Positions 1 to 40,490 of a stretch of DNA of 40,490 nucleotides are shown here, in pieces. A program made the position numbers and the translations under genes. The notes under the pieces were generated by a model, which saw only the letters and a program-made list of their open reading frames with translations, did not search any database and was not told where the DNA came from. Numbering within the stretch: the stretch's first letter is position 1; every line of letters begins with the position of its first letter. Source of the stretch: Bifidobacterium breve (lineage in GTDB: Bacteria > Actinomycetota > Actinomycetes > Nanopelagicales > Nanopelagicaceae); contig CAMCXZ010000008.1 in assembly GCA_945883725.1 (NCBI GenBank), positions 1 through 40,490 of the forward strand, read 5' to 3'.

Positions 1-351
1 GCTTCTGAACCATTTAGCCGCGAGAAAGTTATCGCCGGCGTATCAAAGGCCTGCCAAGGCCGCCCAGTAAATAACGATGATCTTGCTCTGCTAGCGATGC
101 GGGTTGAAGAAACCTTGCGCGCTACTGGTCAAGCCGAAATCGAAGCTCAAGAAGTTGGTTTAGCTATTTTGGCGCCACTCCGCGAACTCGATGAGGTTGC
201 CTACTTACGGTTTGCCTCGGTATACCGTAGTTTTTCCTCCCTTGAAGATTTTGAAGGTGAGATCGCACTTCTCCGCGCGGCTCCTTCAACCCCAGCTTCA
301 AATAATTCCCTAATAAAAAGTACAACCGCAGTTACTTCCTCCGGGAAATAA
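1..351 (+). CDS. nrdR: Transcriptional repressor NrdR, C-terminal part (5' end outside window)
   Basis: The reading frame is open from the first base and ends at TAA 349-351. It encodes the ATP-cone half of NrdR, the nucleotide-sensing repressor of ribonucleotide reductase genes. Visible signatures are [16 protein letters not shown] at the left edge and the typical C-terminal block [16 protein letters not shown] followed by a short variable tail. The N-terminal zinc ribbon, which binds DNA with the cone, lies outside the window. The next gene is nrdJ on the same strand, the usual actinobacterial pairing, so the product probably controls that reductase. The 16 or so residues after the conserved core are low complexity and may be dispensable. 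Identification from the cone motif and from synteny is firm; the missing half cannot be judged. Confidence 0.93.
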
Positions 352-355
352 CTGC
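328..355 (+). terminator. Hairpin overlapping the nrdR stop codon
   Basis: A 7-bp inverted repeat (GCAGTTA at 328-334, TAACTGC at 349-355), extended after one mismatch by TTCC/GGAA, encloses the nrdR stop. There is no T-run after it, so it could be a weak terminator or a processing structure between nrdR and nrdJ. Confidence 0.35.
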
Positions 356-492
356 ACCTTCCCGCACGGCAAAAAACTAAATAACAACTTAATAGCACTA
401 AAAGCATTATAAATCAGGGCTCATAGCGATCACTTCGATCCAGCAGAACTGATTTTTAAAAAACGACGCGAAATAAGAAAATGGAGATTCAC

Positions 493-3315
493 ATGTCAGA
501 TACGGTTATCAACCGAGTAGCAGCGAAAGTAAAGCCTGGGAAGGGCCTAACTATCGAACGCATTTACACCACCGAAGGCACGCACCCTTATGACCAAGTC
601 ACCTGGGAGCGCCGCGATGTGGTCCAGACCAACTGGAAAACTGGCGAAACAGTATTTGAACAACGTGGCGTTGAATACGCTGACTTCTGGTCAGTTAACG
701 CGTCAATGATTGTTACAACAAAGTATTTCCGTGGCGCAGTTGGTCACGAAAACCGTGAATGGTCCTTGAAACAGGTAATCGATCGCGTCGTTCTTACCTA
801 TACCAAGGCCGGAAAAGAAAACGGTTATTTCAACACTGATAAAGATGCTGAGATTTTCGAGCACGAACTTACCTATATGTTGCTACACCAGGTCTTTAGC
901 TTTAACTCTCCAGTCTGGTTTAACGTAGGCACAAACGCTCCACAGCAAGTATCAGCTTGTTTCATTTTGTCAGTAGATGACACCATGGATTCAATTCTTA
1001 ACTGGTACCGCGAAGAAGGAATGATCTTCAAGGGCGGTTCAGGTGCTGGTCTAAACCTTTCACGTATTCGTTCATCAAAGGAACTTCTAAAGTCAGGTGG
1101 CACAGCCTCTGGCCCAGTTTCATTTATGCGCGGTGCTGATGCATCTGCCGGAACAATCAAGTCAGGTGGCGCAACACGTCGCGCGGCCAAGATGGTTGTT
1201 CTAGATGTTGATCATCCAGATATCGAAGAATTCATTGAGACCAAGGTTGCTGAAGAAGACAAGATTCGCGCACTACGCGATGCTGGCTTCGACATGGATC
1301 TCGGTGGCAAGGACATCATCAGCGTTCAATATCAGAATGCAAATAACTCAGTTCGTGTTAGCGATGATTTCATGCGCGCATACGAAAACGGTACTGAGTT
1401 CGGTCTAAAGGCTCGCTCAACTGGTGAAATTATTGAAACCGTTGATGCACGCGCGCTATTCCGCAAGATGGCCGAAGCTGCATGGGCATGTGCTGATCCA
1501 GGAATTCAATATGACGACACCATCAATGATTGGCACACCAATCCTGAGACTGGTCGCATCAACGCATCAAACCCATGTTCTGAATACATGTCACTAGATA
1601 ACTCATCTTGTAACTTGGCATCTCTTAACTTGATGAAATTCCTAAAGGCCGATGGTTCATTTGATGCGAAGACATTTGCTCGCGCAGCTGAAGTAATCAT
1701 CACTGCTATGGATATCTCAATCTGTTTCGCAGATTTCCCAACACAAGCAATCGGTGACACAACTCGTGCCTACCGTCAGCTTGGAATCGGATACGCAAAC
1801 CTTGGTGCACTCCTTATGGCATCAGGTCTTGCTTATGACTCCGAAGGCGGCCGAGCCCTTGCTGGTGCGATCACATCACTTATGTCAGGTGTTACCTACA
1901 AGCGCTCAGCTGAACTAGCTGGCATTGTTGGTGCATACGACGGTTTCGCGCAGAATGCTAAGCCACATGCTCGTGTAATGCGCAAGCACGCAAGCGCATC
2001 ATCATCGGCTAAGTCAATGACAACACTTGATAAAGATGTCTGGGCTGAAGCAAACAAGGCTTGGGATGCATGTCTTTCAACAGGAGACAAAAATGGCTGG
2101 CGTAACGCACAGATTTCTGTGCTTGCACCAACTGGCACCATCGGCCTAATGATGGATTGCGATACAACCGGTATCGAACCTGACTTCTCACTAGTTAAGT
2201 TCAAGAAGCTAGTTGGCGGCGGTTCAATGCAGATCGTTAACCAGACTGTGCCAGCTGCGCTAAAGAAGCTTGGTTATGCCGATGAAACAATCGAAGCAAT
2301 CGTTGAATTCATTGCGAACAACGGACACGTTATCGATGCTCCTGGCCTAAAGCTTGAGCACTACGACGTATTCGATTGCGCACTAGGTGCACGTTCAATC
2401 GCGCCAATGGGCCACGTTCGCATGATGGCTGCTTGCCAGCCATTCCTATCAGGTGCGATCTCAAAGACCGTTAACCTGCCAGAAGATGCAACTGTTGAAG
2501 AAGTTGAAGAGGTTTACTACGAAAGTTGGAAACTAGGCATCAAGGCGTTGGCTGTTTATCGCGATAACTGCAAAGTTGGTCAACCGTTATCTGATGGCAA
2601 GGCAAAGAAGAAGGATGTTGAAGTAGAAGCTGTGGCACCTGCCGCTGCAACACGTAAGCGCCTTCCAAAGTCTCGTCCATCTACAACAACATCATTCGCA
2701 GTCGGTGGCGCTGAGGGTTACATGACCTCAGGTGCTTACGCTGATGGCGCACTTGGCGAAGTATTCCTAAAGCTAGGCAAGCAAGGTTCAACTCTTGCCG
2801 GTGTAATGGATGCCTTCTCAATCGCAGTATCAATTGGCCTTCAGTACGGCGTCCCGCTAGAGACCTTCGTAGAGAAGTTCACTAACTTGCGCTTCGAGCC
2901 AGCTGGTATGACCGATGATCAAGATATTCGTATGGCGCAATCAATGATGGATTACATCTTCCGTCGTCTAGCACTTGATTACTTGCCATTTGATACACGT
3001 AGCGCAATGGGTCTCTACACATCAGCAGAGCGCACACGTGCTCTAGAAACTGGTGAATACTCACCTGATGTCGCAGCTGTAACTGAGACCTTGTCTCAAT
3101 CAGCTGCCCCTGCAGCTGCTCCAGTAGCGGCCAAGGTTCAAGATGTGAAGATTGAAGAAGCACCACGCACATATAACTCTTCAACTGAACTAATGGAAGC
3201 AATTACAGGTGTGGCATCCGATGCTCCACTATGTATGACTTGCGGCGTGAAGATGCGTGCCTCAGGTGCGTGCTACGTATGCGAAGGCTGCGGCAACACC
3301 TCAGGCTGTAGCTAA
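493..3315 (+). CDS. nrdJ: Vitamin B12-dependent class II ribonucleoside-diphosphate reductase NrdJ
   Basis: The product reduces ribonucleotides to deoxyribonucleotides in the cytoplasm, using adenosylcobalamin to make the active-site thiyl radical, so it needs no oxygen and no separate radical subunit. The protein is about 940 residues and resembles actinobacterial NrdJ along its whole length. In the 493-start numbering, the redox cysteine pair is Cys156 (in VSACFILS) and Cys373 (in NSSCNLASLN). The radical motif NPCSE supplies Asn360, Cys362 and Glu364. The C-terminus carries a cysteine tail (CMTCG, then CYVCEGCG) that re-reduces the active site and may bind zinc. An upstream in-frame ATG exists at 481, but GGAG at 483-486 sits six bases before the ATG at 493, so I take 493. 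It follows nrdR by about 140 bases. No cobalamin riboswitch is evident upstream, as expected for an enzyme that uses B12. Confidence 0.97.
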   Translation: MSDTVINRVAAKVKPGKGLTIERIYTTEGTHPYDQVTWERRDVVQTNWKTGETVFEQRGVEYADFWSVNASMIVTTKYFRGAVGHENREWSLKQVIDRVVLTYTKAGKENGYFNTDKDAEIFEHELTYMLLHQVFSFNSPVWFNVGTNAPQQVSACFILSVDDTMDSILNWYREEGMIFKGGSGAGLNLSRIRSSKELLKSGGTASGPVSFMRGADASAGTIKSGGATRRAAKMVVLDVDHPDIEEFIETKVAEEDKIRALRDAGFDMDLGGKDIISVQYQNANNSVRVSDDFMRAYENGTEFGLKARSTGEIIETVDARALFRKMAEAAWACADPGIQYDDTINDWHTNPETGRINASNPCSEYMSLDNSSCNLASLNLMKFLKADGSFDAKTFARAAEVIITAMDISICFADFPTQAIGDTTRAYRQLGIGYANLGALLMASGLAYDSEGGRALAGAITSLMSGVTYKRSAELAGIVGAYDGFAQNAKPHARVMRKHASASSSAKSMTTLDKDVWAEANKAWDACLSTGDKNGWRNAQISVLAPTGTIGLMMDCDTTGIEPDFSLVKFKKLVGGGSMQIVNQTVPAALKKLGYADETIEAIVEFIANNGHVIDAPGLKLEHYDVFDCALGARSIAPMGHVRMMAACQPFLSGAISKTVNLPEDATVEEVEEVYYESWKLGIKALAVYRDNCKVGQPLSDGKAKKKDVEVEAVAPAAATRKRLPKSRPSTTTSFAVGGAEGYMTSGAYADGALGEVFLKLGKQGSTLAGVMDAFSIAVSIGLQYGVPLETFVEKFTNLRFEPAGMTDDQDIRMAQSMMDYIFRRLALDYLPFDTRSAMGLYTSAERTRALETGEYSPDVAAVTETLSQSAAPAAAPVAAKVQDVKIEEAPRTYNSSTELMEAITGVASDAPLCMTCGVKMRASGACYVCEGCGNTSGCS

Positions 3316-3331
3316 TAAGGTTGATTTAGCG

Positions 3332-3370
3332 GCTGGTGTCAGGCGGGCAAAACGCCCATCTGACACCAGC
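3332..3370 (+). terminator. Long hairpin downstream of nrdJ, no T-run
   Basis: GCTGGTGTCAG (3332-3342) is perfectly complementary to CTGACACCAGC (3360-3370), with an inner GGGC/GCCC stem. It lies 16 bases after the nrdJ stop. The 3' flank has no run of T, so it is an I-shaped terminator or an mRNA 3'-end stabiliser. Confidence 0.65.
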
Positions 3371-3428
3371 TCTAAATAACGAGTTTAGGGTTGAAATACC
3401 TATAAACTATCTCTCATATTAAAGAAAC

Positions 3429-3467
3429 TACCTTCGCGGGTTATCCGGTTCGCGGGGGTTTTTCTTT
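3429..3467 (+). terminator. Second terminator-like hairpin with T-run after nrdJ
   Basis: Two CGCG blocks (in TTCGCGGG and TTCGCGGG) can pair, flanked by ACC/GGT and followed directly by TTTTTCTTT. This fits a conventional rho-independent terminator that backs up the upstream T-less hairpin. The stem is imperfect. Confidence 0.5.
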
Positions 3468-3590
3468 GCCCAAAAATTGCCTAGCTATACGTAGCCGCTG
3501 AGCATGGGCGAGGGATTGCCCGAGAAATACTTCAGGACACTCTGGGGTTGATGCTGGGGATTTTCTTAATAGAGGGTCACTCTTATAACT

Positions 3591-4619
3591 ATGAATATTT
3601 CATTTCAAGTAAATAACCGACAACTACTATGGGCCGCATTTCTATTGCTCATTCCAGATACTTTCTTCTGGTACGCAACGCTAGGTTCATCATGGTCTAA
3701 CCCTGCAGAATCCTTTAGTTTTCTAAGTTCAGATACTTATCTGGCGGCTAGTGCGGTTGTCTATTTACTGCTCTTTTTCACACTATTTGTTAAAGGCGAT
3801 CGAGTCTGGAAACCATATTTCATGGTCTTGGCAACCTTTATGGGTATTTATCGCTACCTATCTACAGCAGATACTTGGAATAAGGAAGGCACTTCTGGAA
3901 AGACGATTCTAAATAATTTATTCGTTAAGTTTGATGATCAGCTTCCATTGCAGTTGTTATCAACCATCGCAATGATCATCATTATCGGCCTTTCGATTAA
4001 TGAGTTCAAGAAAGTTAGTTCAATAACCAAATCCCTTTGGAATCGTGCTTTCAGAGCATCTGAATTTTCGGCAAAAACGATTTTGGGAACTCTGATCTAT
4101 TTGGTGGCCATATTAAGCCTCTATGTCACAGAGTTTTTAACCCTTAAAAGCGATGCTGCTTCTCGCGCTCAACAGTATTTCGATGCCGGATTTCAATGGA
4201 CACTGGCATTTGGCTGGATCTTTGGGATCTTGATGATCTTGATAAACGTAATTGTCTTGACGGTGCTTGCCATATTCTTCTTCACAACAGTTCATATCTG
4301 GTGGAAAGAGCTAGTTCTACTCTGGCAAGCCCTGAAAGATTTCCGGGTTAATAAATATATAACCCGATTAATCACTGGCTACATCTACACCTACTTCTTT
4401 ATCGGAACCGTGATAATCATGGCTCTAGCTACACCTATCGCGACCTTTGGCATCTATGGCGCAACTTATGGAACTGAGATAAAGCCAATCTTGGCCGTAT
4501 TTATTTTGGTAGGCATGCTCATAGGAATTTTCGTAGCGATGGCGATCTTGTTGGCAATTCGCTTATTGGTAGAAGTTTCAGTGGCGCTAATCCATATCGC
4601 CCAAAACACGAGCAGGTAA
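3591..4619 (+). CDS. Multi-pass membrane protein of unknown function
   Basis: A 342-residue integral membrane protein. Hydrophobic segments lie near residues 10-27, 48-67, 72-88, 118-136, 164-183, 203-232 (probably two), 262-290 and 298-327, giving about eight or nine helices. The C-terminal stretch (IRLLVEVSVALIHIAQNTSR) resembles the end of DUF4282 small membrane proteins, which finish with an R-x-x-x-E-x-x-x-x-x-x-x-I-A-E/Q-N-T pattern. This is a motif-level impression only. The gene stands alone between two hairpins, so context gives no function. The start is the only ATG near the conserved frame; a GAGGG at about 3575 is too far upstream to be a strong ribosome site, and the sequence just before the ATG is AT-rich (TATAAC). 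I do not recognise the family beyond that resemblance. Confidence 0.8.
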   Translation: MNISFQVNNRQLLWAAFLLLIPDTFFWYATLGSSWSNPAESFSFLSSDTYLAASAVVYLLLFFTLFVKGDRVWKPYFMVLATFMGIYRYLSTADTWNKEGTSGKTILNNLFVKFDDQLPLQLLSTIAMIIIIGLSINEFKKVSSITKSLWNRAFRASEFSAKTILGTLIYLVAILSLYVTEFLTLKSDAASRAQQYFDAGFQWTLAFGWIFGILMILINVIVLTVLAIFFFTTVHIWWKELVLLWQALKDFRVNKYITRLITGYIYTYFFIGTVIIMALATPIATFGIYGATYGTEIKPILAVFILVGMLIGIFVAMAILLAIRLLVEVSVALIHIAQNTSR

Positions 4620-4629
4620 GAATCTTTAA

Positions 4630-4659
4630 GCTGCCCAGAATCAGTCAAATCTGGGCAGC
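4630..4659 (+). terminator. Hairpin downstream of the membrane protein gene, no T-run
   Basis: GCTGCCCAGA (4630-4639) and TCTGGGCAGC (4650-4659) form a perfect 10-bp stem with a 10-base loop, 10 bases after the stop codon. No T-run follows. It resembles the other strong T-less hairpins at gene ends in this window. Confidence 0.6.
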
Positions 4660-4728
4660 GGCTGAATATGGGGCCGAACTGCCGGCCAAAGCGTTGTAAT
4701 TTCGTTACCTAAAATATTCTAAAAAGTA

Positions 4729-4757
4729 CTGACATTCTCAATTTGGGGGAGTAACTT
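4729..4757 (+). promoter_or_regulatory. Predicted promoter of the lacI/ABC operon
   Basis: CTGACA at 4729-4734 (-35 like) is separated by exactly 17 bases from TAACTT at 4752-4757 (-10 like). Transcription would start near 4764, three bases before the LacI operator. The position and spacing agree with an autorepressed operon; the hexamers themselves are only moderate matches. Confidence 0.45.
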
Positions 4758-4766
4758 CACCGTCAG

Positions 4767-4786
4767 AACTGTAAACGATTACAGTT
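4767..4786 (+). promoter_or_regulatory. LacI-family operator
   Basis: The 20-base site AACTGTAAACGATTACAGTT is a near-perfect palindrome with the central CG typical of LacI/GalR operators (pattern TGTAAnCGnTTACA). It covers the predicted transcription start and lies 20 bases before the repressor start codon. I found no second copy before the binding-protein or glycohydrolase genes, so it probably governs the whole operon from its head, including the repressor. Confidence 0.8.
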
Positions 4787-4806
4787 TGAGCATAGGGGAG
4801 TCCCAA

Positions 4807-5802
4807 GTGGCCAATATTGAGGCGGTAGCCAAGCAGGCTGGCGTTTCTGTGGCCTCGGTCTCCCGCGTAATCAATGGCACTGCAGCTCGCGCAGATACTG
4901 AAGCGCGAGTGCGCAAAGCAATTGCCGAACTTGATTACCAACCTAACTCGGCAGCGCGTGCACTTAAGGTGCGCCAATCAGAACAGATCTGTTTATCTTT
5001 CGATGATCTTGCAAACCCGGCATATATCGCGATGACCCGCGGTGTTGGGCGCGAATTAAGTGCCACGAAATATCGCTTGATTTTATCTTCAGCATTTTCT
5101 AGCGTTGAAGAGATTGTTAAACACTTACAAACTATGGGCCGTGGCTTTGCCGATGGCTTAATCATTTCGCCGATCTATAGCGATGAGCGAATCACTAAAT
5201 TAATCGCCGTCCTTCAAATGCCAGTTGTTTTAGTTGGAACTCTGCCTGATGGGCTCGATGTTGATAACGTGCGCGTAGATTCAAGTGCGGGTATTGCTTT
5301 GGCGATTGAACATTTAGTTGAAACCGGCCGCACCAAAATTGGTTTGATCAACGGTCCGCTAAATACTAAGCCAGGTATTCGTCGTAAGGCAGCTTTTGAA
5401 AAAGCGATCAAGGCAGCTGGATTTAAATTTGATAAAGCAAGTGTTATTCAAGCCAATACTTTCTCACCTGAAGCAGGTTACTTTGCTTTCTCAGAAATCG
5501 ATGACTTTTCAAAATTTGATGCTTTTGTTTGCGCAAACGATCAGCTGGCTGCAGGTGCGATGAAGTTTGCATCCGAAAACGGTATTTCGATTCCTGGCGA
5601 TATTGCAATCGTTGGTATCGATAACACCGACATGGCTTCACTTCTGCACCCAACTCTTACTAGCGTTGATTTAAAGGCCGAAGAGCGTGGCGAGATTGCT
5701 GCCCAGTTAATGCTTGACCGCTTAGCTAATCCTGATCGTGCTTCAAAGCAGATCACCGTTGAACCCAAATTGGTAATTAGAGAATCAACGACAAAGAAAT
5801 GA
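4807..5802 (+). CDS. LacI-family transcriptional regulator
   Basis: The protein has an N-terminal helix-turn-helix and hinge (IEAVAKQAGVSVASVSRVIN, about residues 4-23; hinge helix about 46-57, with SAARALKV). A periplasmic-binding-protein-like effector domain follows, with the usual ADGLIISP, VGIDNTDMA and HPTLTSVD segments. At 331 residues it is full length. The start is GTG 4807, preceded by AGGGGAG at 4794-4800; a TTG at 4786 in the same frame lacks a ribosome site and lies inside the operator. It is the first gene of an operon with two ABC permeases and overlaps the first permease by four bases. It presumably represses this operon until a sugar-like inducer binds. The inducer cannot be read from the sequence. 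Confidence 0.92.
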   Translation: MANIEAVAKQAGVSVASVSRVINGTAARADTEARVRKAIAELDYQPNSAARALKVRQSEQICLSFDDLANPAYIAMTRGVGRELSATKYRLILSSAFSSVEEIVKHLQTMGRGFADGLIISPIYSDERITKLIAVLQMPVVLVGTLPDGLDVDNVRVDSSAGIALAIEHLVETGRTKIGLINGPLNTKPGIRRKAAFEKAIKAAGFKFDKASVIQANTFSPEAGYFAFSEIDDFSKFDAFVCANDQLAAGAMKFASENGISIPGDIAIVGIDNTDMASLLHPTLTSVDLKAEERGEIAAQLMLDRLANPDRASKQITVEPKLVIRESTTKK

Positions 5803-6734
5803 GCAGCGTGAGCACCAAAGAAGTTAAGTTAAAGAAGGCTAAGAAATCTAAGAAGGCCAAGTTGTATAACCGGGGCGCCTGGATCTATGCCATGCCTGCT
5901 TTTATTCCACTAGTACTGCTTAGTGTTGTGCCGCTATCGCAAGCGGTCTGGACTGCTTTTACCGATTCAGTTGCTGGCTTTGATGTGAAAGTTTCATTCA
6001 TTGGTTTTGAGAACTTTCGTCGCTTAGCTGGCGATACTTTGTTCTGGCAATCATTTAAAATCGGAATTATCTGGGCAGTATCAGTAACTTTCTTAGCGCT
6101 ATTTCTTGGCTTTGGTTTAGCACTTTTACTAAATCAAAAGCTCCGCTTCCTAGGCTTAATGCGCGTGCTTTCACTTGTCCCGTGGGCGATGCCGCCGGTA
6201 GTGGTGGCAATTATGTGGAGCTTGTTGTTGCGTCCGCAGAGTGGCCCAATTGTTGATTTATTTACAGCCCTTCATATCCCAGGAGCTCAGACAGATTGGT
6301 TAGGCGATTTCAACACTGCGCTACCAACAGTTATTTTGATCGGCGCCTGGGTTGGCATGCCAGTGATTACCGTTTCAATTTTGGCTGCGCTGCAAGGTAT
6401 TCCAACTGAAATGGTCGAAGCCGCGATTATCGATGGTGCAAATGCCTGGAAACGTTTTAGATATATAACTTTGCCAGCTATCAGAGCAATTACTTCGGCT
6501 TTGATTGCGCTAAATATTATCTGGAACTTTAGTTCCTTCGGTCTCGTTTTCGTATTGACGGCAGGTGGTCCGGGCGGCAAAACCTTTGTGCCGGCGCTCT
6601 TTGCATATAACGAAGCATTTAAATATGGAAACTTCGGCTATGCCGCATCAATGGGTGTTGTTATGGCACTTGCGATTGTGGGCATGCTTTCCATCTACTT
6701 ACGAGCTACGAAGAAGGAGGATACCCAGCGATGA
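5799..6734 (+). CDS. Carbohydrate ABC transporter permease (MalF/UgpA type)
   Basis: A 311-residue inner permease of the carbohydrate uptake (CUT1-like) class with about six transmembrane helices after a lysine-rich cytoplasmic N-terminus. The EAA loop that contacts the transport ATPase is visible as EMVEAAIIDGANAWKRFRYI with the following LPAI. It overlaps lacI through ATGA and is followed by the second permease through another ATGA overlap, so the two are translated together as a heterodimer. No ATPase is encoded nearby. In actinobacteria such systems commonly share one MsiK/UgpC-type ATPase encoded elsewhere, so that is the likely partner. Confidence 0.93.
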   Translation: MSSVSTKEVKLKKAKKSKKAKLYNRGAWIYAMPAFIPLVLLSVVPLSQAVWTAFTDSVAGFDVKVSFIGFENFRRLAGDTLFWQSFKIGIIWAVSVTFLALFLGFGLALLLNQKLRFLGLMRVLSLVPWAMPPVVVAIMWSLLLRPQSGPIVDLFTALHIPGAQTDWLGDFNTALPTVILIGAWVGMPVITVSILAALQGIPTEMVEAAIIDGANAWKRFRYITLPAIRAITSALIALNIIWNFSSFGLVFVLTAGGPGGKTFVPALFAYNEAFKYGNFGYAASMGVVMALAIVGMLSIYLRATKKEDTQR

Positions 6735-7606
6735 GTACCGCTTCTAAGCAGCTTCCTGCTATTCCGGTTGAAAAGAAAAAGCGCAAGTACTACTTGATCC
6801 CTACCTATATTGCTGTGGTCTTCTATGTGCTCTTTCTGGGCTTCCCATTTATCTGGATGTTTAGCACCTCGCTAAAAACCCCATATGAGTTGCTGCAACT
6901 ACATCCATCATTGATTCCTGATGGTTTCTATTGGCAGAACTACATCGACATTATTGAAAAGCGCGGGTTGATTAACTCAGCTAAAAACAGCTTTATAATT
7001 GCGCTGTTAACTGCAGCTCTGACCACTGTCTTTACGGTGCCAGCAGCATATGCAATTGCTCGTCTGCGTAAGGTGTTCTCCGGTGTTGCTACTGCTTGGA
7101 TTTTAATTAGCCAAGTTTTCCCAGTATCCCTAGTGATAATTCCGCTCTTCATGGCGGTTCGTCGTATTGGCTTGCTAGATACGATTTGGGGTTTGGTGCT
7201 GGTTTATTTGGTAGCTAGCTTGCCGTTCGCGCTCTGGATGTTAAAAGGTTACGTTTCTTCAATTCCAGTAGATCTTGAAGAAGCTGGCGCCATGGATGGA
7301 GCATCTTCATTCCAGATCTTGGTCCGAATAGTTTTCCCACTGCTAGTTCCTGGCATTGTGGCAACTGCGCTCTTTACTTTCCTTAATTCCTGGAATGAGT
7401 TCTTCTTTGCACTTGTGCTAATTCAATCACCTGAAAATGAAACGCTGCCACTTACCTTGGCGCGCTTTATGGGTTCTGAAGGTCAAGTATTACTTGGCCC
7501 ATTAGCAGCTGGTGCTTTCTTAGCCACGATCCCTTCATTGGTGATCTTCGGTGTCATGCAACGCAAACTTGCTAGCGGCTTATTAGCCGGTGCCGTTAAA
7601 GGATAA
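6731..7606 (+). CDS. Carbohydrate ABC transporter permease (MalG/UgpE type)
   Basis: A 291-residue permease, the second half of the heterodimeric channel. It has the typical N-terminal helix with FPFIWMFSTSLKTP and a C-terminal half with the EAA loop DLEEAGAMDGASSFQILVRI followed by VFPLLVPG. AGGAGG at 6714-6719, inside the end of the preceding gene, serves the ATG at 6731. It is co-transcribed with lacI and the first permease. The binding protein starts about 150 bases downstream behind a small hairpin, suggesting extra expression of the binding protein. Confidence 0.93.
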   Translation: MSTASKQLPAIPVEKKKRKYYLIPTYIAVVFYVLFLGFPFIWMFSTSLKTPYELLQLHPSLIPDGFYWQNYIDIIEKRGLINSAKNSFIIALLTAALTTVFTVPAAYAIARLRKVFSGVATAWILISQVFPVSLVIIPLFMAVRRIGLLDTIWGLVLVYLVASLPFALWMLKGYVSSIPVDLEEAGAMDGASSFQILVRIVFPLLVPGIVATALFTFLNSWNEFFFALVLIQSPENETLPLTLARFMGSEGQVLLGPLAAGAFLATIPSLVIFGVMQRKLASGLLAGAVKG

Positions 7607-7644
7607 GGGGGTCGGATAAAAGCTACAGCGAGAAAGGTTTATCG

Positions 7645-7666
7645 CGAATTTTTAATAATTCGTTTT
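7645..7666 (+). other. Small hairpin with T-run between permease and binding-protein genes
   Basis: CGAATT (7645-7650) pairs with AATTCG (7657-7662) across a six-base loop and is followed by TTTT. It could be a weak terminator or an mRNA-processing site that separates the permease message from the more abundant binding-protein message. The stem is short and AT-rich, so support is modest. Confidence 0.3.
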
Positions 7667-7754
7667 GAACCGGATGATCAAGTCAGTAAAGATCTATAAG
7701 CAGTAAGGGATATTCACCGATGAGTATTCTGTTAATTAACTAGAGGAGAACTAA

Positions 7755-9020
7755 GTGAAGAAAAGTAAGTTATTTGCAGTAGTGGCAGCAATTGCCATGA
7801 CTGCAAGCCTTGCCGTCACAATTCCTGCACGTGCTGCTGGAATTGAAATGACATACCTAACTCCGGCTTACCTAAAGGGCACTGTTGCTTCAACTGAGCG
7901 CATCGTGGCTGACTGGAACAAAGCCAATCCAAATGCAACTGTAAAGATTGTTTACGGCGACGTGAACAACATGCAGGACAAGCTAACAACAGCTTTTGCT
8001 GGCAATGTGGCACCGGACATCTTCCAACATGAAGCAGCTTCGATTTTGGAATTCTCAAAGCGTGGTTACTTAGCTGATCTTTCACGTGAGATGGCTCCAC
8101 TTAAGAAGACTATTCCGGCTGGTCTTTGGTCTGTTGGTTCATACAAGAACCGTCTATACGGTGCACCAACCATGACTCAGACCTACACCGTCTTTGCAAA
8201 CGTTGATGCCTTCAAGAAGGCTGGCGTAAAGATTCCTACTGGTACAAATACCTTTACTTGGGATGACTACCGCGAATTGGCAAAGAAGTTCACAACCGAT
8301 GGCAAGTACGGCGTGGCATGGGGACTTCGTTCACCAGCTGCAATGACCATGATCATGGGCATGAACTACAACGCATTATTCTTCCGTGGAATAACAACTG
8401 TTCCACAGATCAGCGTTAATGCTAATGAACTAGAAGTTCCAACACGTATTCACCAAATGATCTACACCGATAAGACAATTGATCCAGCTGCACTAACCAT
8501 GACAGGTGCTGGCCCAGTGCCAGGATTCTTAGCTGGTAAGTATGCAATGATCTTCGCTGCTAGCTATGTTGCTTCAGATCTAGATGTTGCTGCCAAGGCT
8601 TCTGGTTTCAACTGGACAGCACTTCCATTGCTAAAGGGATCAGCATCTAACAAGCAAGGTGCAAACCCACAAACACTCTCAGTATCGAAGCAGAGTAAGT
8701 ATCCAAAGCAAGCTGCAGCGTTTATTCGCTTCATGCTTCAGGATGCAAACCTTGCTGAATTAGCACTTGGCGAGGGACTTATTCCCGCCACGACTGGTTC
8801 ATTAAAGTCTGCATTGGCAACTAAGAAAGATAGCGCTGGCTGGACTCAGATTCTTGATGATGGTGAAGCACTAGTTCTTGCTCCATTCACATTGGTACCT
8901 AACTACCAGAAGTGGAAGGACACTGTTCTACAGCCTGCGATGCAGCAGTACTTGCAGGGCAAGATCTCACTATCAGAGCTAAAGAAGCGTCAGGTCGAAG
9001 GCTATAAAGCTATTCGTTAA
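7755..9020 (+). CDS. Extracellular sugar-type ABC substrate-binding protein
   Basis: A 421-residue binding protein of the extracellular solute-binding family 1 type (MalE/UgpB-like): an N-terminal secretion signal ends near residue 27 at ARA-AG, and family segments include APDIFQHEAASILEFSKRG, TFTWDDYRELAKKF and PKQAAAFIRFML. It should capture the substrate outside the cell and deliver it to the two upstream permeases. The start is GTG 7755 with GAGGAG at 7743-7748. The protein contains no cysteine, so it has no lipobox; how it is retained at the surface of a one-membrane cell is not evident. The ligand is unknown, though the downstream hydrolases suggest a glycoside or ribosylated compound. 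Confidence 0.93.
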   Translation: MKKSKLFAVVAAIAMTASLAVTIPARAAGIEMTYLTPAYLKGTVASTERIVADWNKANPNATVKIVYGDVNNMQDKLTTAFAGNVAPDIFQHEAASILEFSKRGYLADLSREMAPLKKTIPAGLWSVGSYKNRLYGAPTMTQTYTVFANVDAFKKAGVKIPTGTNTFTWDDYRELAKKFTTDGKYGVAWGLRSPAAMTMIMGMNYNALFFRGITTVPQISVNANELEVPTRIHQMIYTDKTIDPAALTMTGAGPVPGFLAGKYAMIFAASYVASDLDVAAKASGFNWTALPLLKGSASNKQGANPQTLSVSKQSKYPKQAAAFIRFMLQDANLAELALGEGLIPATTGSLKSALATKKDSAGWTQILDDGEALVLAPFTLVPNYQKWKDTVLQPAMQQYLQGKISLSELKKRQVEGYKAIR

Positions 9021-9061
9021 ACGCTGATTAATCCCTGATTGATCATCCGAGGATGAATGAA

Positions 9062-9097
9062 CCAGCTGGGGCTGCTCTAAAGCGCAGCCCCAGCTGG
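9062..9097 (+). terminator. Perfect 14-bp hairpin downstream of the binding protein, no T-run
   Basis: CCAGCTGGGGCTGC (9062-9075) and GCAGCCCCAGCTGG (9084-9097) form a perfect GC-rich 14-bp stem with an eight-base loop. It lies 41 bases after the stop codon and 65 bases before the next gene. It probably limits read-through into the glycohydrolase genes or protects the transporter message. Confidence 0.75.
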
Positions 9098-9162
9098 ACT
9101 TCACCGGGTGTTTACCAAAGCTAGGTAGTATAAAAAACTAATTAATTTAAGAATGGATAAAG

Positions 9163-10305
9163 ATGTCGCTCTTGGAAGAAAAAGCTATTGGCGCCTTATC
9201 AGGTGCTGCTGTCGGAGATTCTCTCGGCGGTGCAACTGAAGGCTATAGCCCAGAAGTTCTACAAGAGCGCTTTGGCGGGTTAGTGCGTGACATTGTTGGG
9301 CCTTTTAATGTCGAGTGGAAGACAGCCCGGCCAGTTTCCCCGTTTCATAAAGGAAATGGCCACATTACTGATGACACTCTAATGACTGAAGCGTTGATCA
9401 ATGTTTATGACCAAGTTCGCGATCACCTAGATGCATACACATTTGCTGAAGGAATTGTGCCTGAAATGATGGCGAAAGAGCGCTGGATCCCAGAGCTAGA
9501 ACGCGAATCACTTTTGATTCACCGTGTTTTCCATGCCGAGAAGTGGTTGGTTTTAAAACTTCTTCATGCTCATGCTGACCCACGCGAGGCTGGCTACGGA
9601 AATATTGTTAACTGTGGCGCAACTATGTATATGACCCCAGTTGGAATTATCAATGCTGGCAACCCAGAAGCTGCTTATAAAGAAGCAATTGAAATTGCTG
9701 GCGCGCACCAATCAAGTTATGGTCGCGAAGCAGCTGGCGTATTTGCAGCAGCTGTTGCAACTGCTATGACGCCAGGGGCAACCATTGATGATGTAATTGA
9801 TAATGCAATTGCATTTGCCCACGACGGCACAAAGGCTGCGATTATTGCTGTTACCGATGAGGCGAAAAATGTTAAGTCATGGGAAACCAGTTTCCACCAA
9901 CTGCGTGCTGCGATGGCGCCATATGACTCATTAGGTGAGGCCTACCGCGAACCAGGTCCAGATGCTCGTAAACCTTCACGTCTAAAGGCAATTGAAGAGT
10001 TGCCATTAGCACTTGCTTACTTGCGAGTCTCAAAAGGCAACTTCGAAGATGGCGTATTAGGCGCAATTAACTATGGCCGTGACTCTGATTCAATCGCAAC
10101 CATGTTTGGCTCGCTAAGTGGCGCCATGAATGGCCGCCAGGCAATTCCGCATAACTGGGCCGAGACTATTGAGCGCGAAAGTCGCATTGATTTAGTTGCT
10201 AACGGCAAGAAGCTAGCCAAGATTGCAACTGAAGTTGCTGCGCGCGATGCGCAAAAGGCAGCTGTCGTCGCCAAGGCGTCAGCGACTCTTTTCGGTAACA
10301 ACTAA
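9163..10305 (+). CDS. ADP-ribosylglycohydrolase-family protein (paralog 1)
   Basis: A 380-residue member of the ADP-ribosylglycohydrolase (DraG/ARH) family, whose enzymes cleave N- or O-glycosidic bonds to ribose at a two-metal site. The metal motifs are intact: GAAVGDSLGG near residues 14-23, TDDT at 69-72, and GRDSDS at 305-310 supplying Asp307 and Asp309. It lies behind a strong hairpin, with TATAAA at 9129-9134 as a possible own -10 element. The second paralog begins two bases after its stop, so the two are co-expressed. The setting in a LacI/sugar-transport locus argues for catabolic cleavage of an imported ribosyl or other glycoside rather than reversal of protein ADP-ribosylation. The substrate is inferred only from context. 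Confidence 0.88.
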   Translation: MSLLEEKAIGALSGAAVGDSLGGATEGYSPEVLQERFGGLVRDIVGPFNVEWKTARPVSPFHKGNGHITDDTLMTEALINVYDQVRDHLDAYTFAEGIVPEMMAKERWIPELERESLLIHRVFHAEKWLVLKLLHAHADPREAGYGNIVNCGATMYMTPVGIINAGNPEAAYKEAIEIAGAHQSSYGREAAGVFAAAVATAMTPGATIDDVIDNAIAFAHDGTKAAIIAVTDEAKNVKSWETSFHQLRAAMAPYDSLGEAYREPGPDARKPSRLKAIEELPLALAYLRVSKGNFEDGVLGAINYGRDSDSIATMFGSLSGAMNGRQAIPHNWAETIERESRIDLVANGKKLAKIATEVAARDAQKAAVVAKASATLFGNN

Positions 10306-10307
10306 GT

Positions 10308-11648
10308 ATGACCAGCAGCTTTAAGTTACGAGTTACTTGGGCACAGCCAGAAGATTTAGTGGGGCACTTTTTCGGCCAAGCTAAATTTGAAGGCGTTGAT
10401 GTTGCCGCAGAAATTTCGGAATGGGAAGCTGCAGGGGGAGTCTCACAAGCATCGGTTGTCGGTGCCAGTGCTGTGCCGGCAACTGCGCTAGTGCGCGAAC
10501 TAGCTCGAAACATTTGTTCGAGAGTCGAAGTAAAGCTACAAGCAAATCCCGAATTAGATTATGAAAAGTTTCTTAGCAATTTGCCCGATACGCAATCTGC
10601 GATTAAGCCTGACTTAAATACTTTTCATGGTGCATGGCTTGGCCGCGCAGCGGGTTGCTTACTTGGTAAGCCAGTTGAGAAAGTACAACGAGTTGGTATT
10701 CGCGCAATTCTTGAATCTAGTGGTCGTTGGCCACTAACTGAATATTTCACCGCCCAAGGCGTGCCCGCTGAAGTTCTGGTAAAGCACCCATGGAACACCC
10801 AGAGTGGTAAAACTTGCTTACAAGAAAATATCGATGGCATGGCCGAAGATGATGATTTAAATTATCCACTAATCGCACTTTTAACAGTAGAAAAATTTGG
10901 CCGTGATTTCAATACAGATCACATTGCCGATCAGTGGCTCAAGAATTTACCCGCTGGCAAAGTTTTCACAGCCGAACGAATTGTTTATCGCAATCTGCTA
11001 GATGGCTTAGATCCAATGGTGGTTGGCGGGCTAAATAACCCATTTAAAGAGTGGATCGGGGCACTAATTCGCACTGATCTATATGGCTGGATTAACCCTG
11101 GCAACCCAAAGGCAGCAGCCCAGATGGCAGTTCGCGATGCCTGGCTTAGCCATCGTAGAAACGGCCTATATGGCGCTGCTATGAGCGCTGCGATGAATGC
11201 CATGGCCATGGTTACTAAAGATATTGATCAAGTCCTAGATGCTGGTTTCTCGGTGCTGCCACCAGAGAGTGCGATCTATAAAGCTTGTGCGCTTACTCGC
11301 GAACTCGGAAATTCAGATCTTGATTACGAACTAGCAGTTGATAAGTTATACGAGCATGTCGATGGCATGCACTGGGTGCACACCGTTAATAACGCAGCCC
11401 TAGGTGTCCTTGCGCTAGCTCGCAGCAAGGGCGAATTCTCAACTGCCATTACCCATACCGTAATGGGCGGCTGGGATACCGATTCAATTGGTGCGACTAT
11501 TGGTTCAATTTGTGGCGCGATGCTGGGTGGGGCGCAGATTCCGGCGCAATGGGCAGATCCAATTGATAATCGCTTAACTTCAAGTATTCCGGATTGTGAT
11601 CAAATCAAATTTACTGATTTAGCACTTCGTACTCACGCGTTAGTTTGA
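10308..11648 (+). CDS. ADP-ribosylglycohydrolase-family protein (paralog 2, N-terminal extension)
   Basis: A 446-residue protein. Residues 1-105 form an extension that I do not recognise (it contains RVTWAQPEDLVGHFF). Residues 106-440 are an ADP-ribosylglycohydrolase-type domain starting at FHGAWLGRAAGCLLGKPVEK. The C-terminal metal motif is clear (GGWDTDSIG, with Asp390 and Asp392), but the usual TDDT motif is replaced by AEDDDLNYP at 179-187. It therefore differs from its neighbour in both architecture and metal ligands and is not a simple recent duplicate. It starts two bases after paralog 1 and is followed eight bases later by the glycosidase/FGE fusion gene. It likely acts on a related step of the same catabolic route. 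Confidence 0.85.
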   Translation: MTSSFKLRVTWAQPEDLVGHFFGQAKFEGVDVAAEISEWEAAGGVSQASVVGASAVPATALVRELARNICSRVEVKLQANPELDYEKFLSNLPDTQSAIKPDLNTFHGAWLGRAAGCLLGKPVEKVQRVGIRAILESSGRWPLTEYFTAQGVPAEVLVKHPWNTQSGKTCLQENIDGMAEDDDLNYPLIALLTVEKFGRDFNTDHIADQWLKNLPAGKVFTAERIVYRNLLDGLDPMVVGGLNNPFKEWIGALIRTDLYGWINPGNPKAAAQMAVRDAWLSHRRNGLYGAAMSAAMNAMAMVTKDIDQVLDAGFSVLPPESAIYKACALTRELGNSDLDYELAVDKLYEHVDGMHWVHTVNNAALGVLALARSKGEFSTAITHTVMGGWDTDSIGATIGSICGAMLGGAQIPAQWADPIDNRLTSSIPDCDQIKFTDLALRTHALV

Positions 11649-11655
11649 TTTCTAA

Positions 11656-13512
11656 ATGATAACTGACCTTAATCCTAAAGAACCTCGAAGTGTTGATTTC
11701 GCTACCCCGGTTGGCGATGATGAAGCAAAGATCTTTGCTGGCCCTAAAACTTTAGCTGAGCGAGATCAGTGGCGAACAAAGTTAATTAATTGGCAAGCAG
11801 AAGCAAAGCAACGACTAAATTACAATGATCGTGCGTATTTAAAGAGTGAAGTTGCAAACCGTCATAATTACAATGAAGCGCTAATTTGGCTCTGGGATGA
11901 ACTCCTCTTTGACTTTGAGAACCAAGTGTTTACGCCTGAAAAGTTGATTGCTGATTCAAAGAGATTTGGTGGCTTTGATGACATTATCTTGTGGCATGCC
12001 TACCCAGTTATTGGTATCGATTCGCGAAATCAATTTGATTTTTACAACCAGGTGCCAGGGCTTGCCAAACTAATCGCAGATCTGCAATCACATGGCGTGA
12101 AAGTGCATCTCAATTACAACCCTTGGGATAAATGGACTAGTCGCGCAGCTAAAAGCGACCAGTTAGAAATCGCACAAATCGTTGATAAATATGGCTTTGA
12201 TGGCGTTTTTCTAGACACTATGAAGTCAGCTGACCCTGACTTCATGGCACCAATTTATGCCGTTAAACCAAATGTGATTGTGGGCGGTGAAGCTCGCGTG
12301 CAACAGGAGCGCATCTGTGATCATGTGATTTCGTGGGCCCAATGGTTTAGCGACAGTGAAATCCCTGGTGTGTTGCGGGCTAAGTGGTTCGAGCGCCGCC
12401 ACATGATGCATCAGACCAGACGTTGGAATCGCTCACACCGCGAAGAAATGCAGATTGCTTGGCTAAATGGTTCCGGCATGTTGATCTGGGAAGTCGTCTT
12501 CGGCTCATGGGTGGGTTGGGATGAACAGCAACAAACTATGTGGCGCGAAATGGTGGCGGTGCTGCGAGAGCGCCATGAACTTATTACCACGGGGGATTGG
12601 CAGCCGCTAACTAAATTAGCCGATGCCGCCGAATCTCATAACCTTTATGCCTCAAAATTTAGTAAAGACGGCAACTCGCTAATTACAATTATTAATAAGA
12701 GTGATCGCGATTATCACGGCGAAATAGCTTTTGGTTTAGTCGGCACCGTGCCAGCACACGGGGTCGCAGCCATTTGGCAGACCCCAGCTGAAAGTGTCTT
12801 GCTTGTATTTACCTATGCCGAAAAGTCAGCTGACTTTCCAACCCATCGCAATACTCGCAAAGTTGAGTTAAGCGGTGAAGTTAAAGAGTTTGAATTCACA
12901 TATCGAAACCGTGAATGCAGCCTTTATGCGCAAACTCATTTCATCGATGCCTGGAAACCGCTGCCACCAAATTATCATCAAGTGTTTAGTGATCGAGTTT
13001 CAGTGCCAACCCAAGTCGGCCAAATGGATAAACATGAAGTAAGCAACGTCCAATACTTTGAATTCATGAAAGCAACTGGCTATCAACCAAAGGTGGCTAA
13101 TCGCTTCTTGGCCCATTGGGTTGATGGCGCACCAACTGCAGAACAATTAGAGCAACCAGTTACATATGTTGATCTTGCCGACGCTCAGGCCTATGCCAAA
13201 TGGCGCGGTGCGCGAATCCCGACGGAATGGGAATGGCAGCTAAATAGCGCTGAAATTGAGCGTAGAACTCCGCTTTGCTGGAACTTAACTAATAGCGAAC
13301 AAAGCGATGGCCGCACTCGATTCTTGATCCTAAAGGGAGGATCTGAGCACAACGTGCGCAACGGTCAAGGGGCTAAGTCAACTAGCGGTATTGCCGAATC
13401 TGATTGGTATGTCGATGGTGGTAGCCGTGATGAGAAGTGGGTTGAGAAGTTATTGCTAATGGGTCTGGGCTTGGCGCGTGGTGAGAATATTTCGTTTCGC
13501 TGTATTTCTTAA
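11656..13512 (+). CDS. Glycosidase-like TIM-barrel protein fused to a C-terminal FGE/SUMF1-type domain
   Basis: A 618-residue cytoplasmic protein (no signal peptide). Residues about 60-310 look like a glycoside-hydrolase barrel, with FDDIILWHAYP, VKVHLNYNPWDKW and GFDGVFLDTM, whose Asp187 is a candidate catalytic residue; Glu212 in GGEAR is another. Residues about 315-430 look like an all-beta module. Residues about 440-618 match the FGE-sulfatase/SUMF1 fold: MDKHEVSNVQYFEFMKATG, then VTYVDLADAQAYAKWRGAR, IPTEWEW, LKGGS and the terminal SFRC. The cysteine pair that aerobic FGEs use near the C-terminus is missing, so sulfatase activation is unlikely. The gene follows the two glycohydrolase genes closely, with no clear ribosome site, so it may be coupled. 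It overlaps the end of the convergent aacS gene by four bases. The glycosidase family and substrate are not recognised. Confidence 0.8.
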   Translation: MITDLNPKEPRSVDFATPVGDDEAKIFAGPKTLAERDQWRTKLINWQAEAKQRLNYNDRAYLKSEVANRHNYNEALIWLWDELLFDFENQVFTPEKLIADSKRFGGFDDIILWHAYPVIGIDSRNQFDFYNQVPGLAKLIADLQSHGVKVHLNYNPWDKWTSRAAKSDQLEIAQIVDKYGFDGVFLDTMKSADPDFMAPIYAVKPNVIVGGEARVQQERICDHVISWAQWFSDSEIPGVLRAKWFERRHMMHQTRRWNRSHREEMQIAWLNGSGMLIWEVVFGSWVGWDEQQQTMWREMVAVLRERHELITTGDWQPLTKLADAAESHNLYASKFSKDGNSLITIINKSDRDYHGEIAFGLVGTVPAHGVAAIWQTPAESVLLVFTYAEKSADFPTHRNTRKVELSGEVKEFEFTYRNRECSLYAQTHFIDAWKPLPPNYHQVFSDRVSVPTQVGQMDKHEVSNVQYFEFMKATGYQPKVANRFLAHWVDGAPTAEQLEQPVTYVDLADAQAYAKWRGARIPTEWEWQLNSAEIERRTPLCWNLTNSEQSDGRTRFLILKGGSEHNVRNGQGAKSTSGIAESDWYVDGGSRDEKWVEKLLLMGLGLARGENISFRCIS

Positions 13513-15434
13513 AGCGCGAACTGCTTAAACCAATCCAGGGCTAGTGGGTTTGCCAGTGCATCGCGATTACGGACTTCGCGACCATTAATTACATCGCCCA
13601 CAGCGAGTTCAACTAACTTATTTGATTTTGTGCGCGGTAGCTCAGGGGCAGCTACAACTAGATCTGGCACATGGCGCGGGCTGGCTTGCACCCGGAGTGC
13701 GGTTTTAAGTTCTTTCTCAAATTCAGGGGTTAGTTCAGCGCCATTTTTTAAGGTCACGAAAAGGACTACGCGAGTATCGCCTTCGAAGTCTTGCGAAACT
13801 GCCATGGCTTCTTGTACTTGAGCAAATGTTTCAACCACTCGATAAATCTCAGCGGTTCCTATGCGGATACCTTTTGAATTTAGCGTCGCATCGCTGCGAC
13901 CATAGATAATAAAGCCACCTGATTGTGATTTAGCGGCAAAGTCACCGTGGGTCCAAACCCCTGGGAAGCCTTCATAATAGGCGCTGCGATATTTGGCATT
14001 ATCAACATCGCCCCAGAACCCAATTGGCTTTGATGGGAACGGCACGGTGCAAACGAGTTCGCCCTTTTCATCTGCCGCTGCGGATTTTCCTTGCACGTCA
14101 TAAACATCAGTTGCCATGCCAAGCACTGGGCCTTGCAGTTCGCCGCGATAGACACCTTGCGTTGGCACACCAGCTGCGAAACAGCCACAGATATCGGTGC
14201 CACCTGACATTGATGCTAAATGAACATCTTTCTTGATATCGCGATAGACATAATCAAAGCTTTCCGGAACAAGTACTGAACCAGTAGAGGCGATAACTTT
14301 CAGATTGCTTAAATCATGTGTCTGCATCGGCTTTACGTCAGCTTTAGCAACTGAATCTATGAACTTGGCAGAGACGCCAAAGAAATCTAGTTTCTCATTT
14401 TGGGCGATATCAAATAAGCGTTCTGGCTTTGGATATAACGGCTGACCATCAAAGAGCACGATTGTGGCGCTAGCACCTAGGCCAGTAACTAACCAGTTCC
14501 ACATCATCCAGCCACAAGTTGTGTAGAAGAAAACTTTATCGCCGGGTTTAGTATCGAATTGGTAGCGATGCTCGGCAACTGCCTTTAGATAAACACCGGC
14601 AGCGCTATGAATAATGCACTTTGGCTTGCCAGTGGTGCCGCTTGAAAAGAGCACAAAGCCCGGGTGGTTAAAGGGAAGTCGAACGAATTTAGCTGGTGTG
14701 CCTAAGTAAGGCTTGATCCAGTTTTCAAAAGAAGTGAACTCATTTTCTTGATCGGTGATGAGAACCGTTTTAACGAGAGTTGGCAGAGAAGCTGCAATCT
14801 CGGTTAGTCGCTCAAGGCAATCAAATGATTTGCCGTTATATGAATAGCTCTGTGCTGCCAATAAAACTTTAGGTTCAATTTGGCCAAAGCGATCTAAGAC
14901 AGCACTTGGTGCAAAGTCTGGCGATGAGGTGCTGACAACTGCGCCAATACTCAAAGCGCCAAGTGCGTAGATAATTACTTCGGCATAGTTTGGGGTCCAG
15001 GCAACAACACGGTCACCGGCTATAACACCTAGCTCAGTAAGGGCGGCTGCAACAGCTGCTGACTTATCTCGCAGTTGGCCCCAAGTTAATTCAGTGCGGT
15101 GGCCATCTTCGTCAATTCCAACGATGGCAATTTCATGATCTTTGCCTTGGGCCAGAATATTTTCAGCAACATTTAGCGCACTATCCGGGAAAAATTTGGC
15201 ATCGATAAAGTTTTTGCCGGGGGAGTAATTAGCACTTCCCTTATCTCCGATGATTCCTAAGTGATCCCAAACTAGTGACCAGAAATCACCAGGTTGACTG
15301 ATACTCCATTGATGTAGATCGGCATATGGATCAAGGTTTAATCCAGTTTGAGCGATTGCGGCTTTGGTAAGTGAAGTCAGAGCACTATTAGTAATTGCTT
15401 CTTGGCTAGGTTGCCATAGCAATTCATTGCTCAT
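13509..15434 (-). CDS. aacS: Acetoacetyl-CoA synthetase (acetoacetate-CoA ligase)
   Basis: A 641-residue cytosolic adenylate-forming (ANL) ligase that activates acetoacetate to acetoacetyl-CoA with ATP. It carries the P-loop-like motif LFSSGTTGKPKCIIHSAAG, the YGRSDATLNSKGIRIGTAEI hinge region and a C-terminal lysine in PRTKSNKLVE. The N-terminal block beginning WQPSQEAI and the FWSLVWDHLGI segment are typical of AacS rather than acetyl-CoA synthetase. The start ATG shares one base with the livM stop, and GGGGAAG precedes it. It is therefore the last gene of a five-gene operon with a liv-type ABC transporter. That placement links the transporter to ketone-body use. Confidence 0.93.
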   Translation of the reverse strand: MSNELLWQPSQEAITNSALTSLTKAAIAQTGLNLDPYADLHQWSISQPGDFWSLVWDHLGIIGDKGSANYSPGKNFIDAKFFPDSALNVAENILAQGKDHEIAIVGIDEDGHRTELTWGQLRDKSAAVAAALTELGVIAGDRVVAWTPNYAEVIIYALGALSIGAVVSTSSPDFAPSAVLDRFGQIEPKVLLAAQSYSYNGKSFDCLERLTEIAASLPTLVKTVLITDQENEFTSFENWIKPYLGTPAKFVRLPFNHPGFVLFSSGTTGKPKCIIHSAAGVYLKAVAEHRYQFDTKPGDKVFFYTTCGWMMWNWLVTGLGASATIVLFDGQPLYPKPERLFDIAQNEKLDFFGVSAKFIDSVAKADVKPMQTHDLSNLKVIASTGSVLVPESFDYVYRDIKKDVHLASMSGGTDICGCFAAGVPTQGVYRGELQGPVLGMATDVYDVQGKSAAADEKGELVCTVPFPSKPIGFWGDVDNAKYRSAYYEGFPGVWTHGDFAAKSQSGGFIIYGRSDATLNSKGIRIGTAEIYRVVETFAQVQEAMAVSQDFEGDTRVVLFVTLKNGAELTPEFEKELKTALRVQASPRHVPDLVVAAPELPRTKSNKLVELAVGDVINGREVRNRDALANPLALDWFKQFAL

Positions 15435-16453
15435 TACTTCCCCTTATTAAGATACTTAAATCGAGCCCGGTAATAAGCACCTGAAATACCACCGGGTGCA
15501 AACATTACAATCAAGATGAAGATTAAACCCAAAGTAAATGCTGGTTCACTCAGTGGTCCACCTATGAAACTTGGCAGCGAATCGAAAGCAGAACCTTCGC
15601 TAAGAACGTTTAAACGGGTGCTTAGAACTGAGTAGACAATGCCACCTAGTACTGCGCCCCAACGAGTTACTGGACCGCCTAAAATAACCATTAAGAGCAG
15701 CGCAATCGTGATATCGGCTGAGGCGTAACGTGGCGAAGCAGAACCACTAACTATGAGCATGGCAGCCCCAATCAGGGCAGCCATGGCAGCTGAAAGGACA
15801 AATGAAAGAAGTTTAAAGCGATTTGGGTTTAAGCCCAAGACTGATACTCGCTGCTCGTTGTCTCGAAGGGCGGCAAAAACTCTTCCTGCTGAACTTTCAG
15901 TAATCCACCACGCAGCGAAATAAATAAACACCAAAATTCCAAGGGCTAATAGATAGAGATATTTAGTATTTACAACACCAATAAAGAAATCAGGTAGTCG
16001 ATCTGCGTTTACGGGTAGGCCATCGTCACCATTTGTGAAGTCCCCAAAATCGCGGGCAATAACTACATGTCCCGCTTGGCCAAAGGCCAAGGTAACCATT
16101 GCGAAGGTGATGCCAGTTGTGCGCAGCGCGGCGCTACCAGTTAGCACGGCCAAGAACGCGGTAAAGATAACAGCACCCAAAATAGCCAGCAGAAAGTGCC
16201 AGTTAAAGTCATTGATCAAGATTGCGGTCACATAAATTCCGCTAGCAAAATAAAGCGCATGACCGAATGAGAGCAAACCAGTAAAACCAAAGAGCAAGTC
16301 GTAAGTTAGTGCTAGCGCGCCAAACAAGAAGGCCACTGCCATGGTTTGCTGAAGACCAGCTTTTGATAATGGATTATCCCCAGCAAAGGGCAATATCGCG
16401 AAGATTACCGTGATGGCGATTAGCAATGGGCGAGAGTATTTCCAACGTAACAT
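15434..16453 (-). CDS. livM: Branched-chain-amino-acid-type ABC permease LivM
   Basis: A 339-residue permease of the HAAT class (hydrophobic amino acid uptake type) with about nine hydrophobic segments. It carries family marks such as YDLLFGFTGLLSFGHALYFA and the cytoplasmic loop with SSAGRVFAALRDNEQRVSVL followed by GLNP. It forms the channel with LivH. The ATG lies two bases after the livH stop, and the gene abuts aacS. The liv naming reflects family only. Because the operon ends in acetoacetyl-CoA synthetase, the transported compound may be a small carboxylate rather than leucine or valine. Confidence 0.92.
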   Translation of the reverse strand: MLRWKYSRPLLIAITVIFAILPFAGDNPLSKAGLQQTMAVAFLFGALALTYDLLFGFTGLLSFGHALYFASGIYVTAILINDFNWHFLLAILGAVIFTAFLAVLTGSAALRTTGITFAMVTLAFGQAGHVVIARDFGDFTNGDDGLPVNADRLPDFFIGVVNTKYLYLLALGILVFIYFAAWWITESSAGRVFAALRDNEQRVSVLGLNPNRFKLLSFVLSAAMAALIGAAMLIVSGSASPRYASADITIALLLMVILGGPVTRWGAVLGGIVYSVLSTRLNVLSEGSAFDSLPSFIGGPLSEPAFTLGLIFILIVMFAPGGISGAYYRARFKYLNKGK

Positions 16454-16455
16454 AA

Positions 16456-17337
16456 TTAGTGGCTAACCTTTCCGAGCAAGCCGGATGGCTTAGTCAATAG
16501 AACTGCTGCCAAAATAATTACTACAACAAAGTCACCTAGCCCGGGCACATAATAATTTGCAAACTGGTTTGTAACACCGATTAACATAGCCGCAATCGCG
16601 CTACCAGCTACAGAGCCCATGCCGCCTACGACCACGACGATAAAGCCATAAATGAGCCATGAGCCACCCATTAGCGGTGAAACGCCGTATGAAAATACTG
16701 AGATAAGTACGCCGCCGACGCCGGCGGCGAAACCACCAATAAAGAAGACGGTGCTAAAGGCCATTCGCACGTTGATGCCAAGGGCGGTAACCATTGAGCG
16801 ATTCTCAACACCAGCACGAATGATTAGGCCAATGCGGGTAAATTTCAAAATACTAAGCATCGCGATTAGCAAGATTGCAGATACCCCAATGTAGATAAAA
16901 CGATCAATTGGAATAATTGCATCTCCAATAGTTACCGCCTTCATAAACCAGAGCGGGGTAGGCAAGAAGCGCGCATCGAAACCAAACCAGCCACCAAGTA
17001 GTGCAGTAGCAACTAAGGAAACTCCAACAGTTACTAGCGCTTGATCAATATGACGGTTATATAGGCGATTAATCACCAGTTGCTCCATAAGCAATGCGAA
17101 TAAACCAGCTGTAATTCCACCAGCGATCATCGCTGCGATAAAGGTCCAAGTAGTTGGATTTGGAAACACTTTGGTAGAAACCCAGAGGCCGGTAAATGCG
17201 CCAATGGTCAAGAAGGCACCATGGGCAAAATTAAGTACGCCCATTAGGCCATAAATTAGCGAGAGACCTGAGGCGACCAGGAAATATAAAGCACCGAGAC
17301 CGAGGCCGGTAATCAGGATAAGTAGGAAAGTACTCAT
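16456..17337 (-). CDS. livH: Branched-chain-amino-acid-type ABC permease LivH
   Basis: A 293-residue permease with about eight hydrophobic segments. It has the family N-terminal pattern GLGALYFLVASGLSLIYGLM with GVLNFAHGAFLTIGAF and the loop with TRIGLIIRAGVENRSMVTAL. It pairs with LivM. Its start directly follows the livF stop with no gap, so translation is probably coupled. Same functional caveat as for LivM about the ligand. Confidence 0.93.
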   Translation of the reverse strand: MSTFLLILITGLGLGALYFLVASGLSLIYGLMGVLNFAHGAFLTIGAFTGLWVSTKVFPNPTTWTFIAAMIAGGITAGLFALLMEQLVINRLYNRHIDQALVTVGVSLVATALLGGWFGFDARFLPTPLWFMKAVTIGDAIIPIDRFIYIGVSAILLIAMLSILKFTRIGLIIRAGVENRSMVTALGINVRMAFSTVFFIGGFAAGVGGVLISVFSYGVSPLMGGSWLIYGFIVVVVGGMGSVAGSAIAAMLIGVTNQFANYYVPGLGDFVVVIILAAVLLTKPSGLLGKVSH

Positions 17338-18036
17338 TTACTTATGACCTCCACTTACACCAAGCATTGATTTAACAAATGAATCATCCTGCAAATTCTC
17401 TGGCCCGCCCTCGAAAACTACTTTGCCTTGATCCATCACGATTATGTTCTGCGCTATAGCCTTGACCAGAGCTAAATTCTGCTCGACGATCAACATGGTC
17501 GAATGGTCAGCAACGTGAGCTAAGGCATTGGCAACTTCAGTTACTAATTTTGGCGCTAAGCCTTTAGTTGGCTCATCGATTAGCAAGATCTTATTCTTAT
17601 TTAAAAGCGCTCGCGCAATAGCAACCATCTGCTGCTGGCCACCTGAAAGCGTTCCAGCACGTTGACCTGTGCGAGTAAGTAGTTCAGGAAAAAGTGAATA
17701 GACCAGTTCATAATTTGGTTTTTCATCACGTTCGGCAAGAGCGAGATTCTCTTTAACAGTTAAGCTGGCAAAAATCTCACGATCTTCGGGTACATAGCCC
17801 AAGCCCATCTGCACAATCTTGTGGGTTGGCATTGCAACAATCTCAGTGCCGCCAAATTTGATAGTGCCCGTGCCTGGGTTTAGGCCCATGATGGCCTTTA
17901 ACGTGGTGGATTTACCAACACCATTGCGGCCAAGAAGCGCAGTTACCTTGTTCTCGGGCACAAAGAAATTAACGCCCTGCAGAATATGTGAGCCATTAAT
18001 CGTTACATGTAAATCTTTTACTTCTAGCGAACTCAT
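17338..18036 (-). CDS. livF: ABC transporter ATP-binding protein LivF
   Basis: A 232-residue ATPase of the LivF type with Walker A GRNGVGKST, Q-loop in GLGYVPEDREIFASLTVKEN, signature LSGGQQQMVAIARALL, Walker B ILLIDEPTKGL and H-loop region VEQNLALV. It powers the LivHM channel together with LivG. It overlaps livG by four bases. The length and the VPEDREIF motif are standard for the family. Confidence 0.94.
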   Translation of the reverse strand: MSSLEVKDLHVTINGSHILQGVNFFVPENKVTALLGRNGVGKSTTLKAIMGLNPGTGTIKFGGTEIVAMPTHKIVQMGLGYVPEDREIFASLTVKENLALAERDEKPNYELVYSLFPELLTRTGQRAGTLSGGQQQMVAIARALLNKNKILLIDEPTKGLAPKLVTEVANALAHVADHSTMLIVEQNLALVKAIAQNIIVMDQGKVVFEGGPENLQDDSFVKSMLGVSGGHK

Positions 18037-18785
18037 AGTTCGGCCCCCAAATAAGCGCTCTGCACAGTTGGGTTATCCATAACATTTTGTGGGGTATCGA
18101 TGGTGAGAAGTTCGCCGTAGTTAAGCACTGCAATACGATCGGCTAGCCCCAAAATCACTTCCATATGGTGTTCCACGATCAATACCGTCTTTTTATGAAC
18201 GGTAGCAAGTGAGCGAATAATTTCAACCAAGGCCGGGATATTTTCTACACTCATGCCAGCCATTGGTTCATCGAGAAGAACAACATCTGACTTTGAAGCC
18301 AAAACAATGGCAATTTCGAGCCGGCGCTTATCGCCATGCGAAAGTGAACCGGCAAATAGGGCGCCTTTGCTGAGAAGGCCAACCTGTTCGAGGCAAGCTG
18401 ATGCTCGGTAGAGAACATCCTTGTACTTGTCAGCGCTCTTAGTCAGGTTCATCGAAGAACCATCGGCAACTTGAGCTGCAATGCGAACATTTTCTAGCAA
18501 AGTTAAAAAAGGAAAAATACTTGAAGTCTGAAAAGTTCGCGCGATACCAGCTTGTGCGCGTTGATGCGGCTTTAGATTAGTTATCTCTGTGTCACCTAAG
18601 TGAATGGTTCCGGTTGTGGCTTCACGTAAACCAGAGAGAAGATTAAAAAAAGAAGTTTTGCCAGCACCATTTGGGCCAATTATTCCAAGCGTTTCATTTT
18701 GTTTTACCGAGAGCGTGACTCCCTCAAGAATCTTCGCACCACCAATAGTTAGGCCCAGATTATCGACCGATAGCGCTGAAGTCAT
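18033..18785 (-). CDS. livG: ABC transporter ATP-binding protein LivG
   Basis: A 250-residue ATPase of the LivG type: Walker A GPNGAGKTS, the GIARTFQTSSIFPFLTLLEN Q-loop segment, signature LSHGDKRRLEIAIVLA, Walker B VVLLDEPMAGM and H-loop VEHHMEVI. It is the first gene of the livG-F-H-M-aacS operon. The upstream bases show no Shine-Dalgarno site, but TAGATT (minus strand, 18797-18792) ends six bases before the ATG, which suggests a leaderless message. The binding-protein gene lies upstream on the same strand behind a strong terminator, so the operon is transcribed separately. Confidence 0.94.
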   Translation of the reverse strand: MTSALSVDNLGLTIGGAKILEGVTLSVKQNETLGIIGPNGAGKTSFFNLLSGLREATTGTIHLGDTEITNLKPHQRAQAGIARTFQTSSIFPFLTLLENVRIAAQVADGSSMNLTKSADKYKDVLYRASACLEQVGLLSKGALFAGSLSHGDKRRLEIAIVLASKSDVVLLDEPMAGMSVENIPALVEIIRSLATVHKKTVLIVEHHMEVILGLADRIAVLNYGELLTIDTPQNVMDNPTVQSAYLGAEL

Positions 18786-18791
18786 TTGGCT

Positions 18792-18820
18792 AATCTACCT
18801 GCTCTCAATTTATTTATCTA
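18792..18820 (-). promoter_or_regulatory. Predicted promoter of livG-F-H-M-aacS, probably leaderless
   Basis: On the minus strand TAGATA (18820-18815) and TAGATT (18797-18792) are 17 bases apart. The -10 ends six bases before the livG ATG, so transcription would start at or next to the start codon. There is no ribosome site between them. Confidence 0.45.
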
Positions 18821-18855
18821 ACTACTTGAGCGTAATTTGAAGGAAAAGAAGGTTG

Positions 18856-18898
18856 AAAAATGAGACTGGCCCCACATCGAAATGTGAGGCCAGTCTCA
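18856..18898 (-). terminator. Rho-independent terminator of the binding-protein gene
   Basis: TGAGACTGGCC and GGCCAGTCTCA (18861-18871 and 18888-18898) form a perfect 11-bp stem with an inner CACAT/ATGTG extension. On the minus strand it is followed at once by TTTTT. It lies 15 bases after the binding-protein stop codon and separates that gene from livG. This is the clearest classical terminator in the window. Confidence 0.88.
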
Positions 18899-18913
18899 AG
18901 TTAATTAACTAGA

Positions 18914-20080
18914 TCAGACCTTTACGTTGTAAAGGGTGCTCACCAAAGATGGCACATATTTGCCATTGACCTTGGTTAGCTTGGTCAAGAACATTGACTG
19001 AATCAAGGTGTGGTTTGTCTTATTAACTTTATTCAAACCAGTTAGGCCAACAAAGCTAAATGATTCAAGAGTTGTAATCATCTTTTCCACATCTAGGGTT
19101 TTGTTTCCCTTAACAGCAGCAATGATCATCTGTGCAGCGTTTACGCCAGTAGATGTAAATAGATCTTGCACCTTGCCAGCCTTGGCATAGTCAGCAGCGA
19201 TCGCTTTCGCAGCTTTATTGTCAACAACACCTGGGAAGTAGCTATTTGTCAGAATTGCGTTAGCACCTTCGAATAGTGATCCGTAGAAATCGTAGGTAGC
19301 AACACCGGCAAGACCAGTAATTGGTCGAGCAGTCTCGTAAACCTTCTGCTGAACTAGCGAACTAAGCATTGGATAGGCTGTATTAGCAGCTGACCATGCG
19401 ATGAAGATGTAAGCGCCCTTGGCATCTGCTGCCTTCTTAGCAAATGGTGTGAAATCTACAGTTGTTGTAGGCACTTTGATTTCTTCAAATATTGCGCCTT
19501 TTGCGGCTAAATAAGCTTTAGCTGCAAAGATATTGCCAAGACCAAATGGATTGTCTTCAACAAATAGAATAAATTTCTTGCCCTTAACTGGCTTAATGTT
19601 AGCTAGAGGAGCAAAGTCCTGAAGTGAAGTATTGCCAGAGCGGAATACATATTTGTTAGCTGCAGAAGTAATCGCATCTGCCTTGGCAGGACCTGAGATG
19701 TATAGAACCTTGTTCTGCGCAGCTAGCGGGGCAAGAGCACCGGCAACTAGAGAAGATGCGGTTCCAACAATAATGTTTGTACCGTTTCCGACCATATCTT
19801 TAAATGAGGCAGTTGCTGAAGTAGGATCTGCGCCATCATCTTTCTTGGTGATTACAAACTTGCGACCATCAACTGAGTTCTTGCCGTTTGTGTAGTACTT
19901 AAGACCCCACTCAAGTCCGTCGATATAAGCATCGCCGTATGACTTAAGGCCGCCTGATGTTGTTGTGATAACACCAATCTTGATATCAGTAGCGGCGTTA
20001 GCTGGAGCCGATACTGGTGAAACTAGTGCGATGGCAAGAGCGGCAACAAGTGCGGTCTTGATCGAAGTCTTCTTAAACAT
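18914..20080 (-). CDS. livK: Liv-type ABC substrate-binding protein (Leu/Ile/Val-binding family)
   Basis: A 388-residue periplasmic-binding-like protein of the type I (LivJ/LivK, Peripla_BP_6) family. A signal peptide of about 29 residues ends at ANA-ATD, followed by the family start DIKIGVITTTSGGLKSYGDA. Inner motifs include NIIVGTASSLVAGALAPLAA and FVEDNPFGLGNIFAAKAYL. It has no cysteine and so no lipobox. AAGGAG (minus strand) lies six bases before the ATG. It is transcribed alone and ends in a strong terminator, consistent with higher expression than the channel genes. It is divergent from the hydrolase/3-hydroxybutyrate dehydrogenase pair. The ligand is unknown; context suggests a C4 ketone-body-like acid. 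Confidence 0.93.
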   Translation of the reverse strand: MFKKTSIKTALVAALAIALVSPVSAPANAATDIKIGVITTTSGGLKSYGDAYIDGLEWGLKYYTNGKNSVDGRKFVITKKDDGADPTSATASFKDMVGNGTNIIVGTASSLVAGALAPLAAQNKVLYISGPAKADAITSAANKYVFRSGNTSLQDFAPLANIKPVKGKKFILFVEDNPFGLGNIFAAKAYLAAKGAIFEEIKVPTTTVDFTPFAKKAADAKGAYIFIAWSAANTAYPMLSSLVQQKVYETARPITGLAGVATYDFYGSLFEGANAILTNSYFPGVVDNKAAKAIAADYAKAGKVQDLFTSTGVNAAQMIIAAVKGNKTLDVEKMITTLESFSFVGLTGLNKVNKTNHTLIQSMFLTKLTKVNGKYVPSLVSTLYNVKV

Positions 20081-20198
20081 TTAATCTCCTTTAGAAATTA
20101 ATAGCTGATCGATTGGCGATCTGCATATAAGTAGTTTAGGCGCTGAACCCTGAATTTCCGAATTTCGCGGGGCTCTAGAAGAATTACGTTTCGTTATC

Positions 20199-20204
20199 TA
20201 TAGT
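20199..20204 (+). promoter_or_regulatory. -10 element of a probable leaderless promoter
   Basis: TATAGT ends six bases before the ATG at 20211, and no ribosome site lies between. The -35 region (around 20176-20181) is a poor match. The arrangement fits leaderless transcription, common in actinobacteria. Confidence 0.4.
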
Positions 20205-20210
20205 TAGTAC

Positions 20211-21116
20211 ATGGCCAATGAGAGGTACCTCCCAACTGAAAAATTTGCAGTTCCGGTAAAGGGCGGCGAGTTAGCTTTATATAGATTTGGTAACGATTCA
20301 CCATCTGTTAACCATTTGCCAGTGCTACTTATTCACGGTGTGACATCTTCCAATCGCGCCTTCCAACTGTTCGCTAGATCACTAGTTGAACGTGGTTATG
20401 TGCCATATGCCGTTGATCTGAGAGGCCGCGGAGAATCAAATACTTTGCCAGGTCCATTTGGAATGAAAAGCCATGCGCGCGATATGGTCGATGTAATTAA
20501 ATTTATTGGTGTTGAAAACCTTGATGTGATCGGTCACTCGATGGGCGCATTTGTCGCAGTTGCTCTACAGGGCACCGAACCTAAACTTGTTAAGAGATTA
20601 ATTTTAGTCGATGGGGGAATCCCGCTGCCATTGCCACCTGGTATGACCGTGGCACAAGTAATGCCATATGTACTTGGCCCAGCTATGGCGAGATTGGCGA
20701 TGACCTTTGAATCGCCCGATGCTTATCGCAATTACTGGAAACCCCAAGCAGCTTTTACTAAAGGTTGGTCACCAGTTCTCGATGAATATATTGAATATGA
20801 CTTGCAGGGCGAAGCGCCAAACCTAAAAGCTCGGACAAATTCAAAAGCAGTTGAAGAAGATAGTGAAGATCTATTTGTCAGCAAGTTAATTGACAAGACC
20901 CTTGAGAAGTTATCTGAAGAGGTTCTATTCATACGCGCCGTTCGGGGCTTGCAGAATGAAGAAGGTGGCCTGTATCCAGAACCCATACTGGCTGCGGTTT
21001 TGCCGAAGTATCCAAAGTTAAAGGTTCATACCATTGCCGATACCAACCATTACGACATATTGTTAGATGAAGTTGGCGCCGAAGCAGTTGCGCAATTAAT
21101 TTACGGAGATAAGTAG
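20211..21116 (+). CDS. Alpha/beta-fold hydrolase
   Basis: A 301-residue cytoplasmic alpha/beta hydrolase. The oxyanion segment is LLIHGVTSSNRAF, the nucleophile elbow is GHSMG with Ser110, and the catalytic histidine is probably His280 in DTNHYD. VDLRGRGES is typical of the esterase/lipase branch. Its stop is followed without a gap by the 3-hydroxybutyrate dehydrogenase ATG, so the two form an operon. A reasonable inference is an esterase that releases a 3-hydroxy acid for that dehydrogenase, for example from short 3-hydroxybutyrate esters or oligomers, but the sequence alone does not fix the substrate. Confidence 0.88.
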   Translation: MANERYLPTEKFAVPVKGGELALYRFGNDSPSVNHLPVLLIHGVTSSNRAFQLFARSLVERGYVPYAVDLRGRGESNTLPGPFGMKSHARDMVDVIKFIGVENLDVIGHSMGAFVAVALQGTEPKLVKRLILVDGGIPLPLPPGMTVAQVMPYVLGPAMARLAMTFESPDAYRNYWKPQAAFTKGWSPVLDEYIEYDLQGEAPNLKARTNSKAVEEDSEDLFVSKLIDKTLEKLSEEVLFIRAVRGLQNEEGGLYPEPILAAVLPKYPKLKVHTIADTNHYDILLDEVGAEAVAQLIYGDK

Positions 21117-21923
21117 ATGGCAAACTCATTAGCTGGCAAGCGCGCATTCATCACTGGTTCATTTCAAGGAATTGGCTTAGGAATTGCTACCTCACTTGCT
21201 AGCGAAGGTACCGCCATCGTTCTTCATGGCTTAGCTGATGCCGAAACAATTGCTAAAGCCGAAAGCGCAGTTATGACAGCTGGTGCGAGCCGCGTTGAAA
21301 GTCATGTTTCGGATCTGCGCGATTCTGATGCAACTGAAAGCTTGATTGCCAAAATTTTGGCTGGAGGAGCCGTAGATATTTTAGTTAATAACGCCGGCAT
21401 TCAGCACACCGCAACAATTGCGGAAATGCCACGAAGTAAGTGGGATGACATCATCGCAATTAATCTTTCCTCTTTCTTTGACACTATGCGATTGCTATTA
21501 CCTGAAATGGCCAAGCGTGGTTCTGGACGCGTAGTTAATATTGCCTCAGTTCATGGCCTGGTGGCATCTGCTGCAAAAGCACCTTATGTGGCTGCTAAAC
21601 ATGGCGTAGTTGGTTTAACAAAAGTGGCCGCACTGGAATATGCGAATGTGGGCGATCGAAATTCCGGTGGCCTAACAATTAATGCAATCTGCCCAGGCTG
21701 GGTTGAAACCGCTCTGATTGAGCCACAGATCCAAGCTCGCGTTGATCAACATGGCGGAGATCGCGCTGCAGGAATTGCTGATTTGCTTAGCGAAAAGCAA
21801 CCAAGCCAACGCATGTCAACGCCTAGTGATATCGGCGCACTTGCGCTTTGGTTATGTAATCCAGCCGCTCACAATATAACTGGCACAGCAATTCCAGTTG
21901 ATGGTGCTTGGACTGCGCAGTAA
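21117..21923 (+). CDS. bdhA: 3-hydroxybutyrate dehydrogenase (short-chain dehydrogenase)
   Basis: A 268-residue SDR enzyme expected to oxidise D-3-hydroxybutyrate to acetoacetate with NAD. The cofactor motif is TGSFQGIG, NNAG is at 91-94, and the catalytic Ser144, Tyr157 and Lys161 are present (NIASVHG, YVAAK). The segment INAICPGWVETALIEPQI is close to the signature of bacterial D-3-hydroxybutyrate dehydrogenases. GGAG at 21105-21108 precedes the ATG. With aacS across the divergent region, it completes a route 3-hydroxybutyrate to acetoacetate to acetoacetyl-CoA. This strengthens the reading of the neighbouring transporter as ketone-body related. Confidence 0.87.
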   Translation: MANSLAGKRAFITGSFQGIGLGIATSLASEGTAIVLHGLADAETIAKAESAVMTAGASRVESHVSDLRDSDATESLIAKILAGGAVDILVNNAGIQHTATIAEMPRSKWDDIIAINLSSFFDTMRLLLPEMAKRGSGRVVNIASVHGLVASAAKAPYVAAKHGVVGLTKVAALEYANVGDRNSGGLTINAICPGWVETALIEPQIQARVDQHGGDRAAGIADLLSEKQPSQRMSTPSDIGALALWLCNPAAHNITGTAIPVDGAWTAQ

Positions 21924-21934
21924 AGCAAAGTAGT

Positions 21935-21940
21935 TAAGGT
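21935..21940 (+). promoter_or_regulatory. -10 element before the dinG-type gene, probable leaderless start
   Basis: TAAGGT ends seven bases before the GTG at 21948, with no clear ribosome site between. A leaderless message is plausible; read-through from the dehydrogenase gene 24 bases upstream is the alternative. Confidence 0.3.
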
Positions 21941-21947
21941 TGGCCTT

Positions 21948-23942
21948 GTGAGCAGCGCCCTGTCTACCCAAACCCGTAAAGCCCTTGAGGCTGCCGTTGC
22001 GGCAATCGGTGGGCAAACTCGTGAAGGCCAGATTGAGATGGCTGAAGCGGTAGCCAACGCGCTTAGCGATCAACATCATTTAATGGTCCAAGCAGGCACT
22101 GGCACTGGTAAATCACTTGCCTATTTAGTGCCCGCGTTAGTTCATGGCCGAAAAGTTTTGGTAGCAACTGCCACCCTTGCATTGCAGCGTCAATTGGTAG
22201 AACGCGATTTACCAGCTGTTGTGCCAGCACTTGAAAAAGCCCTGGGCCGCGAAATTACCTACGCTGTTTATAAAGGCGTTGGTAATTATGTTTGTCTGCA
22301 AAAAATGAATTCGGAAACTGCTGACCCTGATGGTGAAGTACTGCTCGAAATTTCTAGTTTAGGAAAAGATGCCAATCGCTTAACTGCGTGGGCTAAGACC
22401 CCAGGTGTTAGTGGGGATCGAGATGATGCACCCGAGGTTGATCGCCGAGTGTGGTTAGCTAATTCGTTATCTGGACGTGAATGTGTTGGCGCTGATGTCT
22501 GTGCTTATGGCGCTCAATGCTTTGCGGCAAAAGCTAAAGCAAAAGCTCAAACTGCCGATGTGGTCATTACCAATCACACGCTTTTGGCAATTGAAATTGT
22601 TGATTCACACCCAATCTTGCCCGAGCGTGATGCGGTGATTCTTGATGAAGCACACGAGTTTATGGATCGCACAACACAAGCAGTTACTGAAGAACTGACT
22701 TCGGCTCGAGTTATTAGGGCTGCGGCGATGGCCCGTAAACATCTACCCGGCAAGTTGGCAGATACTTTTGTGAAGGTGGCTGATGATTTCCATGATGCGA
22801 TGGCTGATTACGGCCAAGATATTCGTGGTGATTTCACCAAGAGCGGACGGTTAGAAGATATTCCATCATCGCTAGAGGCCCCGATTCGTAAGGTTTTAGA
22901 GGCTGCCAAAGCAATCATTGCCTTAATCGCAATTGATGAAGAAATCGTTGATTCAGACACTATCGCCGAGCGTGCTCGAGTAAAGGGCGCAGTCAATGAG
23001 ATTTCAACTACCTGTGGCAAATTGCTTAAGCAGAGTAATAACCAAGTGCTTTGGTATGAGCCTACTTTTTCCACTCTTTATTTAGCACCTCTTTCAGTCT
23101 CTGAAGTATTGCGTTCGAATCTCTTAACTAAGACGCCAGTAATTGCAACGTCAGCCACCTTAACCGTTGGCAATTCATTTGATGCGATGGCGAAATCAAT
23201 TGGTTTCATTGTTGGTGGTGATGCCGATACTGAGGTAGCCAAAGATGAGATTGATCCGGCAAATGTGCAGATGCTCGATGTTGGTTCGCCGTTTGATTTC
23301 GCTAATCAAGGCGTTTTGTATTTACCAAAACATTTGCCGGAACCAGGTCGCGATGGCTTGAGCCAAGAAGTGCTCGATGAACTCGGTGAGTTAATTGATG
23401 CTGCCGGTGGTCGCACATTGGCCCTGTTTAGTTCTTGGCGCGGAGTAGAGGCCGCAGATGCGCATCTACGTAAAGTGTTAGCTGAACTACCGATAAAGAT
23501 CATTACCCAAAAACGTGGTGATTCAGTTGGTCCGCTGGTGGAAAAATTCGCCAGCGATGAAACTTCAATTTTGTTAGGCACCATGTCTTTGTGGCAAGGT
23601 GTTGATGTGCCGGGTCGCGCTTGCTCACTAGTTGTGATTGATCGCATTCCGTTCCCGCGCCCTGATGAACCGGTGATGGCAGCTCGCGCAGCGCAGGCAG
23701 ATAAAGCCGGCGGCAGCGGTTTCATGCAGGTCTCAATGCCACGAGCAGCGCTTTTGTTGGCACAGGGCACGGGCCGCTTGATTCGATCAGAGGCCGATCG
23801 CGGGGTAGTGGCAATCCTTGATTCGCGTATCGTAAATAAGCGCTATGGCAGTGTGCTTTTGAACTCAATGCCACCACTCTGGCGCACCACCGACCCAGCT
23901 GTGGTGCGAGATTCATTGCGCCGATTAGCCCAGGAAATGTAA
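21948..23942 (+). CDS. dinG: DinG-family ATP-dependent Fe-S DNA helicase
   Basis: A 664-residue superfamily 2 helicase of the XPD/DinG type that unwinds DNA 5' to 3', usually in repair or at R-loops. Walker A is AGTGTGKS at residues 49-56, the DEAH box is at 233-236 (ILDEAHEF), and motif VI is QGTGRLIRSEADRG. The iron-sulfur cluster ligands are Cys116, Cys179, Cys185 and Cys191 in the expected insert between motifs Ia and II. There is no N-terminal exonuclease domain. The start is GTG 21948. It overlaps nothing upstream and is followed ten bases after its stop by the TetR gene on the same strand. Confidence 0.92.
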   Translation: MSSALSTQTRKALEAAVAAIGGQTREGQIEMAEAVANALSDQHHLMVQAGTGTGKSLAYLVPALVHGRKVLVATATLALQRQLVERDLPAVVPALEKALGREITYAVYKGVGNYVCLQKMNSETADPDGEVLLEISSLGKDANRLTAWAKTPGVSGDRDDAPEVDRRVWLANSLSGRECVGADVCAYGAQCFAAKAKAKAQTADVVITNHTLLAIEIVDSHPILPERDAVILDEAHEFMDRTTQAVTEELTSARVIRAAAMARKHLPGKLADTFVKVADDFHDAMADYGQDIRGDFTKSGRLEDIPSSLEAPIRKVLEAAKAIIALIAIDEEIVDSDTIAERARVKGAVNEISTTCGKLLKQSNNQVLWYEPTFSTLYLAPLSVSEVLRSNLLTKTPVIATSATLTVGNSFDAMAKSIGFIVGGDADTEVAKDEIDPANVQMLDVGSPFDFANQGVLYLPKHLPEPGRDGLSQEVLDELGELIDAAGGRTLALFSSWRGVEAADAHLRKVLAELPIKIITQKRGDSVGPLVEKFASDETSILLGTMSLWQGVDVPGRACSLVVIDRIPFPRPDEPVMAARAAQADKAGGSGFMQVSMPRAALLLAQGTGRLIRSEADRGVVAILDSRIVNKRYGSVLLNSMPPLWRTTDPAVVRDSLRRLAQEM

Positions 23943-23951
23943 AGATTGTCC

Positions 23952-24533
23952 ATGCCTCGGATCAACACCAGCAATTTGGTTGAACAACGTGAATGGCGCC
24001 GCAGCCAGTTAATCAGTGCCGCCGCAGCAATCGCGCTGGAATCTGGCAGTGAAGCAATTACGGTTTCAGCAGTGGCGCAACGAGCAGGGTTAGCTCGAAC
24101 CTCAGTTTATGAATATTTCGGCAGTAGTGCAGAGTTGGTCGCAGATTTAATTATTGAAGAACTTTCAGCCTTTACCGACATTCTGGTCAGCGCTGTTGAA
24201 CCAGCGAACTTGCCGGAAGAAGCGATCGCTAATTGGATTAATTCAGCCCTGCAATATATTGCCGATGGTCGCCACTTGTTAGCAAAGGCGCTAAGTGCGA
24301 CATCGCTACCTGTTAACCGCAGCGCTGAAATCGGGGCTGCGCACCGCGCTTTACTAGCTCCATTAAAAACTGCGCTAACCGAAATTGGCGTGCGCGATCT
24401 GAACTATGCCTTAAGCATGATTCAGTCACTCACCGATGCCGCAACTAAGCGAATTGAGAACGGCAATGCCTCAGAGACTGAAATTGCAAAAACTACAGCG
24501 TTTTGTATTGCGGGCTTACGAACTCTTACTTGA
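23952..24533 (+). CDS. TetR/AcrR-family transcriptional regulator
   Basis: A regulator of about 193 residues. The N-terminal DNA-binding domain is clear: ISAAAAIALESGSEAITVSA followed by VAQRAGLARTSVYEYFGSSA and ELVADLI. The C-terminal ligand-binding half is not assignable. The start is ambiguous: ATG 23952, or TTG 23946 in the same frame, neither with a strong ribosome site. The gene follows dinG by about ten bases and overlaps the end of the convergent secreted-protein gene by eight bases. Its target is unknown; neither neighbour is an obvious one. Confidence 0.88.
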   Translation: MPRINTSNLVEQREWRRSQLISAAAAIALESGSEAITVSAVAQRAGLARTSVYEYFGSSAELVADLIIEELSAFTDILVSAVEPANLPEEAIANWINSALQYIADGRHLLAKALSATSLPVNRSAEIGAAHRALLAPLKTALTEIGVRDLNYALSMIQSLTDAATKRIENGNASETEIAKTTAFCIAGLRTLT

Positions 24534-25488
24534 TCGTAATTTTGTGCGTTTCTTTAACACCAGCAAATAGATCAGTAACACTTGGCCCAGTTATTGAGAT
24601 CAAGCAGGTTCCTTTTTTCAGCGCAGTTACTTTGCTGCCAACAACTCGGCAAGTTTTACTCGAAGTTTTAAACTTAAGTTTCTCGCCAAATAAGCTCTCG
24701 TTTTTCAATACAACGCTTTTAGAAGTTTTCAATGTGGTCGGGTATGCCTTATGCAAGATTCCATCTTTGCCAGTAGTTAAATAAATCGGGAAATGAACTT
24801 CAATTGGGCCGTAGGTAGCGTTGCCAGGCGAGCTCACACCAATATCGCAGGCACCAGTACCTTTAAGCGCGGTCACAACGCCATCAACTAATGTGCAGGC
24901 TGGTGCATATGACTTATAGGTCAATGCAGCTCCTGATTTAGCACTTGCTAGCAGCAGTCCCGGAGCTCGGTAAGTCATCGTAATTGGCTTACTTTGACTC
25001 AAGGTGACGCCACCGATTGAAGCTGTGATTTCGTCGCTAACTAAGGTAGGTGTGTTGTCACCGCCCTTAAAGGTAAGTGCGATGAAGTTATCTTCGCTGA
25101 AATCTGTGCCGTTGTTATGGTCGTAACGAATATAGATACCGCAAGAAACTTTGCGACAGTCAACCTCTTCACCAGAACGGGTTTTATAACTTGCTGCCGG
25201 CTTGAACACAATATTGGCAGTTGGGGCAAAGCTTGCACCACGCTCGGTTGAGATCCAGAGTTGGGCCGCATCATTACAAGTGGTCGGACGAGTTGGTCCA
25301 GTTGGCGCTGTGCACTGCAGGAAGTAAAGGCCAGCCTTAGTTGGAAATTCGCTGATCGATAAGTTAATTGTTGGCGCAGCCGATAAGTCAGTAAGCGGTC
25401 CGCCGACAACTTTGGCTTGAGCGTTAGCGGCAGTCGGTGCGACCAATAGTCCTGCGACTACGAACACGGCCAGAATTATTTTTTTCAA
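24526..25488 (-). CDS. Secreted protein: neocarzinostatin-like domain plus Ig-like repeats
   Basis: A 320-residue exported protein with a signal peptide (MKKIILAVFVVAGLLVAP, cleavage near ANAQA, residue 24). Residues about 30-170 hold a domain with the pattern AGLYFLQC, LWIS, VDCRKVSCGIYIRYDHNN and IALTF. It resembles the neocarzinostatin-type Ig fold and the beta modules that accompany haem-transport HtaA proteins. Residues about 175-320 contain two short repeats ending in CTLVDGVVTALKGTGACDI and CRVVGSKVTALKKGTCLISI, typical of secreted Ig-like modules. The start is TTG 25488 with AGGAG six bases upstream, which overlaps the stop of the preceding gene; the two form an operon. The divergent haem ABC genes suggest a surface haem-handling role, by context only. 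Confidence 0.82.
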   Translation of the reverse strand: MKKIILAVFVVAGLLVAPTAANAQAKVVGGPLTDLSAAPTINLSISEFPTKAGLYFLQCTAPTGPTRPTTCNDAAQLWISTERGASFAPTANIVFKPAASYKTRSGEEVDCRKVSCGIYIRYDHNNGTDFSEDNFIALTFKGGDNTPTLVSDEITASIGGVTLSQSKPITMTYRAPGLLLASAKSGAALTYKSYAPACTLVDGVVTALKGTGACDIGVSSPGNATYGPIEVHFPIYLTTGKDGILHKAYPTTLKTSKSVVLKNESLFGEKLKFKTSSKTCRVVGSKVTALKKGTCLISITGPSVTDLFAGVKETHKITIK

Positions 25489-25497
25489 TTGGATCTC

Positions 25498-25977
25498 CTA
25501 TTTGAAAGTAATCGGTAAATAAAGGTCAAAGCTTCGATCTTGACTTCTTAAATGATCTGCTCTTACAGTTACAGCGCACTTAACTTTTTTGCAGTCAAAC
25601 TTGCCAATCTTCTTACTCATTCTGATTTTGTAGCTAAACCGGCCACCTGGCTTAAACGGATCTGCTAATCCGATTCCATATGGTGGCGGGTTTGAGGAAA
25701 TCCAAAATGAACCTTCGCCAACGCCAGCCTTGTTTACCCCACCGCCGCATGGGGTTGGCGGTAATCCTTTTTTGGGAACCACACAAATAGCTAAATAGAT
25801 TCCAACACTTTCATCAAAGCGTTTTCCGGTTACGGTGATAACTGCTTTATCTGCAACTATCGTTGCTGAAGCGGTAAGAGTTTGTCCTAGTTCACCAGTA
25901 ATGGATTTGCTGGCAGCGTATGAGTTTTGTGGCAGCGCTAGGCTTAAAAGTAGGCTCAAAATAAGCACTTTACGCAT
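25498..25977 (-). CDS. Secreted small protein with neocarzinostatin-like domain
   Basis: A 159-residue exported protein. I place the start at ATG 25977, where a signal peptide begins (MRKVLILSLLLSLALPQ, cleavage near SYAAS); the longer open frame upstream has no signal-like sequence. The mature part is a single domain with SVGIYLAICVVPKK, SFWISSN, FDCKKVKCAVTVRADHLRSQ and LYLPITF. The order of motifs is the same as in the first domain of the next gene. Two conserved cysteines (FDC and VKC) and a DH pair recur in both. It is the first gene of a two-gene operon divergent from hmuT. It may be a surface ligand-binding or haem-relay protein; that is inference from neighbours. Confidence 0.8.
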   Translation of the reverse strand: MRKVLILSLLLSLALPQNSYAASKSITGELGQTLTASATIVADKAVITVTGKRFDESVGIYLAICVVPKKGLPPTPCGGGVNKAGVGEGSFWISSNPPPYGIGLADPFKPGGRFSYKIRMSKKIGKFDCKKVKCAVTVRADHLRSQDRSFDLYLPITFK

Positions 25978-26012
25978 ATGCAAACCGTAGTACCCGCACG
26001 TTAAAACGTTAG

Positions 26013-26037
26013 CCGACAAAACATTCGTATCTGTCGG
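26013..26037. promoter_or_regulatory. Inverted repeat in the divergent region between the secreted-protein operon and hmuT
   Basis: CCGACA (26013-26018) and TGTCGG (26032-26037) form a 6-bp inverted repeat with a 13-base gap, in the 84-base region that must hold both divergent promoters. It could be a regulator site. It does not match the DtxR/IdeR or Fur consensus as I know them. Confidence 0.3.
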
Positions 26038-26061
26038 GTGAATTTTTGACACAATATCCAA

Positions 26062-27003
26062 ATGCGTCGGATGCCAACTTTAAAAGTAATGGCGCTCACA
26101 CTTATGCCGATTTTATTGCTCACAGCATGTGCTCAGAGTGAATCAAGTCTGCAAAACGTAATTACGCAAAGCGATGTAACTAGCGTTTCCGTAACACCAG
26201 TTGAGAAATTAATTGATGTGCGGATTGTGGCACTGGCAAATGGCGCCGCTGAATTAATTTCGGCAATGGGATATCAAGATAATTTAGTTGGTCGAGATAT
26301 TGCTAGCAGCACAGCTAAGTTAAAAGATGTTCCGCTAGTTACCTCAGGGCATCAAGTAATTCCAGAGACCATTATTGCCCTGGAACCGACGCTGGTAATT
26401 GTTGATGATGCAACAGGGCCAAGTAGCGCGATTACTCAATTAAAAGCAGCCGGAATCCGCGTAGTTAGTATTTCGCAAAGTTGGAACTTGGCTGAATTAG
26501 TTATCAAGGTTGAGCAGATTGGTGTTGCTCTCGGTACCCCGCAGAGTGCAGCCCTGTTAAAAAATGTGCTCTCAGAATCTGTTACTGGAAATTTAGTTGG
26601 GGTAAGTCAGACTGAGGAGCGGTTAAAAATTGCGTTCCTTTACTTGCGCGGAACAAGTTCGATCTACTTAGTTGGCGGGCAAGGCTCAGGGGCTGATTAC
26701 TTAATCAATGCCACTGGAGCCATAGATGTCGGGGCTCAAAAGTTAGATAAGCCCTTTACGCCGCTAACAGCTGAAACAATGGCGCTGCTAAATCCAGACT
26801 TAATTTTGGTAATGATTGGCGGGCTGGAATCTGTTGGGGGAGTATCTGGTCTAGTTGAATTGCCTGGTATCGCTCAAACAACTGCTGGAAAGAATCGCCA
26901 AGTGATAGCCGTTGATGACTCGCTTCTTTTAAGTTTTGGGCCCCGAACTCCATCTCTGATTGAGAAATTGGCTGCGGCCTTCGGAGTGATAGCAAATGCG
27001 TAG
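26062..27003 (+). CDS. hmuT: Haem-type ABC transporter substrate-binding lipoprotein HmuT
   Basis: A 313-residue cluster-A binding protein of the HmuT type. The lipoprotein signal has lipobox LLTAC with Cys23. The first lobe carries VTSGHQVIPETIIALEPT, the usual HmuT GH...P-E motif with His97 as the likely haem ligand. The second lobe has FLYLRG and IYLVGGQGSGADYLINATGA, which match actinobacterial HmuT closely. It hands haem to the HmuUV importer, whose genes overlap downstream. A possible -10 (CACAAT) ends six bases before the ATG. An internal ATG at 26071 is an alternative start. Confidence 0.88.
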   Translation: MRRMPTLKVMALTLMPILLLTACAQSESSLQNVITQSDVTSVSVTPVEKLIDVRIVALANGAAELISAMGYQDNLVGRDIASSTAKLKDVPLVTSGHQVIPETIIALEPTLVIVDDATGPSSAITQLKAAGIRVVSISQSWNLAELVIKVEQIGVALGTPQSAALLKNVLSESVTGNLVGVSQTEERLKIAFLYLRGTSSIYLVGGQGSGADYLINATGAIDVGAQKLDKPFTPLTAETMALLNPDLILVMIGGLESVGGVSGLVELPGIAQTTAGKNRQVIAVDDSLLLSFGPRTPSLIEKLAAAFGVIANA

Positions 27004-27994
27004 CCGCAACGTTTTTCTGATGATAAACCTAGTTTTTCTACTCGCGATGCTCTTTGTTTCCTTAAGTGTTGGCGCAACCCAAATAGATGGCTTGTTTTCA
27101 GCTTTGTTGCACCCTAGCGCCAATACCAGTGCGGCCGAAATACTTTGGCAGATTCGCGTTCCTCGCATTGTGACCGCGCTAATTGTCGGCGCAGCGCTCG
27201 GTATTGCTGGCGCACTTGCACAAGGCGCTACCAATAATCCGTTAGCTGAACCGGCAATTTTAGGAACTTCAGCAGGAGCTGCCTTAGCCGTGGTACTTGG
27301 CGTACTGGCAAACGCTGTCGTGATTGGTTCAATCGGAGCTATGGCGATAGCTGCCTTTGGCGCACTTTTGGCAACACTTCTGACGTTGCGCTTTGCCACA
27401 CTAGATCGCAATGTGTCACCACTTAATTTAGTCATAATCGGGCTTTCGTTATCTGCCACAATCTCGGCGATCGTTGGCCTCTTAACAACTGCGGTTTCAA
27501 GATCAGATGCCAGATCAATTTCGTTTTGGAGTTTTGGCTCCCTTGCTTTAACTAATTCGAACGACTTAATTCCGTTACTTGCTTTTTTAGTAGCCGGAAT
27601 CGCGATCGCACTCTGGATTTCACCGAAGTTAGATTTACTTTCACTTGGCGATACAACTGCCAGGCATCTAGGTATTGATCCGCGAAAAGTTCGACGAATT
27701 GCGTTAATTGCTCTGGCGATTTTAATTGGCGCAGCAGTTAGTACCGTTGGCACAATCTCTTTCTTAGGTTTAGCTGCCCCGCATATTGCGCGGCTAATTG
27801 GCGGACCAAAACATCGGCCACTAATTCTGCAGAGCGCGTTGCTTGGAGCCACAATTTTGTTGATTGCCGATACGTTAGCTCGCAACATCGCCGCCCCGAA
27901 TGAGTTAAACGTTGGTCTTTTTACCGCCCTCATTGGGGCTCCGATTCTGGCGATCTTGGTGCGCAATCGTCAAAGCAGTTGGAGCCAGTCATGA
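26996..27994 (+). CDS. hmuU: Haem/iron-chelate ABC permease HmuU (FecCD family)
   Basis: A 332-residue FecCD-type permease with about nine or ten hydrophobic helices. Family motifs include RVPRIVTALIVGAALGIAGA, TNNPLAEPAILGTSAGAALA and the cytoplasmic loop ARHLGIDPRKVRR that contacts the ATPase, then GTISFLGLAAPHIARLIGG. It overlaps hmuT by eight bases and hmuV by four (ATGA), which indicates one operon and coupled translation. Substrate assignment follows from HmuT. Confidence 0.92.
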   Translation: MRSRNVFLMINLVFLLAMLFVSLSVGATQIDGLFSALLHPSANTSAAEILWQIRVPRIVTALIVGAALGIAGALAQGATNNPLAEPAILGTSAGAALAVVLGVLANAVVIGSIGAMAIAAFGALLATLLTLRFATLDRNVSPLNLVIIGLSLSATISAIVGLLTTAVSRSDARSISFWSFGSLALTNSNDLIPLLAFLVAGIAIALWISPKLDLLSLGDTTARHLGIDPRKVRRIALIALAILIGAAVSTVGTISFLGLAAPHIARLIGGPKHRPLILQSALLGATILLIADTLARNIAAPNELNVGLFTALIGAPILAILVRNRQSSWSQS

Positions 27995-28599
27995 TTTCAA
28001 TTAAATCAATCTCGGTCTCTCGTGGTACCGCCAAAGTGATTAAGGACGTTAGCGCTGAATTTAAGGCGGGCACGATCACGGCAATTATCGGGCCAAATGG
28101 CTGTGGCAAAAGCACGCTACTCGCCGCCATTGCAGGCGATCTGCCGTTAACAAGTGGTGCGATTTCGTTATATGAGAAAGATTTACAAAGTTATCAGATT
28201 GCTGACTTAGCGAAATTGCGTAGCGTAGTTCTACAGCAACCAGCATTTAATTTAGCTTTTACAGTCCAAGAAGTTCTCGCAATGGCGCGCACTGCTGGTT
28301 CAACACTTGAGAGTGAAACTGCTGCAATTATCAAACTAGCTATTAGCGAATTAGCTGATCGAAAAGTCACCCAGTTATCGGGCGGTGAAAAACAGCGCGT
28401 TGCTATTGCATTGGCTATTGCAGTTGATGCACCAGTTCTGTTACTAGATGAACCACTTGCTGCCCAAGATGTTGAGAGCACTGAACGAATTATTGATCTA
28501 ATTAAGGCAGAGGCAGAAGCCGGAAAAACAATTATCTTGGTGGCTCATGTGCCAGAGTCAGAATTAAATTGGTGCGATCAAATCATTAAGAATTTCTAA
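27991..28599 (+). CDS. hmuV: Haem ABC transporter ATP-binding protein HmuV
   Basis: A 202-residue ATPase with Walker A GPNGCGKST, signature LSGGEKQRVAIALAI, Walker B VLLLDEPLAA and H-loop VAHVPESE. The start is ATG 27991 (ATGA overlap with hmuU), served by GGAG at 27981-27984; a TTG at 27979 lies in frame upstream. The protein is shorter than the usual 250 or so residues of HmuV/FecE, ending soon after the H-loop, but all catalytic motifs are present. Its last 36 bases overlap the 3' end of the convergent Nudix gene. Confidence 0.9.
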   Translation: MISIKSISVSRGTAKVIKDVSAEFKAGTITAIIGPNGCGKSTLLAAIAGDLPLTSGAISLYEKDLQSYQIADLAKLRSVVLQQPAFNLAFTVQEVLAMARTAGSTLESETAAIIKLAISELADRKVTQLSGGEKQRVAIALAIAVDAPVLLLDEPLAAQDVESTERIIDLIKAEAEAGKTIILVAHVPESELNWCDQIIKNF

Positions 28600-29025
28600 A
28601 ACCTGCGGCCAAGTTTTCGCAAAACTCGGATGTAGATCTAATTCAGTAACTTCTTGCCAATGGACCCAGCGCACTTCATGGGATTCATCATTTAACTCAC
28701 GTGCCACTAACTCTGTTGAAGCAGTTGCCAACACTGTGTCATAGCGCCAGTTGCCATGAAGGTCAGAAAAAGTAGTAATCGGTTGAATGAGGGCTGGATC
28801 AATGCCAGTTTCTTCAACTGCTTCGCGCACAGCGGCTTGGATTATGGTTTCGTGGGAATCACGAGCACCACCCGGAATCCCCCAGGTGTCTCCGTTATGC
28901 ACCCATGGTGCACGATGTTGCAGCAATAAATGTTGGTCGCGAATTAGTAACAAGCCAGCTGCGCCATGTTTTCCCCAATGGCGATTACCGCAGTCACATT
29001 CGACCCAACCATCTCCATCACGCAT
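28564..29025 (-). CDS. Nudix hydrolase
   Basis: A protein of about 153 residues with a complete Nudix box: GGARDSHETIIQAAVREAVE continuing ETG, matching G-x5-E-x7-REU-x-EE-x-G. It should hydrolyse a nucleoside diphosphate linked to another group; the substrate cannot be told. A short N-terminal block with CDCG precedes the domain. The start is ATG 29025; a GTG at 29031 is also possible. It is convergent with hmuV and overlaps it by 36 bases, so either the two messages overlap or one C-terminus tolerated extension. Confidence 0.88.
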   Translation of the reverse strand: MRDGDGWVECDCGNRHWGKHGAAGLLLIRDQHLLLQHRAPWVHNGDTWGIPGGARDSHETIIQAAVREAVEETGIDPALIQPITTFSDLHGNWRYDTVLATASTELVARELNDESHEVRWVHWQEVTELDLHPSFAKTWPQVLEILNDLIAPI

Positions 29026-29096
29026 AGCCACAGTTCTAGGCTCTCACATCATCCACACTTTTGCAGGGTGCGCAGATCGTGGGTGATATTCGAACC

Positions 29097-29102
29097 TAGT
29101 CT
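29097..29102 (+). promoter_or_regulatory. -10 element before the PKD protein gene, probable leaderless start
   Basis: TAGTCT ends six bases before the ATG at 29109, with no ribosome site between. The -35 region is not recognisable. Confidence 0.35.
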
Positions 29103-29108
29103 GCGCAG

Positions 29109-29858
29109 ATGCGAAAACTACCGATCTACCTGCTTTTAACCCTGCTAATACCGTTCGGCACAGCTAGCGCTGCGAACTGTGAGAGCACCGCCTGTATCGA
29201 TGTTTATACCCAAGATGGCCAGATCATTATTGAAGGCAAGAAAGGCAGCGGCCCTAAGGTCAAGCCACGAGTAGCTAAACCGCCAACTCCTAAAGTAATT
29301 CCACCAAAGCCAATTTTTCCAGAGTTGATTCCGCGTCCAACAGCTACACCTAAGCCAACTCCGAAGCGAACCTATAAGCCACGAGCTAAGTCAACAGTTA
29401 AACCATCACTTAAACCATCACTTAAACCAAAAGTTTCCAGTTCAGTTTCCTTAAATGATCGCTTAATAAAATTATTACCTACCGGTGGCATTGCATATCA
29501 ACCTGAAGCCGAACCGCTGGTAAATGTGCCGATCTTTTTCTGGAGTGATCTGCCAACTCAATTCGCAACTCGCGTGACAGTGGTGGGCGAAGTAGTAGAT
29601 GTGTTATTGCGTCCAGGTTTTGTTTGGAGTTTTGGCGATGGAACTTTCTTAAGCACCACTGATCCGGGCGGGCCATATCCAAATGGCAAAATCAAACATA
29701 CATACAAGAATCCGGGTATCTACCCAATTATTTTAGTGCAGAGCTGGAACGGTCACTGGACCCACAATGGCACTACCCGAGCAATTACTGGCACGATCAA
29801 GACCACAGTTTTTGCCGTTGTAACGGTAGTAATTGCGCCAACTCGCTTTATGTTTTAG
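29109..29858 (+). CDS. Secreted PKD-domain protein with Pro/Lys-rich linker
   Basis: A 249-residue exported protein. A signal peptide covers residues 1-21 (LLLTLLIPFGTASA). Two cysteines follow at once (NCESTACIDVYTQDG), likely disulfide bonded. A linker rich in proline and lysine spans about residues 45-110. The C-terminal part has a PKD-like fold signature, WSFGDGTFLSTTDPGGPYP and HTYKNPGIYPI. It is probably a cell-surface or wall-associated protein; the function is unknown. It is divergent from the Nudix gene. The linker includes a 12-base tandem repeat. Confidence 0.82.
   Translation: MRKLPIYLLLTLLIPFGTASAANCESTACIDVYTQDGQIIIEGKKGSGPKVKPRVAKPPTPKVIPPKPIFPELIPRPTATPKPTPKRTYKPRAKSTVKPSLKPSLKPKVSSSVSLNDRLIKLLPTGGIAYQPEAEPLVNVPIFFWSDLPTQFATRVTVVGEVVDVLLRPGFVWSFGDGTFLSTTDPGGPYPNGKIKHTYKNPGIYPIILVQSWNGHWTHNGTTRAITGTIKTTVFAVVTVVIAPTRFMF
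29398..29429 (+). repeat. 12-base tandem repeat in the PKD protein linker
   Basis: TTAAACCATCAC occurs at 29398-29409 and 29410-29421, followed by a partial third copy. It encodes KPSL units in the linker, so copy number may vary between strains. Confidence 0.6.
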
Positions 29859-29906
29859 TCATCCACAGCATTTAGCTAATTTTAGAAATCAGTCAGTTCG
29901 TTAACT

Positions 29907-29912
29907 TAGGTT
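29907..29912 (+). promoter_or_regulatory. -10 element before the DUF4192 gene, probable leaderless start
   Basis: TAGGTT ends seven bases before the ATG at 29920. A ribosome site is not evident in the intervening bases. A -35 element is unclear. Confidence 0.3.
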
Positions 29913-29919
29913 CACAGGC

Positions 29920-30924
29920 ATGACAACACTTACTTCTCCGCACGACTTACTAGCTGCAATTCCATTTCTGATCGGCTATCACCCAAGTGATTCGCTGGTT
30001 TTAGTGGCCATCAAGGGCGACCTAGTTTCAATGGCTATGCGCGTTGATTATCCGCAAAATGAAAATACTGATGCTTATGATTTATTGGCACACCACTTAA
30101 AGCTTGATGGGGCCGATGCCGCACTTATGTTGGCTTATGTCCCAAGTGATCAGCCCGACCAGCATGAAACTGGCGCTGGCGTGCTGAGCCATATGGCGAT
30201 TTCGTTAGCAAAGAACACAATTGCGATCCGGGAATCAATTGAAGTAATTGGCAACCGTTGGCGTTCAGTTATTTGCGAAGATATTTCATGTTGTCCACCC
30301 GAAGGCAATGTGTTGCCAGATTTTGATAGTTCCAGAGTGGCGGCTGAACAAGTAATGGCAGGACGCACGTTGCCATTTATCGATGTTTCAAAATTGGCTG
30401 ATTCAATTGCGGCGCTACCAAATATTGGCATCGAGTTCATCGCTCAAGTGGAAAGCTATTTTGTGCACGAAGATTCGCCAGACCTAATTGAAAAACAACG
30501 AGATGGCGCAACTGCCGTTGTTGATTTAGGCCAACTATATGAATTTGGTCGCGGAAGTAGTGATCCAGATTTAGTAGCGCAGGTAATCGGTCGCTTATCT
30601 GATATTCAAGTGCGTGACTTTGCACTCGGCATTCATAAGGCTGAAAACATTGAGGCCTATTGGACAATGTGGAAAGAGTTATTGCGCATTGCACCAGTTG
30701 GTTATGTCGCACCGATTGCTTCAATCTTTGCAGCCGTGGCATATGAATCTGGCCAAGGCGCATTGGCGCATAAAGCAATCGATCGCGCTTTAATTGATAA
30801 CCCCGGGTACTCACTGGCCTTGCTGCTACGCCGTGTCTTTAGCGCAGGCTGGCCAGCTGCAGCCTTTATCCAGATGCGCGAACAGTTACACCCGAAGGTG
30901 AAAAGCGCGATATTTTCAGGCTAA
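29920..30924 (+). CDS. DUF4192 domain-containing protein
   Basis: A 334-residue cytoplasmic protein of the actinobacterial DUF4192 family. Its hallmark N-terminus is SPHDLLAAIPFLIGYHPSDS followed by LVLVAIKGD, and the C-terminal part carries the conserved ALAHKAIDRALIDNPGYSLA segment before LLLRR. The function is unknown. The family is often found near the principal sigma factor gene in actinobacteria, and here it lies one gene upstream of it. Confidence 0.88.
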   Translation: MTTLTSPHDLLAAIPFLIGYHPSDSLVLVAIKGDLVSMAMRVDYPQNENTDAYDLLAHHLKLDGADAALMLAYVPSDQPDQHETGAGVLSHMAISLAKNTIAIRESIEVIGNRWRSVICEDISCCPPEGNVLPDFDSSRVAAEQVMAGRTLPFIDVSKLADSIAALPNIGIEFIAQVESYFVHEDSPDLIEKQRDGATAVVDLGQLYEFGRGSSDPDLVAQVIGRLSDIQVRDFALGIHKAENIEAYWTMWKELLRIAPVGYVAPIASIFAAVAYESGQGALAHKAIDRALIDNPGYSLALLLRRVFSAGWPAAAFIQMREQLHPKVKSAIFSG

Positions 30925-30942
30925 TTAGCCGCAGCAAAAGGG

Positions 30943-30972
30943 TTCGCAGCTGCGAGCGCCGCGAGTTATGAT
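30943..30972 (+). promoter_or_regulatory. Promoter of the metX riboswitch transcript
   Basis: TTCGCA at 30943-30948 and TATGAT at 30967-30972 are 18 bases apart. The predicted start is about 30979-30980, exactly where the riboswitch aptamer begins. Confidence 0.55.
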
Positions 30973-30979
30973 TTACCTA

Positions 30980-31090
30980 GGTCACGAGTTCTAGGTATTA
31001 GCCCCGGCTTACTAGACGGCAACCCTCCACCGCGGCGGGGTGCTCCGGGTGACGACCTGGTTCTGGTCTTAACTAGCTAGAGCAAGTGCG
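30980..31090 (+). promoter_or_regulatory. SAM-IV-type S-adenosylmethionine riboswitch
   Basis: The leader carries the conserved actinobacterial SAM aptamer core: GGTCACGAG at its start, GCCCCGGCTTACTAGACGG, then CAACCCTCCACCGCGGCGGG, GTGCTCCGGGTGACGACC. P2 is TCTAG (30990-30994) with CTAGA (31012-31016); the CC-CC/GGGG arm and a CCGG/CCGG pseudoknot are visible; GGTC/GACC closes P1. This is the SAM-IV class or its SAM-I/IV variant. SAM binding should lower expression of metX, which begins about 14 bases past the aptamer. A second CTAGA at 31077-31081 could compete for the P2 strand, a possible switching element. The aptamer end is approximate. Confidence 0.87.
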
Positions 31091-31103
31091 TTAAGGATTA
31101 TTT

Positions 31104-32207
31104 ATGGCAACTTCAGATAACGATTCGGCGAAACATCGCCATTTAGTAACGGGTGCCTGGCTCGAAGGTGATGATCCGGGTGATCGCAAGTTTATTAAGA
31201 TTCGCGATTTAACACTTGAGTCTGGTGTTGTTCTACCCGACATCACAATCGCATATCAAACTTGGGGCCAGCTAAATGAAACCAAAGACAATGTAATTTT
31301 AGTAAATCATGCAATGACTGGTTGGTCTGATGTTCCTGGCTGGTGGCCACAAATGGTGGGCCCCGGTTTACCGTTTGATACCAATAAATTTTATGTGGTT
31401 TGCCCAAATGTAATTGGTGGCTGTCAAGGAAGTACTGGGCCGTCTTCAATTGCACCCGATGGAAAACGTTGGGGTTCACGTTTCCCATTTCTAACAGTGC
31501 GCGACATGGTTGCAGCTGAAGTTAAATTTAGCGACGCCCTTGGAATTAAGAAATACAAATTAGCGGTTGGGCCATCTCTGGGTGGGATGCGTTCGCTGGA
31601 ATGGGCAGTGCAGCTACCAGAGCGCGTTGAAGCAATCTGCACAATTGGATCAAGCGCCGTTGCTACCGGAGATCAAATCGGAACTCACTCAATTCAAATT
31701 CGCGCAATTAAAAGTGATCAATATTTCAATGGCGGCGATTACTACGAGCAAGAGCAGGGGCCATACGAAGGTATGGGCATTGCCCGGCGCATAGCTCACC
31801 TGACTTACCGAACTGAATCTGAAATGGATGTTCGCTTTGGTCGCCAAATGCAAGGCGATGACACTGGTCGTTATGCCGTTGAGTCATACCTTGATCATCA
31901 AGCCCATAAGTTGGCTCATCGTTTTGATCCAAATACCTACATAATTTTGACCGATGCCATGAGCTCTCACGATATTGGGCGAGAGCGCGGGGGCGTGGAT
32001 AAGGCACTTGCCACCATCAAGATCCCGGTAACTGTTGTCTCAATTGATACCGACCGCCTCTTTACCCCGCGGTTACAGGCCGAAATTGCCGAACTTACGC
32101 CTACGGCTCAACCTGTGGTTGAGATTTCTTCACCTTTTGGCCATGACGGCTTCTTGGTCGAAGTTGATGCCGTTGGCGATGTAATTCGAGGGATCTTAAA
32201 TAAATAG
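31104..32207 (+). CDS. metX: Homoserine O-acyltransferase MetX
   Basis: A 367-residue alpha/beta-fold transferase that acylates homoserine (usually with acetyl-CoA) in the first committed step of methionine synthesis. The nucleophile is Ser158 in GPSLGGM, the acid is probably Asp317 in IDTDRLF, and the histidine is His347 in FGHDGF. The family block LVNHAMTGWSDVPGWW and NVIGGCQGSTGPSS is present. AAGGA at 31093-31097 serves the ATG. The upstream SAM riboswitch gives end-product control. Acetyl versus succinyl donor choice cannot be settled here. No metY lies next to it. Confidence 0.92.
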   Translation: MATSDNDSAKHRHLVTGAWLEGDDPGDRKFIKIRDLTLESGVVLPDITIAYQTWGQLNETKDNVILVNHAMTGWSDVPGWWPQMVGPGLPFDTNKFYVVCPNVIGGCQGSTGPSSIAPDGKRWGSRFPFLTVRDMVAAEVKFSDALGIKKYKLAVGPSLGGMRSLEWAVQLPERVEAICTIGSSAVATGDQIGTHSIQIRAIKSDQYFNGGDYYEQEQGPYEGMGIARRIAHLTYRTESEMDVRFGRQMQGDDTGRYAVESYLDHQAHKLAHRFDPNTYIILTDAMSSHDIGRERGGVDKALATIKIPVTVVSIDTDRLFTPRLQAEIAELTPTAQPVVEISSPFGHDGFLVEVDAVGDVIRGILNK

Positions 32208-32264
32208 TTTGCGAAAAGCGTCGAATTAGGGCATTTGGATGTGCATTTACCCCTGTGGACAAAT

Positions 32265-32270
32265 TATAAT
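32265..32270 (+). promoter_or_regulatory. -10 element of the sigA promoter
   Basis: TATAAT is a perfect -10 hexamer, giving a leader of about 58 bases before GTG 32335. No good -35 lies at 16-18 bases upstream; TTGGAT at 32235-32240 is too far. Confidence 0.5.
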
Positions 32271-32334
32271 ATAGCCATCGCCTTCGCGACCGAAAAGTTA
32301 AAAAATCGGGGCGCGAATCAAACAAAGGACTGCT

Positions 32335-34071
32335 GTGGCTGTATTTAGTGCGCTCAAAAACAAGGTGAAGAAAAAAATTGCACCTGTAGTTAAAGCAGCT
32401 CCTGTTAAAAAGGCTGTCGCTAAGAAAGCCGCACCTGCGAAGAAAGCTGTCGCGGCTAAGCCAGTTACTAAGAAGGCAGCGCCCGCAAAGAAAGCAGTAG
32501 CCAAGAAGGCGGCGCCCGCAAAGAAAGCTGTTGCTAAAAAAACAGCGCCTGTAAAGAAAGCCGCGCCAGTTAAAAAGGCCGCGCCAGTAAAGAAAATTGA
32601 ACTCAAAAAAGATTTAACTGCCAAAGATGTTTCGCAGATTGTTGAAGCTCGTGATCTAGCGCTACGTTTGAAGGAAGTACAAACTGAACTCGAAGCTCGC
32701 GGCGTTACATCACTAAATCGCATTCCTAAGAAATTGGATAAAGATTTAGTTGATGAAGCAAAAGCTCTTGGGCCACAGGTTGAACTAGTAACTGAGAAAC
32801 TTCGCAAAGCCGGTCTGGGTTCGCCATTTCGGATGTTGAAGAAAACTGAATTAGCTCTAATTGCGCCACCTCCGGCACCAGTTGTAAAGGAAGTACCTGT
32901 AAAGCCAGTAGCTGGCGGCAAAGTTGCGGTTGCGAAAATTGATGGCGAAGAAGTAGAACTTGAAGAAGTGGAGTTAGAAGATGTTGAAACACTAATTGCT
33001 GAAGCAACTGAAATCATCGATACCGAAGCTGAAGATAAGAGCAATCAGCCTCGCGTGGTTGATCTAACTGATGATTCAGCTGTTGGCAACGAAGAAAATG
33101 CCTTCACACTAAAGGCTTCGGAAGAAGACGATGCACCTGCTCAGACAGTTATGACTGCTGGCGCAACTGCTGACCCAGTTAAGGATTACCTAAAGCAGAT
33201 TGGCCGTGTGGCACTTCTTAATGCAGAACTTGAAGTGGAACTAGCAACACGTATCGAAGCTGGTTTGTTTGCAGGCGAGATGCTGCTTCACGAAAAGAAG
33301 TTAGATAAGAAGTTAAAGCGCGAGCTTGAATGGATTGTTGAAGATGGCAAGCGCGCAAAGAACCACCTACTTGAAGCTAACTTGCGTCTGGTTGTGTCTC
33401 TGGCCAAGCGTTACACCGGCCGTGGCATGTTATTCCTTGACCTGATTCAAGAAGGAAACTTAGGCTTAATCCGCGCAGTTGAGAAGTTCGACTACACCAA
33501 GGGTTATAAGTTCTCGACCTATGCAACTTGGTGGATCCGTCAGGCGATTACTCGCGCGATGGCTGACCAAGCTCGCACAATCCGTATTCCGGTTCACATG
33601 GTTGAAGTTATTAATAAGTTGGCACGTGTTCAGCGCCAGATGTTGCAAGACTTAGGCCGCGAACCTACTCCTGAAGAGTTAGCTAAAGAGCTAGATATGA
33701 CACCTGAAAAGGTGGTTGAAGTTCAGAAGTATGGCCGCGAACCAATTTCACTTCACACACCTCTTGGTGAAGAAGGCGATTCAGAGTTCGGAGATTTGAT
33801 TGAAGATTCCGAAGCTGTTGTTCCAGCAGATGCGGTTTCATTCACACTGCTACAAGAACAACTGCACTCAGTTCTAGATACTTTGTCAGAACGTGAAGCC
33901 GGCGTTGTTGCGATGCGCTTTGGTTTAACAGATGGTCAGCCAAAGACACTTGATGAGATCGGAAAGGTTTACGGGGTAACTCGCGAACGTATTCGTCAGA
34001 TCGAATCAAAGACGATGTCTAAGTTGCGCCACCCATCACGTAGTCAAGTGCTACGTGATTATCTAGATTAA
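32335..34071 (+). CDS. sigA: Principal RNA polymerase sigma factor (RpoD/SigA/HrdB family)
   Basis: A 578-residue primary sigma-70. Residues 1-92 are a Lys/Ala/Pro-rich tail, followed by a helical and acidic segment to about 275. Region 1.2 starts near [16 protein letters not shown] (about 280). Regions 2.1-2.4 hold [37 protein letters not shown] and the -10 recognition helix [16 protein letters not shown]. Region 4 ends with [20 protein letters not shown]. The start is GTG 32335 with AAAGGA six bases upstream. The order sigA, a DUF7455 gene and parE is typical of actinobacteria. The N-terminal tail is unlike region 1.1 of other phyla and may bind DNA non-specifically. Confidence 0.95.
32391..32598 (+). 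repeat. Degenerate 33-base repeats encoding the Lys/Ala/Pro tail of the sigma factor
   Basis: Units of the kind [11 protein letters not shown] recur about every 11 codons. At DNA level a 17-base block beginning GCGCCCGCAAAGAAAGC is identical at 32479-32495 and 32512-32528, exactly 33 bases apart. Other units differ at third positions. Slippage could change the tail length. Confidence 0.7.
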
Positions 34072-34077
34072 AAGAAA

Positions 34078-34293
34078 TTAGTTAGAAGAGACGTCGACTA
34101 GTTTGTCGGTCTCATCTTGAATCTTTGCTGAAACTTGCTTTAGCTTTTCAGCATATTCCTTGCCGTGGTGACCACAGAACAAGAGTTCGCCACCAGATAA
34201 CAAAACCGCGCGCACATAAGCCTGGGCACCACAGCGATCGCAACGATCAACCGCATTAAGAGGGGTTGTTTCGAGGATTAGCTGATCGGTCAT
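34078..34293 (-). CDS. Small zinc-ribbon protein (DUF7455-like)
   Basis: A 71-residue protein with CDRCGAQAY and LLFCGHHGKEYAEKL, giving a CxxC...CxxH metal site, followed by a short helical tail. It matches the small actinobacterial DUF7455 proteins that lie beside the principal sigma factor gene. GGAG precedes the ATG by about five bases. It is convergent with sigA, six bases from its stop, and no terminator is visible between them. Function unknown. Confidence 0.85.
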   Translation of the reverse strand: MTDQLILETTPLNAVDRCDRCGAQAYVRAVLLSGGELLFCGHHGKEYAEKLKQVSAKIQDETDKLVDVSSN

Positions 34294-34376
34294 GTTCTCT
34301 CCATTCGGTTACTTCTTGATCTAGGAGAATAGCAAACCACACCTTGGTTATTCCCCGCTTGTTAAAATAAATATAA

Positions 34377-34461
34377 ATTCAGTATTTACCTGTTAATTTA
34401 CTGAATATTGAGCGATAAATTCACTATTTGAGACCCTTGCGGCGCGCTTAACGGGTCAAAT
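34377..34461. other. Two inverted repeats upstream of parE
   Basis: ATTCAGTA (34377-34384) and TACTGAAT (34399-34406) form a perfect AT-rich repeat. Downstream, ATTTGA-ga-CCC and GGGTCAAAT (34426-34436 and 34453-34461) form a second one. They fill much of the 195-base region between the divergent zinc-ribbon gene and parE. They may be a regulator site and a leader structure; no known motif fits. Confidence 0.35.
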
Positions 34462-34488
34462 CCCAGGTCGCAGATAATCTTCACCCCC

Positions 34489-36561
34489 GTGGCTACTAAT
34501 GAAGAAGGCGTGCAAGATTCCTATACCGCCAAAGATCTAGCCGTATTAGAGGGCCTCGACGCAGTTCGTAAGCGCCCTGGTATGTATATCGGGTCCACTG
34601 ATTCACGCGGTTTGATGCACTGTCTCTGGGAAATTATCGATAACGCAGTAGATGAGTCCCTTGCTGGTTATTGTAAGAAAATTGATATTAATCTTGAATC
34701 AGATGGTTCCGTTGAAGTTCACGATGATGGCCGCGGTATTCCAGTTGATAAAGAACCAAAGACTGGCCTAACTGGCGTTGAAGTTGTTTTAACAAAGCTA
34801 CATGCTGGTGGAAAATTCGGTGGCGGTTCATATGCAGCTTCGGGTGGTTTGCACGGTGTTGGTGCATCAGTTGTTAACGCATTAGCTGAACGCCTTGATG
34901 CCGAAGTAGATCGCAACGGCAAGATTTACTGGATGTCATTTAAGCGCGGCGTTGCTGGCATATTTGAAGGCGATGGACCAAAGGCAACATTTACACCGGC
35001 ATCAGGTTTGCGCACCATCGGTAAAGTTTCAGCGAAGGTAACTGGTACTCGCATTAAGTGGTGGAGTGATCGCCAGATTTTCCTTAAAGATGCCGAACTA
35101 GATATCGAAGAAATTTATGCTCGTGCTCGCCAAACTTCTTATTTGGTGCCAGGCTTAACTTTAATTGTTAATGACAATCGCACGAAGACAAAGACCACAG
35201 AAACTTTTTATCACAAAGGTGGAATTTCCGAATACTGCGAATTCATGCAACCTGACCAAGGCATTGGCGAAGTAATTCGCTTAACCGGTTCGGGTCACTA
35301 CCAAGAGACTGTGCCGGTTCTAGATGATCAAGGCCATATGGTTTCAACCGAAGTTGAGCGCGATATGTTGGTTGACATCGCCCTTAAGTGGGGCAACGAG
35401 TTTGCCAATACCAACCGCTCATTTGTAAACATTATTGCAACGCCTAAGGGCGGAACCCACATGACTGGCTTCGAGAAGGCGCTTACCAAGGCCTTTAACG
35501 AGACCCTGCGCAGCACTGGAACCTTGAAGAAGAACGAAGCCGATGTTATTAAAGATGACATCCTCGAAGGTCTGACATCGGTTGTGACAGTTCGTATGTC
35601 AGAACCACAGTTCGAAGGACAGACTAAGGAAGTTCTGGGCACATCAGCTGCTGCTCGAATTGTTGGTGAAGTTGTTGCCGAAGAGTTAAAGAAATTCTTT
35701 GCCACAACTAAGCGCATTGATAAAGCCAATGGCCGTTTGATCCTCGAAAAGGTTGCCGGCGCATCTCGTACTCGTATTTCGGCTCGAGCCCACAAAGATC
35801 TGCAGCGCCGCAAAAACGCACTTGAATCTTCTTCTCTGCCAACTAAGCTTTCGGATTGTCGTTCTGAAGATGTTAATCGCACCGAACTATTTATCGTAGA
35901 AGGTGACTCCGCACTTGGAACCACCAAGGCTGCTCGTAACTCAGAATTCCAAGCAATCTTGCCTATTCGCGGAAAGATTCTGAACGTCCAAAAAGCATCA
36001 CTTTCGCAGATGCTAGATGACAAAGAGTGTGGCTCAATTATTCAGGTTATTGGCGCCGGCTCGGGTCGCTCATTTGAATTAGATGATGCTCGCTACGGCC
36101 GCATCATCTTGATGTCGGATGCTGATGTTGATGGTGCGCACATTCGTTGTCTACTTCTAACTTTGCTTTATCGCTATATGCGCCCGCTAATTGATGCTGG
36201 TCGCGTATTTGCCGCGATCCCACCACTGCACCGCATTGAAACAATGGGTGGTGGCGGCAAAAAGGGTGAATACATTTATACCTATTCAGATGATGAAATG
36301 AAGAAGGTAACGGCTGAACTTATTAAGTCTGGCAAGAAGTGGAAAGAGCCGATCCAGCGCTATAAAGGCTTAGGTGAAATGGATGCAGATCAACTGCGCG
36401 AAACCACAATGGATCCAGATGCCCGCACTTTGCGTCGCATCACAGTGACCGATGGCGCAGCTGCTGAGGCAATGTTTGAACTGCTAATGGGTAGCGATGT
36501 TGCACCACGTAAAGATTTCATTGCTAATGCCGAGATAGATCGCGACAGCATCGACGCTTAG
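34489..36561 (+). CDS. parE: DNA topoisomerase IV subunit B (ParE)
   Basis: A 690-residue GHKL-ATPase/TOPRIM subunit of a type IIA topoisomerase that, with ParC, decatenates daughter chromosomes. The ATPase motifs are WEIIDNAVDESLAG, DDGRGIPVD and GLHGVGASVVNALAE. The TOPRIM domain has EGDSALGTTKAARN and DADVDGAHIRCLL, with the metal aspartates. EGDSALG, in place of the GyrB form EGDSAGG, and the location next to sigA point to the second (ParE/GyrB2) copy of actinobacteria rather than gyrase. The start is GTG 34489. TAATCT at 34475-34480 ends eight bases earlier and no ribosome site is seen, so it may be nearly leaderless. Confidence 0.92.
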   Translation: MATNEEGVQDSYTAKDLAVLEGLDAVRKRPGMYIGSTDSRGLMHCLWEIIDNAVDESLAGYCKKIDINLESDGSVEVHDDGRGIPVDKEPKTGLTGVEVVLTKLHAGGKFGGGSYAASGGLHGVGASVVNALAERLDAEVDRNGKIYWMSFKRGVAGIFEGDGPKATFTPASGLRTIGKVSAKVTGTRIKWWSDRQIFLKDAELDIEEIYARARQTSYLVPGLTLIVNDNRTKTKTTETFYHKGGISEYCEFMQPDQGIGEVIRLTGSGHYQETVPVLDDQGHMVSTEVERDMLVDIALKWGNEFANTNRSFVNIIATPKGGTHMTGFEKALTKAFNETLRSTGTLKKNEADVIKDDILEGLTSVVTVRMSEPQFEGQTKEVLGTSAAARIVGEVVAEELKKFFATTKRIDKANGRLILEKVAGASRTRISARAHKDLQRRKNALESSSLPTKLSDCRSEDVNRTELFIVEGDSALGTTKAARNSEFQAILPIRGKILNVQKASLSQMLDDKECGSIIQVIGAGSGRSFELDDARYGRIILMSDADVDGAHIRCLLLTLLYRYMRPLIDAGRVFAAIPPLHRIETMGGGGKKGEYIYTYSDDEMKKVTAELIKSGKKWKEPIQRYKGLGEMDADQLRETTMDPDARTLRRITVTDGAAAEAMFELLMGSDVAPRKDFIANAEIDRDSIDA

Positions 36562-36648
36562 GGGTTTGACCGTTTTTAACCATTTGCGTGACCTGCATTT
36601 CCCAGTCCGACATGTTAAGTTTGAGTTCCATTAGACGAGGGGTGTCGT

Positions 36649-36933
36649 ATGACAAATCAAATTGAGATTGCCACAAGTGATGCGATTGCAAATAAGAAAA
36701 TTGTTTCTCATATTGGAGTAGTAGTTGGAGTGGGAACTGTAGCTTTTGGGCCACTTACAACAAACAAGGCCAAAGGTGCATATATAAAAGCTATTTCTGA
36801 ATTGAAAAGCAGTGCCCTTGAGAAAGGGGCTAATGCGGTTATCAGTTTGTCCGTCACTACCAATGGAAGTGGGTTTCCATTTTTTCGAGCACAAACAATA
36901 ATTCTTACCGGCACAGCGGTTAAGGTCGACTAA
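36649..36933 (+). CDS. YbjQ-like (UPF0145) small protein
   Basis: A 94-residue protein with the YbjQ pattern: an N-terminal KKIVSHIGVVVGVGTVAFGP strand pair, a helix ending in ALEKGANAVISLSVTT, and a final strand ILTGTAVKV. Members form pentamers and have been called heavy-metal-binding, but the role is not established. This copy is short and divergent. GAGGGG lies six bases before the ATG. A small membrane protein gene follows two bases after its stop, so the pair is probably co-translated. Codon choice looks less regular than in parE, hinting at later acquisition; this is an impression. Confidence 0.72.
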   Translation: MTNQIEIATSDAIANKKIVSHIGVVVGVGTVAFGPLTTNKAKGAYIKAISELKSSALEKGANAVISLSVTTNGSGFPFFRAQTIILTGTAVKVD

Positions 36934-36935
36934 AC

Positions 36936-37277
36936 ATGGATTCAATGAGAGATAAAAAGTATTTGTTTATTGCCTTGATAATTATTGGTACTAGCCCCCT
37001 TGGCACCTCGTACATACTGAGTTATCTAAATTATACATTTGTAGGGCTGCGCATCCTGGCAATCCTTTTTCAACTTATCATTTACCCAGCAGCGATTTAC
37101 ATTCACTACTATTGCTTCCAGAGGCTAGGTGCCCTGGGATACAAGCAAGCAGATTTCTTCCGATTCTTTATTCCAATTTATGGAGTTTATTTTGCCTACC
37201 AGTTTGGTTCAAAACTTCTGTCAGGAGAAATAGAATTACCCTCATCACCAAAAAATGGTAAAGGGCTAAGTTTTTGA
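36936..37277 (+). CDS. Small membrane protein of unknown function
   Basis: A 113-residue protein with two or three hydrophobic segments (about residues 9-30, 35-62 and possibly 76-95) and a basic N-terminus. It contains many aromatic residues (IHYYCF, YGVYFAYQF). It starts two bases after the YbjQ-like gene and probably forms a two-gene unit with it. I do not recognise the family. It is convergent with the ABC-F gene downstream, with about 30 bases between the ends and no clear terminator. Confidence 0.65.
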   Translation: MDSMRDKKYLFIALIIIGTSPLGTSYILSYLNYTFVGLRILAILFQLIIYPAAIYIHYYCFQRLGALGYKQADFFRFFIPIYGVYFAYQFGSKLLSGEIELPSSPKNGKGLSF

Positions 37278-37309
37278 GATTCCAAACCAGAGGAAAGTGA
37301 TTTCGACGC

Positions 37310-38908
37310 TTAGTCAATAGCAACTAAGTCGAAGTAATCATCTTTCCAAAGATCTTCATCGCCATCGGGTAACAAAATAACACGTTCAGGTTTGAGAGCT
37401 TGTACTGCGCCTTCATCGTGCGAAACCAGAATTACTGCCCCTTGATATTCAGCTAGAGCTGCCAAGATTTCAGCGCGAGATGCTGGGTCAAGGTTGTTTG
37501 TTGGCTCATCGAGCAACAAAACATTGGCCGCAGATACAACTAGAACAGCCAAAGCTAAACGAGTTCGTTCACCACCAGATAAAACCTTAACTGGCTTATG
37601 AACATCATCGCCAACGAATAAGAATGAGCCAAGCACATTACGTGCTTCAGGTTCGCGAATATCGGGTGTAGCAGCCATCATATTTTCAAGAATTGTGCGT
37701 TCGAAATCAAGGGATTCGTGCTCTTGCGCGTAGTAGCCAATCTTTAAACCATGGCCAGCTTCAACTATGCCAGTATCTGATTCAAGTTCACCGGCCAAAA
37801 TGCGAAGAAGTGTTGTTTTACCAGCACCGTTAAGACCAAGAATTACAACGCGAGAACCTTTATCAATTACGCAACTTACATCTGTGAAAATTTCAAGGGA
37901 ACCATATGACTTAGAAAGTTCTTCACCCGATAGGGGAGTCTTGCCACAAGGAGCAGGGGTTGGAAAACGTAGCTTTGCGACCTTGTCGGAAACACGGACA
38001 TCTTCAAGGCCGGAACGTAACTTCTCGGCGCGACGTAACATGCCTTGAGCAGCTGTTGCTTTAGAAGCTTTAGCGCGCATTTTCTCGCCTTGCTTCTGCA
38101 AAATTTCAGCACGCTTTTCAGCATTTGCGCGCTCTTTCTTACGGCGGTGCTCATCTTGTTCGCGCTGTAGTAAATATGCCTTCCAACCTAAGTTGTAAAC
38201 ATCGATAACGTTGCGGTTAGCATCTAGATAGAAAACCTTATTTACAACGGTTTCAATCAAGTTAACATCGTGCGAGATGATTACTAGCCCGCCTGAGTAC
38301 TTGGAAAGGTATTCACGTAGCCAGTTGATCGAATCCGCATCTAAGTGGTTAGTTGGCTCATCGAGCAAAAGAGTTTCGGCACCACTGAAAAGAATTCGAG
38401 CAAGTTCAATACGACGACGCTGACCACCTGAAAGTGTGGCTAACTCGTGATCAAAAACTGCCTGGGTAACGCCAAGAGAAGTAGCAATTGCTTCGGCTTC
38501 AGCGGTTGCGGCATAACCGCCGGCAGCGCTGAACTCATGTTCAACGCGGGTGTAGCGGTCCATGGCTTTTTCTAGCGCTTCGCCTTCAGAAGTTGCCATC
38601 TCTTCTTCGACAACGCGCATGCGATGCGAAATTTGATCAAGATTACGAGCAGACAAGATGCGCTCGATAACGCTGCCGGTTTCTTCGCCAACACGAGGGT
38701 CTTGGGGCAGGTAGCCAATCTTGCCAGTGCGATTTACTGCGCCACCTGCTGGCATATTTTCACCAGCTAAAACTTTGGCCAAAGTTGATTTTCCAGCACC
38801 ATTACGACCAACAAAACCGATGCGATCACCACTGTTAATACGTACGGTTACGCCCTTAACGAGCAGGCGTGCGCCCGCGCGTAGTTCAAGGGCTTGAGTT
38901 GAAATCAC
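37310..38908 (-). CDS. ABC-F family ATPase
   Basis: A protein of about 532 residues with two ATP-binding cassettes and no membrane part, typical of ABC-F ribosome-associated factors. Cassette 1 has GRNGAGKST, LSGGQRRRIELARILF and LLLDEPTNHLD. A charged helical linker follows, rich in K/R/E. Cassette 2 has GLNGAGKTT, LSGGERTRLALAVLV and LLLDEPTNNLD. I take GTG 38908 as the start because ISTQALELRAGARLL is the usual family beginning; the open frame extends upstream to 38965 inside parC, so the true start is uncertain. It lies 19 bases downstream of parC and is likely co-transcribed with it. It probably acts in translation or antibiotic tolerance. Confidence 0.9.
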   Translation of the reverse strand: MISTQALELRAGARLLVKGVTVRINSGDRIGFVGRNGAGKSTLAKVLAGENMPAGGAVNRTGKIGYLPQDPRVGEETGSVIERILSARNLDQISHRMRVVEEEMATSEGEALEKAMDRYTRVEHEFSAAGGYAATAEAEAIATSLGVTQAVFDHELATLSGGQRRRIELARILFSGAETLLLDEPTNHLDADSINWLREYLSKYSGGLVIISHDVNLIETVVNKVFYLDANRNVIDVYNLGWKAYLLQREQDEHRRKKERANAEKRAEILQKQGEKMRAKASKATAAQGMLRRAEKLRSGLEDVRVSDKVAKLRFPTPAPCGKTPLSGEELSKSYGSLEIFTDVSCVIDKGSRVVILGLNGAGKTTLLRILAGELESDTGIVEAGHGLKIGYYAQEHESLDFERTILENMMAATPDIREPEARNVLGSFLFVGDDVHKPVKVLSGGERTRLALAVLVVSAANVLLLDEPTNNLDPASRAEILAALAEYQGAVILVSHDEGAVQALKPERVILLPDGDEDLWKDDYFDLVAID

Positions 38909-38927
38909 GTCGCAGTCTAACTGAAGT

Positions 38928-40460
38928 TTAGGCAGCTGAAATACGAGATTTACGAGGGGTAGCAAATGCTTTGCCGACCTCGGTTAACTCGAGTGAAACC
39001 TGAGCTTTGATGCTCTCTTCAGACTTTAATAACGCTGTTAATTCAGCAATAGTCTTCTTGAGTTCCTTGCCTTCAGTTTCTAATTCAATTTTGCTCATCT
39101 TGGTTAGACGACGAAGTGGCATATCGAGAATATATGTGACCTGTTCGTCATTTAATTTAAAGTCTTTGATTAACTTCTCTTTAGCAGCTGCTGCATCATC
39201 ACTGCCGCGAATGATCTTAATTACCTTATCGATATCGATAATTGCCTTAAGTAAGCCATCTACCAGGGTTAACCGAGACGTGGCCTTGGCTTTGCGGAAC
39301 TCGGAGCGTCGACGCACAACTTCAATACGATGCTCAATAAAGACTTCAAGCAACTTCTTTAGTCCAAGAGTTTGTGGGCGACCGTTTACAAGTGCTACCG
39401 CGTTGATCGCGAAAGCATCTTCCATTGGCGTTAACTTAAATAGTTGTTCAAGAACTTTTTCCGGTTCGAAACCATTCTTGATTTCAATAACTACGTTGGT
39501 GCCAGTTTGGCCATCAGTTAAATCGATGATGTCTGAAATACCTTGAATCTTCTTAGCTTTAGCTAGGTCGGCGATGCGCTCAACAACTTTTTCAGGGCCA
39601 ATATTAAATGGCAGTTCTTTAATGGTGATGCCCATCTTGCGTGAAGTCACTTTGCTGATTTCAACGCTAGCGCGCACCTTTACCGAACCTTTGCCAGTTT
39701 CATAAGCATCTTGAATTCCTTCGATGCCGACAATCTCGCCACCAGTAGGAAAATCAGGGCCAGGGACAAACTTCATTAACTGCTTAAGGGTTGCCTTTGG
39801 GTTTTCAATTAAATATTTAGTTGCCGCAATTACTTCGCCTAAGTTGTGTGGCGCCATATTTGTAGCCATACCAACTGCGATACCGGAACCACCGTTAACC
39901 AGCAGGTTTGGATATGCCGCAGGCAGAACTAGTGGCTCTTGTAGTTGGCCATCGTAATTTGGGCCAAAATCAACGGTGTCTTCATCGGTCTCGGCAACCA
40001 TCGCCATCGCAGCGGTACCTAAACGTGATTCGGTGTAACGCATTGCAGCTGGCCCAGAATCGAGTGAACCAAAGTTTCCGTGACCATCAATTAGCGGCAA
40101 ACGCATTGAGAAACTTTGCGCCATACGAACAAGTGCGTCATAAATTGCGCTGTCACCGTGTGGGTGCAACTTACCCATTACTTCACCAACTACTCTAGCA
40201 CTCTTTACATGCCCACGTTCTGGACGTAGTCCCATTTCAGACATCTGATGCAGTATGCGACGGTGAACTGGCTTTAAGCCATCGCGGGCATCAGGAAGTG
40301 CGCGGGAATAAATTACTGAATATGCGTATTCGAGAAATGATTCTGACATTTCAGATGAAACATCAACGTCAACAATCTTGCCGGGATACTCGCCAGCTTT
40401 AGGACCAACTGGTTTTTTCGATTTTGCGGCGCTCTTAGAGGGTGTCTTTGCCGTAGCCAT
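38928..40460 (-). CDS. parC: DNA topoisomerase IV subunit A (ParC) without C-terminal domain
   Basis: A 510-residue breakage-reunion subunit. A basic tail (1-20) precedes the conserved core: [20 protein letters not shown], then [20 protein letters not shown] with Ser104 and Asp108 at the quinolone positions, and the catalytic Tyr142 in [11 protein letters not shown]. The coiled-coil gate and its closing helix are present. The protein stops at the end of that coil, whereas actinobacterial ParC/GyrA subunits usually run to about 820 residues with a beta-pinwheel domain. The following bases go directly into the ABC-F gene, so there is no remnant of that domain. It should pair with the ParE in this window. 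CAGAAT (minus strand) ends seven bases before the ATG, a possible leaderless start. Confidence 0.9.
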
Positions 40461-40490
40461 GGCGGTGATTCTGCCAATAAGTTGGGCTAA

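Follow-up and report, generated by a model that had tools for sequence, protein, structure and literature searches.

Predicted neocarzinostatin-fold proteins encoded back to back with a haem importer in freshwater Nanopelagicaceae

In freshwater bacteria that appear unable to make their own haem, two small exported proteins with a predicted fold resembling the carrier of an antitumour antibiotic are encoded back to back with the haem importer HmuTUV, and comparison across related bacteria suggests that they are an overlooked part of how such bacteria catch haem outside the cell. The locus lies in a 40,490-nucleotide stretch of DNA (contig CAMCXZ010000008.1 of assembly GCA_945883725.1), hereafter named the window. 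The hmuTUV genes (26062-28599, plus strand) face two genes on the minus strand, hereafter named ncsB (25498-25977) and ncsA (24526-25488). A preliminary description based on the sequence alone had noticed this arrangement, the HmuT lipobox and the presence of the same cysteine-bearing domain in both exported proteins, and our analysis confirmed these observations. One correction concerns the start of ncsB. The listed TTG start (26061) directly abuts the hmuT start, and the likely start is the ATG at 25977, followed by a signal peptide (MRKVLIL...SYA), which leaves 84 bases (25978-26061) as the divergent promoter region.

To assess first the identity of the importer, its proteins were compared with Pfam and NCBIfam models and with solved structures. 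HmuT (26062-27003, plus strand) matched Peripla_BP_2 (3.4e-23), carries the lipobox LTAC and has HmuT of C. glutamicum as its best solved relative (5az3, E 6e-46). Alignment to 5az3 placed the His, Tyr and Arg of the haem site (PMC4926363) at H97, Y194 and R196, identical in 10 of 10 aligned HmuT sequences. HmuU (26996-27994, plus strand) is a FecCD-type permease (2.5e-84) and HmuV (27979-28599, plus strand) an ABC ATPase (ABC_tran, 2.7e-32), whose best NCBIfam model is the haem ABC ATPase PRK13548 (166.6 bits, under its cut-off of 261). HmuU scores best in NCBIfam against BtuC, although far under the cut-off (202.7 bits against 334), and the transporter could therefore carry another tetrapyrrole or a corrinoid that the exported proteins bind. 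We consider this improbable, as HmuT is closest to haem-binding HmuT structures and has their axial residues, and as haem oxygenase genes adjoin the locus in relatives.

The two divergent proteins share one domain with two Cys pairs, and signal peptides were read directly in their sequences. NcsB is a 159-aa protein in which Y61, W92, Y100, R139, D141, H142 and four Cys (C65, C77, C129 and C134, the two pairs presumably corresponding to the disulphides of neocarzinostatin) are invariant in 53 of 53 aligned sequences. Pfam PF00960 gave no match for the window NcsB at E 10, but its predicted fold is that of neocarzinostatin. In a VIA fold search, the best rows were macromomycin (Z 12.3, 1.9 A over 100 residues) and neocarzinostatin (Z 12.2). 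Nine of the first ten rows are structures of the family by title, the tenth being 4jw3 (Z 12.1), a neocarzinostatin complex, and the unrelated rows start with an arrestin at row 11 (Z 8.4). In Foldseek, ranks 1-10 and 12 are family structures or their engineered mutants and rank 11 is 4jw3. No HtaA (CR) structure is named among the 50 rows shown of each of these searches, which is not evidence that the folds differ. The NcsB model has a mean pLDDT of 91 for residues 91-100 and of 79 for residues 141-150. NcsA (320 aa) consists of an N-terminal neocarzinostatin-like domain followed by further beta domains. It matched NCBIfam chromo_anti (6.3e-9) and PF00960 (0.0023; 18.3 bits against a cut-off of 25), both under cut-off, and its AF2 model (pLDDT 89.4, pTM 0.53) gave neocarzinostatin-family structures at Foldseek ranks 2, 3 and 5. 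Of 53 NcsB members, 17 match PF00960 at E 0.01 or better. Since neither window protein reaches the Pfam cut-off, we describe them as neocarzinostatin-fold proteins and not as members of PF00960.

The fold and the conserved Cys pairs could also indicate ordinary enediyne-type chromoproteins that happen to lie beside hmuT, as 42 of 53 NcsB members match the NCBIfam enediyne chromoprotein model (NF040680) at E 0.01 or better (best 6.6e-10). However, both window proteins are far under its cut-off of 86 bits (35.8 and 14.6), and the adjacency recurs in ten families, making this explanation very unlikely. Compared with the classical family (neocarzinostatin, macromomycin, actinoxanthin, C-1027 and kedarcidin), NcsB shares the predicted fold and the two Cys pairs but lies in a haem-uptake neighbourhood and carries the invariant Tyr100, which may lie in an insertion relative to neocarzinostatin, and an invariant R-x-D-H motif after the last Cys; neither is known from the classical proteins.

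We then sought hmuT near ncsB in other genomes. An NcsB profile matched 69 of 394 Actinomycetes genomes, and in 59 of them, belonging to ten families, the match lies within 2 kb of hmuT, divergently in 54. Among 80 named loci selected by NcsB alone, 77 have hmuT beside it and the other three are cut by contig ends. Four genomes of one family (f19) carry NcsB away from hmuT or without it, and no plasmid relatives of NcsB were found at E 0.01. In other families, NcsB sits with haem oxygenase and HtaA genes, and one protein of 2425 aa (locus L187) joins HtaA domains and a neocarzinostatin domain (PF00960, 36.3 bits over the cut-off of 25). In the HtaA protein of locus L196, our own profile flagged such a domain while Pfam found none. 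The preliminary description had named neighbours unrelated to iron or haem in relatives as a condition that would refute a haem role; this survey did not refute it, and the link to haem is strong and wide.

No HtaA (PF04213) match was found at E 10 in the window's genome, which is 86% complete, while the control search detected HtaA in C. glutamicum. The preliminary description had proposed that the small domain proteins may replace HtaA as surface haem capture or relay proteins. This interpretation is only partly supported: the proteins belong with haem uptake, but simple replacement is ruled out as the whole story. Of 125 HmuT-bearing genomes, 30 carry both NcsB and HtaA, 33 carry NcsB with no HtaA match and 16 carry neither, and in some genomes the two domain types are joined in one protein. 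NcsB is thus a wider companion that is also present where HtaA is missing. In the HtaA/HtaB-HmuTUV system of Corynebacterium, exported proteins are likewise encoded alongside HmuU, HmuV and an HmuT with the His/Tyr/Arg haem site; here, no HtaA (CR) domain and no haem oxygenase gene were found, and the exported partners have the predicted neocarzinostatin fold. Among the papers searched, none contained both "neocarzinostatin" and "HtaA".

The gene content of the genome is that of a predicted haem auxotroph. HemC and HemH were each absent in 36 of 37 genomes of the genus, including the window's, haem oxygenase was found in 0 of 37, and COX1 was found in 25 of 25 genus genomes searched, also including the window's genome. 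However, 24 of the 37 genomes show no HmuT, and 23 of these also lack HemC and HemH. Many are incomplete, but two (G014 and G015) are single contigs at 99%, so this locus cannot be the only haem route of the lineage.

The divergent promoter contains a palindrome, CGACA-N13-TGTCG (26014-26036), which is likely its operator. GACA-N13-TGTC was found in this position in 55 of 80 named loci (59 sites), with 5 other occurrences in 932,854 bases. Other spacings were rarer near ncsB, N8 giving 10 and N14 giving 2 places against 56 for N13 by the same count. In the window's own genome, the palindrome has 3 exact places, the other two lying inside aroC-like and guaB-like open frames (identified by inspection), and with one mismatch allowed there were 33 places against 56 for the reversed control, so no wider regulon is claimed. 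An iron box of DtxR/IdeR was not supported, the best match being only 11 of 19 in the window and 9 to 11 of 19 in 25 related loci. A TetR-family regulator gene (23946-24533, plus strand; TetR_N, 9.3e-9) is convergent with ncsA, and a relative lies within 2.5 kb downstream of ncsB in 71 of 80 named loci. Its link to the palindrome remains an inference, since loci L072 and L073 have the palindrome and no TetR there, while 21 loci have TetR without the exact palindrome (in one of these, L113, the promoter is off the contig).

In our preferred reading, which we consider probable, the locus is a haem-import module in which NcsB, with NcsA, is exported and captures or relays haem outside the membrane, handing it to the lipoprotein HmuT, which feeds HmuUV. 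The neocarzinostatin fold, a carrier of a bulky aromatic chromophore, would here hold haem, with Tyr100 as the most likely iron ligand and His142 as a possible partner, and haem would be used intact in this lineage. This would resemble HtaA, whose CR domain binds hemin through a Tyr (PMC12494546), and would work like the NEAT-domain (Isd) relay of Bacillota, in which small surface domains of a different family pass haem to an ABC importer. The predicted fold, the conserved gene neighbourhood, the HmuT haem-site residues, the lack of an HtaA match, the auxotrophic gene set and the conserved palindrome are established computationally, and involvement in haem uptake is well supported. By contrast, haem binding by NcsB, its ligands, the order of transfer, haem binding and transport by HmuTUV of this locus, and control by the adjacent TetR are inferred. 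Tyr100 and His142 are invariant in 53 of 53 sequences, but most other positions examined are as invariant as these proposed ligands, and the invariant residues may serve folding or protein contacts. In support of the reading, at position 100 a copy whose genome shows no HmuT (G172) has Phe and one copy far from hmuT (G411) has His, but of five copies not beside hmuT in which this position could be read, three keep Tyr (one in L185, L186, L204). HmuT alone might also pick up haem, as the 16 genomes with neither NcsB nor HtaA suggest.

NcsA and NcsB could instead serve haem uptake without binding haem, as adaptors or scaffolds that bind a haemoprotein, the cell wall or HmuT. Invariant residues would fit a protein contact as well, the C-terminal part of NcsA matches other proteins of the genus of 308 to 3347 aa, and in the HtaA fusions the HtaA domains could do the haem binding. 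This is possible but unlikely, since in the 33 genomes with NcsB and no HtaA match some other protein, or HmuT alone, would have to catch the haem. The proteins could also protect against or buffer extracellular haem, or hand it to extracytoplasmic cytochromes, rather than feed HmuT. The best PDB match of both profiles is ThiX of the C. glutamicum bcc-aa3 supercomplex (7qhm chain M; E 5.4e-7 and 4.4e-6), a lipoprotein subunit of this respiratory complex whose soluble domain was not resolved (PMC8795186) and which shares a Trp and an Asp-His motif in the alignments. This alternative appears improbable, as the genes sit with the importer and, in several families, also with a haem oxygenase.

Taken further, the NcsB family could be a previously unrecognised class of bacterial haem-binding surface domain, a neocarzinostatin fold that coordinates haem through a Tyr with a His helper, used by Actinomycetes beside or instead of HtaA, and the haem-capture stage of a subset of haem-auxotrophic freshwater Nanopelagicaceae. 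We regard this as slightly more likely than not. Freshwater Nanopelagicales are abundant in lakes, and a 2020 paper stated that no haem synthesis pathway had been recorded for them and asked for evidence of hemophore secretion or haem receptors (PMC7527133). This locus names candidate proteins, residues and an operator that can be tested directly. If the reading is right, it would also give the neocarzinostatin fold a physiological role beyond carrying enediyne antibiotics, and add a component to haem uptake in many Actinomycetes.

To first verify the organization of the locus, open reading frames and domain matches were examined in the window. The observation made in the preliminary description, a haem ABC locus divergent from two secreted proteins, was confirmed: hmuTUV is located at 26062-28599 (+) and two divergent genes encoding exported proteins are located at 24526-25488 (-) and 25498-26061 (-). 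The second of these most likely starts at the ATG at position 25977 rather than at the TTG at 26061, which leaves 84 bases between it and hmuT. The two proteins are hereafter named NcsB (next to hmuT) and NcsA. As read by inspection of the sequences, both carry Sec-type signal peptides without a lipobox, and no C-terminal anchor was seen in either. The genome consists of 1.34 Mb in 61 contigs and is 86% complete, and we take the genus to be a freshwater Nanopelagicaceae. The nearest solved relative of HmuT is HmuT of C. glutamicum (5az3, E 6e-46). In that protein, His141, Tyr240 and Arg242 form the haem site (PMC4926363), and the residues aligned to them, H97, Y194 and R196 in the window, were kept in 10 of 10 HmuT sequences aligned.

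We next sought to identify the domain shared by the two exported proteins. Pfam did not recognise NcsB of the window and gave a match under cut-off for NcsA. AlphaFold2 models were built from alignments of 53 (NcsB) and 40 (NcsA) sequences and reached mean pLDDT values of 83.4 (pTM 0.76) and 89.4 (pTM 0.53), respectively. The NcsB model matched macromomycin and neocarzinostatin with Z scores of 12.3 and 12.2 (1.9 to 2.1 A over 100 to 102 residues). The first ten rows of this comparison are structures of the neocarzinostatin family, including 4jw3, whose title does not name it as such, while the next row has a Z score of 8.4. For NcsA, three of the five Foldseek rows with E 0.001 or better are neocarzinostatin-family structures, although the first row is SraP. 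By sequence profile, the best PDB match of both proteins is ThiX (7qhm chain M), a lipoprotein of the C. glutamicum bcc-aa3 supercomplex, whose soluble domain was not resolved (PMC8795186). This relationship suggests that the unresolved soluble domain of ThiX is neocarzinostatin-like.

Analysis of the gene environment was then extended to the genus. HmuT was found in 13 of 37 genomes of the genus, and in all 13 a neocarzinostatin-type gene is divergent from it. Both NcsB and NcsA are present in 12 of them, while the remaining genus genome, G035, has one NcsB-type protein. Two more genus genomes (G026 and G028) hold NcsA-like fragments at contig ends. An exported Pro-rich protein with a PKD-like match under the Pfam cut-off is encoded in the window at 29109-29858 (+) and is kept beside the hmu locus in relatives.

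To assess the distribution of the association beyond the genus, 394 genomes drawn from the class were searched. Of these, 69 matched an NcsB profile at E 1e-5 (27 of 137 genera), 86 have HtaA and 125 have HmuT at E 1e-40. In 59 of the 69 genomes, the best NcsB match lies within 2 kb of HmuT, 54 times divergent and 5 times on the same strand, in ten families. Of the ten other genomes, G073 has NcsB at the end of one contig and HmuT at the start of another, and G148 has NcsB at a contig start with HtaA beside it, without an HmuT being found. In G246 and G251, NcsB lies beside a haem oxygenase gene according to our profile, and the one in G246 was confirmed by Pfam. No HmuT was found in G172 and G127, and the match in G127 is of the NcsA type. 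G127 is a single-contig genome of the genus that keeps an NcsA-type gene and the TetR gene (L194:5950-7001), and our profiles showed no hmuT or ncsB in the 13 kb examined; this is perhaps a remnant. The last four are f19 genomes, in three of which HmuT is located elsewhere, whereas it was not found in the fourth (G334). HmuT is present in 63 of 69 NcsB-positive and in 62 of 325 NcsB-negative genomes (Fisher p 1e-30, not corrected for kinship). Among the 125 genomes with HmuT, 33 have NcsB only, 46 HtaA only, 30 both and 16 neither. The suggestion in the preliminary description that the two proteins may replace HtaA as surface haem capture or relay proteins is therefore only partly supported, since both families also occur together.

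A scan of named genomes with NcsB alone returned 214 confirmed stretches, of which the best 80 were analyzed. This set therefore leans towards close relatives, mostly assemblies titled actinobacterium or Nanopelagicaceae, with one Actinomadura. It includes loci titled Candidatus Nanopelagicaceae bacterium (L079), Actinobacteria bacterium from Lake Pavin (L067) and Candidatus Planktophila (L075, L085 and L103), as well as isolate LanE43 (L090, OX376642.1). Five assemblies titled Bifidobacterium breve (L066, L081, L104, L127 and L133) carry the same locus as the freshwater Nanopelagicaceae, and these labels look wrong. In 77 of the 80 loci hmuT is adjacent to ncsB, and in the other three (L098, L113 and L135) the stretch ends within 270 bases on that side. 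The usual order is hmuV-hmuU-hmuT facing ncsB-ncsA, followed by a convergent tetR. Relatives of the TetR of the window are present in 71 of 80 loci, and dinG was detected in 40 of those 71, some stretches ending at contig ends. The sequence GACA-N13-TGTC lies between ncsB and hmuT in 55 of the 80 loci (59 sites, four loci having two), with 5 occurrences elsewhere in 932,854 bases, and is found at 26014-26036 in the window. This suggests one dedicated regulator of both divergent units, for which the TetR encoded beside it is a candidate only.

HtaA and neocarzinostatin domains were also found joined in single proteins. In locus L187 (genome G095), a 2425-aa protein has three HtaA stretches and a neocarzinostatin domain at 36.3 bits, over the cut-off of 25, and ends in an LPDTG-type anchor. 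In locus L062, a 992-aa protein has two HtaA stretches and a neocarzinostatin match at 22.0 bits, which is under cut-off. Our own profiles showed further combinations of HtaA with neocarzinostatin-like domains in loci L188, L189, L196 and L200, with weak scores for the latter domain (18 to 35 bits); Pfam did not confirm it in L196, and the other three rest on our profiles alone. By inspection, NcsB proteins in L187, L189 and L193 end in LPxTG-like anchors.

Conserved residues could give clues regarding the function of NcsB. In 53 of 53 NcsB sequences, Y61, W92, N96, Y100, R139, D141, H142, D147, D151 and four Cys are invariant. Y100 and H142 are also kept in 16 of 16 further copies with a domain score over 140 and hmuT on the same stretch. 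In copies not beside hmuT, position 100 is Phe in G172 and His in one f19 copy in L185, but Tyr in the other L185 copy, in L186 and in L204. The two L185 copies are tandem NcsB-type proteins located away from hmuT and HtaA (L185:4777-7599). Tyr100 lies in a well-predicted stretch of the model (mean pLDDT 91 for residues 91-100) and His142 in a less certain one (79 for residues 141-150). A Tyr ligand with a His helper would resemble the CR domain of HtaA (PMC12494546), but this is inferred from sequence alone.

We further investigated the haem requirement of the genus. HemC and HemH are each absent in 36 of 37 genus genomes, including that of the window, and the exception, G036, has both and no HmuT. 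COX1 is present in 25 of 25 genus genomes searched (25 of the 37) and haem oxygenase in 0 of 37. Many of these genomes are incomplete and single absences are therefore weak, but the pattern is stronger when the single-contig genomes G014 and G015 are considered, which have COX1 and no HemC, HemH or HmuT. These results agree with previous reports that no haem synthesis pathway has been recorded for any Nanopelagicales (PMC7527133) and that Planktophila is reportedly auxotrophic for haem (PMC12381374, citing Kim 2021). However, 24 of 37 genus genomes show no HmuT, G014 and G015 among them, so other haem routes, not identified here, must exist.

A link between this fold and haem uptake was not found in the open-licence literature searched: no paper mentioned both neocarzinostatin and HtaA, and none combined neocarzinostatin with actinobacteria, a domain and hemin. 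Papers mentioning both neocarzinostatin and iron uptake showed no link between them in their titles and the starts of their abstracts, and in one of them (PMC13251363) an Actinoplanes wall protein with a neocarzinostatin-like domain and iron uptake are mentioned separately. Taken together, the gene neighbourhood and its conservation are established by the comparison of genomes, whereas haem binding by NcsB, the proposed Tyr and His ligands and the role of the TetR are inferred. The locus is a real, conserved haem-uptake module with an overlooked exported family, whose tie to the haem system is well supported.
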